A stretch of DNA of 64,000 nt from Plicaturopsis crispa FD-325 SS-3. Its lineage: Eukaryota; Basidiomycota; Agaricomycetes; Amylocorticiales; Amylocorticiaceae. Below, one piece after another: positions 1-64,000 of this stretch (position 1 is its first letter; each line of letters starts with the position of its first letter). Where the stretch lies: NCBI GenBank assembly GCA_000827205.1, contig KN832558.1, forward strand, positions 681,020 through 745,019, in the 5' to 3' direction. A model generated the notes under the pieces. The model was not told where the DNA came from. It saw only the letters and a program-made list of their open reading frames with translations, and made no database searches. The position numbers and the translations under genes were made by a program.

Positions 1-147
1 TCACATCTCCAGTCCTCCAGTTCCGACTCGGAATCCTCGTCAGACGAGGCTGATGCGGCTCATCTCGTTCGTCCTCACTCTCGTGCTCCTCTCGATGATC
101 TGCCTCGTCGTGAGCGCAAGGACATCATGCGCCGTCTCCAAGCGTGA
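1..147 (+). CDS. 3' end of an unrecognised gene (partial)
   Basis: The frame starting at base 1 is open until a TGA at 145-147. It encodes about 48 residues: a Ser/Asp/Glu-rich stretch (SSSSDSESSSDEAD) and then an Arg-rich end (RRERKDIMRRLQA). Nothing upstream is visible, so neither start nor family can be named. The composition resembles a disordered C-terminal tail of a nuclear or element-encoded protein, which is only inference. It could also be a chance open frame, since only 48 codons are available. Confidence 0.4.
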   Translation, partial: SHLQSSSSDSESSSDEADAAHLVRPHSRAPLDDLPRRERKDIMRRLQA

Positions 148-1461
148 GCCCTTCGCTGTCGCTCGTTGGTCAGTGGGAGGTCAGTGGGAGCTGTGGTCTT
201 AGTGGTTGGGTGTTTGTTGGACTTTTACTTGGTGCACATTTTTCTTTTATTTCTCCGTGCATTGAGTCCTTTTCATCGAGTGGGAGTGTCAGAAATAGTG
301 CGCTGTCAGGACTCAAAGTACGGACTCAGCCAGCCACAGCTACAAACAGTACCAAATAGTTTGACTTGCCTGCGTCGTTCCTCATGTACTTATCCTCACT
401 TCTGCACCATATACTGTCGTTGTCCGCTGCACTTTCACCTCGTCTTCTGACACTGATTGCCTGCTAACGTTCACCGACGCGCGTCCTCCAATTCACACAC
501 AGCATGATTTTAATGACACTGTACGGGTGCCCGCACTCCAACGCCAGCACCGCCGCCTGTAGGTGAGTGCGACACGGTATAATCCCGCTCCGTGACGAAG
601 TGTACGAAGGTACTACAAAGGCTTGTTCGCTCGCTGTACAGCTGCGGCGACGCCGCCGTGTATCCTGCCCATGTGAGCCATACATTTATACATGTTCCCG
701 CCGCGAGTCTGGTGTACTGACTGACGCTTCAGGCCCCGAACTCGCTTGCACATCATATGTAATTGACTGCAAAGTTTCAGGTAGGGTCTGCTTCCGCACA
801 CAACCCCAGAATATCACGCTCACGCCCATTCCCCAGTGTTGTGTCAGTGCCCTACCTGCCATTCCATGTCCGGTAGTGAAAATCGCGGCTCAAGTGCACG
901 GGCGCGAACGACATTGTGTGTCCGGACTACATGACGCACACCCCGGGTCCACGCAGTGGACGCAGCAGCACGGGCTATGTAGCATCACAAGGATTGTATC
1001 TCCAGTCTTCCTACCTCCCGTGTCGTCCGTCAGATCGGCAGTGTCAGTGTCAGGGTGTTCGTATATAGATAGTCACATTCTGTACAAAATTGCACCCAAT
1101 AGAAACTTTTTATTCCCCCTATTCCTGCGCAGCAATACCCGAAAAATCTGAGCTTAATTGTGTCTGTACAACATCTGAAACACGTCTAGTGCAAGTTTTA
1201 TAAGATGGACATCGTCTGAGACTCGTCTGGAGGCCGTCTTGTGGACGTCTGATCCAAAAGTGGATCTGCAGGGCCAGACGGCTCCGTCTTGGCGTCTTAG
1301 GCTTCTTAAGCGTCTTACACATCTTCATAAGACGCGTCCAGACAATCGGACTTTTGCTGATGGAAGGAGCGGAAGAGGTCGGAGAGCGCCCGCAAGAGCA
1401 AGGCGAAGAAGGGTGCGAGCCAGGGGAGAAGGCGCGGGGCAGCATCAGGAAAACCGAAGTC
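148..1461. other. Intergenic stretch without a supported gene
   Basis: Both strands carry short open frames here, but none shows a recognisable domain or a splice chain. From about 1180 to 1350 the sequence is unusually rich in cgtct/agacg words (about ten copies), described among the findings. The rest shows nothing I can name. Confidence 0.5.
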
Positions 1462-1992
1462 GTCTTACCTGTCTTGTACAATACCGATAAGACAAAAAGG
1501 CAAGCAAGATTTGAGTCTTGGTCCCAGCCGGGTACCAAACTTGTCAAGACAGATAAATCTTGAGCAAGGCAGCTAAGATGGTAGGATCTTGAGCAAGCTC
1601 TAGCAAGATTACGAAAATCGCAAGACATTCAAGAGCCTCAGAGAAATCACACGCCGGGAAAAATTGCAATTTACGTCGAATTATGGCCAGCATTGTATAC
1701 GGAAGGATACAGGAATAGTAGAATGATAGAGAACATAATGAAGGGGATCTAATCTTGGGATTAAGAGAGCTGGAGCTAATTCAGTAGAATAGCAGCACTG
1801 CAGTGGGCGGGGTAATAAATGAGAACAGGCTCAACAAAAAAACAAGGCAACTCCGAGTCGGAGGAAAGTACATGACCGCCGCAGCGCCAGGCGACGTACA
1901 AGAAGTCACGGTGAAGACTATGATGTCGAATCATAGTTAGTACGAGCCTTGGGTAGAACAGTAACGAAGAAACTTACTTTGAACGCGCACAT

Positions 1993-4308
1993 TTACTCCT
2001 GGTCGGATGTGGATGACACCGAGACACCGTCGTCGTCGTCGTTGAGGGGATCGGTATCCTCGTAGGCAGCGGAGTCGACTGGTCCATCCGATGCACGCGT
2101 AGTTTTGGTGAACACCTGGGCATCGGTAATAAGACGTTCCCATTTGCTGTCCGTGAGTTTACGAGCCTTGGAAACATATTGCAGAGCAGCCTTGCTCCAG
2201 CGTCCCTCGCTAAAATCCTTCTTAGACTCGGCATCGTCCAAGTTTCCGCTTGCCCAGATACGAAGGGCACGCTCGACCTGTAGAGATGTTAGCGGCAGAC
2301 GACACCGGGAAATACGAGTACCCACAGCAGCCGTTGACACACAGAGTGCTCCGATCGGGGGGCCGAAGTCAGCGATTGACTTCTGCGCAGCGTTGAGATA
2401 CACCGCAAATGTGCGCAGTACCAACTCGGACCTGAACGTGCCCTTGGAACGCTGGAAATATATATGCTCAGCAAGTCAACGAGACATGTAAGCAGATGTA
2501 CGAAACCTCAGCATCAAGCCACATCAGAGGCCTGAATTTGGGTCCAGAGCTTCCTTCGTCGGGTCCAAGCGCATATTTGACATATTTCGCGCGCTCCTCG
2601 GGAGTCGAATACAGCGAATCCGAAAGCCAGTGGGTCTTAACGGCAGCTACAGCAGCATCCTTGAGTAGCCCATGTAACTCGTAGCCGCCTCGCTGGACTG
2701 CCTGTGTACGAATTGAGCCATCGGCAGAGGAGAAAGGAGATAGCAGACTCACAATACTGAGGACGGGTCCAGTCCAGGAAATCTCGTGAGAGACGTCAGG
2801 AAAGATGGCATTCCAGATCTTCTGCACATCGTCGATAAGTGTTGGAACTGCACGCAAGTTCCAGCCGCCGGTCTGGAAAGTCGCAGCGTAGGCAATGAAG
2901 GATGGAACGAAGTGCGACCGCCACGTTTGTAGCCCGCTGTGAGTGAGAGGAAGGTCGGCGTTTGTGAAGCGCGTGGTAGAAGTGCGGCCTGCGGGTTTAC
3001 TGTGTGAATTTCCCATCCCTCGACCGCCCGTGCGAAGCGACCCCTCAGTGCGCTCAATTTTGACGTCCATCTGCCAGGCATGGAGTCAGAAAAGCAGTCA
3101 AGCAGCTAACAAACGACGACACACCTGGGTTGTTTCGCGCTTGACACTGGTACCCACCTTTCCCTTCCCTTTAGACCCGCCCTTTGTCGCCTCTAACTTC
3201 AATGCCTCACGCTCAGCTATCCCATCATCGTCTTCGATGAACCCACCAAATTTCACCGCGTCGTCGTCCGACGATTCGAGGGCCGGGCGAGACGATGCCG
3301 AGCTACGGGACACATTACGAGCAGAACCTGCAGTTGCGCCAACAATATCACGCCAGTTTTTCTTCAGGCCGCGACTGGCACTGGTGCTAGAGGGTAATGT
3401 TTCCTTTTTAACTTTTTTTGTATCTTTCTTGGCCCTGACAGTGAGATATACGAACATCAGTAGGGTAATCAAGAGAGCTAAGCGAAGCAAACCTTTCTGT
3501 TGCATCGACGTCCTCGGTTTTCCGCTTGCGATCAACAATGTCGCCTCGGACGCTGTCAATACCGTGACCATCATTAAGCTCTTCAACCTTGGGGAGCATA
3601 AGCGATTCAATCTGGTCCCGAAGCGCTTTTCCAGCCTCTTTCTTCGTACGTTTCTAAACATGACTGGTAGTTAGCACCACAATGAAAACTGATGCAAAGG
3701 CTCAGGCCTACTTTGTAGCTGGCACCCTTCCGAGGGTTTTTCCGGAGCGCATTTTGAAGTAACTCCGAGTCAGGGTCGTCTTCATCAACGTCCATAGCGT
3801 CTCCTGCCTCTGAGCCGTCGGAGTCGTCTCGACTGTCGCCGTCTTTGTTTCGGTTGGACTCTGGTTCGTAGTCCCCCGAGTCGTCCCCGGAGAATTCTTC
3901 GTCCTCGCTAATACCTTGCCCTACAGCAGTGCTCACGGGCTCTTCCTCGCTCTCTGGGGGTACGCTAGCGCCTCCCGTACCCTCGGACCCCTCAAAATCT
4001 ACTTCATCTATTATGCCGGGAGGGTTACTTTGAGCTTCCACAGTGTGCGTCGCCGTTGCGGCTCGCTGTTTCCGTTTCGGGGCAACTCGTTCCAGGATGG
4101 GCGTGGTTATGCCGGCTTCTTCGATTCGAAGCTGCTCTCTAAGGTCAGCAATCCTCTTCACCTTTGCGTCTTCTTCTGCTTTAGCCGCATCACTCTGCGC
4201 TTTCTTTTCAGCCTTATCCGCCGCAACCTGCTCCGACGTGCGCCTGGTGCGAGGTCTCGCGATGGAACCGGGTGTCTTTGATGCATTCTCCGCTCGAGTA
4301 GAGACCAT
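1993..4308 (-). CDS. Plavaka-associated companion protein (ORF2)
   Basis: A spliced minus-strand gene starts at ATG 4308. The first exon, about 200 residues, begins MVSTRAENASK, has a charged Ala/Lys/Glu coiled-coil-like stretch (residues 25-65), and then becomes very acidic (Asp/Glu/Ser repeats near residues 110-185). Later exons are Lys- and Ser-rich (around 3400 and 3100-3400). The last exons contain a Trp-rich conserved-looking part with FVPSFIAYAATFQ and TDSKWERLITDAQ, ending SSTSDQE at 1993. I cannot give it a function. Position and divergent orientation to the transposase suggest the second gene of the element, possibly a DNA-binding or accessory factor. Internal exon borders are approximate. 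Confidence 0.6.
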
Positions 4309-4558
4309 TGTGACCGAGGAAGAGATAGAACAACGACTACGAGGTAAGAGGAAACGTTACGACTTGGTGGTTTGGAGTAGGTCAAATCTGATGGTATTTG
4401 GACAGCCAAAAAATTCGATCGATGTCGGGATAATTCGGACGCGCGAGTCGCGGGTCACAGATTTTGCCAGAAAGGTGGAGTTCGAACTGTCACCGCTGTC
4501 GTTTGTGCACCCTCAACTAACTGCTCGGCAGTTAATCGTTTCGACCGCTAAAGGACAG
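4309..4558. promoter_or_regulatory. Shared divergent promoter inside the Plavaka element
   Basis: These 250 bp separate the ATG of the companion gene (4308, minus) from the ATG of the transposase (4559, plus). Both genes must take their promoters from here. I see no convincing TATA box, so the call rests on the gene arrangement. Confidence 0.45.
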
Positions 4559-7500
4559 ATGCCTCGCCACGTACACAAGCCACGAACTCTGAGATGTCCG
4601 TCTCGAGGGTGCAACCGATTATTTGCCAGTACATCCGGACGCACGCAGCATTTCAACTCGATGCACGCTGTGGCCCCTTCTCCCCCGCATTCCCCGTCGC
4701 CCCCTTCTCCGCCACCAGGCTTTCATTTGCTTGATCCTCAAGATATGCCCATGGGATTTGACGACCCGGGGGACACAGGACGTGGCTCACGTACACCATC
4801 CGTGCCGTTAGAATTGGCGGGGAGGGATTTTCACCCTGCTGTCTACGGTGTGTTTACTTTCGGATCTACTGTTGTCTCGACTAACAGAAGTGGCTCCTCA
4901 GGGCAACCGTGCGACAGACTCGGTGTACCTCTCGCCCTTGATACACCACCTCCTCCCCGCAACCCTGATCTATCTCGTAACGACTGGGCGCCATTCGATG
5001 ATCGCATCCAGTTTGAGCTCTCTGAGTTCCTCTTCACGAAAGTGGAGATGTCGCAGAGTAACATCAACACCCTCATGGAGCTTTGGGCAGCGTCCTTACT
5101 ACCGCACGATGGACATCCTCCCTTTTCTGGTCACGAGGACATGCATGCGACAATTGATGCTATTCCTCATGGTGATGTTCCATGGCAGTCCTTCTCTGTG
5201 AGCCCTGCGAAGGATGTTGCTGCTGATGCCCCAAGTTGGATGCATACGGAGTACGATGTATGGTTCCGCGACCCTCGAGAAGTCGTGCGGGTCATGCTGG
5301 ACAACCCCGATTTTGACGGCGAGATTGATTTTGGGCCTTACCGTGACTTCGATAAGGACGGGAAGCGTGTCCTGAAGGATTTTATGTCTGGAGATTGGAG
5401 TTGGCGTCAAGCTGTGTGTATCAATTTCGCTTTGTTGATTTTGTAGTGCTTAGTATTCTTGGGCAGGATAAAATTGCGGAAGATCCTGCCAACGACGGCG
5501 CAGCGTTCGTTCCAGTGATCCTCGGGAGCGATAAGACGACCGTGTCTGTCGCAACAGGGCAGAACGAGTATTATCCTTTGTATCTGTCTCCCGCTAATCT
5601 ACACAACAACGTGCGCCGGTCGCACCGAAACTCGGTCATCCCAATTGGATTCCTTGCAATTCCCAAGGGTGAGTTGGCACCGGCAGTAGTCCTTTGGCTT
5701 GCGACTGACCGATTGAGCTATTTTCTAGCGGAGCGCAAGTACGACAACGACCTTGCATTCCGTAAATTCCGGCGCCAGCTCTTTCACGCATCCGTGTCAG
5801 CAATCTTGCAGACGTTGAAACCCGGCATGACGACAGCCGAAGTTTTCCGTTTCCCCGATGGTCACTTTCGACGTGTCATATTCGGTTTAGGACCGTACAT
5901 TGCAGATTATCCTGAGCAAGTTTTACTTGCTGGAGTGGTCCAGGGCTGGTGTCCTCGGTATGTCTTGTCATCACCTCAAAATCGTGCTATTGCTCAATGT
6001 GGCCCCATATCAGCTGCACTTCTATGCCGGATGACCTTGATGGTCAAAGCGGGCCCCGATCGCAGCACCTCACGGATGAGTTGGTTGCGAATTTCGACCC
6101 GGCCTTACTCTGGGATGCCTTCGGCATTGTTGCCGATGTTGTAGTGAGTCTATCCTTCCCTGTTTCGACGCATGCGATCATGACGCAAATTTTTCACAGC
6201 CTTTTACGAATGATTTTCCGCGGGCGGACATTCACGAGCTTCTCGCCCCCGACCTCTTACATCAAGTCATCAAGGGCACCTTCAAAGACCACCTCGTCAC
6301 TTGGGTGGGTGACTATTTAGTTGCCGAGCACGGGGAAAAGCGCGGCAACGAAATTTTGGATGACATCGACCGAAGGTAGATACATGTCATACATTGTAGT
6401 CATCCTGGTATACTGAATGAATGATCTAGGATCGCCGCTACCCCCTCCTTCCCCGGCCTACGGCGCTTCCCACAAGGCCGTCGTTTCAAGCAATGGACCG
6501 GTGATGATTCCAAGGCATTGATGAAGGTACGCATCGACCACACTATGCATTATCTAGACTGTACTGACAGCTATCATCCCGTATCATGTAGGTCTACCTC
6601 CCGGCTCTCGTTGGCTACGTTCCCTCGGAAATGGTGCGATGTCTTAGCGCGTTCTTGGATTTCTGTTATCTAGTGCGGCGGTCAGTTCACACCATTGACA
6701 CGCTGGATGCCATCGACGATGCCCTCCGACGCTTCCATCAGTATCGCACCATCTTCGAGGGTGTCCGCCCAAGTGGTTTCTCTCTACCCCGACAACACTC
6801 CCTTGTTCATTATCGGCAGCTCATCGTTCAGTTCGGTGCCCCAAATGGCCTGTGCTCCTCAATCACAGAGTCGAAACATATCAAGGCGGTCAAGAAGCCA
6901 TGGCGACGCTCCAGCCGTTTCGAAGCCCTTGGGCAAATGCTCGTCACCAACCAACGCCTCGACAAACTAGCTGCAGCTCGTGTTCACTTCACGGAACGCG
7001 GCATGCTCTTGGGGTCTGCATATACGGACGCCCTCGCTCGTCTCGAGCAGCTGCTTCGCTCGCCAAGCCGCAGTCCTAGCGCTGCACCGGGTCCTAGTGC
7101 CAGCGGTGATGCTGCTGCACCACCGAGGCCACGGAGTCCTGCTGAAGGGATAGACGACGATGAAGCTGTTGATGTAGACGGTCCGACTGTCCTTGGGTTT
7201 GTTAGAATGGCGCGCACCCCCCGTGAGCTTTAAAGCTGCTGCAATAGTACTCAAACCCCGATTAATGTCATCTGTTATTCAGAACCTGTTAAACTGTACC
7301 CTCGCGCTGTTCGTGACCTCGCCCGTACTATCAACCGCCCTGAGCTACCCACGCTTATCCGTCTCTTTCTCTGGGATCAGCTTAACCCCAACACTGAGCA
7401 CCCGGCTGGAGGGTTGCGTCTCAGCTCTTGCCCCGAGTTCGATGGGTCCGTCCGTGTTTTCCATTCTGCATATGCAACATTCCATGCTCCTAGTGACCCC

Positions 7501-7950
7501 TCTGGCATCGGGGGCATGCGCCGAGAGGTGATTCGGTCAACCCCATCTTGGCGAGGCAAGCATGCACGTCGGGATTGTGTCTTCGCGGAAAGAGATCGTG
7601 ATGTCCCGGGGATGAAAGGCTTGCACGTCCTTCGAATTCTTCTTTTATTTTCTTTCACCCTTCATGATACCCTGTATCCGTGTGCGCTGGTTGAGTGGTT
7701 CTCGCTGGTCGGAGATTCCCCGGACGAGGATACGGGAATGTGGATTGTCAAGCCGGATCTTGACGACAGAGGTGGCCGGGAGGTCTCCGTCGTGCACCTT
7801 GACTCTATTCTGCGCGGTGCGCATTTGATACCGGTCTTCGGAGGTCATCCTATACCTATCGATTTTCATCATAGTTATTCTCTTGATTGCTTTGATTCAT
7901 TCTATGTAAATAAGTGGGCTGACCACCATGCTCACGAAATCATTTATTGA
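4559..7950 (+). CDS. Plavaka transposase
   Basis: The protein begins MPRHVHKPRTLRCP with an N-terminal C2H2-like finger (CPSRGC...HFNSMH). Then follow blocks I know from Plavaka transposases: DWAPFDDRIQFEL, WAASLLPHDGHPPF, DAIPHGDVPWQSF, VPVILGSDKTTVSVATGQN, HNNVRRSHRNS, KFRRQLFH, APDLLHQVIKGTFKDHLVTW, GFSLPRQHSLVHY, GAPNGLCSSITESKHIKAVK and finally YVNKWADHHAHEIIY before the stop at 7950. About eight short introns interrupt it, for example near 4848-4902, 5420-5466, 5666-5728 and 7210-7280. Every conserved block can be read in order, so I see no evidence of decay. The enzyme should act in the nucleus, cutting the element ends. Exact intron ends were not all fixed. Confidence 0.85.
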
Positions 7951-8067
7951 CCTAATGCCTTCAAACTGACCTTGTCTTGTCTCATCTTGTATGCGCTCTT
8001 AAACCCTACTTGTATCATCTTGTCGCAAGTTTGTATGCTTAGAAATCTTGCACAAGACGAGCAAGAC

Positions 8068-8827
8068 TGGCAATACTGGCAAGCTACTCTGAGTTTTGCT
8101 GATGAGTGAAAGGCAACAAGGAAAACAGGCCGCCGAGATCGGCGAGCTCGTCGCCTGAAATCCCACTTGCGCAGGTGGTGGGTAAGACGTCACGTTGGGC
8201 GCGGTCGTTGCGGTCGTTCGGGAAGCAACTGGACGCGAACGTTGGCCTGCAATCGTAGAGGCGGAGGAGGGGTTTGGATTAGTGGGAGCGTGGGAAAGTG
8301 GTCGACGACACGGTCGGTTCTCGATTTCAGGGGGCCTCGTTTTACAACGAGCAGCGCTCGTATAATTTACGGTGATCTCTTCAAATTTTTAGATGTATCG
8401 CTGGTCGATAGGCTGTATTGAAAAGCTATGAGGTCCGATAAAAAATTGCATGCATTTTGGAACTAAAAAACGCGGTCAATCCTTAAGTGGTCGACCTCCC
8501 CGTCCATGATAGTAACGTGTCTAATTGATGTAGACATGTGACGGCCTTCGGCGCGCTGCAGGACGCGTCGTCGTAAAGGTTCAGGTACTGTATACGCACG
8601 TAGTAGGCACGGCGTAACTCTGTTATACGTTTTTCGCTGATAGGTTGCAACTGAAAGGTCCTTTACTCATCTAGAACAGGGTACAGGGTATAAGAGGCCA
8701 AAATCGACAACACTACCGTACGTATATGCTAAGGTATCGGGGCATAAGCTACACTAGCCCAGGTTCGTATTTTTTCTGACATGATTCCACAGTTATTGTG
8801 TACCAATTGCTATCTGTTCGCCGCCGC
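8068..8827. other. Intergenic, no gene seen
   Basis: This is the right flank of the transposon and the 3' side of the next minus-strand gene. The open frames are short and without recognisable content. Confidence 0.5.
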
Positions 8828-9563
8828 TCATCGGCGGAAGAAGCGGGACGCGTTAACCATCCACTCTTTGAATCGCCCGCATTTGCTCATCGCATATACT
8901 CCAACGACCAGCCCACACACACCCATCTGCCCAATAACAGCAATTGACAGGGCCTCATCCCCCATCGTCATGATGAACACCATCACCCCGCCTAGCCCCT
9001 CCAGCACCGCAACGACGAGGACGCCGACACACGCGTACAAGCCCCACCGCAGGACGCACGTCGCGGCCGTCGCGCACACGAGCGCGTTGACGAGCGACGA
9101 GTACAGCAGGAACCTGCTCACGAGACCAAGCGTGTACGCGCTGTCCGACGCGTCGAGCGCATACAGCGCGGGGCTCGCGAAGTTCAGGAAGAGCGCGAGC
9201 ACGCCTGCGAGGCCGGTCGCCTGCGGGTGATGAGTGGTGCGTCAGTCAACGTCGCGATGTGCTGAAAATGGGAGGTGTGGTACATACTATGGTAGAGATC
9301 TGGATGGCTAGTTTTTGATGAGTGTGCGGCGATAGAGCGTCGACAGAATCCTCGTCGACGGACCCTGCATGGGGCCCCGGACGAGCTGCGACTGCAAAAT
9401 TAGAGCTGCTCCCTACACCTAAATTTAAACCAGAAATGAATTTGAATACATAGCAAGTGCAATAGCAACTAAACTACGCACCTGAAGGCTCCTCGTAATC
9501 AGGTTGACGATTGCGAGGCTCGTGCAATAAATGGGCAGGGCATGCTACACCCAAGGGCGCCAT
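8828..9563 (-). CDS. Small multi-pass membrane protein of unknown function
   Basis: Three exons join in frame: 9563-9482, 9391-9288 and 9220-8828. The introns have GTGCGT...TTGCAG and GTATGT...CCGCAG ends. The product is 192 residues beginning MAPLGVACPAHLLHEP. The first 55 residues are polar. The remainder holds about four hydrophobic helices (starting near TGLAGVLALFLNFA, then FLLYSSLVNALVCA, GLYACVGVLVVAVLEG and SIAVIGQMGVCGLVVGVY) and a short basic tail ending NASRFFRR. I do not recognise the family. A four-helix integral membrane protein is all the sequence supports. The consistent splice phases make the gene itself likely. Confidence 0.55.
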
Positions 9564-9630
9564 TTCGACGACGAGCCATACAGCTCGGTAAAGAGCCGCA
9601 TGGATGCTTTCGACGTGCAAGATGTTCTGG

Positions 9631-9843
9631 GTTATCACGTTGGTAGTCATGGTCTTGAAGGCTCGGTTTGTACAAGTAAGTATCGTGTACGAGGAGGTAT
9701 TGCACAGAATCTGAAGACGATTTCACCTTTAATACTTAAAAATCATGATCGAGATTATTCAGGGCGATGCATTATGCAAGCGCGCGCGGCCCAAGGGACA
9801 TGTAACCTGCTTGTCGGGCGGCCTCATCAAGACGCGCATGCAG
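9631..9843 (+). pseudogene. Possible remnant of a mitochondrial carrier (SLC25) gene
   Basis: Two short segments resemble pieces of SLC25 carriers. One, at 9631-9680, reads VITLVVMVLKARFVQV, recalling carrier helices that end in a K-x-R motif. The other, around 9807-9843, reads CLSGGLIKTRMQ, close to the carrier signature ending KTRMQ. They are too short and too separated by stops to form a gene. A true carrier gene lies just downstream (10653-11895) in the opposite orientation, so a decayed second carrier is plausible. Chance similarity is the main alternative. Confidence 0.25.
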
Positions 9844-10652
9844 GTAACTTTCAGAGGACGGCGTCAAAGTGACACCGGCGCCTATTGCGACCGTGCTCGC
9901 ATCTCCCTCGAGCTGATGCAGATAGTCCAAGTGCTATGTGGTTGGGGTTGAGCCCCAGCGACAGGCCTTGGGTTTGGGTCGTTCGAAAAAAGTCCGAGTT
10001 AGTTCATCGATTAACCAAGAAGAACGTGGCCTCACCGCACTTCTCTTCGACTGATGATGAGCGCTATGAAAACGTAGCTTTCAGTCAGAACGAGATGTCT
10101 CGCAAGGATGTCGATAAACAAGAAAAGACTGTACAGCTCCAAGCAACTCCAAGCTCCACTGTGTTTGGTTCGATCGAGCCATTTTGAGGATCTTGTAGAA
10201 TAGCAGGGAATGGCATTAATCGCTCCATGGTACGCCACCAAATTGAGTGTTCCTTGGGAGATCTGGTAGTGCCTCATCCAGACGAGGCTAAGACCTCGAG
10301 ATCAAGCTCTAAAGCTCGAGATCGTCCTAGTCATAGGTCAACTTCAGTACACAAAGGGCATGTAAGAGGCCGGGCACTCACTGCCTCGTGTCTAGGCGCC
10401 GTCTACACGGAACTCACATTACGCCGCCACCGAAATTAGTGTTCCAAATGTCTTTGCAATCGTAGAGAGATACATACGTTCGTCTATGTACTTACAAGTT
10501 TACAGATATATAAGGGCTCGTCCGTGCGACTAGAGCTGTCTACGCCCCCGGCCGTTTTCTCCGCATATATGCACTCACTACCATTTGTTCGATGCTGTTA
10601 TTTCCGCCATTTGATTAGCTCACAGCAGTTCTCGGCATACGTGACGAAAATC
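9844..10652. other. Intergenic, no gene seen
   Basis: There is only short open-frame content. This is the 3' side of the carrier gene that ends near 10653. Confidence 0.5.
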
Positions 10653-11895
10653 TTAGAAGGAGAGGAAATGCGATACCATGCTTAAAAATATAGAAAAAGA
10701 AGGAAAAGGACATTTAAACTGAGAAAAAGCGACGCACCGAGCTTTGAGAAGAAATGTTACGCCCTGGCCGACGCAGCCCTTCAGGATGTGTGCCTCAAGC
10801 GCTTGGTAATGCTTCCATAGCATAGTCTTCGTACTTCCGAAGTCTTGAAGCGTCCCAGTTGTCTCTATGCCAGCCTGCGCGCGAACCTTGGCGAGTATGA
10901 GTGGATAGAGCAGCGTAACGGCGATGCTGTTCGAAAGTGCGGCGAGACCGAAGCTTGTGAAGGGCGAAGGAGCGGGCGGTGGGGTTAATGCAGGCGTTCG
11001 TGAGGTCCAGTGGGAGCGGAGGGTATGCTGCAAGAGGGAGAGCCGTTGGAAAAAAGCAAGGGTGAGTGCCGGATTGAGGCATAAGATGATTGTGTTTGTA
11101 AACCCTGCACAATTTTTTTCAGAGCGAGTCTCAATGAAGTGGAAGGTGTCCCCGCATGTGAAGGCGACTTACCTTTCCAGAACGCCAGTAAACCACCTTC
11201 GGCGTATAGGTGGAGCACTACGTGGTACAGACCGGTTTGCGGTATCTGGGTGTTCTCCTCGTCGGGTGCAGTGACTGAGTTGTTGAGGTCTGCGATAACG
11301 ACGCCCTCGTCAGGAGAGGCTCCCGACGCGTCGCGAGCCCCGGCCATCTTCTCAGCCTCCTCAGCCTCAGCCTTCTCTTCCGCCTCCATCTTTTCTTCAG
11401 CCTCTGCGACTTCTGCACGCTCCATCTGCAGACGTACGGCAACAACGCTCAAGGGCGTGCTCAATGCACGACTGGCGACACCTGCGCCAAAACCGAGTGC
11501 CAACTCCTCCCACCCACTGAGAACCTTGCGACCATTCTTTCGCCTAAGCGAAAGATAGCGTAGAAACGCGTAGATGTAAAAATATAAAAAGCTACATAGC
11601 ATTTGCTATGAGTACCTGTCATCGCGCCGGGCTAATATTTGACATACGTTGACAAAACACTAGCTGCAGTGTCTGCAGCGACGCCATCCCACAGCGCAAG
11701 CGTACCCCAGCGACGACGTATGCTACGAATCACGCGAAGAGCACCGGGAACTCCAGTAAGGTGCTTCGGCGGGGGCGGGGGCAGGGATTGGAGGCGCGTT
11801 GTCGCGAGCGAGAGAGGATATGTCAGGGTATTCGCAGCCGCAGAACCAAGAGCTCCTGAAAGCGCCTGTATAATTGGGGGAAGGGTGGAGGTCAT
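10653..11895 (-). CDS. Mitochondrial carrier family protein, peroxisomal ANT1/PMP34 type
   Basis: Exons 11895-11648, 11591-11173 and 11104-10738 join with matching phases. A very short last exon follows, with two possible acceptors, so the stop is at 10653 or about 10615. The roughly 350-residue product shows the three-fold carrier repeat. Each repeat has a P-x-S/I-x2-x-[TK/VA]-R-x-Q type signature: YPLSLATTRLQ, TPLSVVAVRLQ and YPLILAKVRAQ. GFTNTIILCLNPAL resembles the third-repeat entry of PMP34/ANT1 carriers, which exchange ATP and AMP across the peroxisome membrane. This assignment is by motif memory. A long Glu/Ala-rich charged loop (about 35 residues) is inserted after the second signature, which is unusual. 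The gene is divergent from the J-protein gene at 12489. Confidence 0.75.
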
Positions 11896-12488
11896 GGTGG
11901 TTCAGGAGCAAGATGCGAAAGAGCGAAATACTCAAACCTAGGATTTGGGGACTAAACGCGTGACGTCATTACTGTATAAGTACGCGCAACAAAGTCTCAC
12001 ATAGAAAATCTTGCAACAACGCACTGTAAATTGGTTCGAGCCTAGCAAAATTATTTCGCGACGGAGATGTTTCCACAGACGTCCGAACAAGCGCTAGACA
12101 TCGGTCGAATCCGTGGATGCCGCCGTTGTTCGCCACAAGTACGACGGCGGCGACGCGTCAGATTCTGCATTTGTGTCCTCGACACAGTGAATGCGATTCT
12201 AGATAGTCGGGTAGGATGATTCTCTGAGCAAGTCAAGGCTGCGTTTGCATCGTCGAGAGCTGTCGAAGTCCAAGAAAAAGAAATAAAAAGGGACGGCTGC
12301 GGTGGCCAGCGGTGGCGCATCTTCCCGGTGGCTGTGAGCGTCAACTTCTCTTTCGAACTTCAAGCTCAAACATTCTGCTCGTCCTCGTCGTATCTCTTAT
12401 TTCTCGCTCGAAAATGCACCAAATATAAGCCTGGCATCGCTAGATATACCCCTACGGATCCAGGAATCGTACGCTGTGCCGTAACACA
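11896..12488. promoter_or_regulatory. Divergent intergenic region between carrier and J-protein genes
   Basis: About 590 bp lie between two divergent start codons and hold no plausible exon. It presumably contains both promoters. No clear TATA box or known element was recognised. Confidence 0.4.
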
Positions 12489-14172
12489 ATGCTCTCAGTA
12501 ATACTTTCTATCCTGAGCACGTCGTACATTCCTGCGCTGCTCACACCGCGCCTCCTACCATTCCTGCACTCACTTCTCCCCCTTTCCATTCCATCTTCTA
12601 AACTGCTTTCACTTCTCCCAGCTGCCGTTTCCCAGCCACCGCCGGCGCCTGGTACGCCCGCATACGCGAGCCACCATCGCATCCTCTTCGCGCTCGTCTC
12701 GTTGTGCACGGTCCTTTATTCCATCTGGCCCGAAAACACCGCGGCCTCCGATCCCAACTACTATGCGATCCTCGGTGTACCCGTCGGTGCCTCCCCTGAG
12801 GTGCTCAAGCTCGCGTTCCGGACGTTCGCGAGGACGCACCATCCGGATCGTAGCGGGGGCTACAGCGGGGAGGCCGTGTTCAGGGAGGGCCGGGTGGCGT
12901 ACGAGGTCCTTAAGGACGATGGGATGCGATTTGTTTATGAACGGTAGGCTACGTGTGCTCGAGTACCTGCATCTCCCTCTGACTTTTCAATGTAGCTTCG
13001 GCCCAGAAGCATTATCATGGTTTGCGGCCACTGATAACCCGACACCGCGCGACTATGTGCGCCGTGGCCTCCTGCACGCGTTTGCATTCTATGTATTCGC
13101 CGCGCTAGGCATTATATTTTGGGGTGTCCTTTTCGGATCTCCCTCCAAGTCCAAAAATTCTCAGACATTCGTCAGTCCAATCTCTTCAGACCTATCTTTT
13201 GTAACTGACATTGTCCCCGTACTCCAGTGGAGGTGGATACTATACCTGACAGTCTTATGCACCGAAATGCTGCTCTACGTGTCGCCCACGCCCTCCTTCG
13301 CCTCCACCTACGCCAACACGCTCCCCGCCTCCGTGCCCCATCACAACATCTTCAACACCGTCTTGGGCGAGGGCACCGTGGCGCTGCCATGGATACACAC
13401 GCTCCTCCCGCAGCGCGTCGCGTACCAGCACGTGCGCCTGCTGCACCGCGCACTGGTCGTTGGCGGGGTGTGCATCGCGCGCATCGGGCCTCTTCTGCGG
13501 ACGCTGTTTGCCCCCGACGAGGAGGCGCCCCCGGACGACGCGGAGATTGAGCAGGCGGTGGATGTGGTAACGAAGCTGGTCACCAGTGCTGAAGGCGATG
13601 GTGGGTGCTTTTTCGACTCGTTTTCTCGCATTAGCTGACAAATGCATAATTCTCTTTGCACAGTCCGCTCACTCATGGAAACCTTCCTACGCTCCGCTGA
13701 TTTTGCGGTGTCCAGGCCCAGCCACCAACTACAGTCCCCGCCCAAGAAAACACCCTTCTCCTCGCCCAGCAAGTGCCGCCTCTCCTCCCCCGCAAAGGCA
13801 CCCTCCACCCCTTCTAACGCACCCTCCACGTCACACATCCCCGCCCCTCCACTTACCTTAAATAGCAAGACAGAGGGTGACGCGGACGCGCGCATGGAGG
13901 CGGCCCTCACGCGCCTGACGCGCGAGCTTGAGAACATGGTCCTCGAGCAGCGCCTGCGCGCCGCGCCGCCCGTGCGCAGCGCGTGGGAGGCCGCCGTTGC
14001 CGGTGTCTCTGACGCGGACGACGACGACGGTGGTGGTGCTGAGGGGACGCTGCCAAGCCCTGTGAGCCCGTCGCTGCCGAGGCTCCCTTCGCCTAGGCCG
14101 TCGCCGTCGCCGCCGCCCGGGCTTGGGAGGCGGGGGAGTAGCTGGGTGAGGGCACGGAGCGTTAGCTGTTGA
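12489..14172 (+). CDS. Membrane-anchored J-domain (DnaJ/Hsp40) protein
   Basis: Three exons (12489-12943, 12996-13600, 13664-14172) give 522 residues. A hydrophobic N-terminus contains leader-like and membrane segments (residues about 1-45 and 58-75). A J-domain follows at about 85-155, with YYAILGVPVGAS, the catalytic HPD motif (THHPDRSGG) and VAYEVLKDD. More membrane helices come next (AFYVFAALGIIFWGVLFG, WILYLTVLCTEMLLY), then a Ser/Pro-rich cytosolic-type tail with a short coiled coil (RLTRELENMVLEQRL). J-proteins stimulate Hsp70 ATPase; this one probably does so at the ER membrane. A second reading removes a small intron near 13130-13229, which would keep the frame only with other borders, so I left it in. 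Confidence 0.75.
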
Positions 14173-14521
14173 TACACGATTGAGCTTCAGCTAGATTGGA
14201 TTGTGTTAAGTAGATACGGATGGGTGGTAGGGCGTGGTGTATGTATGATGCTATTGGCATATGATGCATTTATTTAACAGTATGTGGATTGCATTGAGAT
14301 CTCCGCGACACAATATTGGGCTATAGAGGGGATGTTACGAGCTGGGACTTCTGCATATCTGCTGAGTAGTTCCATACCATAGCAATCCGAGCGCAGGATG
14401 CCTCCGCTGCCACAGATAGTGGGAAGCCTTCAAACTTCAATATTTCAATACGGTCGAAATTTCAAAGAATTAATACTCTATTGTCAAGACATGTACTCCC
14501 CAGTCTATCCTAGATAAACCA
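14173..14521. other. Convergent 3' intergenic region
   Basis: About 350 bp lie between two convergent genes. Nothing is recognised apart from AT-rich stretches suited to polyadenylation. Confidence 0.4.
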
Positions 14522-16129
14522 TCAGCCTTCCCGTCCTTTTCTACGTGCTCCGCCAAAGACATAAGCTGGGTCTCCAGAGAGTGTTCTTTTTTCCCCGCGA
14601 TGAGGGGGTTTCGCATTCGTTGTAATGCGAGACGTAGATTGCGCCTCAGGTGGTCTTTCTGCTCTCACAACAACGGGCAGCACACCTGAAGTACCAATTG
14701 AGCACGCAAGGATCACCGAATAGACGACGAAGAGCGAGCGGACGCACCTCCTGTAGGCACCGCATATCTCGCTCTGCCCAACACCTCCAAGAATCCGTTA
14801 ATAATCCCACCGTGTGCGGTTATCGATATGTCTGCCAGCACGTCCATCATCAGCTACGGTACCGTCCATGCAGGCGAGCTGGGCCTGTGGCCAGAGAAAA
14901 AGGTATTGTACATACATGTTTTATCTGTCTGTTCACGGAAAATTTTGTCAAGAACGCTCCGTGCGCGACTGGCGACGTGTGCTCTGGTCTCGCGCACGTC
15001 TGGATCCCAGAACTCGTCCGCCTCGGTCATTCCCTCCTCGATTTCGAAGCGGAGGAGCTCGGAGGGGCCGAGGGATTCGAGGATCTTGGAGCGCGGGAGC
15101 CGCTGGTCGCACGTGTGGACGCCGGACTCTTCGCGTAGGTTCTGCGCAAGAGATCCACAAAAGCAAAATAAGAGGGGATGCGATAGTGCTACAGCAAGAA
15201 CACGACGCGCACCTCGAGGACGGTGATCTTTCTCTGGAGAGACGCGCCCTCGAACGATATCTTGGCGGTTCTCAGCGCGCGGGTGAGTGGACTGGCGTAT
15301 AGCCTCTCTGGCGGCGTCATGCCACTGCTGATCTCTGAGGACCATAGGGATGCAGCGGCTTCGGCTTGCGAGATCCCGAGGGGGGTTAGCTGTGGATCGG
15401 CTGAAATGGGCGGATCTTAGCAGGGGTATGTGCGGTCTAAGAATTGAGGTACTCACGGCCCCACGTTATTTCTCCGTCGCCGTTGAGTTTCGACCAGTGG
15501 CTGCAGCATTCACGAAATCAAGGCGAGTTTATGACCGGAATTTGTGTAAGATAATTACTCATCCCAGGCCTACGAGGAAAGCTGTCAGGATCAAACTAGC
15601 CTTACTCATGATACGCACTGAAAACTTACTTGTGTGCCGTACTTCTTCTCGCCAACATTATCTTCCGTGCACATATGTGTTCGCTCGTGACAATCAGACG
15701 AGGAAGTATGAGATGCTTACGGTAGCCTTCACCGTGCCTCCCGAAGAAAAACACCTTGTACCAGACTCCGTCCGGCGCTGTAGCGTTACGTTGCTCGATC
15801 ACCTCGTGGAACGTCTGCCAGCGAGTTGGTGACGAATCTATCAGACCGAATCCGACGGATGGTTCCTGCTTTCCAGCTTGGTCAGTCCTTTGCATAGGCC
15901 GGAATAGCGACCACCTACTGGGTTATCACCGGCTGGGGAATCCTGTACAAAAAACCCGGAGCAAACCTGCATGCATTATTTTGTTTAGTTCTTTGTTAAA
16001 GGTAGACGAACAATAACTTGACCATGAGAAAGCTCTGCGAGATCGACTCACCTCGTATGTCAACGCATAAGGGTCTGGTTCTCCTTTGGCGGCTTCCGCG
16101 AACAACCAATCGGTGAAGCTGCGATCGTA
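14522..16129 (-). CDS. PMU1-like histidine phosphatase (phosphoglycerate mutase superfamily)
   Basis: Exons read in order include 16129-16052 (ends ALTYE), 15966-15919 (VCSGFFVQDSPAGDNP), one starting at 15865 (FGLIDSSPTRWQTF ... RHGEGY), HNVGEKKYGTQ, an 11-nt microexon at 15569-15559 (AWD), then DHWSKLNGDGEITWGPDPQLTPLG, LYASPLTRALRTAKISFEG, NLREESGVHTCDQRLPRS, ISITAHGGIINGFLEVLG and AVPTGGVLPVVVRAE, with stop at 14522-14524. The RHGEG motif carries the phosphorylated His, and TAHGG the second catalytic His. This layout fits the fungal PMU1-type branch, whose substrates are poorly known. The 5' end is unresolved: no in-frame ATG precedes the first exon listed, so at least one more exon should lie upstream of 16129. 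Confidence 0.8.
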
Positions 16130-17669
16130 CTGAGGTATTACTTTGCAATACCGTCAATGTACGCAGATATCTTGTAGAGCCAGGGCTTACTCTCTTCCAG
16201 TTCACCCGTGATGTGTTCTTCGAGGAGGTATTAGTGGCATTCGAACCTAGACCACGATTCCCACGCACGCGCAGTCTGGTCGAGTATGAGCATCGCCGTG
16301 ATGTACTCTGCCGTGATAGGAACTACACCAAAAGGGCTGTCAAATTGGACGATTGCTGGGACAAATCAGTGGCGCACACTTGCCCACATCCGTCGTGTAC
16401 CCGCGCCTGACGAGCTCATCGTGAACTGATTTCTAGAGAGCCCCGACGTCAGGGCAGTATTTCTGCACGCAAACGGAACGCACCTGTAATAACGCGGTGC
16501 GTTCCGTTGAGAATGCCAGTCCAAAGGCCATCACGGCAGATTCCTCTGCAAAGTGGCGCGATCAGCAGATCTACAGGTAGAAACGGATAGCAGAGGTATC
16601 ACAATGGTTATAAGAACGCGATTACTATACACTGAGACGCGGCCGGTCGGTTGACAGTACTATGCGATGGTAGGATGATGGATCCGTCAACTTCTTTTCA
16701 AGTACGAAATGATTGAAATGCAGTTGGAACGTGGATGGACGCCACATATCTCAGTAGATCTGAGTCTTTATCAGTTTCGCCGGCATTTTGCCGTGCCATC
16801 CTCGGCTTCAAGCTGATAGAATCAAAGTAGAACGCGGAAAACATTCCACCACGATGGTTGCGAGAGCGCGCATAAGAGCACTCCACAAGCACGCCAGACA
16901 TACGCGAGAATGGACGTCCGCGTCACGACTTACACCTGGTACGTATGTCTGAAAGGAGGAGGATCTACAATGCCTCGGAATTTAAAGGTCGGCGGTACAA
17001 GGGAATGCACATACATGGGACTCACAACCTCAAAAAGACCCTCCGACCCTGAACTTCCCATTCGTCAGTATACAATGTATGGCAGTGCAAGCCTCCTCGT
17101 ATCATTCATCCGTGGAGAGCACACGCATGTGCGAGATGTCGGGTCAAGCATGTGTCCCGGCATTCCCGTTTGTATGACGCTGCGCGAGGTACCGGCGCAG
17201 CAACGTCTAATTTTGCCGCTACCCATGGACATGAATGGTGGGCGCTATTTTTGTTTATGCCTTGGAAATAAGTACCTCCAGATACCCACCAGTCAGTTGA
17301 AAGTCAAGCATTACAGTCATGTTAAGAGCTCAAGAAACCAGACTCGGTGGTAGCAATGATAGCCAGGACGCCATGGAATGAGTGCAGGGTGATGCAAGTG
17401 AAAGAAAGGAAAGCTTTAAGGACCCGGCACCTATATATGTTGTGAAATCAAGCGAAATTGAACTCAGCGACGTAGTTGGTAGAAAAAGGGCAGCTTCTCT
17501 CAGCGCGAACGTCCGCCGTAATCGTTCCGTGAGCGAAACGATTGGAAACGGTAGGTACATAATGAAATTTTGTGAAATGTAACTCGGTCGCCGTCGCTCG
17601 CCTTCTGTCTCTTCTCCTCACTCTTTACCTTCATCGCAAATTCTGTAATATCTGCGTAGACAATTCGAA
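16130..17669. other. Unresolved region with exon-like pieces on the minus strand
   Basis: The first exon(s) of the PMU1-like gene must lie in the lower part of this stretch. Further up, several minus-strand pieces have protein-like composition and good intron borders: around 16545 (ICRDGLWTGILNGTHRVI or MAFGLAFSTERTALLQ, in two overlapping frames), around 16440 (VHDELVRRGYTTDVGK) and around 16330-16240 (PITAEYITAMLILDQTARAW). I could not join them into one open product or recognise a family. A perfect 12-bp inverted repeat lies at 16472-16508. The 17400-17669 part is the promoter side of the KRE6-like gene. Confidence 0.35.
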
Positions 17670-20197
17670 ATGGCTTCAGCAGGTCCTCCTAGCCAAATAC
17701 ATCGGCGCTCATACTCCCAGAATATAAATTCTCCGTCCCAAACCAGTCTTCTGCCGCCGTCTGCGACGAGAGGCCAACCCAATGTCGCGTCACCGGTGTA
17801 CGCTCAGCCACCCACACCGCAAATGTGGTCGAGTAGTAGCTCCTTGGTACGTCTCGTGAAGACAATGAAGCGCCGTGGGCGTCCCTAACTTGCCACAGAG
17901 CACGTCGACACTGCGTAATAGCCTTCTTCCGGCCGCTGGTCGGACTGCAGGGATCTCAGAAAAAGTGCGTACACGAACGTTGACAAGGGTTTCAAGGCTC
18001 GTTTACGACGTGTCGACCGATAGTTCTCGCTCTCGCCTGATCCTCGCACGTGGGGCTCCGACCTCTCACCGGATCACCCAGAGCCAGACGACTTTTTGCA
18101 CAATCCTGACCCGCGTCGCGACCGCAAGAACGACGCGGGTGGGAACGTCTTCACGTATCGAGGCCTCACCAACCTCGGATGCTTGCTCGTCCTTGGTGCT
18201 GGCCTCCTCACTCTTTTGTACGCGTCTATTTCCTTTATGTCGCGTGTATATGTCTGAAAAGGACACCACGCAGTGCTGGCTATCCCATGATCACGTATTT
18301 CTCGAAGCACAAACTGTCCACGCTCGGCGGTTTCAATTTAGGTGGTATCAACGGTTCCGGACAGGTTTGTCCTCCTGCGCGTTCACTGCGCGTTTTACTA
18401 TGGCTCATGGAGTTGTCATAGGTTCCTAGCATGCCAGGAAATTGGGGCCTTATCGACACAGACACCCCGGACGATGCGAAGACCATCACGTCACCTACTG
18501 AGGGCACGGAGCTGCAGCTAGTCTTCAGCGACGAGTTCAATGTCGACGGGCGCACGTTTTATCCTGGTGACGACCCTTACTGGGAGGCCGCAGACATGCA
18601 CTACTGGTCGGTCAGTGGCTATCATTCCTCTTCAAAGACGCGTCCGTTGTCCTTATCTGCCTTCCCAGACCAACAACATGGAATGGTACGACCCTGCGGC
18701 GATCACTACCCAGGGTGGTGCCCTAAAGATCACGCTGGAGAGGAAGGAGACGCACGGCCTGCACTACCAGGGCGGTATGATGAGCACCTGGAATAAGTTT
18801 TGCATGACCGGTGGCTACGTGCAGGCGTCTGTCACTCTCCCTGGCGTGAACAACATCGTCGGACTGTGGCCGGCTGTGTGGGCTATGGGCAACCTCGGTC
18901 GCGCAGGCTATGGTGCGACCCTCGAAGGCACGGTCAGTGCACTTATTCTTTTCTGTTCGCACTCACAGCTAACTTGCTTGACCAGTGGCCATACACGTAT
19001 GACAGCTGCGATGTCGGCACTGCCCCGAATCAAACGATGAACGGTTTGCCCATCGCCGCTACCGTGAATGGCGACAAAGGTAACGGCGGCGTCTTGTCTT
19101 ACCTTCCCGGTCAGCGTCTGTCGCGCTGCACATGCCCAGGCGAATCCCACCCTGGGCCTATGCACTCCGACGGCACGTACGTGGGCCGCGCAGCACCCGA
19201 GATCGACATGTTCGAAGCCCAGGTATGCCACAGCCCGTACCCCTTGGCTTAGGGAACACCATGCTAACTAAGTGTAGATCACTGGTACGCCACTGACGGG
19301 CCAGGTGTCGCAGTCAGCGCAGTGGGCGCCGTTCAATGCCGAGTACCAATGGTTCAATACTTCAGACAACGAGATCATACCGAACCCGTCTGGCTCGGTA
19401 CAAAACACCTATGCGGGCGGTGTGTACCAGCAGGCCACCTCCGTTGTCTCTGTTACCAGTACGCACATTCCTCGCTCTCTCCACACCGCCACTGACAGCC
19501 AAGCGCGCGATGTCCTCTAGACCAAGCGTGTTACGAGGGGGATGGGGGATGCTTCTCCATCTACGGCTTTGAGTACAAACCTGGATTCGATAACACGGTG
19601 CGTGGGCTGCTGCCTTCAACGTTCCTGGTAGCTCACGGGCATCCCTTGTCGATCTAGTATATCAGCTGGGTGGCGGACAACAAGCTTACCTGGACTATAA
19701 AATCTGGTGGTGTGGCTGCAGACACCCGCGTCGAAATTGGACCCAGGCCTGTGCCGCAGGAGCCTATGGTGCGTTGCTTCTGCCGCCCCTCACGCACATA
19801 CATAAACTCACGTTCTGGAAAGTATCTCATCGCTAATCTAGGTATGTCTGAGAATTTCGGAACAGTTGACGTCGAGCATCTGCCCTTCCCCGTGCGTGCC
19901 ATCATCTCGCGTGCCTCATTCGGTTATTCTGACCTCGACAAATATATAGGTCACGATGTCGATAGACTACATCAGAGTCTATCAGCCCAAGGATGCTATC
20001 AACATAGGCTGCGATCCCGAGGACTTCCCGACCGCGGCGTACATCAATGAGTGCGGCTCATCCTCCTCTTATCCGTCCGGTCATAGTGCTGATTTCCATG
20101 CAGGTACATCGAGGCGTACACCAACCCCAATCTGACGACCTGGAAGGACGACTTTAAGCAGCCGGTGCCGAAGAACAAATTCCTCGGCCAGTGCTAA
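17670..20197 (+). CDS. KRE6/SKN1-type glucan synthesis-associated protein (GH16 family)
   Basis: Thirteen exons join without phase conflict: 17670-17846, 17899-17964, 18024-18217, 18274-18364, 18422-18610, 18669-18932, 18986-19222, 19278-19458, 19521-19597, 19658-19768, 19823-19891, one starting at 19951, and the last ending at 20197. The Ser/Pro-rich cytosolic N-terminus is followed by [21 protein letters not shown] and one membrane helix ([15 protein letters not shown]), as in type II membrane Kre6/Skn1. The luminal GH16-like domain shows [51 protein letters not shown] and [19 protein letters not shown] corresponds to the catalytic E-x-D-x2-E region. The protein is known to be needed for beta-1,6-glucan assembly in the secretory pathway and cell wall. 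Confidence 0.92.
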
Positions 20198-20890
20198 GCG
20201 CGTCAAGTACCTTCTTCTTGGACGGACATATCACCCTTCTTGCCATATCGCATGCGCGAACCAGAGCCTCGCTTGCTCGTCGCCCATATAGACATCATCA
20301 CGGACTCATATGGACCTTTCTTGCCTCCCTAGATACACATGTCGCACATTTCTTGTACCATCGCACCCCGTTCATTTCTTGTATTGCTTTCGGACTCGTA
20401 TACGTACCTTATACCTCGTAACGCTGTCGATATTAGACTCGTCGCTGCAATTGACATACCTTGGTTCTCCGGCTGCTGATTGCACGGACCCAATTTTCCC
20501 ACTCATATGCCGTGGACGAGGTTTGAATGAATAAACGTATAGTTGTTGTATAGTTGGGCACATGTACGTAGTATGCCGTTGGATAATACCCGAATAACAA
20601 TATGGTCCCAGGTGGTGGTTGTGATTATACTAGTGGAGGATATATATAAGGGATGTTCGAGAGATAGACGCGTTTTTCGCGTCGACAAGTCCGAGACACG
20701 GTCGAACGGTCAAAGGCCAGCGATGTGTATGATGCAAATCAGAGAAGAGAGACCCAAATTACGACGCCAAGAACCCCGTGTATAATAAAGCCCAAAGAAA
20801 AAGGAGATAGACAGAAAAGATCGTACAACATTGGTTGGTTTCAACTTACATATCATGGTACATGCGTTATCGCTCCGGTATTGTGTGGTA
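20198..20890. other. Convergent 3' region, no gene seen
   Basis: This stretch follows the KRE6-like stop and precedes the stop of the minus-strand zinc-cluster gene. The open frames are short and without content. Confidence 0.45.
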
Positions 20891-23045
20891 TCACGGCCCT
20901 CCACTCGCGCCTCCACTAGGGCCAGCCTCCGGGTGTCCCCCGAAGCTAGGATACATGTAGGAGGTATCCTCGGCAGCATCCGCGCCCATGGCATGCTCAC
21001 CGACACCACCATCACTGTGGTATTCGTGCCCGGAGCTGTGGTCCGCCATGGCTTCTGCTTGGGCGAGGAAGGCGAGGTACTCTGGGCTCTGCATGAACGA
21101 GAAATCTGCATCGTGCATGTCCGGCGGTAGCGGTAGCGCGGAAGGCTCGATGAGGCCCAGGTTCTCTGCGAACTGGCGGCTGCTCTCGCTGGGTGCCATC
21201 ATGCTGATATTCATGGCGAGCTGGCTGTAGCTCGATGGGGACGCCGCAACGGAGGAATTCCCCGAGTGCGTAGACGCAGTATGGTAAGAGGATGTTGGGG
21301 AGGTCGACGAGGACGCGGTGCGTTGGCGGGGGACGTCGACTTCGAGGGAGTGGTAGGAGCTCGAGCGCGAGTGTAAGCTTGCAGAGCGTGAATGGGGTTG
21401 TGGGATGTCTAGAGAAATTGCACTTCGTGGCTCCGATCTAGACGCATCGACGTGTGAGTTCAGCGTTGTCCGGGCATGCAGGAGAAGGTAAGACATACCC
21501 AGACTCGCTTCCCACACTGGGGCTTCGCTGCTCTTGCATCCCATACATATATGCGGAATCAGCGGACATGCCCAGATAGTCTGGCCTGCAAAGAGATTTT
21601 TCCCAGGTCAGCAACATCGTTCATGGAAGAGCGACAAAGAACGCACCCTTGCTCAGAATGGTGGCCCTCCCTGTCTGCAAAGCCCCATTCGTCGGTCGGT
21701 CCATCGACGGCAAAGTTAGGCGAGTTGATGTACTGGTCGAACATGCTGGACATCGGGCTACGCTGCTCCGTTGTGGGTGCACCACGCGGAGTGAGCTCGT
21801 GGTCGTGTCCCAGGTCATGCGAAGCGAGTCGACGAAGCGGACTGAACGAGCCGAGGTTCAGGTCCGCAGCGGTAACTCTCCTGCTGACATCGCTGGTGCC
21901 CTCGCCTTGTCCCTGCTCTGTCTCTTGCTCCTGTAGCGATTGACTCATGAAGCGCGCATCTAGCGAGGCCATACTAGACGAGTGTTGCGGATGAGGAGGG
22001 CGCGGAAGTAGAGATTGCTGCTCGGCGGTTGTCTGGGAGTGGAATCGCGCAACGGGTGTGCTGGAGAACCCAGTAGAGTGCCTGTTCAAGCCTGAATCCG
22101 AATGCGAGCGCTCCGCTGCACTAGATTCAGGCTGTCCGCCTGAGCCTGAACTAAGAGATCTACCAAGTCCATGTCCAGAATTCCCACTTGAGCTCGCCGC
22201 GGAGTGGCCGCTTCCACCAGTGTGCGTACGGAACAGCCTGGGCCGCGTGCTGTTTGGAGGTGGTTGTTCGCGATATTCGCATGTAAGCCCGCGCGCGGAG
22301 CAGCGGTCGCACTTGGGGCGAGTGCCAGAGCACTGTATAAGAATCAATCAATGAGCATGCAGAAAAGATACAGGACACCGGAGAAGGAGACCGGATGGGA
22401 TGTGTAATGGTGGCGGGGAATACAACAGTTGCGAGGGCAGACATACGGATTACATTTTGGGACATCGATTACATCTGGGCGCGATAGAATTAGGACCGTC
22501 GTGGGGATACACGGATAATTGACCACATAAAAGCGAAGGATATGATGGGTGGGTGGGTTGATGGAGCTGGATAGCTAACCGGTAACACAAAAAGGGATAC
22601 ACACCTTCGTTTTTCTGACTCTGCACTTTTCGCAAGCTTGTGCGGTGCGCGCACGTGCCGGTGCAATATGAAACGCGTACATGTCATCCTCATCTTCTGC
22701 GGATGCATCTTGCAGGGCGATAGACGGGGGTGCGACGTATGTGCGCTGTGGTGGAGGAGGGGGTGGTGGAAAGAATGAATGAGGTGTCGGTACGAACGGA
22801 GCCGACTGATGTTGGAAAGAAGGGGAGGTAGCAACACTCGGATCGTGCCATCCTTGCAGCTGGACCATCTGAGTTGGAGGCTGGTAGAACGTTGGTCGGA
22901 TATTAGCCGATTGAGATCCACTGCTTGTCTGTCCTTGGCTCTGTGAAGAACTAGCCGAAGGTTGAACGGCGTCGACGTCGAGCGGGATGATCGGCTTGGA
23001 TGTAACGGTGAACTTCCGAGGCTGCTTGTCCTGGTCCCGGTCCAT
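20891..23045 (-). CDS. Zn2Cys6 transcription factor, single zinc cluster
   Basis: Four exons (23045-22605, 22332-21647, 21585-21499, 21437-20891) give 586 residues with consistent phases. It starts MDRDQDKQPRKFTV. Residues 60-125 are Pro/Gln/Ser-rich. The zinc cluster is at about 138-165: CEKCRVRKTK, then CSGTRPKCDRC and GLTCEY, i.e. C-x2-C-x6-C-x6-C-x2-C-x6-C. The first intron is long for this genome (272 nt) and falls in phase 0 exactly before the third Cys. The rest is Ser-rich with no fungal_trans domain that I can see, and the C-terminus is acidic and Gly-rich. It is probably a sequence-specific nuclear regulator; targets are unknown. The cluster's intron position differs from that in the 41-47 kb genes, so it is not a close relative of them. 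Confidence 0.85.
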
Positions 23046-24109
23046 CAGGTCAGGGCCGACAGTCGATCGTCTTAAAAGTGGGGCTGACGACGGGGCTGAC
23101 TTCCGGTCCTGAATGAAATGAGGGTGGTAACAGTTAATAACGCACATACCTCAGCGAATTTAAATCGCGCCCGACCCTCCGTCGACCGCGCGATGGGCCA
23201 ATGCGTCTACTAAGACAGGAACATACCCGGACCTAGACAGTTACTGCATTATTGACCGGGTAAAGACAGCCTTAGCCGATGCGATTGGCCAGTAGGAGTG
23301 GTAGGACTGAAAATCGAGGATGAAGGCAGTGCGCAAAAGTCATCTTGTCAAGCGTTGTGTATCGTCCTCGGGTAATCCGTGGCCTAGACTTGCCAACTAT
23401 GGCTGTGCGGGGAAAGGCACACTCAGGAACCTGTCAGGAACTGTCCTCGCATTGGCTCGGATGATTCGGTGACCGACGCGGGGTAACTATTGGCCAGTGC
23501 TAACGGCCCCCGCGGTGCGCAGTATAAAAAATCTAATATCGTCGAGACAACGTCGAGGGTGCAGTAGTCCAGAGTAGTCCGCGCTCTAGACGACTTTCCT
23601 CTGTAAGCCGACTCGGCGTGTACGCGTGTCCTGTGTGGACCTGTAATCAACCTACTGTTTTCCTACCATCGAAATCGCTCCAGGTATAAGTATGGACTGC
23701 GAGGACTCACCCAGGATCCATTCTGGTGACCGCATTGCCAATCGACATTCAGACTTCATCGATTTCGATAGACGATGCTATGCTGCATGTTAACGCAGTC
23801 AACGTTAAATAAACGTATCCCTATACGGCGGCGCTGAAAGCTATCCTTGGACGTTGATAATGACGGGAGCTTGGAGGATAAATCGATACTGAGTATACGT
23901 ACGCGCGGAGGACATTCGTTCAGAATCGACGTCGTTGAATCGAACACTTTGCTTGAATTTGCTTTTTCCGTGTCGGCACTGCTCCTTGAAGTCGTAGACT
24001 TGCACTTCCTCTCACCGTCAGGCTTTCTCTACGTATTTCAAATCGCCTACCCTCTGGACAGGATCAGTTCGAAAAAGACATGGAGAGAGACAGAACCTTC
24101 TGGCTCTGA
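23046..24109. other. Intergenic, no supported gene
   Basis: Upstream region of the zinc-cluster gene. A 126-codon plus-strand open frame at 23847-24227 has no domain or splice context and is not called. Confidence 0.4.
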
Positions 24110-24535
24110 GGCTGTGGTCGAGCTGGGACTGCAGGTTATCGGCATGCCACTGCCTCTTCCCCACAGAGTTCTAGCTTTACGAAACACGTTCATCTACCTT
24201 CCGCTAGTTGTTATCCTCCGAATCTGAGTGCCTCGACAATGCACTGGAATGGGCACTCCGACATATCGCAAGACAGCGCAAGCGAGGCCGGAAGTCTCGA
24301 TTTTGACGACGAACTTGCTACCCACCTGCGACTCAACGGAGGCATGAATATGCACACGCCGCAACCACTGTCCACGTCATGAACCGGGCAGGGATTTGAC
24401 CTAGCAGAGAGGGACGATCGTTTTCAAGAGATATGTATACCAAGGACGATAGCTCTCGGTTGGGTAGCTCAGCGTCGAGCCTCTCACCTTCGTCATTCGT
24501 ACGTCCTCAGCTGTTCCTTGCGCCCTACCCCTAGT
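24110..24535 (+). pseudogene. Possible remnant of an unrecognised gene
   Basis: An open frame at 24110-24382 has strongly protein-like composition (Ser-rich, then SDISQDSASEAGSLDFDDE and LATHLRLNGG). After its TGA a second protein-like stretch follows in another frame (24400-24535, with DMYTKDDSSRLGSSASSLSP). A single intron with usual borders does not join them. This suggests a decayed or misread gene, possibly a regulator judging by the Ser-rich acidic composition, which is inference only. Chance is possible. Confidence 0.3.
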
Positions 24536-25588
24536 ATGTGAAGTCTGAGCCTTCTTGACAGTCTACCGATCACTAGATACTCTAGTAAACTATAGCCGCG
24601 ATATGCCATGACGCGTGGCGCTGTGGGTCTACGCGCAAGGTCTTGGACTCCAAGTGGCTTTGGACCGCTCCCTTTTCTCGTCAGACGGGCATAGGCATAG
24701 GCATGTACAATCAATGAAACTGCACGCGTTGACTGCTTAACTAAGTCCTCATCTTCGTTCATAAGCGTAAATCGTTGGATCGTCCATACTTTTAGGTGGA
24801 TCGCTCATGTGGTTGACGGTGCGATGTAGCAATCCCAAACAATGTTTGGCCCGAAATCCCATCCTAGCTTCTACAGTGGAGAATGGCTTGGCACTGTAAG
24901 TAGCGTGGCATTCTCTCGGAACTGCAAGGTCACTGAGCGCTCGCTGGGACTTTCGCGTTTGACGCGCTTGGCGATTGCACGGTCTCCTCGACTCGCGTGA
25001 GCTGATTTCGCCTCACCTGGCGTGGAACATGGACAGTGCCGTGACTACTTTGACTGTTCGAGACCATATTCACCAAACCCTCGCACGAAGAATGTATACG
25101 CTCCCACCACCCAAATCTGCTATCAAGCCCACGCCTAGGTTCTACGCACTTTAGAAAGAGTAGGCCTCCGTCGCGTACGCTATGATATATTAAGGGCTCT
25201 ACGTAGCTTCCACATCCCCGAATGATAGGCCATTGGGGTATCGCACCGAGAACCCCTGCATAGCTCCGGCGCTTAGTACTTTGGGGGCTGGCCGACTCTC
25301 GTTCTGCCTAGGATGTCGTTTCGTCCTCTCACAAGGCACGCCCCCAGTGCTTTTGACATTCACCCAGGTCCTGATGTGCCTATATTTACAGAAGCCTGAC
25401 AGTGATCGTTCTCAGCTAGCTGCTCCCGCCCGGGCCGTCCCCAAAGGCGGGGCCCCGCACTCGGAGCTAGCAGGCATGTAGTTCTACCCATGCCGCTATA
25501 CATAAGGAAATGCCCAGCGGGATGAATGCTGCCTCCCTTCCACACCCACCACCCGACCCTCTCTACAGTCTCCAAAACAATTTCACTC
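24536..25588. other. Intergenic, no gene seen
   Basis: About 1 kb without convincing coding signal on either strand. The right end is the promoter region of the xylulokinase gene. Confidence 0.45.
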
Positions 25589-27429
25589 ATGGTCGCCGCC
25601 GAACCTGCGCAGTTTCTGGGGCTTGACCTCTCCACGCAACAGCTGAAAGCTATTGTCATCTCCGAGGACGCATCTGTGCTACATGAATGCGCGGTGCATT
25701 TTGACCGCGACCTACCAAGGTATGGCACCACCAATGGCGCGATTGCTGGACCGGACGGCGAGGTCACGTCTCCTGTCGTGATGTGGCTTGAAGCCCTGGA
25801 TCTCCTCATGAAGAGGATGAAGATGGCTGGAGTCAACTTTTCCGCCATCTCTGCCATTTCCGGAGCAGGCCAAGTGCGTCTACTTCACTCAGATTCTTTC
25901 TCAATATGTGTACTCAACATGTTCGCTAGCAACATGGCTCCGTCTACTGGTCCTCTGAGGCCGAGGAGTACCTCGCGTCTATGAACCCGGAACGAGGGCT
26001 AGCACAGCAACTGTGCCCTTCTGCATTCTCATTACCAGATGCGCCCATCTGGCAGGATTCATCGACAACGCGTGAATGCCGTCAACTGGAGGACTTTGTT
26101 AGTGGCCCCCAAACTTTGGCCGATATTACTGGAAGCAGAGCGTACGAACGCTTTACGGGCCCTCAGATCATGCGCGTAAGATATTTTCCGATCTCCGCGT
26201 ATTCCTTGCAAGTATTGACGGTTTGCAGATACGTCGCCTGAAACCAGTGGCCTACAAAATGACCTCGCGCATCTCGCTGGTCTCGTCTTTCCTCCCGTCC
26301 TTGTTCCTCGGACACATCGCGCCCATAGAAGTCTCGGATGCGAGCGGGATGAACCTCATGGATGTACTTACTTGCAAATGGGACGATGAACTGATGGAGG
26401 CCTGTGGTGGCCCCGAATTACGCTCCAAATTAGGTCCGGAGCCTGTGCCAGGTGGTACAACGCTCGGGACTGTGAGCGACTGGTGGATCAAGCGGTGGGG
26501 TTTCCATCCCAGTAAGTTTATGATGCTGTCAAGGATCGGTCTTATTTGAGCCTAATTTGTGGAACCTCTCAGAGTGCATAGTTGCACCCTTCACTGGCGA
26601 CAACTCCGCGACAGTTGCTGCGCTGTCAGCGCCGGGAGATGCCATTCTCTCGCTAGGAACGTCGAGCACTCTTCTTCTTTCTATACCCCCCGCCGAGTCT
26701 CCTCCCAAACGATTTACAACCTCCCACCTCCTCTCCCACCCTACGACTCTCGACGCCCAGATCGCAATGCTATGCTACAAGAATGGGGCTCTGGCGCGAG
26801 AGCAAGTCCGGGACCGTTATGCTGACGGTGACTGGGAGCAATTCAACAAGCTCCTCGAGTCGTCCAGTCCAGGCAACGGCGGATACGCAGGATTCTATTT
26901 CCCCCTCCCCGAGATAATACCGCCTAATGTCCACGGCGACTTTTTCTTCCGGGCGCCACTCAAGACCACAAAATTATCGCAGCAGGTCACCCCCGTAACA
27001 TCCATCCCCCGATCTGCGCATCCTCGCGCTATCCTCGAATCGCAATTTCTCTCTATCCTTTCTCGCATCGAGGCGATATTGCCACCCGACTCCCCGCCTC
27101 TGCAGCGCTTGGTCATCACAGGCGGCTCATCCGCGAACCCTGCTTTCCGGCAGCTCGCAGCGGATGTCTTCGGCATGCAGGTCTATGTCTCCGAGGGAGG
27201 TAAAGAGGCGGCGGGCACCGGCGGTGCTCTTCTGGCGAAGTTTGCGTGGTGGAAAGCGGAAAATGGGGGTCAGGGTACGTTTGAGGAGATGACTCTGGGG
27301 GAGGTGGGCAGGCTACGGTGTGTTGCATGGCCGCGGGAGCAGCGCGTTGAGGAATATCGCGCACTGATTCCCACATATCTGGCTTGCGAGGCCAAGGTCG
27401 TTCAAATTTGCAGAGAATCTCAGCGGTAA
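25589..27429 (+). CDS. XKS1: D-xylulose kinase (xylulokinase)
   Basis: Four exons (25589-25873, 25930-26175, 26229-26511, 26573-27429) give 556 residues, in the normal size range. It belongs to the FGGY carbohydrate kinases. The N-terminal phosphate-binding motif is FLGLDLSTQQLKAIV, followed by ISGAGQQHGSVYWS, LPDAPIWQDSSTT (substrate region), SRISLVSSFLPSLFLG, DASGMNLMDV, the nucleotide-binding VAPFTGDNSATVAAL and LSLGTSSTLLL, and near the end LVITGGSSANPAFRQL and EAAGTGGALLA. The enzyme phosphorylates D-xylulose to xylulose-5-phosphate in the cytosol, feeding pentoses from hemicellulose into the pentose phosphate pathway. The start was chosen at MVAAEPAQFLG, because the open frame upstream is not conserved-looking. 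XKS1 is the yeast symbol. Confidence 0.93.
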
Positions 27430-27680
27430 AGCACGTTACATGTCGATACGACGCATAATATTTTCTAGAATTCATATAGAGTACATACGCTAACGATGTA
27501 CAGTACTTAGAGGTTTCGGACGGAATTCACTGCACGGAGTTCGGGATATAATTGAGCTGAGCCTCGAGGCTCACTACACAACTTAGGGGCGTTCATGTAC
27601 GGAAAGAAGAAGCCACACATCGCGTCCATTGCAGTCCATTGCACCGACGGCGAGAGGACATTTCTTTCACTTACTCTCCC

Positions 27681-30180
27681 ATGTCAGACCCGGAACAAGA
27701 CGCCTCAATCCTAGGAAAACGCGCCCGTAATGGAGACGGGCAAACCGACATTGCCATAGACCAGCAAAATGAACCTGCGAAGGTGGAGGACGAAGACGAC
27801 GACGACGATGTCGGGCCCATGCCCATGCCAGTCGATGCTGCTGCCAACGGTGGAGCAAAGAAGAAACGAAAAGGTGCGCTATACCTACACTGTTTCTCCC
27901 TGAGCATGGCTGATGCGTCTGTCGAACCAAGTCTTGCCTCATGAGAAGCTATACTTGGACCACCTTCCAAGCACAGATCAATATAACAAGAGTTTCATGC
28001 ACCGAGACGTCATAAACTTCACTGTCGTGACATCGTGCGTGCCCACATATTGCGTTGTATATGGCCCTCTCACAAATGCTGCAGAACAAACTACGTGATT
28101 ACCACGTCCGTGGACGGACGACTCAAATTCTGGAAAAAGCAGACGACAGGAATCGAATTTGTAAAACAGTACCGTGCACATCTCGCGCAGATTGTCGGGG
28201 TGTCGGCCAGTGCGGATGGTCAGCTTTTTGCTAGCATAGCAGAGGACGGCAGTGCGAAAGTATTCGATGTCATCAATTTCGGTGTGTTCATGCGTCGCGT
28301 CTTTCCTAAAGCAACCCTGACGTGTCCTATGCACAGACATGATCAATATGATAAAACTTGGATATGTACCACACGCATGCGCTTGGGTACATCGGCGTGG
28401 GCAGGCGCAAGGTCTTCTAGCTGTGTGAGAGTTATTCAACCAACATCGGAAGCGCGTTGCTTATATTTTGCAGGTCAGAGCAGACCACTGGGATAATCAG
28501 GCTGTATGATGGACGGGGCGGCGACACTCCTCTTGAAGTCATCGATAAACTCCATAGGTTTCCTGTGCACGTCATGTCGGTATGTTTCCACGCAACTCCG
28601 AGCCTGAAAGTTGATAGTGGAGCTTTTACCCGTGCACATAGTACAGTGACAGATACGACACTGTAATCTCTGCCGACGAGGGTGGATTCGTCGAGTACTG
28701 GCAACCGAGGGAGCCATTTGATTTACCGAAAACTGTCCCGGGCTTATGGTCATACAAAACCGAGACCGATCTATACGAATTCAAAAAGGTGCGCACTTCT
28801 TCATACGGACGCCAATTATGCATACTAAATGCCTTACAGTCGAAATCGATACCAACGTGTCTAACCCTGTCTCCAGATTCCGGGTCATTCGCCACATTTT
28901 CCTTCCCAGACCGACAAGTCCGGATATTCTCCTTTTTGACTGGGAAGATGACCCGAAAGTACGACGAGTCACTTGCAGCGATACAGGAAATGCAGCAAGC
29001 CGGCACGGCCGTGTACAGGGTAGAAGATATGGAATTCGGCCGACGATTAGCCACGGAGAGAGAGTTGGAGCTTCCGGGACCAGATGGGCGCATACCTGGT
29101 ATGTGGAGTAACGCGGTATGGGACGAGAGTGGCGCGTTTGTGCTGTACCCCACACTGCTAGGTATCAAAGGTACTGTTTCCCTTGGCATTTAGCGCTGGC
29201 ATGATATCACTCACGTGTTACCGACAGTGGTAAATACATATACGAACCGCGTCGTCAGGCTACTTGGAAAAGACGAAGTCGTCCGTTGGTTAAACCTAAG
29301 CCTCTACCAGGGCGCTCCGGAGAAGAAGAGCTTCACTACTATGGTATTGTGCCTTCTTTTTCCTGATTGCTGTGGCTAACCTCTCTCATCAGGCCATGGC
29401 CGCTTCTGCCAATCCCATTCTAGCGGGAAAAGGCGCTCGTGATCCAACTCTTTTCTGCACAGGGTACAAGCGCCAACGATTCTACATGTTTACCCGCGAG
29501 GAACCTTCGTATGTTTGTTTACCCTCCCGACAGTCATACAGTTTGCTTATGGACTGCTCAACAAAGTGGCGACCGAGACGTCTTCAACGAGAAACCTACT
29601 CGCGAGGAACAGTCCGTTGCGACCGCGCACCCTTCACTCAAGTCTGGCCCGTCTCCTGTTGCCAACGCTGCTACGATCCACACCACCGTGGGCGACATGC
29701 ACCTCCGGCTTTTCCCCGCGCAAGCGCCCAAGGCGGTGGAGAACTTCGTCGGCCACTCGCGCAGCGGGTACTTCGAGGGCGTGATCTTCCACCGCGTGAT
29801 TCCGAAGTTCATGATCCAGACGGGCGACCCGCTGGGCGACGGGACCGGCGGGACGTCTATCTGGGGACGGGAGTTCGAGGACGAATTTTCGGATGACCTC
29901 AAACATGATCGGTATGTATTTCTCCACCAATGCCCCCTCCCCGCTGACGATGTTTTTGGACAGACCATACACCGTCAGTATGGCCAATGCTGGACCCGGC
30001 ACTAATGGATCGCAGTTCTTTATCACGACGACGGCGACGCCGTGGCTGGACCGTAAGCATACTATCTTCGGCCGTGTATTATCCGGGCTTGAGGTCGTAC
30101 ACGCCATCGAGAACGTCAAGACGAATAAAACGGATAAGCCCTACGAGGATATTAAAATCATTAGCGTCGAGCTCGAATAG
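27681..30180 (+). CDS. WD40-repeat cyclophilin (peptidyl-prolyl isomerase, PPWD1 type)
   Basis: A many-exon gene starts [17 protein letters not shown] with an acidic stretch ([14 protein letters not shown]), then KKKRK. WD40-type segments follow in order: [73 protein letters not shown] and [15 protein letters not shown]. After [12 protein letters not shown] comes the cyclophilin domain: [78 protein letters not shown] and the catalytic Arg/Phe/Trp-type residues are present. This architecture is that of spliceosome-associated PPWD1/Cyp15. It should act in the nucleus as a prolyl isomerase. Stop at 30178-30180. Confidence 0.9.
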
Positions 30181-30268
30181 TCGCGTGCTTACTTACTCCT
30201 TGTATAGCTCGTCGTGTCATCTTTGCAATGCTATGTTATTTTGTATAAACTCGGCCATGGCGTCTTGA

Positions 30269-31384
30269 TCACAATGCAACACGGTCGAAGGCTGCTGTGT
30301 GATGCAGGACCTTGAGGTCGATGCCAGCATTGAGGTCGGCTAGCCGGCTTTTGAAGACATGGGTTATCGATGCAACGAGCGCGGCCGGAGCCAAGGAAGG
30401 GTTCTCGAGAGCTACAGACGACGGACACGAGAACTTCAGCAGTGTATGGCGTCTGCCTTGCAGATGTACGAGTATGCATTCGTACACATCGAGCAATGCA
30501 CCGGGGAGGAATGCGGTCTGGGAGGCAGACACGGGGACATATGCGACTGGGTATCCGAGTAAGACCCCGGCTAGAGGCACCAGAGTCTGCTGGTCCAGGC
30601 CAGATGGAAGTGCGTAAGACGGCATCTGGCTAGCGCGCCAGTTTTCGCACACTCCTTGTACAGCAGAAAACAGAGCATGCGGTGGACGCTGGATCTGGCG
30701 TGATTGAAATAAGACTCAACAAGCTTAAGGAAGAAGGCGGCGACCTACCAGGTGTGGCTCCACGTCGAGGACAACAAACCGTGTCCACAAACTGTTATCG
30801 GATGGGACGGAGGGTTCGCCTTGGACTATACTTTGGTACTGCAGCGAGTCTGAGATCGCCATAAGCATCGGTGCATTGGCCAAAAACGACTGCTCCGACT
30901 CCAAATCGTGAACCTGAATCAGTTGCTTGAATCGTGATGAGAAAATGCCTTTCTCCTAGAGGTGTGGATTTCCTTCAACAAGTGTCGAAACTTCTTGTAC
31001 TTATACTCACCGACTGCCGTAGTTTCACTACGAGGGCCGTTAGTGCCCTCGAGGAAACAGCGATTGCGTCGACAAGGTAAGCACTCCTAGTAAACAAGCG
31101 ATGTTCAGTAAGCACGGCGTATGATTCAAAACACAGAACACATACCGAACAGAGAGTGCTACGAGGGCAACATCCTCTGAAAATGACCGAAGTCGAACAT
31201 GAGAGGATTTGCGAAACTCTGGAATGATCCTGGCCGTCTCGTATACGACGGCCACGGTATCGTCGTAGGACGGTGTTTCGTTGAAGGCATCCAGCTTTTC
31301 ACAATCTTTTGCGGTTTGAGTACGGTCAATTTTGTACTTCAGTATGCGTGCAGATGACGGTGAGAGAGAAAGCCACTGCTCCAT
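30269..31384 (-). CDS. Uncharacterised protein, possibly UPF0739 (C1orf74-like)
   Basis: About five minus-strand exons can be chained: one ending near 31150 (WRTKTSPMEQWLSLS ... VALVALSVR), YLVDAIAVSSRALTALVV, GIFSSRFKQLIQVHDLES, VAAFFLKLVESYFNHARS, and the last exon with VPLAGVLLGYPVAYVP, LLDVYECILVHLQG and ALVASITHVFKSRLADL. The stop is at 30269. The start is uncertain: ATG 31384 is in frame, but coding sequence may continue upstream. The final exon reminds me of the small conserved UPF0739/DUF4504 family, whose function is unknown. I hold this only weakly. No catalytic motif or membrane segment was seen. Confidence 0.5.
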
Positions 31385-31651
31385 GGGGGACGTCTTAGTA
31401 CGCCACAAAATCGCTGAATCTATACATCAGATAAGATCAGTAATTATCCAGCGACCAGGATGCGTTTGACAAGGCGGAACGCAATACTGAGCGAGGGGTG
31501 CGAAAAAGGCGTCAAAGTACTGCTATTACGATGTAGGGAAGAGTGTAAGTTACAAGATACAGAGTTCTAGTTCCATGTTCATACAACAATGAATGAGAGA
31601 GAAATTAACGCGACAATCGAAAGCAGAACCAGATCAAAGACAAGCGAACCT

Positions 31652-32542
31652 TCATTTGTTGACCACCTCGCGCCACGCCTTCCCGCCGTTGGTCCACACA
31701 CCGCTCACGATGTTCCATATCTCCCCCAGTCCAAAACCAGCCGCGAAGAACGGATTGATGGGAAAGACAGATGGGTCGCATGCATCGAAAAGACCCTCTC
31801 GCAAATGCTTCTTATCGTCGGCGTCAGCTGTAAGCAACTTGTGCATGCCATGCGGCGTCTCCGGGGTATTGTGTCTCGAGGCGGGATCAGGGTCTATAGA
31901 GGGCCCAGAGAACAGAGCAGAGCGTGACGAAGAGTGACGGAGGAGATGAAGAGTGGCATCGTCGACGGAGATTAATGAGGTCACCCAGGACAGGAGTGGG
32001 AGATGAATGGGAGCATGTGGACTCGGACTAGACGGCTTGTGTTGCGACGAGCATGTGTTGTTCCTCCTTCTACCCGAGCGAAGAGGGCGGCGGGCGCCTC
32101 GCCGCAACGATGCTGCGCGGTCCCGAACCGTTTGCTGGATCGGAAGCAGTGACGGTCTACGGCCATATTCTTCATCTAGTTCCCTCTCCTCAGCATCTGC
32201 ACTCCGTTCATCTGCCACCCACTCCCACAGCTCTGACGTAGGCCCGTCGCTCAATGCCAGTGGAGAACGTGCGATATCACTGTCTGACCCTGTACTCCTA
32301 CTCCAGTCATCGTGAACGCCACTGCTCTCGCGCGACACGGTCAGTCCTGACAGGGAAACATCTGTCGGAGCCGAGAACTCAGATGAGAAACTAGGGCTGG
32401 CAGGTGCAGATGGCGGGTTGGGAAATATGTAGATGGAGTCCGCTAAGTTTTCCTCGAAGCTTTGCTGATTAACGTCGGTCTCCAGAGACGGATATTGGCG
32501 CCTCTGGGCGTGCTGGGATGGAGGAGTGTAATACTGGGACAT
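31652..32542 (-). CDS. Uncharacterised fungal protein with conserved-looking C-terminus
   Basis: A single open frame without introns, 296 residues, starts MSQYYTPPSQHAQRR. Residues 25-110 are Ser/Pro/Asp-rich and probably disordered. An Arg-rich basic stretch (SLRRGARRPLRSGRRRN) lies near 145-160. A moderately hydrophobic stretch LPLLSWVTSLISVDDATLHLL follows near 180-200. The end, INPFFAAGFGLGEIWNIVSG then GKAWREVV, looks like the conserved core and could be a membrane-associated helix. I do not recognise the family. Absence of introns is unusual beside its neighbours. An AT-rich block at about 32590-32660 lies upstream. Confidence 0.5.
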   Translation of the reverse strand: MSQYYTPPSQHAQRRQYPSLETDVNQQSFEENLADSIYIFPNPPSAPASPSFSSEFSAPTDVSLSGLTVSRESSGVHDDWSRSTGSDSDIARSPLALSDGPTSELWEWVADERSADAEERELDEEYGRRPSLLPIQQTVRDRAASLRRGARRPLRSGRRRNNTCSSQHKPSSPSPHAPIHLPLLSWVTSLISVDDATLHLLRHSSSRSALFSGPSIDPDPASRHNTPETPHGMHKLLTADADDKKHLREGLFDACDPSVFPINPFFAAGFGLGEIWNIVSGVWTNGGKAWREVVNK

Positions 32543-32920
32543 GGTGTGTTTAAGCAACTTCAAGCGAAAGGACGCGTTGCGCGAACACCGGAGTTATTTA
32601 ATAATTAATTTATTGTCACTTAATATTATGTAAAGAGTTTATTTAACGTTTTGACGCAGGCACCATCATTAAATGTCTAAAAGATATGACAATATTGATG
32701 CAATTTATGCGAGGACTTCGTCGTCCAGACTGCAGTGTCTATGCAGCGCGCGTTTCAGGGCGTCCGAGTCGTTTTCTCTTTTCTCCTTCGTTCGACATCT
32801 ACGTTCTTTACCGTTTCGTCTGCTGGACAGATTTTTTTCTCCTGTTCTGTAGTGGATTCTCTTTCTTCGGACTCGCCAACTGCTCAGAGGTACTGCCGGT
32901 CCCCCGAGTCGCCTGTGAAA
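32543..32920. promoter_or_regulatory. Divergent intergenic region with AT-rich block
   Basis: About 380 bp lie between two divergent starts. From roughly 32590 to 32660 it is distinctly AT-rich (taataattaatttatt), against a GC-rich background. It may serve as a nucleosome-poor bidirectional promoter. Confidence 0.4.
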
Positions 32921-34486
32921 TGTACCAGGCCGAGCCTTCGATACCCGCGTTTCTTTCTTCACGTCCGTCATTTTTTCCTTGATTTTTCTCTTGTTTTCTA
33001 TAATGAACGCGTTATTTTGTGCCTTTTCTAGGGCGTCTAGGCAAGGCGACTAGCATAGAGCTCGGAGACGCTGCAGAGCCCACATTAGACGCGTGGATCG
33101 CGTTGCAGCTGATAGGCAGCAACATATGTCTCCCCGTCCTGCTCGTCACATTCCTTCTCTCGAAGACCATCAAACGGCACTTTACATTGATCAATGTGTG
33201 CATCGTGTGGATTATATCGGGTACCCTAAGCCTTTTGCTGTGAGTCTACCCGTCTTCATGCTCCCCCACACCGCGCCGGCAGCCTTACACTGTGCAGATT
33301 TTATGCAGGCAAACATAAGGGACCCGAGCCGCCCCAGGGGTTGTGCATAGCGCAGTCGTCCTTCCTTGCCGGCATAACACCGATGGGGACCGTATCAACT
33401 CTTATGCTCATGATCAGTATACTGGCATCCTCCCACAACGACCCCACAAAAGCCGCTATAACGAGGCTGAAGTCGATAATCGTGAGACAGTACCATTGCA
33501 CTATCAGACTGATCTCGTACTGAATGTCGTTGAAGATGTTACTAGCTCCATACATAACATTTTTTGTGTTTTGGATCAGTTCCCTTGTGGTACGCAAGAC
33601 GCCATTTGTTTTCATATTACTTGCTGAGAAGACCCGTGCCTCAGGTAGCTCTGCATAATCCACACAACGTAGACCGCGATAGGCGGTTCTTCTACTGCTC
33701 ACTGCATAACCGAATATTGTACGTGAATCGGAGGTGCTGAAACAAGCCATAGCTAACCACACGGTGTCTAGCTCGCACTTCTCGCAGGCTTTCACGTTGA
33801 TAGCATGTCTGGTCATTTCAGTCATTGAAGGTATGATGATGCCTTTCTACTTTTGCGCTCGCCACTAATACGATTTTCCAGTGATTGTCGCGAACAAACT
33901 GTACCACAATTGGCAGGGTAAACAGAAGGCCGGACTTTCGGCTGATGTCGATGTTCAACTTGTTTTGCGTGTCCTCGCCTTTGGTTTCTATATCTTCGCT
34001 GCCATTTGGTCCGTCATATTAGAGCCTCGACGAAGTAAGACATTCGCTAATCACGGTTGCTTGCAGTTTCTCCTTGGTGTCGTTGTTTGTACCTTATAGT
34101 CCCGCAACCGATATGTATTTTTCGACCAGTAAGCTGAAGTCCTCCACGTCGCCAATATGATCCGTAACTGACCATACAACAACGACAGTCCCCCTGGTTG
34201 TATTTCTTATATTCGGGACGCAGCCAGTAGGTCATATCCTCACACATCACCCACCTCTCTCAATCTATTTTGACAGGATGTATTGCGTGCCTGGGCGTTC
34301 TGGCGGCCACGCCGGTACGAGGTCGATGACACTATTGTTCGCTCGACCTGGAGTCCCTCTTTCGACATGTCCGGTAGCGACAAGCCAGCCCCTAGCGTGT
34401 ACGACGTGCGCAAACTGGTCATCATTACACATATGGACAAGGAGCAACCAGTGCAACCGCTTTCCTCGACAAGACATGTTCGATGA
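32921..34486 (+). CDS. Multi-pass membrane protein of an Agaricomycete family (probably 7TM)
   Basis: About nine exons can be chained from a likely first exon at 32921 (MYQAEPSIPAFLSS). Membrane segments follow in order: WIALQLIGSNICLPVLLVTF, LINVCIVWIISGTLSLLL, ITPMGTVSTLMLMISIL, LLAPYITFFVFWISSLV, ACLVISVI and VLRVLAFGFYIFAAIW. Motifs include FYAGKHKGPEPP followed by LCIAQSSF, DRDRRFFYCSL, and a C-terminal cytosolic exon from VLRAWAFWRPRRY to the stop at 34486. The GPEP...LC..Q block and DRRFFYC motif match a receptor-like family I know as widespread and uncharacterised in mushrooms. A role as a 7TM receptor is inference. The start codon is the least certain part. Confidence 0.65.
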
Positions 34487-34679
34487 GAGACCAGGCGTTT
34501 CAGTCCCCGATCTTGGATAGGAACGGAGAATAGATGCCATTGCAAGAGGGCCAATATAGCTATGTAATCTACGGTACCCGTACATTTGTGAATAATACGT
34601 GAAAACTCGACGTCGGATTCGCAGAACCTGGCGATATTCGTAGGGTCCTGATGTCAAATGGCCGACATGAGCTAGCGCG

Positions 34680-35377
34680 TCAAGCACCCGGTGCATGATA
34701 CTTCATCTTCTCAAGCTCAAGAATATTCATATTTCCCGCATCAATTAATCCTTGGACAGTCTCGACCAACCATACCACACCACCAGGGAGGCACCACCAT
34801 GCGACTGTCTGCCACGCGCGGCCCAAGAAGAGGGACAGACACGGTGCGAGGGCGGACGCTGCTAGCATGTGCGTATACGAGGGAAGCGGTGTAGTGATAA
34901 GATACGTTCGATTGGGATGGAGGATAAGCGCGAGGTTGGCGTGGATGGCGAGGGCGAGGAGTGCAAGCGGCGTCGAGAGCGGAATGGGGAGTGCGGGACT
35001 GTCTGCAGGAAATAATGCGAGGATGGGGCTTCGTTTCGAGGGGCTCAGTAAGTAGATAAAATGTCTGTCAGATACTCAGTACGTCTCCGATTCGGAACTG
35101 TCTGCTTCTGGCACTCACAGAAAAAATGATAGTCCTACAATCACTTGCAGAGCGAGTAGATAGAGCCCATTCGAGGCGGAGTTCTCATCTCGCAGTTTCT
35201 CAATGAGATAGTCCTGCTCTACGAGACAATATGCAATGTAAAGTTTCAGTCAGCATTGGAATATCCTCACGTATTGAATGAAGCGCAGTCACCTTGGTCG
35301 TCTAGAATACGCGTTTCTTCGGGTTCCTCTGGAAGCGTTGCGTACTGGAAGGGTATCCGTTTCCTAAGGGTATCCAT
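34680..35377 (-). CDS. Small multi-pass membrane protein, unknown
   Basis: Three exons (35377-35293, 35218-35119, 35043-34680) join in phase to 182 residues. The N-terminus MDTLRKRIPFQYATLP is polar and acidic. Hydrophobic segments follow: LYLLALQVIVGLSFFL, PLALLALAIHANLALIL, MLAASALAPCLSLFLG and WWCLPGGVVWLVETV. The C-terminal tail is ILELEKMKYHAPGA. This suggests four membrane helices with a cytosolic N-terminus. No family is recognised. The gene converges on the 7TM-like gene and is divergent from RIO1, with about 220 bp between starts. Confidence 0.6.
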
Positions 35378-35601
35378 TTGTACGATAAGTTATGTACGGC
35401 GCGTTGGAAGGGTAAGCATTAGAGGACTTGGGCCCCAGTGGCAGGAGGAGGAGGCGTGCAAGAGACTTGAAGAGAGAGGAACTCAGGGGCGCGTACGGAA
35501 TTGGGACGCGCGGGACTCGGATCTTGCTTCCGATAGATTTCTTGACGATCATCGTAATCGCAAACTTGTTCAAGTCCACTTGTGTTTTTTTTTGAAAAAA
35601 T

Positions 35602-37578
35602 ATGTCTGCTGCCATCTCCAATATCGCAGACGGTCAGCTTGACGATGCTCCAGAAGACGCATCGACTCTAGTCCGGCCCAGTGGGCAGACGTTCATCGAT
35701 GAAGATGCCGCCGCGCTAGAATGGTCCGACGAAAGCGAAGAGGAACAGGACGAGGAAGACACTTATGAAGATGACAGGGTAGAAGATGAGGACTGGGAGG
35801 TTGCTGAGAAAGGTGCGCCGCGCTGTCATATACGTGAAATATCAGGCATTTATCTCTCGCAGATTTCACGAAGCAGTACAACCGTCTCCGGCAGCACGTC
35901 GCAGTGCGGCAAGGAAATGCACAGGGTGTATCATCGGCTATAAACCGATCGTCTACTGTAGCTGCGCTGCCTGCTGTAAATCACCCACGAACCCCCGGCG
36001 CCGTCGCGCCAAAACCCAAGGACAAGGCAACCGATCAGCTCACAGCACTTGCAAAGTACTCGTCGCGGATATCCAAGATCGAAACTCCATACCACATGGG
36101 AGTAGGCGTGAACAGGAAAGGCCCTAGTGCAAGCGCAAACATCAAGGATAAATCGGACAGAGCCACAAACGAACAGGTGCTTGATCCACGGACACGGATT
36201 ATCCTCTTCAAGATGATCGGACGTGGCCTCTTGCACGAAGTAAATGGTTGCGTCAGTACGGGAAAGGAAGTGAGCAACTCCCACCACGCTTTATCCGTCC
36301 AGCGACCTAAACCACACAGGCAAACGTCTACCACGCACTATCCCCCGACCAAGCGCATCTGGCACTCAAGATTTACAAGACCTCTATCCTAGTATTCAAA
36401 GACCGAGATCGGTATGTCACGGGCGAATATCGTTTTAGGCGTGGATACAGCCGCCGAAACCCTCGAAAGATGGTGCGCTTATGGGCAGAGAAGGAAATGC
36501 GCAATTTGCGGCGGCTCGTTACGGCAGGTATTCCCTGCCCAGATCCAATAGAGGTCAGAGAAAATGTGCTCGTCATGACTTTCCTCGGAGACAAGGAGGG
36601 ATGGTGCGTCTCCAATTTATTTCGATCCTGTATTTCGAAGTAACCGTTCAAACCAGGGCTTCGCCGCGTTTAAAAGATGCTGAGATCCCTACATCGGAGT
36701 ATCCCGCACTGTACGAAGAACTCCTATTGAACATGCGCAAAATGTACCACCAGTGTAAACTCGTGCACGCCGATCTCTCCGAGTACAACATCCTTTACCA
36801 CAACGCGCACCTGTACATCATCGACGTCTCGCAAAGCGTCGAGCACGACCATCCGGCCGCCTTCGATTTCCTGCGGAGCGACATTAAGAATGTCGAGGAC
36901 TATTTTGGCAGGATGGGCGTCCGAGGTCTTGGCCTGAGGCGCTGCTTCGAGTTCGTGACTACGGAGGTACTCTCTGGGGGCAGCGACATCGAGGTGCTGC
37001 GAAAGTGGCTCGAGGAGGAGGCTGTGGAAGAGGAGGATGGTCCCAACGACGATGTCAACGTCGCGGATGTAGCATCCGGCGCTGCTGCGCATGAGGACTC
37101 CGTGTTCCTCCAGTCATATATTCCACGGACGCTTAATGAAGTATACGACCCCGAGCGCGACGTAGCGGTTGTTAATCAGGGCGGAGGCAAAGGGCTCATC
37201 TACGCAGACACTATTGGGCTCGTACAACCTTCGAAAACGCAGGCGCCGGCACTGGACGCTCAACCCAAGAAACTTCGCTTCGAAGAGACCGATGAAGACA
37301 GCTCTGCGAGTGGTAGTGACAGTGAAGAGGGTGAGGACGAGGACGAGGCAGACGTAGATGGCCCTGAACATGTCGATCGCAAACCTAGAGGACACAGGCA
37401 TGAAGACCGGGACGCCAAAAGGGTTCGTTCTCGTTTGATCTCTATCTTGTTGACTTGCTCATCTCGCATGTAGGAGCGGAAAAAGGCCGTCAAAGCTGAA
37501 GCAAGGGAAAAGCGAAAGCACAAAATCCCCAAAGCCGACAAGAAGCGAAAAATCAAAACCACCTCACGGTCGGCCTAA
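35602..37578 (+). CDS. RIO1: RIO1 atypical serine kinase
   Basis: The protein starts [13 protein letters not shown] with an acidic N-terminal region (residues 30-70) and reaches a stop at 37576-37578. Splicing after WEVAEK leads to [11 protein letters not shown]. The kinase domain shows the RIO1 phosphate loop STGKEANVYHAL (split by an intron after GKE), [48 protein letters not shown], the catalytic [13 protein letters not shown] and the metal-binding [12 protein letters not shown]. The C-terminus is very acidic and then strongly basic ([16 protein letters not shown]). RIO1 is known to act in cytoplasmic maturation of the 40S ribosomal subunit and in cell-cycle control. Confidence 0.93.
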
Positions 37579-37690
37579 TTGCACAGTATGTCTGTATTGC
37601 GGGAGAGAGGGAAGTATTACCAAAAGCTGTGTACGATGTAAATGTATAAGTATATCCAGTGTTACTTTTTTCGCGGACGCCCTGCAGTGA

Positions 37691-40019
37691 TCATGCGTCG
37701 GTGATGCACCCGTGGCTTGCGTCGGTCACCGTTTTGACGTATTTGAACAGCGTGCCCTGGTTGACCTTCAGCGGGGGTGCTACCCATGCCTCTCTCCGCT
37801 TTGCGAGCTCCTCGGGCGAGACGTGCAGCTCCATGGTGTTGGTGACGGCGTTGATGGAGATGATGTCTCCGTCCTTCACGAGCGCGATGGGTCCACCGAC
37901 TTGAGCCTCTGGGACGACGTGACCGATACAGAAACCGTGCGATCTACCGCGACATCAGTTTCGAGGCGGAATTTGCGTGAAGATTGAAGGGACTCACCCG
38001 CCACTGAATCGTCCGTCCGTGAGCGAAGCGACGTCCATGCCAAGACCAGCACCCATGATCAGACTGGTGGGCTTAAGCATCTCAGGCATGCCTGGGTACA
38101 ATATGCGTCAGGAAATAGCTTCCAGTAGGGAACGTGAAAAAAATTACCAGGTCCACCCTTGGGGCCAAGGTAGCGCAAGATCACGACCGTCTTTACACCT
38201 TTCTTGATGGAGCCGCTCTCGACAGCCTGGACAAACTCATCCTCGCTGTCGAATGTCCTGGCCGATCCTGTGAACTCGAGACCCTCTTTACCGGTGATCT
38301 TGGCTACTGCGCCTCCAGGTGCGAGGTTGCCCTTGAGAATCCTGCTCACAGTTATCAGTATCATCCACCTCGATTCATATAGAATAGATTGACCTGATAT
38401 GGCCGGTTGCCTTGAGCGGCTTGTCGAGGGGACGGATGACATCCTGCGTAGGCGAGAGCTCGCCATACTTGTGCGTCCATTCCTCAAGGTTCTCACCAAG
38501 AGTGCGTCCAGTGACCGTCATATTGTTACCGTCGATCAGCTTGTTTTTAAGAAGGTATGCCAGGATCTCTGCACAAGCACAGGAACCGTGAGTGAGGTCC
38601 TGGTAGCAGGCGGGTTCGCAACTTACTGGGGGTGCCGCCAATCCGGTATACATCTTCCATGACGTATTTACCGCTGGGCTTGATGTCAGCAAGGAAGGGG
38701 ATGCGCTCGGACACGCTCGCAAAGTCGTCGATGTCGAGTTTGATCCCGACGGAGTGAGCGACGGCGATCAGATGCAGCACTGCGTTGGTAGAGCCGCCCA
38801 TGATCATCGTGAGGACCTACAATCGTCCTTAGCTGAACAGCGGGGAGATGACATTGAACAAAACGCACCATAGCGTTCTCAAAGGCAGAACGTGTCATGA
38901 TATCCCGCGGCAGGATCGATTTCTCAATGAGTCTGCGCATATAGGGGCCAACGGACGCGCACTCGTCTTGCTTTTCTTGGGACTGTGCAGGATACGAAGA
39001 CGAGCCCGGTAATGCCATGCCCATTGCCTCAGCTGCACTGGCCATAGTATTCGCGGTGTACATCTGCATAAAGCGATACGTGAGTTAATATCCTGGCATT
39101 GTATGACCGTACTCACACCGCCGCATGCACCAGGACCTGGACATGCGTGTCTAATGGTGTTGTAGCGCTCCTTTTCCGCTGCTTCGGTTTTGCCGTCTTG
39201 CAGGTATTTTCCGTATGACTGGAATGCCGATACGATGTCGAGCTGTGGCGATCCTTCGCACGACCCTGCTCGTATGGATCCACCGTAGACCATAAGACCA
39301 GGCCGGTTCAATCTCCCGACTATTGCAAACGTGGTTAAAAGGGGTATTTAGAGCGTAGAGTGTAACCACGAACGAGCCATGAGAACACCGGGCATGTTTT
39401 TGTCACAGCCCGGAACGACGACCATGCCGTCGAGCCAGTGGCCACCAGCGGCGGTCTCCACTTGGTCGGCGATGAGGTCCCGGGACTGCAGCGAGTATGT
39501 CATACCGCGAGTACCCATGCTGATTCCATCGCTGACGCCGACGGTGCCAAACTGGTATCCAATGAGGCCTGACTTTTGGAGGGAAGCCTTGATGTCTTGT
39601 CCAAGACCCAGCAAATGTCGGTTACATCTGGGAGCGCGTCAATTGGGAGGTATTACGCGTCAAACGCCTTAACTCACGGGTTTCCCTCATACCTATGCGT
39701 CGAGAATGAGCGGCCTCGTCTTCCAGGCTAGATGCATGCAGTCACTCACCAAACGCTCGCCACCCCGACTTGCGCCTTTTCAAAGTCAGAATCCTCCTTA
39801 ATCCCCTCCGTAGCGTAGAGCATCGCCTAGCGCAACATCATTCGCACCCTAGAATCACGGTCCATGTGTCTGAGTACCCACCTGGCTAGCCCCTTGGGAT
39901 TTTGGTTCGGTGACGATCCTGCTGAAGCGGTTCATGATAGGTTTTTCTTCGCATCTTGACGTCGTGGCGAACGTCCTCGAGGACGAGCGAAGACTTTGTG
40001 AGACAAGCTTAGACCGCAT
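37691..40019 (-). CDS. ILV3: Dihydroxy-acid dehydratase, mitochondrial
   Basis: The multi-exon gene starts at ATG 40019. The first residues ([20 protein letters not shown]) form an Arg/Ser-rich amphipathic mitochondrial targeting peptide. Conserved ILV3/EDD blocks follow: [120 protein letters not shown] and [16 protein letters not shown]. The Cys of PGCDKN and of [10 protein letters not shown] are the iron-sulfur ligand candidates. The enzyme dehydrates 2,3-dihydroxy acids to 2-oxo acids in valine and isoleucine synthesis. Stop at 37691. Confidence 0.95.
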
Positions 40020-41523
40020 GGCAGGCGCCTAGTATAAAGACAGCTAAAGCGCTTTGCTGAATTTTCGAGTCAGAGCTGAATATTAGACTGCCGCCGGCAA
40101 GAATTTATGAAAACGAGTCACGAGGATTGGCTGGATTTTTCAAGATAGGGGCCATTCAGAAGAACCTCGTCGCTGCGGGTTCTCAGCCGCGGCATAGTAT
40201 GAGAGCTTGAACTTAGACAAGCAAATGCAAAGACATACTCCCGACGAGTTTCATACGGATGAAAATTCGGAGACGAACTAAGCATATACGTCCGTAGGAG
40301 AGGGCGACGGGGGGAAAGTGTTCTGGGTCCGTGGAAGCATCTCCATCCGCCGCCGCGATGCCTGTGACAACCTGTCTCCTCACCTGGCGGGATCGATTGG
40401 TGGAACCAAAGCGGGAGAGAAAAAGGGGACAGCAATAGCGTGCACCGAAAGATTCCCGACAAATTTTGGCTGCCCCGTGTTTCGACGAGGAGAGATCGTG
40501 CAAAATTTTGAGAGGTGATCGAGAATCAGAAAAAATAGGAACTCAGATCAGAGGACACGTGTGGCCCTTCGTGCAAGACAACCGCACTCGAAAAAAACGC
40601 TCGTCTTTGCGCGAGGCTCTCGGTATGCTTCGAGGCGACGGACATACCGAGCAGGAGAGGTATTTCGAGGCGTTGAAGGACGCACTAGGGTCGGATATTA
40701 ATTTTGAGCAAGTTACCGATGAGCGGGTTCGCTTTCCACATATCCGGATTTGGCGAGCAAAGCTGGACGATAGAATCATTGGAAGCCTGAAAGATCTTCC
40801 ACACGATCGTGTTTCACTATGTGGGGCACAAAAAAATCTCAACAGGGGTTGACAGAGTCCAGTAATGCGCGGCAGCTATATTCTACCGCTCAATGCCTGC
40901 GGCAAGTCTGCAGCCTACAATTTTGGTCTCGCGGTGAGAGACGCAGTGAGTGGGATGTCGCGCTCGAGAGAGGGAGAGAGAGGCGACAACTGTGACGGTC
41001 TATAACCGGTGGCACAAGATCAGAAGCCAGAGCGAATATATTTGACATATCTGTTTCGAGGGGAGGAAAACACGCACCTGCTGGAGTCGAAATATCGAAC
41101 CAGTCTGTTACCACAGAGCTGGGTTATGTTGCCGGACGCGGGTCCACTCGCCGGAATTTTGGCTGACGCCGCCACCTCTTGCGGTGGAGATTCGAGTGGA
41201 TTCGCTCCCTCGTCTCACCAGCGTCCTTGCATGCCCGTCCAGTCCCGGCGGATGCAAACCTGAAGGGAGGATCGTCAACTCAATCCACGCCAAACGACCT
41301 CCTAAGCCGGAAACAGTTCACCCACCTGGTTTCATCGGAGCAAAAACGTCGTACGGGGTACGAGCCCTCTGGACGCCTTTTACAGGGGGCCAGCGACGAA
41401 TGGTCTGCATAATTTACTGGGTCTCTTGTCTCCCCCCTCCACGATCTTTTATCGCCTCGCTATTGAACGACCGGCCAGTGGCCTTTTCTGCGTTATCCAC
41501 GCGTACCCTCGGAAGCCTGCAGC
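40020..41523. promoter_or_regulatory. Long divergent intergenic region between ILV3 and a Zn2Cys6 gene
   Basis: About 1.5 kb lie between two divergent start codons. A 128-codon plus-strand open frame at 40466-40852 has no recognisable content and no splice context. The 41400-41520 part is pyrimidine-rich, as in basidiomycete promoters. The length is above average for this window and may reflect long leaders or complex control of the zinc-cluster gene. Confidence 0.4.
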
Positions 41524-43617
41524 ATGTCGGGAGGCGGATCGGGCGAAAAGGATGAAGGTCTTTCCCCTCATTTAAGAAATATTGCGCTCCCTGGACCCCC
41601 GCGCCGACAGGGCCCGTATCCTGAGGAGGAGGAAGAGCAGCAGGGGCGCCGCGAGACATATCCCCCCCGATACGCCCCCTCCTCCGCCTTTCACTCGCAG
41701 GCGACTGCCCCCCGCGAGACGCCCTTCGGGTCCTTATTACCGGCGGTATTTGGGGAGCACCCTGGGCCGTCGCGGCGGGGGGACGAGCAGAGTGCGCGGC
41801 CGAGTGGTCCAAGCTGGTCGCAAGCCTCGTGGGCCCCGCCTCCCGACCCCCTGGCGCAGTCATCGCGCGGCCAATCGGTGCGAAGTTCGCAATCAAGTTA
41901 CACAGATCCGCACCGAGGACCGTACCACGAAGATGAGCGGGCGCGAATGGCGGGGCCGTCCTCGCAGCGGGAGCCGTCCCCGCCCCGGCGAATCGTCCGA
42001 GAACCGCAGGGGTACCACCATTACGACGATCACGGCCGTGTCGCCTCCGAGAGCGAGCGATATTACACCAGTCGCTCGCAGGAGGCCTTCGTGGGGCCCT
42101 CGACACATCGTGCCCGACCTGTCCCTCCTGCCGACACTTCTTCCATTCCTCATGGTTCGCAAATCCGCCCCGCCCATCGCGATCCTGGATTTCGCACTGC
42201 TGCTGCTCCGCAGAGCGTCCCTGTCCACACACAGGTGCAGCTGCCGTCGATCGAGACGCTTCTTGTCAGGCAGTCTGGCGAGCTGCGTCAGCAGCCAAGC
42301 ACGTACCCTGTTCATGAACGGCAGCCACATCGTCGACATACCGAAGGATATTATCCGCCTCGACCGCAGGATCAGCCGCAATCGAGGGACTATGCTGGGG
42401 AAATTTCGCGCATGCAGCAAGCAGCGCAGAGCCAATATCGGCCTACTGCCTCACGTACGTCGTCTCCGCTCCTAGATGCTTGGATTTCGAGTTTGATTTT
42501 TTGCGATGTAGATTTTACGCCAGGGCCACCGCCAGAGGATGAGCGGATGATTCGCCGCCAGCCCTCCAGGCAATCGATAGCGGCACCTCCGTTCGCAGCG
42601 CCGCCGCCATATGCCCCTCGGACGGAAATTCTGCCCCCGCCCCCAGATAATGAGGAGCGTTTGCTGCGCCGTCAATCTTCCAGGCAATCGGTAGCGGCAC
42701 CGTCGTACGCGCCGCCGCCATACACCACCTCCCTGGCTGATATCCGGCCTTCCGCAGAGGGGTCGATTGAGCATGCGCCCACCCTCCCGCCGTTTTCGGT
42801 GCAGCCGCCCGCGAGAATGCCGTCGTTCAGGGCCTACCAGCCGCGGCCGACGCCGCTCTCAGACCTAGCTGCACAAGAGGGTCTTCAGACTCGCGAAGGG
42901 GATGAACGGAGTGGCATGCAGGCGGGTCCACCCCCCACATACAGTCGCGTCGACCCTCAGGGGCGCATCCAGAAGCCGTATCAAAAGGTGCCTCTAGCTT
43001 GTGAATTCTGCAAAAGTGCGCACACATTTTTTTGCCTGGAGGAAGCGAAAAGAACGATTATATTAACCTGGGTATGTGTAGAGCGCAAGATCCGATGCGA
43101 TGGCGACCGACCGTGCTGGAACTGCCTGTCTCGCGGGGTACATTGCGAATACGCGATCCGGCGACGAACGCGGGGGCCCGGGAAAGCGCCAAAAGGATCA
43201 AGAAAGAAGAACTCGGGCAAGGCGCGCGCTGCGTCGACCACATCCTCGTCATCGCAGTATCCCCCATCTACGTACGCGTCGAGCAGCCATCTATCAGAGA
43301 GCATCTCTCCTACGAGCGAGACGCAACCGCAGGACCTCGTGTTCGGGCACCAGAGGGATCCGACGCTGCCATTTGCGGGGCTTGCGGAAAGGTACCCGGC
43401 CTCTTTGGAACAGCCACAAGCAGGGCCTAGCCGACGGTCCAGAGGGCGCACTGCGGGCGGAAGACTATCGATCTCGGAGGACGAGGCCCCGCGAGCGCCG
43501 AAGAAAGTCAAACGAGAAGACCACGTCGAGTATTCAAGGCCGCACGGACGGCAGGACGACGACGAGGAGGACGAAGACGACTACGACGACTACGACGAGG
43601 ACGAGGAAGAGGGCTGA
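41524..43617 (+). CDS. Zn2Cys6 transcription factor with acidic tail
   Basis: Three exons (41524-42454, 42512-43015, 43082-43617) give 656 residues. The first ~480 residues are Pro/Ser/Gln/Arg-rich and low in complexity. They include a duplicated module (RRQPSRQSIAAP and RRQSSRQSVAAP, about 40 residues apart). The zinc cluster lies near residue 475-505: CEFCKKRKIRC, then CWNC and GVHCEY, i.e. C-x2-C-x6-C-x5-C-x2-C-x6-C. A basic linker with RRRTRGPGKAPKGSRKK follows. The C-terminus is almost pure Asp/Glu/Tyr. The second intron interrupts the cluster in phase 1 in the codon after CEFCK. No fungal_trans domain is seen. The next two genes lie downstream on the same strand, which may matter for their origin (see findings). 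Confidence 0.85.
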   Translation: MSGGGSGEKDEGLSPHLRNIALPGPPRRQGPYPEEEEEQQGRRETYPPRYAPSSAFHSQATAPRETPFGSLLPAVFGEHPGPSRRGDEQSARPSGPSWSQASWAPPPDPLAQSSRGQSVRSSQSSYTDPHRGPYHEDERARMAGPSSQREPSPPRRIVREPQGYHHYDDHGRVASESERYYTSRSQEAFVGPSTHRARPVPPADTSSIPHGSQIRPAHRDPGFRTAAAPQSVPVHTQVQLPSIETLLVRQSGELRQQPSTYPVHERQPHRRHTEGYYPPRPQDQPQSRDYAGEISRMQQAAQSQYRPTASRTSSPLLDAWISSLIFCDVDFTPGPPPEDERMIRRQPSRQSIAAPPFAAPPPYAPRTEILPPPPDNEERLLRRQSSRQSVAAPSYAPPPYTTSLADIRPSAEGSIEHAPTLPPFSVQPPARMPSFRAYQPRPTPLSDLAAQEGLQTREGDERSGMQAGPPPTYSRVDPQGRIQKPYQKVPLACEFCKSAHTFFCLEEAKRTIILTWVCVERKIRCDGDRPCWNCLSRGVHCEYAIRRRTRGPGKAPKGSRKKNSGKARAASTTSSSSQYPPSTYASSSHLSESISPTSETQPQDLVFGHQRDPTLPFAGLAERYPASLEQPQAGPSRRSRGRTAGGRLSISEDEAPRAPKKVKREDHVEYSRPHGRQDDDEEDEDDYDDYDEDEEEG

Positions 43618-44092
43618 ATACTTATTATCATTATTGCTCTCGACGACGGTGCTGCTGCGTTCATATCCGTGGCTTCCGCTTTACGTATCTGCGGTGGTTC
43701 AGCGGCGCTCCTTCGCACACACAACAACACATCCCAAAAAACCTGGAGTTTTTTTTCTTTCTTTCTCTAACGTCTGCTGCTAATTTTTCCACCTATTTTT
43801 ATTGCACACTTTGACTGATGCTACGCTAGATAATGCTAATGGGTAGACGTAGAAAGTATAGTCGGTAACGTAGAGCTACAATACTATGTTATATTAAGCG
43901 AATACAGAGAAATGAAACGCTAACGGGACCCGATTGGGCCGGAGGATATATTGCGAGCCGGGGCCGACTGACACTTTCTTCGATCTTTTCGACTTCGAAG
44001 GCCTGTGTTTATCACTCGGTCGTCTCCCCGCGAGGCAACCTCGCTGTGACCGTCGTCGTCCAGGTCAGTTCCTCTCCTTTACCCCCTCCGCC

Positions 44093-47074
44093 ATGGTCAA
44101 TTCCGATACAAAGCATAGGCTCGACGAGGACGACCGTTCGAGCCTCATGCCCGCACTCTCTACCCCGCTTAATTACCCCGCTTCCCTCTCTCAAAACGGC
44201 GCCCAAGCCGCCGCCGCTATCGAGCCCGGTGTCGCAAATGTCGGCGCTTACACTCTCATGGTCGCTGGTCAGCGCACAGGAAAGACTTCGTTTCTGAGGC
44301 TCCTGTTAGACACCAGCGATATCTCTCCGTCCACTACCAAGGATCAGCTCGCCTCCGTCGCCAAATTCGTCCAGGGTTGCAGCGGCCATACCTCCAACAT
44401 TCGCACCGCCTCCATAGATGTCGAGCTTGACACCCTCGGTAATGGCGTCCTGCAGCGTCTCGGCTTGACGCTGGTCGACACCCCGTCGTTGGACTTTCAA
44501 GACGAGGCCTCGGCGGAGAGGCTAGTGCTCGAGATCCTGAGACACGTTGATTCACGGCTGGCGGAGGGCATTGAAGACGTAAGTTCTCGTCCTCGCCTGC
44601 ACCCGCTCAAGACTCTCAATTCCAGTATCTACAGGAGTGGAAGGCCCGCAGCGGGGATCACCACGTCCATCTGTGCGTGGGCCGCAATTTGGATCAATCC
44701 GCGCCGATAGCTCACCGACATTTGCAGATGCATCTATTTTCTGGATCCCGATCAGATAGTTCCGCCATGTGTGCCTGGACCCCCAGCACCGCTCGTGTCC
44801 CGCACACATGCCGCCAGCTTCTCCCAGCCCGAGCTCGAGCCCGTCATCCTCGAACCACCTGTCACCACCAATCCCTCCCTATGCCGACCTACGCTGCCCG
44901 CGTCCGAAATCACTACGATACGCCGGCTCTCCGCCCGCGTCAATGTCCTTCCCGTCGTAGCGCGCGCCGACACCTTGACCAACGACCGCCTGGCGGCTGT
45001 TAAGAACGCTATACGCCGAGACTTGGCGGAGGCCGGTATTGGTTTCGGCATATTTGACATGGACAGCCATGCTCAGTACCCTACTCATCTGGACAGTGCC
45101 AGCTTACCTTCTGGATCCTCCAACGGCGACCCTTCTAATGGCTACGGGACCCATGTTAGCGGACCTCCATCCTCGGCGGCCAGTACATCTTCTCCCGTCT
45201 CACCTCCCGCATCGCCACTCCCTCGATTGCCCTACGCGCTCATTTCACCGGATATTTACTCCCACAGCGACGGTGTTCCCCGAGTCTTACCGCCTCGGCA
45301 CGAACTCGCGCTTCAATACACTCCTTCCAATCGTCAAACCACTCCTCCCAAGCTCGCAAAGGGCAAATTCGTGCGCAACTATAGATGGGGATCTATGGAC
45401 GTGCTCGACCCCGCTCACAGCGACTTTCTTCCCCTGCGCAATGCAATCTTCCATCACATGGAGGTAGGCCGCATTTGGCTTTGCTGCGCTGTCCTGTACT
45501 CACGCTATTTGTCTTGCAGACGTTGCAGAAATACACTCGCGAATATCTGTTCCAGAAATTCCGAGTGGACTATCAACAGCAGCAGCAACAGCAGTCGCTA
45601 TCCCACCACATGTCTTCGGGGATGTCAACGCATTCGCATGCTCCGTCTCTTACGCACGTTGCCCGACCAATTTTGGCTATCGACACCGCCCAGCACGGGC
45701 CCATGAGGAGACCCCCTTCGCTGTCGAGCGCTCGCAACATGAACCTAGGCCCTGATATGCGGTCTGGGCCAATCATCCGCACGGCTCAGGACACGAGCTC
45801 GTCCAATATGTCCGTCAAATCCTCCGGGCCAGGAGCCAGTAAGTTCTTATCTACTCACCTTACCCGATTAGGACTGGAAATCATCACCCTAAATTTCGGC
45901 CTTCCCACCCGCGGGGTAACGTGTTCTGATCCGTCTCTATTTCCAGGGTCCTCGCGACAGCGGACGAAAAAGATCACCGTCGCGTGCAACTTTTGTCGCT
46001 GTGAGTTCCGTCTGGGTCCCCCTGCTGATGATAGCGCAATCTTGTTGACGTCTTGCTCCAGCACGTAAACTCAAATGCGACGGCCTGCAGCCGTGCACGC
46101 AATGCCAGAAGCGGTCGCATCCGTGCGACTACATGGCACAAAACAAGCGCCGGGGGACCCTGCGGCAACGTCGGGCTGGCGAAGATAGCGACAGCGACGG
46201 CGAAGGTGCCAGTGGGGAGGACCGATCTGCGGATGCAGACGAACCTTCCGTCTCCCCGGAAGTGCCCTCCCAACCGTTATCGCGGCGAAGCTCAAACGTG
46301 GGAAGGCTGCCTGCAGAATCAGACACGTTTTCGTCTGCGTCCGGCGGCTTGACGGAATCGTACACCCATCCGCCTCCGCTCCCCCCGGTACGGACGAAGC
46401 CCCATGCCTCGCTCTCTCCTGCAGAGTCGCGCAGCATGTTCCGGGATACGGAGCTCCCGCATATCGCCACACTCTCCTTACCTGATACGTCGGCGACCTC
46501 TATGGACGCCCCTCTGCCCCCCATCAGGCCGGTATCGGACCACTCGACGCAAAGGAAGCGTGCATCGACTGTGCCCGGCAAAGCTACCCGCAACGCATCG
46601 ACGTCTGGACCAAAGATTGTGGCGTGCAATTTCTGTCGAGGTTAGTGCGGCAACTTGAAACTGCCGAATGCACTCTAACGCGATGTAACGCATCTAGCAC
46701 GGAAGACAAAATGCGACGGCGCCCATCCAGCGTGTTCGAGTTGCGTTCGCCGCTCACTCGCGTGCACGTATATCCACGATGCGGCGGCCAACAACGGACC
46801 ATCACAGAGAAAAGCTTCGCGGCGTGCCTCCGCTTCGGTAAAGGGCCGCTCTCCCTCCCCGCATTCCCCCCAGCTCCAGTCCTCCTCTTCACACACTGGC
46901 CACCTGGTCCGGCCGCATTCGGATGCCGAATCTATGTACGGGCGCCGCGACCACAGCCACGAGGACAGCGATATCGACCTCAAGAGGTCCTTCGAGGACG
47001 ACTCCGACATGCCCCACTCTCAAAAGAAAATGCGTCTGGACGGTCCCTCCCTGATGATCGCTAGCATACGCTAA
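44093..47074 (+). CDS. Septin-like GTPase fused to two Zn2Cys6 zinc clusters
   Basis: Seven exons join with matching phases: 44093-44578, 44626-44672, 44728-45463, 45520-45838, 45947-46000, 46062-46640, 46698-47074. The product is 865 residues. Residues 1-430 form a septin-type G domain: P-loop AGQRTGKT, G3-like LVDTPS, HVHLCIYFLDP, RRLSARVNVLPVVARADTLT (G4 position), and the septin unique-element-like block RWGSMDVLDPAHSDFLPLR. A helix and a Gln run follow (residue about 445). Zinc cluster 1 has Cys 543, 546, 553, 559, 562 and 569 (CNFCRSRKLKC...). Zinc cluster 2 has Cys 736, 739, 746, 753, 756 and 763 (CNFCRARKTKC...). The tail is Ser-rich and acidic/basic. Septins normally build cortical filaments, and Zn2Cys6 clusters bind DNA, so a nuclear role is inferred. 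G3 lacks the usual Gly, and G4 has Arg for Lys, so GTP hydrolysis may be altered. The alternative of two genes is weakened by continuous phase. Confidence 0.85.
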
Positions 47075-47622
47075 TCCTCCCCTCCATCCATTCCTTGGCC
47101 ACGGATTTGTAGAAAGCCACCCCTTCATCATCATATGCGCCTCATTCTTTCGTATTTACTTGGGCCGCGGTGGGATCGCATCATATCCTGCATCCGCAAT
47201 CATTCACTTCGCTGGACTGTAACTGTATTTCATTTTCATTTTCTCTTTCACTTTTTTGGGTGTTATGTAAATTTGGTTCCCGCTGTAGGGGATTGTAGTA
47301 CGTCGGGGAGAGGATCTCATTCTGTCGTTGTTTTTTATCGTGGACTCTGTTTCAGCTGCTCTGGTCTCTTATACATACTGCAATGATTTACTCTGGGAAA
47401 TACTCTAATCTTGCTTTCCGCCGGCAGACAGACGTGCAAGTAAATATTGTGGCAGGATGCATACGACGCGTCGTCGCGACTCGACGCTCAGGGGCCTTCG
47501 AAATTATCGGCAAGGTTCTCACAACGATATATTGGCAACGACCACTTTCGTGCTATATCCTCTTTGTTCACAGTACACTCCAGATCGTACCGTGCTTTCC
47601 ACTCTCGTTTTGCCGGTAGGCA

Positions 47623-49704
47623 ATGTCCTTCTTCACTCGCAAGTCCTCGAAAAACGGGCAGGCGCAAAATGGCACCAACACGATTCGCAGCCGGCCGTCG
47701 CTACCGGAGCTGCATTCGCAGGGCATACCATGGCCAGACAGCCTCGTAGACGTCTCGTCCATACACGAGTCGCCGAACGGCGCACCAGCCCGCGGGGCTG
47801 CCATATCCTATGTCAAGGGGCCCAATATTCCGTTCCACAAACCGTTCCGGACGCCGTCTACCTCCGAGGGGAAGACCGAGGGGGGCCCTATCTCCTCTCT
47901 GTATATGTCGCACCCACCGTCGTCCTTCGCAAATGGCAAGCCCTCTGGGCGATTGGTGGGCCGGGCTAGCCAACGCAGAGCGCGCCACCCACCCACATTC
48001 AATCTTATGGTGCGTCTGCGCGACATATTCAATTGAGGCGGCGTGTAATAAAGGGGGCATAGGTTGCAGGCGGTAAGAACACCGGAAAGACGTCTCTGCT
48101 TCGCCTACTTCTCGAGACCGCGGATATATCGCCCACAGCGACGCTAGACCAGCAGGCAGCGGTCGAGCGGTTCATGAAAGGGAGAGCCAAGGTCACCAAG
48201 ACGATACAGGCGGCGTGTATCGAGATATGCGAGTCGCGGTTTGATCGCGTGCTTTTCTCGGTTATCGACACGCCGGGAATCGACTTTGTTGAGGGACGCG
48301 AGTTGAAGCTCGAGCGTCAGGTGTCTACCATTATGAAATACTTGGACGCGCAGTTCTACGACACGATGAGCGAGGTCAGCGTCTTGGAGTTTCATGCGAG
48401 AGTAGTATTGACATGTTTATGGTAGGAATCTAAAGTTGTCCGCGAAAATAAAGGCGACCAGCATATTCATTTGTGAGTGCCCATAGTTGGTTCATTGCCT
48501 CGTAAATCAATGCAGAGCGCATTTCTCAGATGCATATATATGATTGACCCTTCCTCAATAATGTCGGCGGGCACGAGAAAAGCCCAGTCGTCGTTTCCTT
48601 CAAAGACGCGCTCAGAGACCACGCTATCGTATCCTCCGCCCGACCTCGTCCCCGACTCCGCCTCCATTAACTCTGAGGACGAGGAGTCGGATCGACTGAC
48701 TATGTCACCCGCCGAAATCAGAGTCATTCGTCGGCTCTCTACGCGTGCCAATGTATTGCCCGTCATCGCACTCGCGGACTCATTGACGGACGACAAGCTT
48801 GCCGCGGTAAAGGAAGCCGTGCGCAGAGATCTCGCTGCCGAGGGCCTCGATTTTGGTGTTTTCAGCCCACCCAAGCCGGATACCGATGGAAAAGTCGCCA
48901 AGAAGTACCCTGGGAACGGCCTGCGGTTCGCGCCCGACGAAACAAAAGGCGAGGAGGCAGCTAACGCGGGTGACGGCGACGAAGACGAGGAACGCCCCTC
49001 GCGGCCCGTCATCAAATTACGCCCCACCCGGCATGCTAGTGCGCGGCTCTCCCGGTCGCGCTCGCGGCGCTCCCTCAAGGACGTGGCAGCGGAGGAGCTC
49101 CCGGACAATGACCGGGACAGCATCGCGAACGTGCGCTTCTCTGCGCACCTCGTTGCGAAAACGGATCTTGACTCCCTGCTCCCTTTCGCACTCATCGCGC
49201 CGGAAGACGTTCGCCAGCGGCGGAAGATGAGGCCGCCGCGGCCTGCGTCTGCGATTAGCAACATCTCGTCCCCAGTGGCCACCACTGAGAGCCACGCGGA
49301 CTTCTCCACCATCGCATCACCGACTAGTCCCACAGGCACTTCCATTCGAAATTTGGCATACCTCCAGGGTCCGCCGGATGATCTGAAAGGTGTCTTCACC
49401 CGGAAATTCCGGTGGGGGACTATCGACGTTCTCGATCCTCAGCACTGTGACTTTGCAGCTCTCCGAACGACTGTCTTTTCCACTCATATAAAGGTCAGTC
49501 GCGTCTATAGCTCTTCTTTGTTCGCAATTTGTTTGACTGATCATCTTCAAGGCGCTCAAAATGCATACAAAAGAAGTGTTGTACGAGAAATACAGGACAG
49601 AAAAACTCCTCGCAAGGCGTGCGACACAGCACATCACAGACGATCAGGCGAAGAGGCTCTTGGAAGGTGCGCCCCTTCCGTCAGCTATTCTGATTGCTTA
49701 CTAG
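47623..49704 (+). CDS. Septin-like GTPase, paralogue without zinc clusters
   Basis: Five exons (47623-48009, 48063-48374, 48426-48472, 48530-49493, 49552-49704) give about 620 residues. The N-terminal 129 residues are Ser/Arg-rich and disordered. The G domain starts right after the first intron: P-loop GGKNTGKT, G3 VIDTPGIDF, QHIHLCIYMIDPS, RRLSTRANVLPVIALADSLT (G4 with Leu where Lys is usual), a long Ser/Arg/Asp insertion, and RWGTIDVLDPQHCDFAALR matching the septin unique element. A helical C-terminus (MHTKEVLYEKYRTEKLLARR) could form a short coiled coil. It shares a 47-nt exon with identical phases with the upstream fusion gene. An alternative last exon after 49662 would change the final residues only. 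Confidence 0.85.
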
Positions 49705-50184
49705 CTCATCATGGGAATCGCTGAGCAGAGCTCGGCCTTTGATTTTTCTTTCGATATTAACATACCCACCGACATGTTTCTGTCGGTTATACCTCCCGGG
49801 TGCTTTGTTCCGTGGATGTGTACGCCTCTCGTTTTGTTTGCTGCTTCATCTCTGCTTGTGTCTTATCTGTTTTTATATCTGTCGGATGCTGTGGGAAGGA
49901 AGGAAAATGTCTGCCGGAATTTTTATGTTACTATTTCATTGGCTGGAATATCAGGCTGATTGGCTGAACTCTCTTTTCATACGACGCACTTTTGAACTCA
50001 AGACATCCCAGTCAGTCGCACATTCATCATGCATCATGAGGCTTCAAATTCAAAAGTACAAAAGCTCGAAGTGATGTCCCAGGGCCCCAGTTTTACGACT
50101 ACAAGTCACTACATCACACAAATATCCTAACACATACCTCTGGCGCCATTTTTCCTTAATACATTCCCCAGTAACGTTACACAC
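49705..50184. other. Convergent 3' intergenic region
   Basis: About 480 bp, T-rich, lie between convergent genes. No gene is seen, and the content fits two 3' untranslated regions. Confidence 0.4.
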
Positions 50185-51282
50185 TCACTTCTTCGCCAAT
50201 TCCTCAATCTCTTCCTTCGACAAGCCATCCAGCCTGCACAAGAGATAGTCCACCTACAACTCGTGAGCACCAGTACCCTAAGCATACAACAAACAAGCAC
50301 ACCTCGATATCCTTGGTGAGAGGGATGATAAAACTTTCGTACAAGTCCACGACGCCATCGACGTCGATCTTCCCGGTGCCGTTGTCTAGGATCGCACCGT
50401 CTGGCGCGAAGTCCTGCGCGTAGGTGAGCGCCTTCTTGCGCAGCCGCTGCAGCAACCTGCGCTCCACCTCGGGCTTGGTGATCAGCGCCTCCAGCGCCTC
50501 CCGGTTCGGGTTCAGGATATGCGGGATGAAATCCGACGGCTTGTCTATGAACTTCGACTCCGAGACGAATTTCCCTGTCGCACGAAACGAGTAAAAACCA
50601 GGGTAATATAGGAGAGTGCAAGAGGGGGCCCACCGTAGTGAACGCGCTTGCTGATGGACTGGAGGACCTCGACGTCGATCGTGGTAGCACTGCCGTAATT
50701 GCCGTCATCCTCCGACTCCGCATCACCCACGGCGCCGTTCGCGCGTTTTATGGCCGCGAGCGCGGTCGTGGCCTGGCGGGTGATGCGCGGCACAATCGTG
50801 CGCGTGTAGAATTCTAGGATAGACGCGTTTTTGTTTACTTTGTTAGGGTAAAGGATTGAGGGAAATTGTAGCGGCCGAAGGACAGGCTGTGGCAAATCCG
50901 AAGAGAATGGATATTCATCTGGGCTGCAATCGCTGTAGCGTCAGCGACCGTGTGTTTGAAGGAAAATGGCGACAGACCTGGTGTACCGGCGTGCCTTTGC
51001 TGCACATAGTTTCAGCATTCAGTCTGCATGGATCGAGCATGACCTGAAGTAGTTCGTACCGTGAAAGGTCTCGGTTTCCTTCAAGAACCATTCGAGCCAA
51101 CTGCCAGAGAAGCCGAGCTCATTCAGCTCCTCGAACGCACCGCGCTGGTAGATCTTGGGATTGTGTGCGAACTGGGCGCGCTCGATGAGGGAGAAGATAA
51201 TGGTGTCCTCGAGTCGATTCAAGACGGAGCGGATTCTGTCCAAGGACAGAGGGTCCCCCGTGAGCATGAAATTTTGCTGCAT
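50185..51282 (-). CDS. ARO7: Chorismate mutase
   Basis: About four exons read from ATG 51282 ([17 protein letters not shown]) to a stop at 50185-50187. Conserved blocks of the fungal AroQ-type enzyme appear in order: [28 protein letters not shown], split here as [13 protein letters not shown] and [10 protein letters not shown]. Next come [79 protein letters not shown] and [25 protein letters not shown] and RLEDTI carry the Arg and allosteric-site helix residues. The enzyme converts chorismate to prephenate for Phe and Tyr in the cytosol and is usually feedback-controlled by Tyr and Trp. A palindromic ataaatatttat at 51366-51377, about 85 bp upstream, may be its TATA element. Confidence 0.93.
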
Positions 51283-51365
51283 TTTTTGCGTTACGGCGTT
51301 GACGACGGGGAAAAGGTGAAGACGAGTGGGCGTCCAAGTCTAAGTTACTGTGAGAGACTGGCCGT

Positions 51366-51377
51366 ATAAATATTTAT
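51366..51377 (-). promoter_or_regulatory. Possible TATA element of chorismate mutase
   Basis: The 12-bp perfect palindrome ataaatatttat lies 84 bp upstream of the ATG at 51282, in otherwise GC-balanced sequence. The match is by position and composition only. Confidence 0.35.
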
Positions 51378-52480
51378 GCAGGAGAGCGGCAGTGCAATAA
51401 ACGTTCTTCGTTCCGCCGACGCTGTACACGATCATACCGCTTTATATTTACCTTCATCAGCTCGACGTCGACGTGAGATGATATCAAGCAGCCTTGTCCC
51501 AACTGGATGCTTTCCTTCACACAGAATGCAGCGATTTCAATACCAGCAGGACAAGAAACTGAAGCTTCGAGGGAAAGAGAATTGCTGAACTTCGCCTCAC
51601 CACCGTCTCTGTCGGATAACGATTCATCCAGCACAGCATCTCTGGGACCATCTGCCTGCGATTCCTTCTCATCCAGTGCTGCGAATCCAAACAGGAACCA
51701 CTGCATAGCAAAACTCACTCGTGTACTTATAATTACCGGAATCACGACGCGTCGCAGCGCGACTGCCATCGCGTCTAGTCGCACAGACTCGTTTTGCTGC
51801 ATGCCGGAAACATGCGCTCAATCAAGCATATGGTCAGTGATGTCTAGTATCAAGAGACTGCCAAACGCCTGGATAGCTTTCTGTGCTAGTTGCTGAGACT
51901 ATTCTTATAGATCCCAATATGCCATTTTCCTGGTTGGCTGTGGTTCTTCGAGCACGGTATGTCTATGTACCAACCTCCAAAGGGTGTTTAAAACCACCCG
52001 CGACTGACCAGATTATTGCGCGCTCGTTTTTCAAGTAGTCAGTGGCAAGCGCCCCTCAAGTCTTGCGTCCAGTGGAAGCAACTTCCCGGGACCCTGGGAG
52101 CCGCCCTGGAGTCGAAGTCACCAGAGGGGGCCAACTAAGCGTGCACCGACTCGGAAAGCCTATACCATCCAATCATCGTGAATCCTACCCCTCCGAGCCG
52201 GACGCCACCACCTTAAAGTGAGTCAGTTCTCCACCGAAGTTCCCTCGACTGCCCTTTTGGTGCTGGCGTAGAGTTCTATCCAAGGTTCCACTCGAATGGA
52301 AGGGTATTATCGCTCTGCCGAGGCTTCCCCCGCCATCTCCCGAGGGAGAGACCCTGGCAGATTATTGGCTAGGGCTGTGGTACTCTCACACATCTCCTCT
52401 GGTGGAGGGGAGGATGATGCAAACGCATACGCATATCCTGGTGTACAATGTTCCGGGTCTCCAGGTATCATGTGGCCTCG
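51378..52480. other. Intergenic, with an unresolved open frame pair
   Basis: A 142-codon minus-strand frame (51802-51374) and a 129-codon plus-strand frame (51507-51896) overlap. The minus one ends near a good intron donor (at about 51448) and contains a hydrophobic stretch, so a small gene is possible, but I found neither a family nor partner exons. The remaining part up to THI4 is promoter. I saw no thiamin pyrophosphate riboswitch core (no CTGAGA-type motif), although such switches occur near THI4 genes in other fungi. Confidence 0.35.
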
Positions 52481-52487
52481 GAATATG

Positions 52488-52495
52488 CATATAAG
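52488..52495 (+). promoter_or_regulatory. Possible TATA box of THI4
   Basis: The word catataag lies 57 bp upstream of the THI4 ATG, which suits a strongly expressed gene. It is assigned by position and sequence only. Confidence 0.35.
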
Positions 52496-52551
52496 GTCTG
52501 CGATAGGCTCTCCAATGGCGTTTTCGAGCTACCCAGGTCACTCTTTCTAAC

Positions 52552-53818
<1,267 letters not shown>

Positions 53819-54135
53819 AGCGACAGCTGAAGCTCACCGGAGAAATGTTGTATAACGCATGTACTTGTACGGTAGTATTCGAATGCCATTTTGTTCATAT
53901 GACTTCAAAGACACAACGATGGCGTCGAACACATCCCAGAGCTCATTTCAAGCAAGTTCTTGTGTCTGAGGAGGTTGAGTGTTATAGGATCTTGATTCCA
54001 CGTGGGGTCGGTCGGACGCGCAGGAACGCGCGTCTCGATCTCTTGATCATGCACTTTCGCCACCGACTGTCAGAATCCTAGCATTCAACGCACAAGTCCA
54101 TTGTTTCTGCTATATCTATATTACCAAACGTCGCC

Positions 54136-54948
54136 ATGGGATTTACCCTTCCCTCACCTACCAGTCCAGCAGAACAAGCACGCGCCCTGATAGCCCGCAA
54201 AGAGGCTGCAGAAGCCGAGCTGGATGCCCACTTCACCGTCCTACGTGCAAACAATGTTACGTTACGCTCTCCTTTGGTAGATAGCGAGGGCTTTCCCCGA
54301 GACGACATCGATATATACGCCGTACGGGGAGCGAGAGTACGCATAATCGAACTTCGAAATGATCTTGAAGCACTCACCGTCGAGATCGGACGCGCTCTCG
54401 AGAACATCTACAACCCCGCATTGGTTGCGGGTGCTGCATCCACAAGTAGTGACAGTCCTGTCGGTGCACCTCCTACTGTGGAGGGTGAACCCGAGGGCGA
54501 CCTGAAGCCTTTCGCCAAGGTCAACGGTGTAGCTCCTGGCAGTCCGGCTGCAGATGCTGTATGTGGCCCCCGATCTGTAGCTTTAAAACGCCTCGTTTGA
54601 CAGGGATTTGTATACAGGGCCTGCAGAGGGAAGACCTTGTCTTGAAATTTGGCCATTTGACGAGCACCTCGTTTTCGGCATCTGCCCTACAGCCTCTTGC
54701 TGAACTCGTGAACGGAAGCGAGAATGTAAGTCATGCTCGGTTTCAGTATCATACCTCATGCTAATGATGTACCTAGCGCCCACTACCAATCAAAGTGCTC
54801 AGAACAGACCAAATCGTAACACTCAGACTCACGCCCAAAACTTGGGGTGGCCGTGGAATGTTAGGGTCAGTCTTGGACATGTACCGTGGAACTCAAGCGA
54901 TTCTGACCATAGCCTAGGTGCCATATTGTCCCGTATTCCCCCCCTTGA
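54136..54948 (+). CDS. NAS2: 26S proteasome assembly chaperone Nas2/PSMD9
   Basis: Four exons (54136-54558, 54618-54725, 54777-54865, 54918-54948) give 216 residues. The N-terminal helical part (ARALIARKEAAEAELDAHF ... ITVLRANNVTL-type) contains LVDSEGFPRDDIDIYAVR, the signature of this family, and then RIIELRNDLEAL. The C-terminal PDZ-like domain reads FAKVNGVAPGSPAADAGL, REDLVLKFG and LPIKVLRTDQIVTLRLTP, ending GRGMLGCHIVPY. Nas2 binds the Rpt5 ATPase subunit during base assembly of the regulatory particle. The last exon is only 31 nt, but it restores the conserved ending, which supports the splice choice. Confidence 0.92.
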
Positions 54949-55045
54949 ATATGTTGTAAAAATGGTTAAATTGTTGTACTAATACGGAACACGCCAATGC
55001 AGCAATAGCATATGTGTAGCACTACAATGCCCCTCATCTTCATGC

Positions 55046-57366
55046 TCATAACTTCGCTCTCGCTGACGAGCCGTACACAATTTCGGAATTTGCCACCAAC
55101 CGTTCACTTTCCTCACTCGCCCTGCTTCGCTTGACATCTGCGACCGCTTCGGCAAAGCCTCCCTCCATCACCCATCGCCTGAACACCTCGACGTCCATCG
55201 CTCGTTCAAGTTCCCCGTTCGTGTACGACCAAACGGCGTGTTCGAGGAGATACAGACTGGACGCCACATAGGAGACCAGCATTATGGCGGGTCGGGGAAG
55301 CAGTGCAGGCATGGGTGCCGCGAATACTGTGGTTATATCGTCCAAACCTCCACGCAAAGCCTGCAACGCATCGCCGTTCTTGTTTTGCAGCTCTTCTGGA
55401 CACGACGCTACTATGCCTCTCCCCCACTAGATTGGAATGTGAGTGAGATTGTTAAAGGCAAGGGCGAGCTGACGGGATAGGTACGCACGGCGAGGAATGC
55501 TTTTATGGTAGCTGGATCCCTTACAGCCCTGACGAGGTCCAACGAGAGCACGGTCGTTGTCCCTTCCCATATTTTTTCAACGAGACCATCGCGGATAGAC
55601 CTGCATAACATATCAGCGAATGTGGGTCCGGTTCGACGGAAGGTCCCGCATCACCTCCCAATGCCGTTCTCTTCCATGTAACCCTGGCCTCCAAGAAGTG
55701 TCATCGCCTCCTCCATGGCAGGGCATGCTTTCTCGGATGTGAACGCTTTCACTATCGGGGTCAGCATTCTCAGCCGATGCTGTTCTTCCGTAGACGCTAC
55801 GCCACACTCGGACTTTCCGAGCAAAAGCACAACCCCGAATGTTAGGTGCGTGAGCGCTCTGTAGACAAGGTTGACAGACGCTAGTTGGGCGACGTGCAGC
55901 GGGGTGTCCCGGAGCAGCTGCTGCCCGCCGCGGATACTGCGCACGTTCGCATATGCCGTGGCGATGGCAAGGCATTTGCGTAAATTGCCGATGGACGAGG
56001 TGGCGGCGTAAACACGGGTGATATTGAGCACAGGCGTGATGCTCTTTACGCCGTTGTTGAGCGCGCCGATGAGGTACGCCTCCGTCCCGCTCAGCGAGAG
56101 TTCCGCGGTAGGAAGGGCATGCGTGCCGATCTTGTTCTTTAGCCTGTGGACGAAAATGCCGTTGCTAATGGATGGTGGGGTAGGATCGGAGGGACTGCGG
56201 AGGAGGGGGCGACGGAGAGGAACGAGGAATAGCGAAAGGCCGCGCGAACCATCCTGCGCAGAGCCGGTACGCGCGAGCGCGAGCGAGACATCGCTATCTG
56301 TCGCGCTCGAGAACCATTTAAAGCCGTCGAGTGTGTATTGCGGCCCAAAATTATTGTTGAGATTCACGGAGGCGGCAGTCGTTTCGGTCTGTGAAACATC
56401 TGAACCACCAGGCCGCTTTTTGCAGATCAGACTGGCAGAAAGCACGTGTACTCCCGCATGCACCTACCTCCGTCATCCACTGTCCCGAGGTAAAAGCAAT
56501 GGTGGGATCGCGACTTTAAGCCAGCTGTCTGCAAGCGGGCACAATGCAGGATTATGTTCAAGTTACTTACCTGATAAGACGCGGAAGAATATGGCGCTTC
56601 ATTTCCGACGTTCCTAATAGCTCAAGAACTGGGGCATACGATTGTCAATGATATCTATGATGCTAGTTAACAATTGAACATACCTCTGGCGCAGCCGTCG
56701 GTCATGGAGATAGGACACAAAGTCTAGAGAGTCAATAAGATTCTTCATACGTCCACTTACGAATTGCAAGGCAGTGAACGAACCGTCTGACAGTCACCCT
56801 CCAGGAGAACAGCTTTGGCGAAGCTGTATACCCGACTATATTCCCCGTACTTGCGCTCGTAGGCGATTCCAGGAATGCCTTCACGCTGCGCGATGGCCTT
56901 GAGGTTCCGCCATCCCTCAGAGGTTTGGAGGCCGTCAATCCGTGCTCCCCATTGGTTATACTGCACAAGTTTTGGTGGCTCGGCACGGTCTGCAAGCGCA
57001 CGGATTGCTAGAGCGACATAAGAGATCGTAGCCATTAGATTAGACAATTGGCAATTATATGCACGTACATGTTACGACTTCGTTTCCAAACTTCTCGAGG
57101 TCCGGTTCGATCTCTGAGCGTATGCTGTCCAACGCTGTATCAGCAACCTCGAGCGTGCTGAGAGCTAAAAGCCGTGGCAGTAGCTCACCTTGATGGCAAT
57201 AATCTTTTCAGAAGGCTGGGTAATACAGGATCTGCCGTGAAGGCGTTGCCTTCAACGAAAGGGACCTGTCAACATTTAGATCATTTAAGTAGGTATGACG
57301 CATGCAGAGGCAAGTAAACCGTGTAAGCAGGTAACGCACTGGCTGGAAACCTTCCTCTGCGCGCAT
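55046..57366 (-). CDS. AidB-like acyl-CoA dehydrogenase
   Basis: The first exon (57366 down) is short: MRAEEGFQP joins VPFVEGNAFTADPVLPSLL after a small intron. Then come SIRSEIEPDLEKFGNEV, PPKLVQYNQWGARIDGLQTS (AidB-type hallmark) and IAQREGIPGIAYERKYGEY, followed later by TGQWMTEVGA-like sequence, KKRPGGSDVSQTETTA, YTLDGFKWFSSATDSDVSLALA, GLSLFLVPL, RLKNKIGTHALPTAEL, ITPVLNITRVYAATSS, EEAMTLLGGQGYMEENGIGR and VEKIWEGTTTVLSLDL. Stop at 55046. The FAD-binding and catalytic regions of the acyl-CoA dehydrogenase fold are recognisable, close to the AidB/ACAD-like branch. The substrate is unknown and could be a branched or aromatic acyl-CoA. Middle exon borders near 56470-56760 are not exactly fixed. 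Confidence 0.85.
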
Positions 57367-57857
57367 GTTAAAGTGTATGTGGGATGGTGGATGTCGGAAG
57401 AGGGGTATGGGATCCTTCTCGTACGGTGCTACGCAGGTGCACTGCTACGCCTCGGAGGGGGCCACGGCGTCAACTAAAGTCGCTGGATGATATAATGGTC
57501 ATCTGCCACCGGTCCTCGCGGTCCTCGGTAACCGGTCCCAACGAACGCACCTGTCAAGAGGTGCACAGCGCTAACCACATGATGCAGCTAAAGGTATTAA
57601 TTGATGAGAACAGGTCAGGGTTAGAACGGAGTGCAGATGCGTCTGGCAGTACTCACAGAACTAATGCATAATGCTACAGTGACTGGGCACTACCGCGACC
57701 GGGTCAATGTGAATGCCAGATTTTCAACTTGAAGGACATTCAGAGGATCTAGTCAGATTCGACTGAGGCTGGGTACCTCTAGATCTGCTGTCGTGTCTAC
57801 AGACTTACTAAATCGTATGCTATGTGCGTGTGGAGCACCAGCCTGTGGAAAGAATAA

Positions 57858-59560
57858 CTAGTCTGCATCGTCCTCTTCAGAGTCTTCGCGGCCACTTCCA
57901 TGCAACCCTGTTTTGACACCCAAAAGCCCTTTCACATCATCCCAGAATGCGAACATGGACCAAGTTCTAGGCTCCCACACGTCGACCAACCGGTATCGAA
58001 AAGATCGCATCTGCCGCACATTCGGACAGACTACGGTCAAGAATATCGCAACCGCGTCGCATGTAGTTGTGTCGATAGCGACTTGCCCAACCTGCAGTAC
58101 AGCGAGTGTCCTGTTTGGTACGAGGCGGTCTGCCGATGCAATCACTGACATGATGCCGTCATTCGTGAAGGGAATGGGTACGCGGAAGGACCTGAGATTC
58201 TGACAGCGGCAGACCAGGGCGGCAAAACCAACGGCCGTAGCGTTATTAGACAAGCAGTGCCCGTAAACATACAGCTCCCGTATGCGCGGTCAGGATCGCG
58301 ACATCTCTCCCAACATGGTGTCGTCGAGGTGCAGATCACCCATTCCAACGGGGGAGAGTTTGACAGTTTCTAGGGCATGGAATGACAGGAGTGGTTCAAG
58401 AACGTCCCTCGGTGATGGCCCTTCGGTTCTTTGTGCAGTGTCTTCGTTGAAGTAATGACCGAGACGAATATCAACAGTAGTGAGATGCATAAGGTCTAAA
58501 CATTCTAGGAGTGCCTGGCTGAACTCCCGGCAGCGCGCCATTGAGTCGGAATCGGGAGATAACTCGTGTACATCATCTGGATCGTCTCGAGTGGAATATG
58601 ATGAGGGAGGCGCCTGAGGAACGTCAACAAAGTCTCCAGGGAGCTCGACGCAAGGCGGAGGATGCGAAGCGCTGGGAAGACAAATGACGTGCTTTGAGGC
58701 GGCAAGTCAACGAGTTCGACTGAGCAGAGTGAGAGTGTACGGAGCCTCGGCAGGGTAGCAATGTGGGAAATACCCTGCGAATTGAGTGCAACGACCTCGA
58801 GTTGGCGAATCATATTCCAGCCCTCAACTACAGCCGACAGAACAGGAACCTCCGCGCGTTCGATCCAGCTGCTGTTTGCTGCGAGCTTGAAGATCTCAAG
58901 CAAAGGGCAAACATCACGAATCGCTGCAACCAGGGAGGGGACCGCGCTTCCTCTCTGCATGCGGTGCTTCAACACGCACGATGTTATGCTTGGGCTTAGT
59001 AGCATCGTTTGGATATACGGGATGCAGTCATCCGACAGCTGCGCATCCGCGACGACGAGCTTCTGTAGCTTTGGGAACAGCGGAAGCATGGGCGCTGACG
59101 CAAGGAATTTTAAGAGGTGCGCGGCGTTCATGGAATCCAGCTTGGCCCAGGGCATCTTGCGCTCATCCTGGAAATCAAGCACCCGAACACGTTTGGCATA
59201 CAACTGGAGTCTCGCCCAATCACTTGCATGGAGAGGCCGCTTTATGTTCTGTGTTCGGGGTCGTAAGTATCGAGTACCACGAAGAAATGACGCGTAGACA
59301 TATGTGCGCACCAGTTCCTTGCCTACTGGCCCATTACTGCATAACGAGTCCCCTCCTATGAATTCGCATACGTCCTCCGGAAGGCACATGATAATTTGTG
59401 CCATGGACGTTTGGTATTGCCATAGCTCGTCGAGAGCGGGGTCGCGGAACAACCGACAGGTGGCGGCGAGGCTGGCGAGTGTCCCGTAGCCGCCGTATGC
59501 ATAAGTGTCCGCGAGAACGCGTCGTAGGATCTCATCTACCGACAAACAATGAGGTATCAT
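57858..59560 (-). pseudogene. Decayed F-box/leucine-rich protein gene
   Basis: From ATG 59560 (MIPHCLSVDEILRRVL) about 350 codons read as a basidiomycete F-box protein: an F-box-like start (SLAATCRLFRDPALDELW), then leucine-rich segments (LFPKLQKLVVADAQLSDDC, ISHIATLPRLRTLSLCSVEL). Near 58590 the coding signal moves to another frame (one frameshift) and continues through DDVHELSPDSDSM and LLSFHALETVKLSPVG. A TGA then interrupts the same frame at about 58287-58289, after which LVCRCQNLRSFRVPI and VVCPNVRQMRSFRYRLVDVW continue to 57858. Two lesions suggest a recent host pseudogene. A sequencing error could account for one of them but hardly for both. Confidence 0.7.
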
Positions 59561-60184
59561 TGCACTGCTAGTCAAGGTCAAAGTTCTGTAGTGAGCTCAG
59601 CAGCGAGGGGGTTGACTGACCGACGCCCTACTAGTCACTGCTGCGGATCTAGCAGTGGTAATGAAGACCTCCTGCTGTTCTTGCGAACCGGAGAATGAAA
59701 CTCGGGTCCAATTGGCAACTGGCGCAGTCCGCCATCTTGTAAGTATCGTCCTCAACACGCCGCATGATAGGGAAGGCTACCGCAGTACGTGCTAGCACCA
59801 AGTGCAGCATTAATGAAGAACTGTACACTCGAGCTCAAGTTCAAGTCGAGGTCGCAGATGGGTTGCAGATGGAAGCCAAGCAAGGCCGACAAAAAGTTGA
59901 TTCAAGTGCCGGGGAAATGGCGAACCAAATCAAGTCGGCTTGCGATTTGTCTCCGTGGGTGACCCAGGGGTGACCTTGACGCCTTTTGCGCCCAACGCTC
60001 ACCTCGAGTCCTACATATATTGCTGCGAAATAACGCACACACACTCAATCTTCTCGGTCGGTGCTCTGCGGCTTCTAGTACGCGACAATTGCGGCCATTG
60101 TATCCACTGAAACGGTGATAGGTCAAGTAAAGCTCGCCTTCTCTGACAGGGTGCCACAATGCTCATACCGGAGTCACACAGAAT
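59561..60184. other. Divergent intergenic region between two F-box genes
   Basis: About 620 bp. No supported gene; the short open frames have no recognisable content. It should hold the promoters of the two divergent F-box genes. Confidence 0.45.
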
Positions 60185-61678
60185 ATGCTACAAGTCAACC
60201 TTGTGGGTGACATGCTAAGCCTCGAGGGGCAGGCGAAGAAACTGGAAGCGTTTGAGGTCGACCTGCTGGAACAACTCCGGGCTGTACGACAGAGCTTGGC
60301 GTCCGTGAAGTCTCGCATTCGGAACCTGTTGAACCGACGTGCGCCTATATCGCGGCTGCCTGACGAGCTTCTGGCAGACATATTTGCGTACGGGGACCCA
60401 CGGCGCCGTACCAGTCAGCCGTCACACATTGTCGCTTCGCACGTCTCGCAGCACTGGCGCCAAGTGGCCCTTTGCAACCCCGGGCTGTGGACCCGTATAT
60501 GGATAGGCTGCCACTCATGTTCCATTGGGTTCCTGGACGCGCACATCGAACGATCACGCGAGTGTCTTCTTGACATCGACATCTCACACTCTCGCCCAAA
60601 GTCTGCTGCAATATACGACAGACTCGCAGCTCATGCTCATCGCTGGTCGTCGCTCGGTATCAACGGTGGCTACCTCGACGTCATATTGCCACGTATCGCT
60701 CACTTGAGCGCCCCGAATCTTCGTCACCTTCAAATCCATTACTTTCGTAAAGACGAGGACAGTTCAGCATCAACGCCAAATGCCATACTACAGGCTGGAT
60801 GCCCGCTGCTGTCGTCGTTGGAAATCTCGCTCGAGATCATGACAGGCTATATTCAGCGTGTACTGTGGAGAGACCATTGTATCCCTGGTGTATTGCCTAC
60901 TTTGACTCGACTTAAAATCGACCACTGCGAAATTTCTGTCGAGGCTATACAAGACATCCTCAGACAGACCACATCGCTCCAGGTATTGAGAGTTTCGTTT
61001 CCAGGCATCATCGACTTCGGGACCGGGCCTGCACATCCACCGGTCAATGTCCCCTCGCTCACCACACTTGACATCAGCCTTGTAGCCTTCTCCGAATCTC
61101 CCCCCTTGGACTGGCTGCCCAGGTTTTGCTCAGCTGTCTTGACCCCAAATGTCGAGGAGTTGGGGCTGGAGGTGCACTCAGACGACGGTAATGGGATTGA
61201 GCACTTTGCCTCCTGGCTACATTCAATGCCCGCGAGTCGACACCCTTTCCCGCGCGTTCACAAATTGTATCTTCACCCAGACGCGACTGTTACAATCCCG
61301 CTTGCACTGCCCAACGTGACCCACCTGACGGTCTGCCCCCATTTTTTCGACGAGCCCGGGGGCCCTTACGTCACCCTGAAACGTGTATTGGGGCCTTCAT
61401 CTGGCGGGACGGCTCCCCTCTGGCCATCCCTACACTCTCTTGTCCTCCAGGTAAAACACGTAAACACCCTCCGAAGCCCTCGGTATGATCCATCCGACAT
61501 CATCGACGCGCGTATCGCCGCGGGATGCCCTATCAAGTATTTGGCAATGACCCACGGTATCTCGGTTAGCGAGGCGACCATCCACTCGTTGAAGGACCGT
61601 CACGTACACTTCGAGCAGCTTCCGCCTGACGACCCAGGTATGCCACCTCCCTTTCCCCTCTCGAAATCCCGATGTTAA
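60185..61678 (+). CDS. F-box protein with leucine-rich-like tail
   Basis: A single intronless frame of 497 residues starts MLQVNLVGDMLSLEG. Residues 10-48 look like a coiled coil (KKLEAFEVDLLEQLRAVRQ). An F-box follows at about 56-105: ISRLPDELLADIFAYGD, HVSQHWRQVALCNPGLWTRI. This is the usual layout of the very large Agaricomycete F-box family. The remainder has leucine-rich-like segments (LRHLQIHYF, PTLTRLKIDHCEIS, VEELGLEV, LPNVTHLTVCPHF). It probably works as a substrate adaptor in an SCF ubiquitin ligase; substrates are unknown. It lies divergent to the decayed F-box gene at 57858-59560, as expected for a locally expanding family. Confidence 0.8.
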   Translation: MLQVNLVGDMLSLEGQAKKLEAFEVDLLEQLRAVRQSLASVKSRIRNLLNRRAPISRLPDELLADIFAYGDPRRRTSQPSHIVASHVSQHWRQVALCNPGLWTRIWIGCHSCSIGFLDAHIERSRECLLDIDISHSRPKSAAIYDRLAAHAHRWSSLGINGGYLDVILPRIAHLSAPNLRHLQIHYFRKDEDSSASTPNAILQAGCPLLSSLEISLEIMTGYIQRVLWRDHCIPGVLPTLTRLKIDHCEISVEAIQDILRQTTSLQVLRVSFPGIIDFGTGPAHPPVNVPSLTTLDISLVAFSESPPLDWLPRFCSAVLTPNVEELGLEVHSDDGNGIEHFASWLHSMPASRHPFPRVHKLYLHPDATVTIPLALPNVTHLTVCPHFFDEPGGPYVTLKRVLGPSSGGTAPLWPSLHSLVLQVKHVNTLRSPRYDPSDIIDARIAAGCPIKYLAMTHGISVSEATIHSLKDRHVHFEQLPPDDPGMPPPFPLSKSRC

Positions 61679-61938
61679 TGACGTTGTTAAGGAGTCTAAT
61701 TGCCGTACTCTTGAATATGTGAATGTTCGAGGTCCGTCACCGCCTCAACTTGACAAGTTGACTGCCCCATCCTGTATTTATAGAAGGCCACCATGAAGTA
61801 GTAGGCGTATCCTATTTACATGTATCCTTCGTACACGACCGTCTACTCCCTTTCTATCATCCCCATGATATATGCCCCCCAATCATCCAATCTTGACAAT
61901 CGTCTTAGCGTCGTGCACAATAAAAAGGCGAAAATTGC
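61679..61938. other. Convergent 3' intergenic region
   Basis: Short convergent gap; nothing recognised. Confidence 0.4.
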
Positions 61939-64000
61939 TCACTCAAAGCTTGTAGGCGCGTTTGACCAAATGCCGGTGATATCAAAGTCATCCGCACCCT
62001 CTTGCTGCTGGTACGGCGCAGACCCTGGGTCATTACTGATAAATGCGTCCATGGTGAGTGGGTCCGCTAGTGTCGTGGCAAAGCTGTCCGCGTCCCGGCC
62101 AAAAACGCGTTCAAGTGGGTCGTCTATGGATGATCCAGCGCTGGGAGGAAGATCGGGTGGCAGCCACTCCGTGGGGTTTATGCCTGAGTTCCACTGATCG
62201 ATGTCAAGATGTCCGTGGAGAGGTATGCGGCCTAAGTCGGCGCTGGTGACTGGGAGACTGAACATGCTCGCATCGGCAGAGGACGAGTGCTGCGAAGGCG
62301 ATGCACCATACGGATGCGAGTGGTGATTTCCGGGTAACGAAGGAGCGAGCGAGAAGTTGGGCACGGGTGCAGCACCAAAGCCGGTGGGGGCCGCGTTGAA
62401 AGTATATGCCGACGCATTATTATCTTCGGAAGGGCGGTTGCGTTTCTTACTGTCCGGAGGACTTGGCTGTGGCACTGGCAAATCTCCTACGGTTGCTAGC
62501 TCGTAAAGCACGTCCCTAGACGACAGAGATGTTATGTAGTTTTGATTATAAGAAAGGAAAAGAGAACAGACCATAGGCAGCCTGCGGCATGCCAGCGCTC
62601 CTCCACGGACTTCAGTACAGCCATGCACTTGTGCACGTCCGCCATCTCCCGCAATGGATCAATTGATAGCCCAGATTGTTTGCCGCTCCATATATTCAGA
62701 AGAAGGATGATCCCCGATGAGGCCACTGAAGGCTAGCGATAGAGTATGTTAGCCGTATCGTTCGTCATCAACATTAAAGGGCCATACCATAGAATTTGGG
62801 GTGGGTAAATGGTCAGGGAACCGCCGGCATTGAAGATCGACCACATGCGCGCAGGACCGGGCGGCATTCGTACATATAGCGAATGAGGGAAACGAAAGCG
62901 GGGTGGCTTTGAGCGCGGACGAGATAAACGGTCGATGCACAAGCATTTGCACATGGTAGTAGCTTGCGTACAGCGACGCGGACTGGTTGAAAAAGAGTGG
63001 GTCTTCACGTGTTGGATCCCACCGCACTAGAGAATATTTATATTATCGTTCGAGGAATTGGAGACGGTGACTCACAGTGATCGGGGATCTCATCTATCCA
63101 CTTATTCAACGCAGAGTCGAGCTCTGCCACGATTGACTGGTCCCATTTCTTCCCAACGAAGCCGAATGCAGCCTTCGTCTTATCGATCGAATACTGTGTA
63201 AAAAATGGTGAGCTACTGACAAGGCGAAACATATTGAGACTTACGATGGTACGCAGGGCAAGAGCAAGTATCTGATTCAACTTCAGCATGCAGATGAAGT
63301 AGGCAGTCGCCGCAGGTCGTCCTGAGGGCTGCTTGAAATTCTGGTCCGGATCATCAGCATTCTCCCAATACTCGTCGTCACAGTTCACAGGGAGATCGAC
63401 GTCAAAGCTGTGCGGATAAGTCAGACCCTTATGTGATGCAACTTGAAGGACAACGAATCGGACATACTCTTCATCGTGTACTACACAAGGCCGCCCTAGA
63501 GTAACACTGGCATTCCTGTCTAGGCAAACAAGTACCCTTCGATATGGTGCAGTACTAAATATAGGGTGTGCGCGAAAGCAATGCACGACGGATGCTCACC
63601 AGAATGCGCGCTTCCGTAACTCATCCTCTACGGTCAGCCTTTTGCTTGGTGATTGACATCTATGAGCGCCCATATCTTCCGCGACTCGTATACCGATGCC
63701 GATAAGAACCCAACCAGCTTGCGGGGCAGATGTTCCTTGCAAGAAGAGGATACATAACTGTTGAGCGAACGGGTAAATAGACAATGCATATATGTGCACT
63801 TGGACACGCACAATGAACAATTGCAGATCGTATATGCGCGGTGCAAGAAAGATCGACTTGCGCATAGACTGCACCTGGTTGAACCATCTCCATCCGGCTG
63901 AGCTAAGATCATTTGTGTTTTCGAGTAAGACGCGCGGGTCCGAAGAGAACTTCGAGCCGAGAGCGCAGACAAGAAGCACCGTTGCTCCGAAAGCACTGTC
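61939..64000 (-). CDS. Fungal_trans-domain transcription factor, 5' end outside the window
   Basis: Minus-strand exons run to a stop at 61939. Pieces in order are GWRWFNQVQSMRKSIFLA, RIYDLQLFIVRVQVHIYALS, APQAGWVLIGIGIRVAEDMG, VEDELRKRAFW, VLVCLDRNASVTLGRPCVVHDEE, DVDLPVNCDDEYWE, QILALALRTIYSIDKTK, LNKWIDEIPDH, YASYYHVQMLVHRPFI and ERWHAAGCLWDVLYEL. A Ser/Pro/Asn-rich tail ends DDFDITGIW then SNAPTSFE. GIRVAEDMGAHR, DELRKRAFW and LGRPC are the classic middle-homology (fungal_trans) blocks of zinc-cluster regulators. The DNA-binding Zn2Cys6 part should lie beyond the window end. Targets are unknown. Confidence 0.85.

Follow-up and report, generated by a model that had tools for sequence, protein, structure and literature searches.

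The locus at 44093-47074 (+) of the window, a 64,000-nt stretch of contig KN832558.1 from Plicaturopsis crispa FD-325 SS-3, raises the question of whether a single gene joins a septin-like domain to two Zn2Cys6 zinc clusters, whether such a protein has been described before and what it might do. A first-pass annotation had claimed seven exons with compatible phases and one product of 865 residues. Rebuilding the gene model from the sequence gave the same seven phase-compatible exons, with a coding sequence of 2598 nt including the stop codon; all six introns, 47–108 nt in length, were bounded by GT and AG. Short introns, zinc-cluster genes and F-box genes in the window fit a basidiomycete origin. 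Exon 1 (44093..44578) contains the start codon, the P-loop region (AGQRTGKT, residues 58–65) and the G3 region (DTPS, residues 129–132), and is followed by a 47-nt exon 2 (44626..44672) within the septin-like domain. Exon 3 (44728..45463) encodes the G4 region (ARAD, residues 256–259), two Ser/Pro-rich inserts and the start of the septin unique element with R394, W398 and H408, while exon 4 (45520..45838) encodes the end of this element, a Gln run and a linker. Intron 4 (45839..45946), 108 nt long and stop-free in the septin frame, precedes exon 5 (45947..46000), which carries the N-terminal half of zinc cluster 1 (CNFCR) and ends at a phase-1 intron. The C-terminal half of this cluster, a further linker and the N-terminal half of zinc cluster 2 lie on exon 6 (46062..46640), and exon 7 (46698..47074) completes cluster 2 and encodes the tail and the stop codon; all these features are on the + strand. 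Third-position GC content was 0.61–0.78 in the seven exons, compared with 0.47–0.48 in flanking non-coding DNA and intron 4. A branch-point-like CTNAY motif, counted irrespective of how far it lay from the 3' end, was present in five of the six introns but in only two of the five introns of a neighbouring gene model (47623-49724), so that it lends the focal introns weak support.

The N-terminal half of the predicted protein matched the Pfam Septin family with 108.6 bits (cutoff 26.2; E 4.4e-31) in three stretches. Comparison of the septin part with PDB sequences returned 43 distinct sequences at E<=0.1, all of them named septins or yeast Cdc septins. A septin unique-element-like block, noted in the earlier annotation, was located at approximately residues 389–442 and aligns with solved septins. 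The residues R394, W398 and H408 within it are spaced (+4, +14) as are R360, W364 and H374 of Cdc3, a comparison based on residue spacing, and D259 of the ARAD motif presumably corresponds to Cdc3 D289. These four Cdc3 residues are described as highly conserved across septin groups in PMC6323724. The Gln-rich linker that had been claimed was also recovered, as a Gln run at residues 442–448 and a following stretch in which 44% of residues are Ser, Thr, Pro or Gln.

The nucleotide-binding motifs gave a different picture. In septins, the motifs G1, G3 and G4 take the forms GxxxxGK[ST], DxPG and AKAD. The strict GxxxxGK[ST] and DxPG patterns were sought in the focal protein and were absent; DTPS was found where DTPG was expected and ARAD where AKAD was expected, and the P-loop was one residue short in two alignments, one with the product of the 47623-49724 gene and the other with yeast Cdc11. 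The earlier designation as a P-loop GTPase carries a caveat, in that a looser [AG]x4GK[ST] pattern is present but the strict G1 motif is not. As G1, G3 and G4 all depart from the septin forms, the domain is referred to here as 'septin-like' rather than as a septin. A polybasic stretch ahead of the G domain was looked for as well; none of the 38 residues preceding the P-loop was Lys or Arg, compared with six in the neighbouring protein. Compared with septins in general (PF00735, including fungal Group 5/AspE), the focal protein likewise has the Septin match, the unique element and the Cdc3-like spacing of Arg, Trp and His, but differs in its altered G1, G3 and G4, its two long inserts, the lack of a basic stretch ahead of the P-loop and the presence of zinc clusters beyond the Gln-rich linker. 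The septin fold thus appears to be partly kept, with nucleotide handling and membrane contact reduced, and any GTP switching has probably been weakened or abolished.

The neighbouring gene just downstream (47623..49724, +; 614 aa, six exons) is a tandem septin-like paralogue without zinc clusters. Its Septin match scored 157.5 bits in Pfam, and 161 of 412 aligned residues (39%) were identical to the septin part of the focal protein, with an alignment score of 525, whereas 200 shuffles reached at most 75. The two genes share the positions of the introns that border the 47-nt exon and of the one within the unique element. The paralogue also carries long inserts. It keeps the strict G1 pattern and DTPG, with G4 altered to ALAD. 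Gly 129 of G1, which according to PMC6323724 is strongly conserved in all septin groups, seems to have been lost in both proteins of the window, being replaced by Asn in the paralogue and coinciding with or adjoining the gap in the focal protein; such a loss may impair both the G interface and nucleotide binding.

In the C-terminal half of the focal protein, the Pfam Zn_clus family was matched with 67 bits (cutoff 21; E 1.5e-18) in two stretches. Both the Septin and the Zn_clus scores exceed the curated cutoffs by a wide margin, which meets the objection of a chance match. The cysteines of cluster 1 (residues 543–569, spacing C2C6C5C2C6C) and cluster 2 (residues 736–763, C2C6C6C2C6C) agree in position with the two complete six-Cys clusters previously proposed; all 12 cysteines are kept and the motif RKxKCDG is present in both clusters. 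Of 17 distinct PDB sequences matched by the zinc part, 16 were zinc-cluster proteins (CYP1/HAP1, PUT3, GAL4, LAC9, PPR1, LEU3 and Cep3/CBF3B), and the remaining one was a WD-repeat protein aligned outside the clusters. The focal protein shares complete clusters with RKxKCDG with the Zn2Cys6 proteins (PF00172; CYP1/HAP1, PUT3, GAL4, Cep3), but differs from them in having two clusters per chain, located in the C-terminal half, a septin-like N-terminal half and no Fungal_trans match. The Fungal_trans domain is common in Zn2Cys6 proteins and is not required; in the Pfam search only Septin and Zn_clus were found up to E 1, a range in which the Pfam filters discard most matches above E 0.1.

Upstream of the focal gene, on the same strand, a zinc-cluster gene (41524..43617, +) encodes a protein with a single cluster (Zn_clus 41 bits) in its C-terminal part; the model (675 aa) retains a probable small intron near 42455. 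Its cluster lies at residues 492–527, after a long stretch that seems of low complexity by eye, and the protein has a C-terminal acidic run. Clusters 1 and 2 of the focal protein share 22 of 36 residues with each other; the upstream cluster has 16 residues in common with each of them. The alignment score of cluster 1 was, however, nearly the same with cluster 2 (111) as with the upstream cluster (109), which leaves internal duplication as a candidate origin of the pair. All three clusters have an intron after CxxC[RK].

The joint between the two halves of the model was also examined. The septin and zinc parts could be encoded by two genes on separate mRNAs that were mis-joined in the model, and a precedent exists in the erroneous fusion of Aspergillus AspE with its neighbour, reported in PMC11238149. 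The frame of exon 4 is free of stop codons from 45520 to 46066, with intron 4 either removed or kept. Since intron 4 measures 108 nt (3 x 36), the septin frame enters the first half of cluster 1 whether this intron is spliced or retained; read as coding, it gives a product of 901 aa. Retention of intron 5 after intron 4, the latter spliced or kept, would bring a stop at 46066-46068, just beyond intron 5, and retention of intron 3 would end the septin frame at 45704. Shuffling left a 108-nt stretch of this kind open in 26% of cases, so that by itself the lack of a stop in intron 4 is neutral between the two readings. None of the signals AATAAA, ATTAAA, AATATA and TATAA was present in 45464-45946, which argues against a gene boundary there. 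Exon 4 contains six in-frame ATGs that could serve a separate zinc-cluster gene; the 100 nt upstream of these had 49–60% C+T, compared with 61–67% at three modelled starts of the neighbourhood, a small gap that leaves the ATG preceded by 60% C+T near the values of modelled starts. Separate genes are made unlikely by a published Pleurotus ostreatus protein reported with the same architecture (PMC7295025), and we regard two mis-joined genes as very improbable. The claimed union of the GTPase-like part and the zinc clusters in one gene is supported by the in-frame continuity and by this report from another fungus, and the fusion is probably real.

The first-pass annotation had further held that no described protein combines a septin with zinc clusters. 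This does not hold, because PoZCP55 of Pleurotus ostreatus, in print since 2020, is described as having three PF00735 septin domains and two C-terminal zinc clusters (Hou et al. 2020, PMC7295025). It is one of 66 proteins in the zinc-cluster protein list given there for this fungus, and its GenBank record falls within MN652925-MN652990. Domain order and number agree between PoZCP55 and the focal protein, each with three septin stretches, a likeness drawn from the published description; we infer that the 'three septin domains' correspond to three Pfam pieces of a single interrupted domain, the arrangement seen in the focal protein. In the same paper, gene structures were corrected against mapped RNA-seq reads as part of the general procedure, and PoZCP14 is the one protein named as lacking expression in every profile; we infer that PoZCP55 is expressed. 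The joined architecture is reported outside this genome and is not unique to it, and the focal gene is a further case of a reported, unstudied fusion.

Within the literature searched, PMC7295025 alone carried both PF00735 and PF00172, and it alone carried the name PoZCP55; among the matches listed, no functional study of a septin/zinc-cluster fusion was found. The fusion is unmentioned in the available excerpts of PMC4624876, PMC10287680, PMC11238149, PMC4035324, PMC12194055, PMC11121823 and PMC9862757. Contig collections were also searched for relatives, using E<=1e-3 in tblastn: focal residues 1–579 gave 14 pattern matches in viral contigs, an alignment-based query gave 78 in viral and 36 in prokaryotic contigs, and the paralogue gave 268 in prokaryotic genome contigs, none of which encoded a relative at this threshold. 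As the collections were viral or prokaryotic, this empty result says little about fungi.

With moderate confidence, we propose that the focal protein is a zinc-cluster DNA-binding regulator of PoZCP55 architecture in which a degenerate septin-like domain may serve as a pairing module. One gene would encode the degenerate septin-like domain fused to the two Zn2Cys6 clusters, and the protein would be active in the nucleus as a predicted DNA-binding regulator. CGG-type half sites are typical targets in the Zn2Cys6 family, and each cluster may contact one such putative half site. The septin-like domain, with its conserved unique-element residues, would putatively pair either with a second copy of itself or with the product of the tandem septin-like gene, a pairing that would replace the usual coiled coil and Fungal_trans domain. 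A broader version, according to which mushroom-lineage regulators took over the septin G domain for pairing or sensing and would form mixed complexes with the tandem-encoded partner, connecting cell-division state directly to promoters or chromosomes, is speculative and we hold it to be improbable. If conserved and expressed, the fusion would provide a clear-cut way of testing whether a septin fold is able to function in the nucleus within a DNA-binding protein.

The first-pass annotation had suggested an active switch, with a septin part whose GTP state or polymerisation is linked to DNA binding and which, as a filament, aligns many zinc clusters in register; such a switch might also connect the cortex to the nucleus. 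The retained unique element with its conserved residues and the formal match to [AG]x4GK[ST] are in keeping with this. The shortened P-loop, DTPS and ARAD in place of DTPG and AKAD, and the absence of Lys and Arg from the 38 positions preceding the P-loop weaken the idea of a GTP switch or filament. Many septins carry a coiled coil where the focal protein has its Gln-rich linker, which also counts against an active switch, and we consider such a switch distinctly unlikely.

The zinc clusters might instead serve chromosome or protein contacts rather than promoters, either within a septin-like scaffold at the cortex or, like Cep3/CBF3B, at the kinetochore. Two of the 17 PDB matches of the zinc part (two of the 16 zinc-cluster proteins) are Cep3 and CBF3 subunit B, which represent a kinetochore protein that is no transcription factor; 31.34% of Pleurotus zinc-cluster proteins are predicted to be cytoplasmic, a family-wide figure from PMC7295025. 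The Cep3 matches (E 0.0004 and 0.005) were, however, weaker than that of CYP1/HAP1 (2e-5), and RKxKCDG is kept in both clusters; this explanation is unlikely, if somewhat less so than the switch. It is also conceivable that the gene is a relic, a fusion of neighbours without selected function, as might be suggested by the septin-like and zinc-cluster genes flanking it on the same strand and by its altered G motifs. Set against this are the 865 open codons, the retention of all cluster cysteines and the matching architecture in Pleurotus reported in PMC7295025, and we judge a relic quite improbable.

Two further observations were made elsewhere in the window. A partial zinc cluster was found at 21562-22347 (-), matching profile positions 11–36 of Zn_clus with 21.4 bits (cutoff 21); the rest of this cluster is presumably located in an upstream exon. 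A pair of F-box-like loci was identified at 60131-61675 (+) and 58508-59596 (-), comprising one match of 30.5 bits (cutoff 24.3) and a nearby weaker match of 18.1 bits, below the cutoff.
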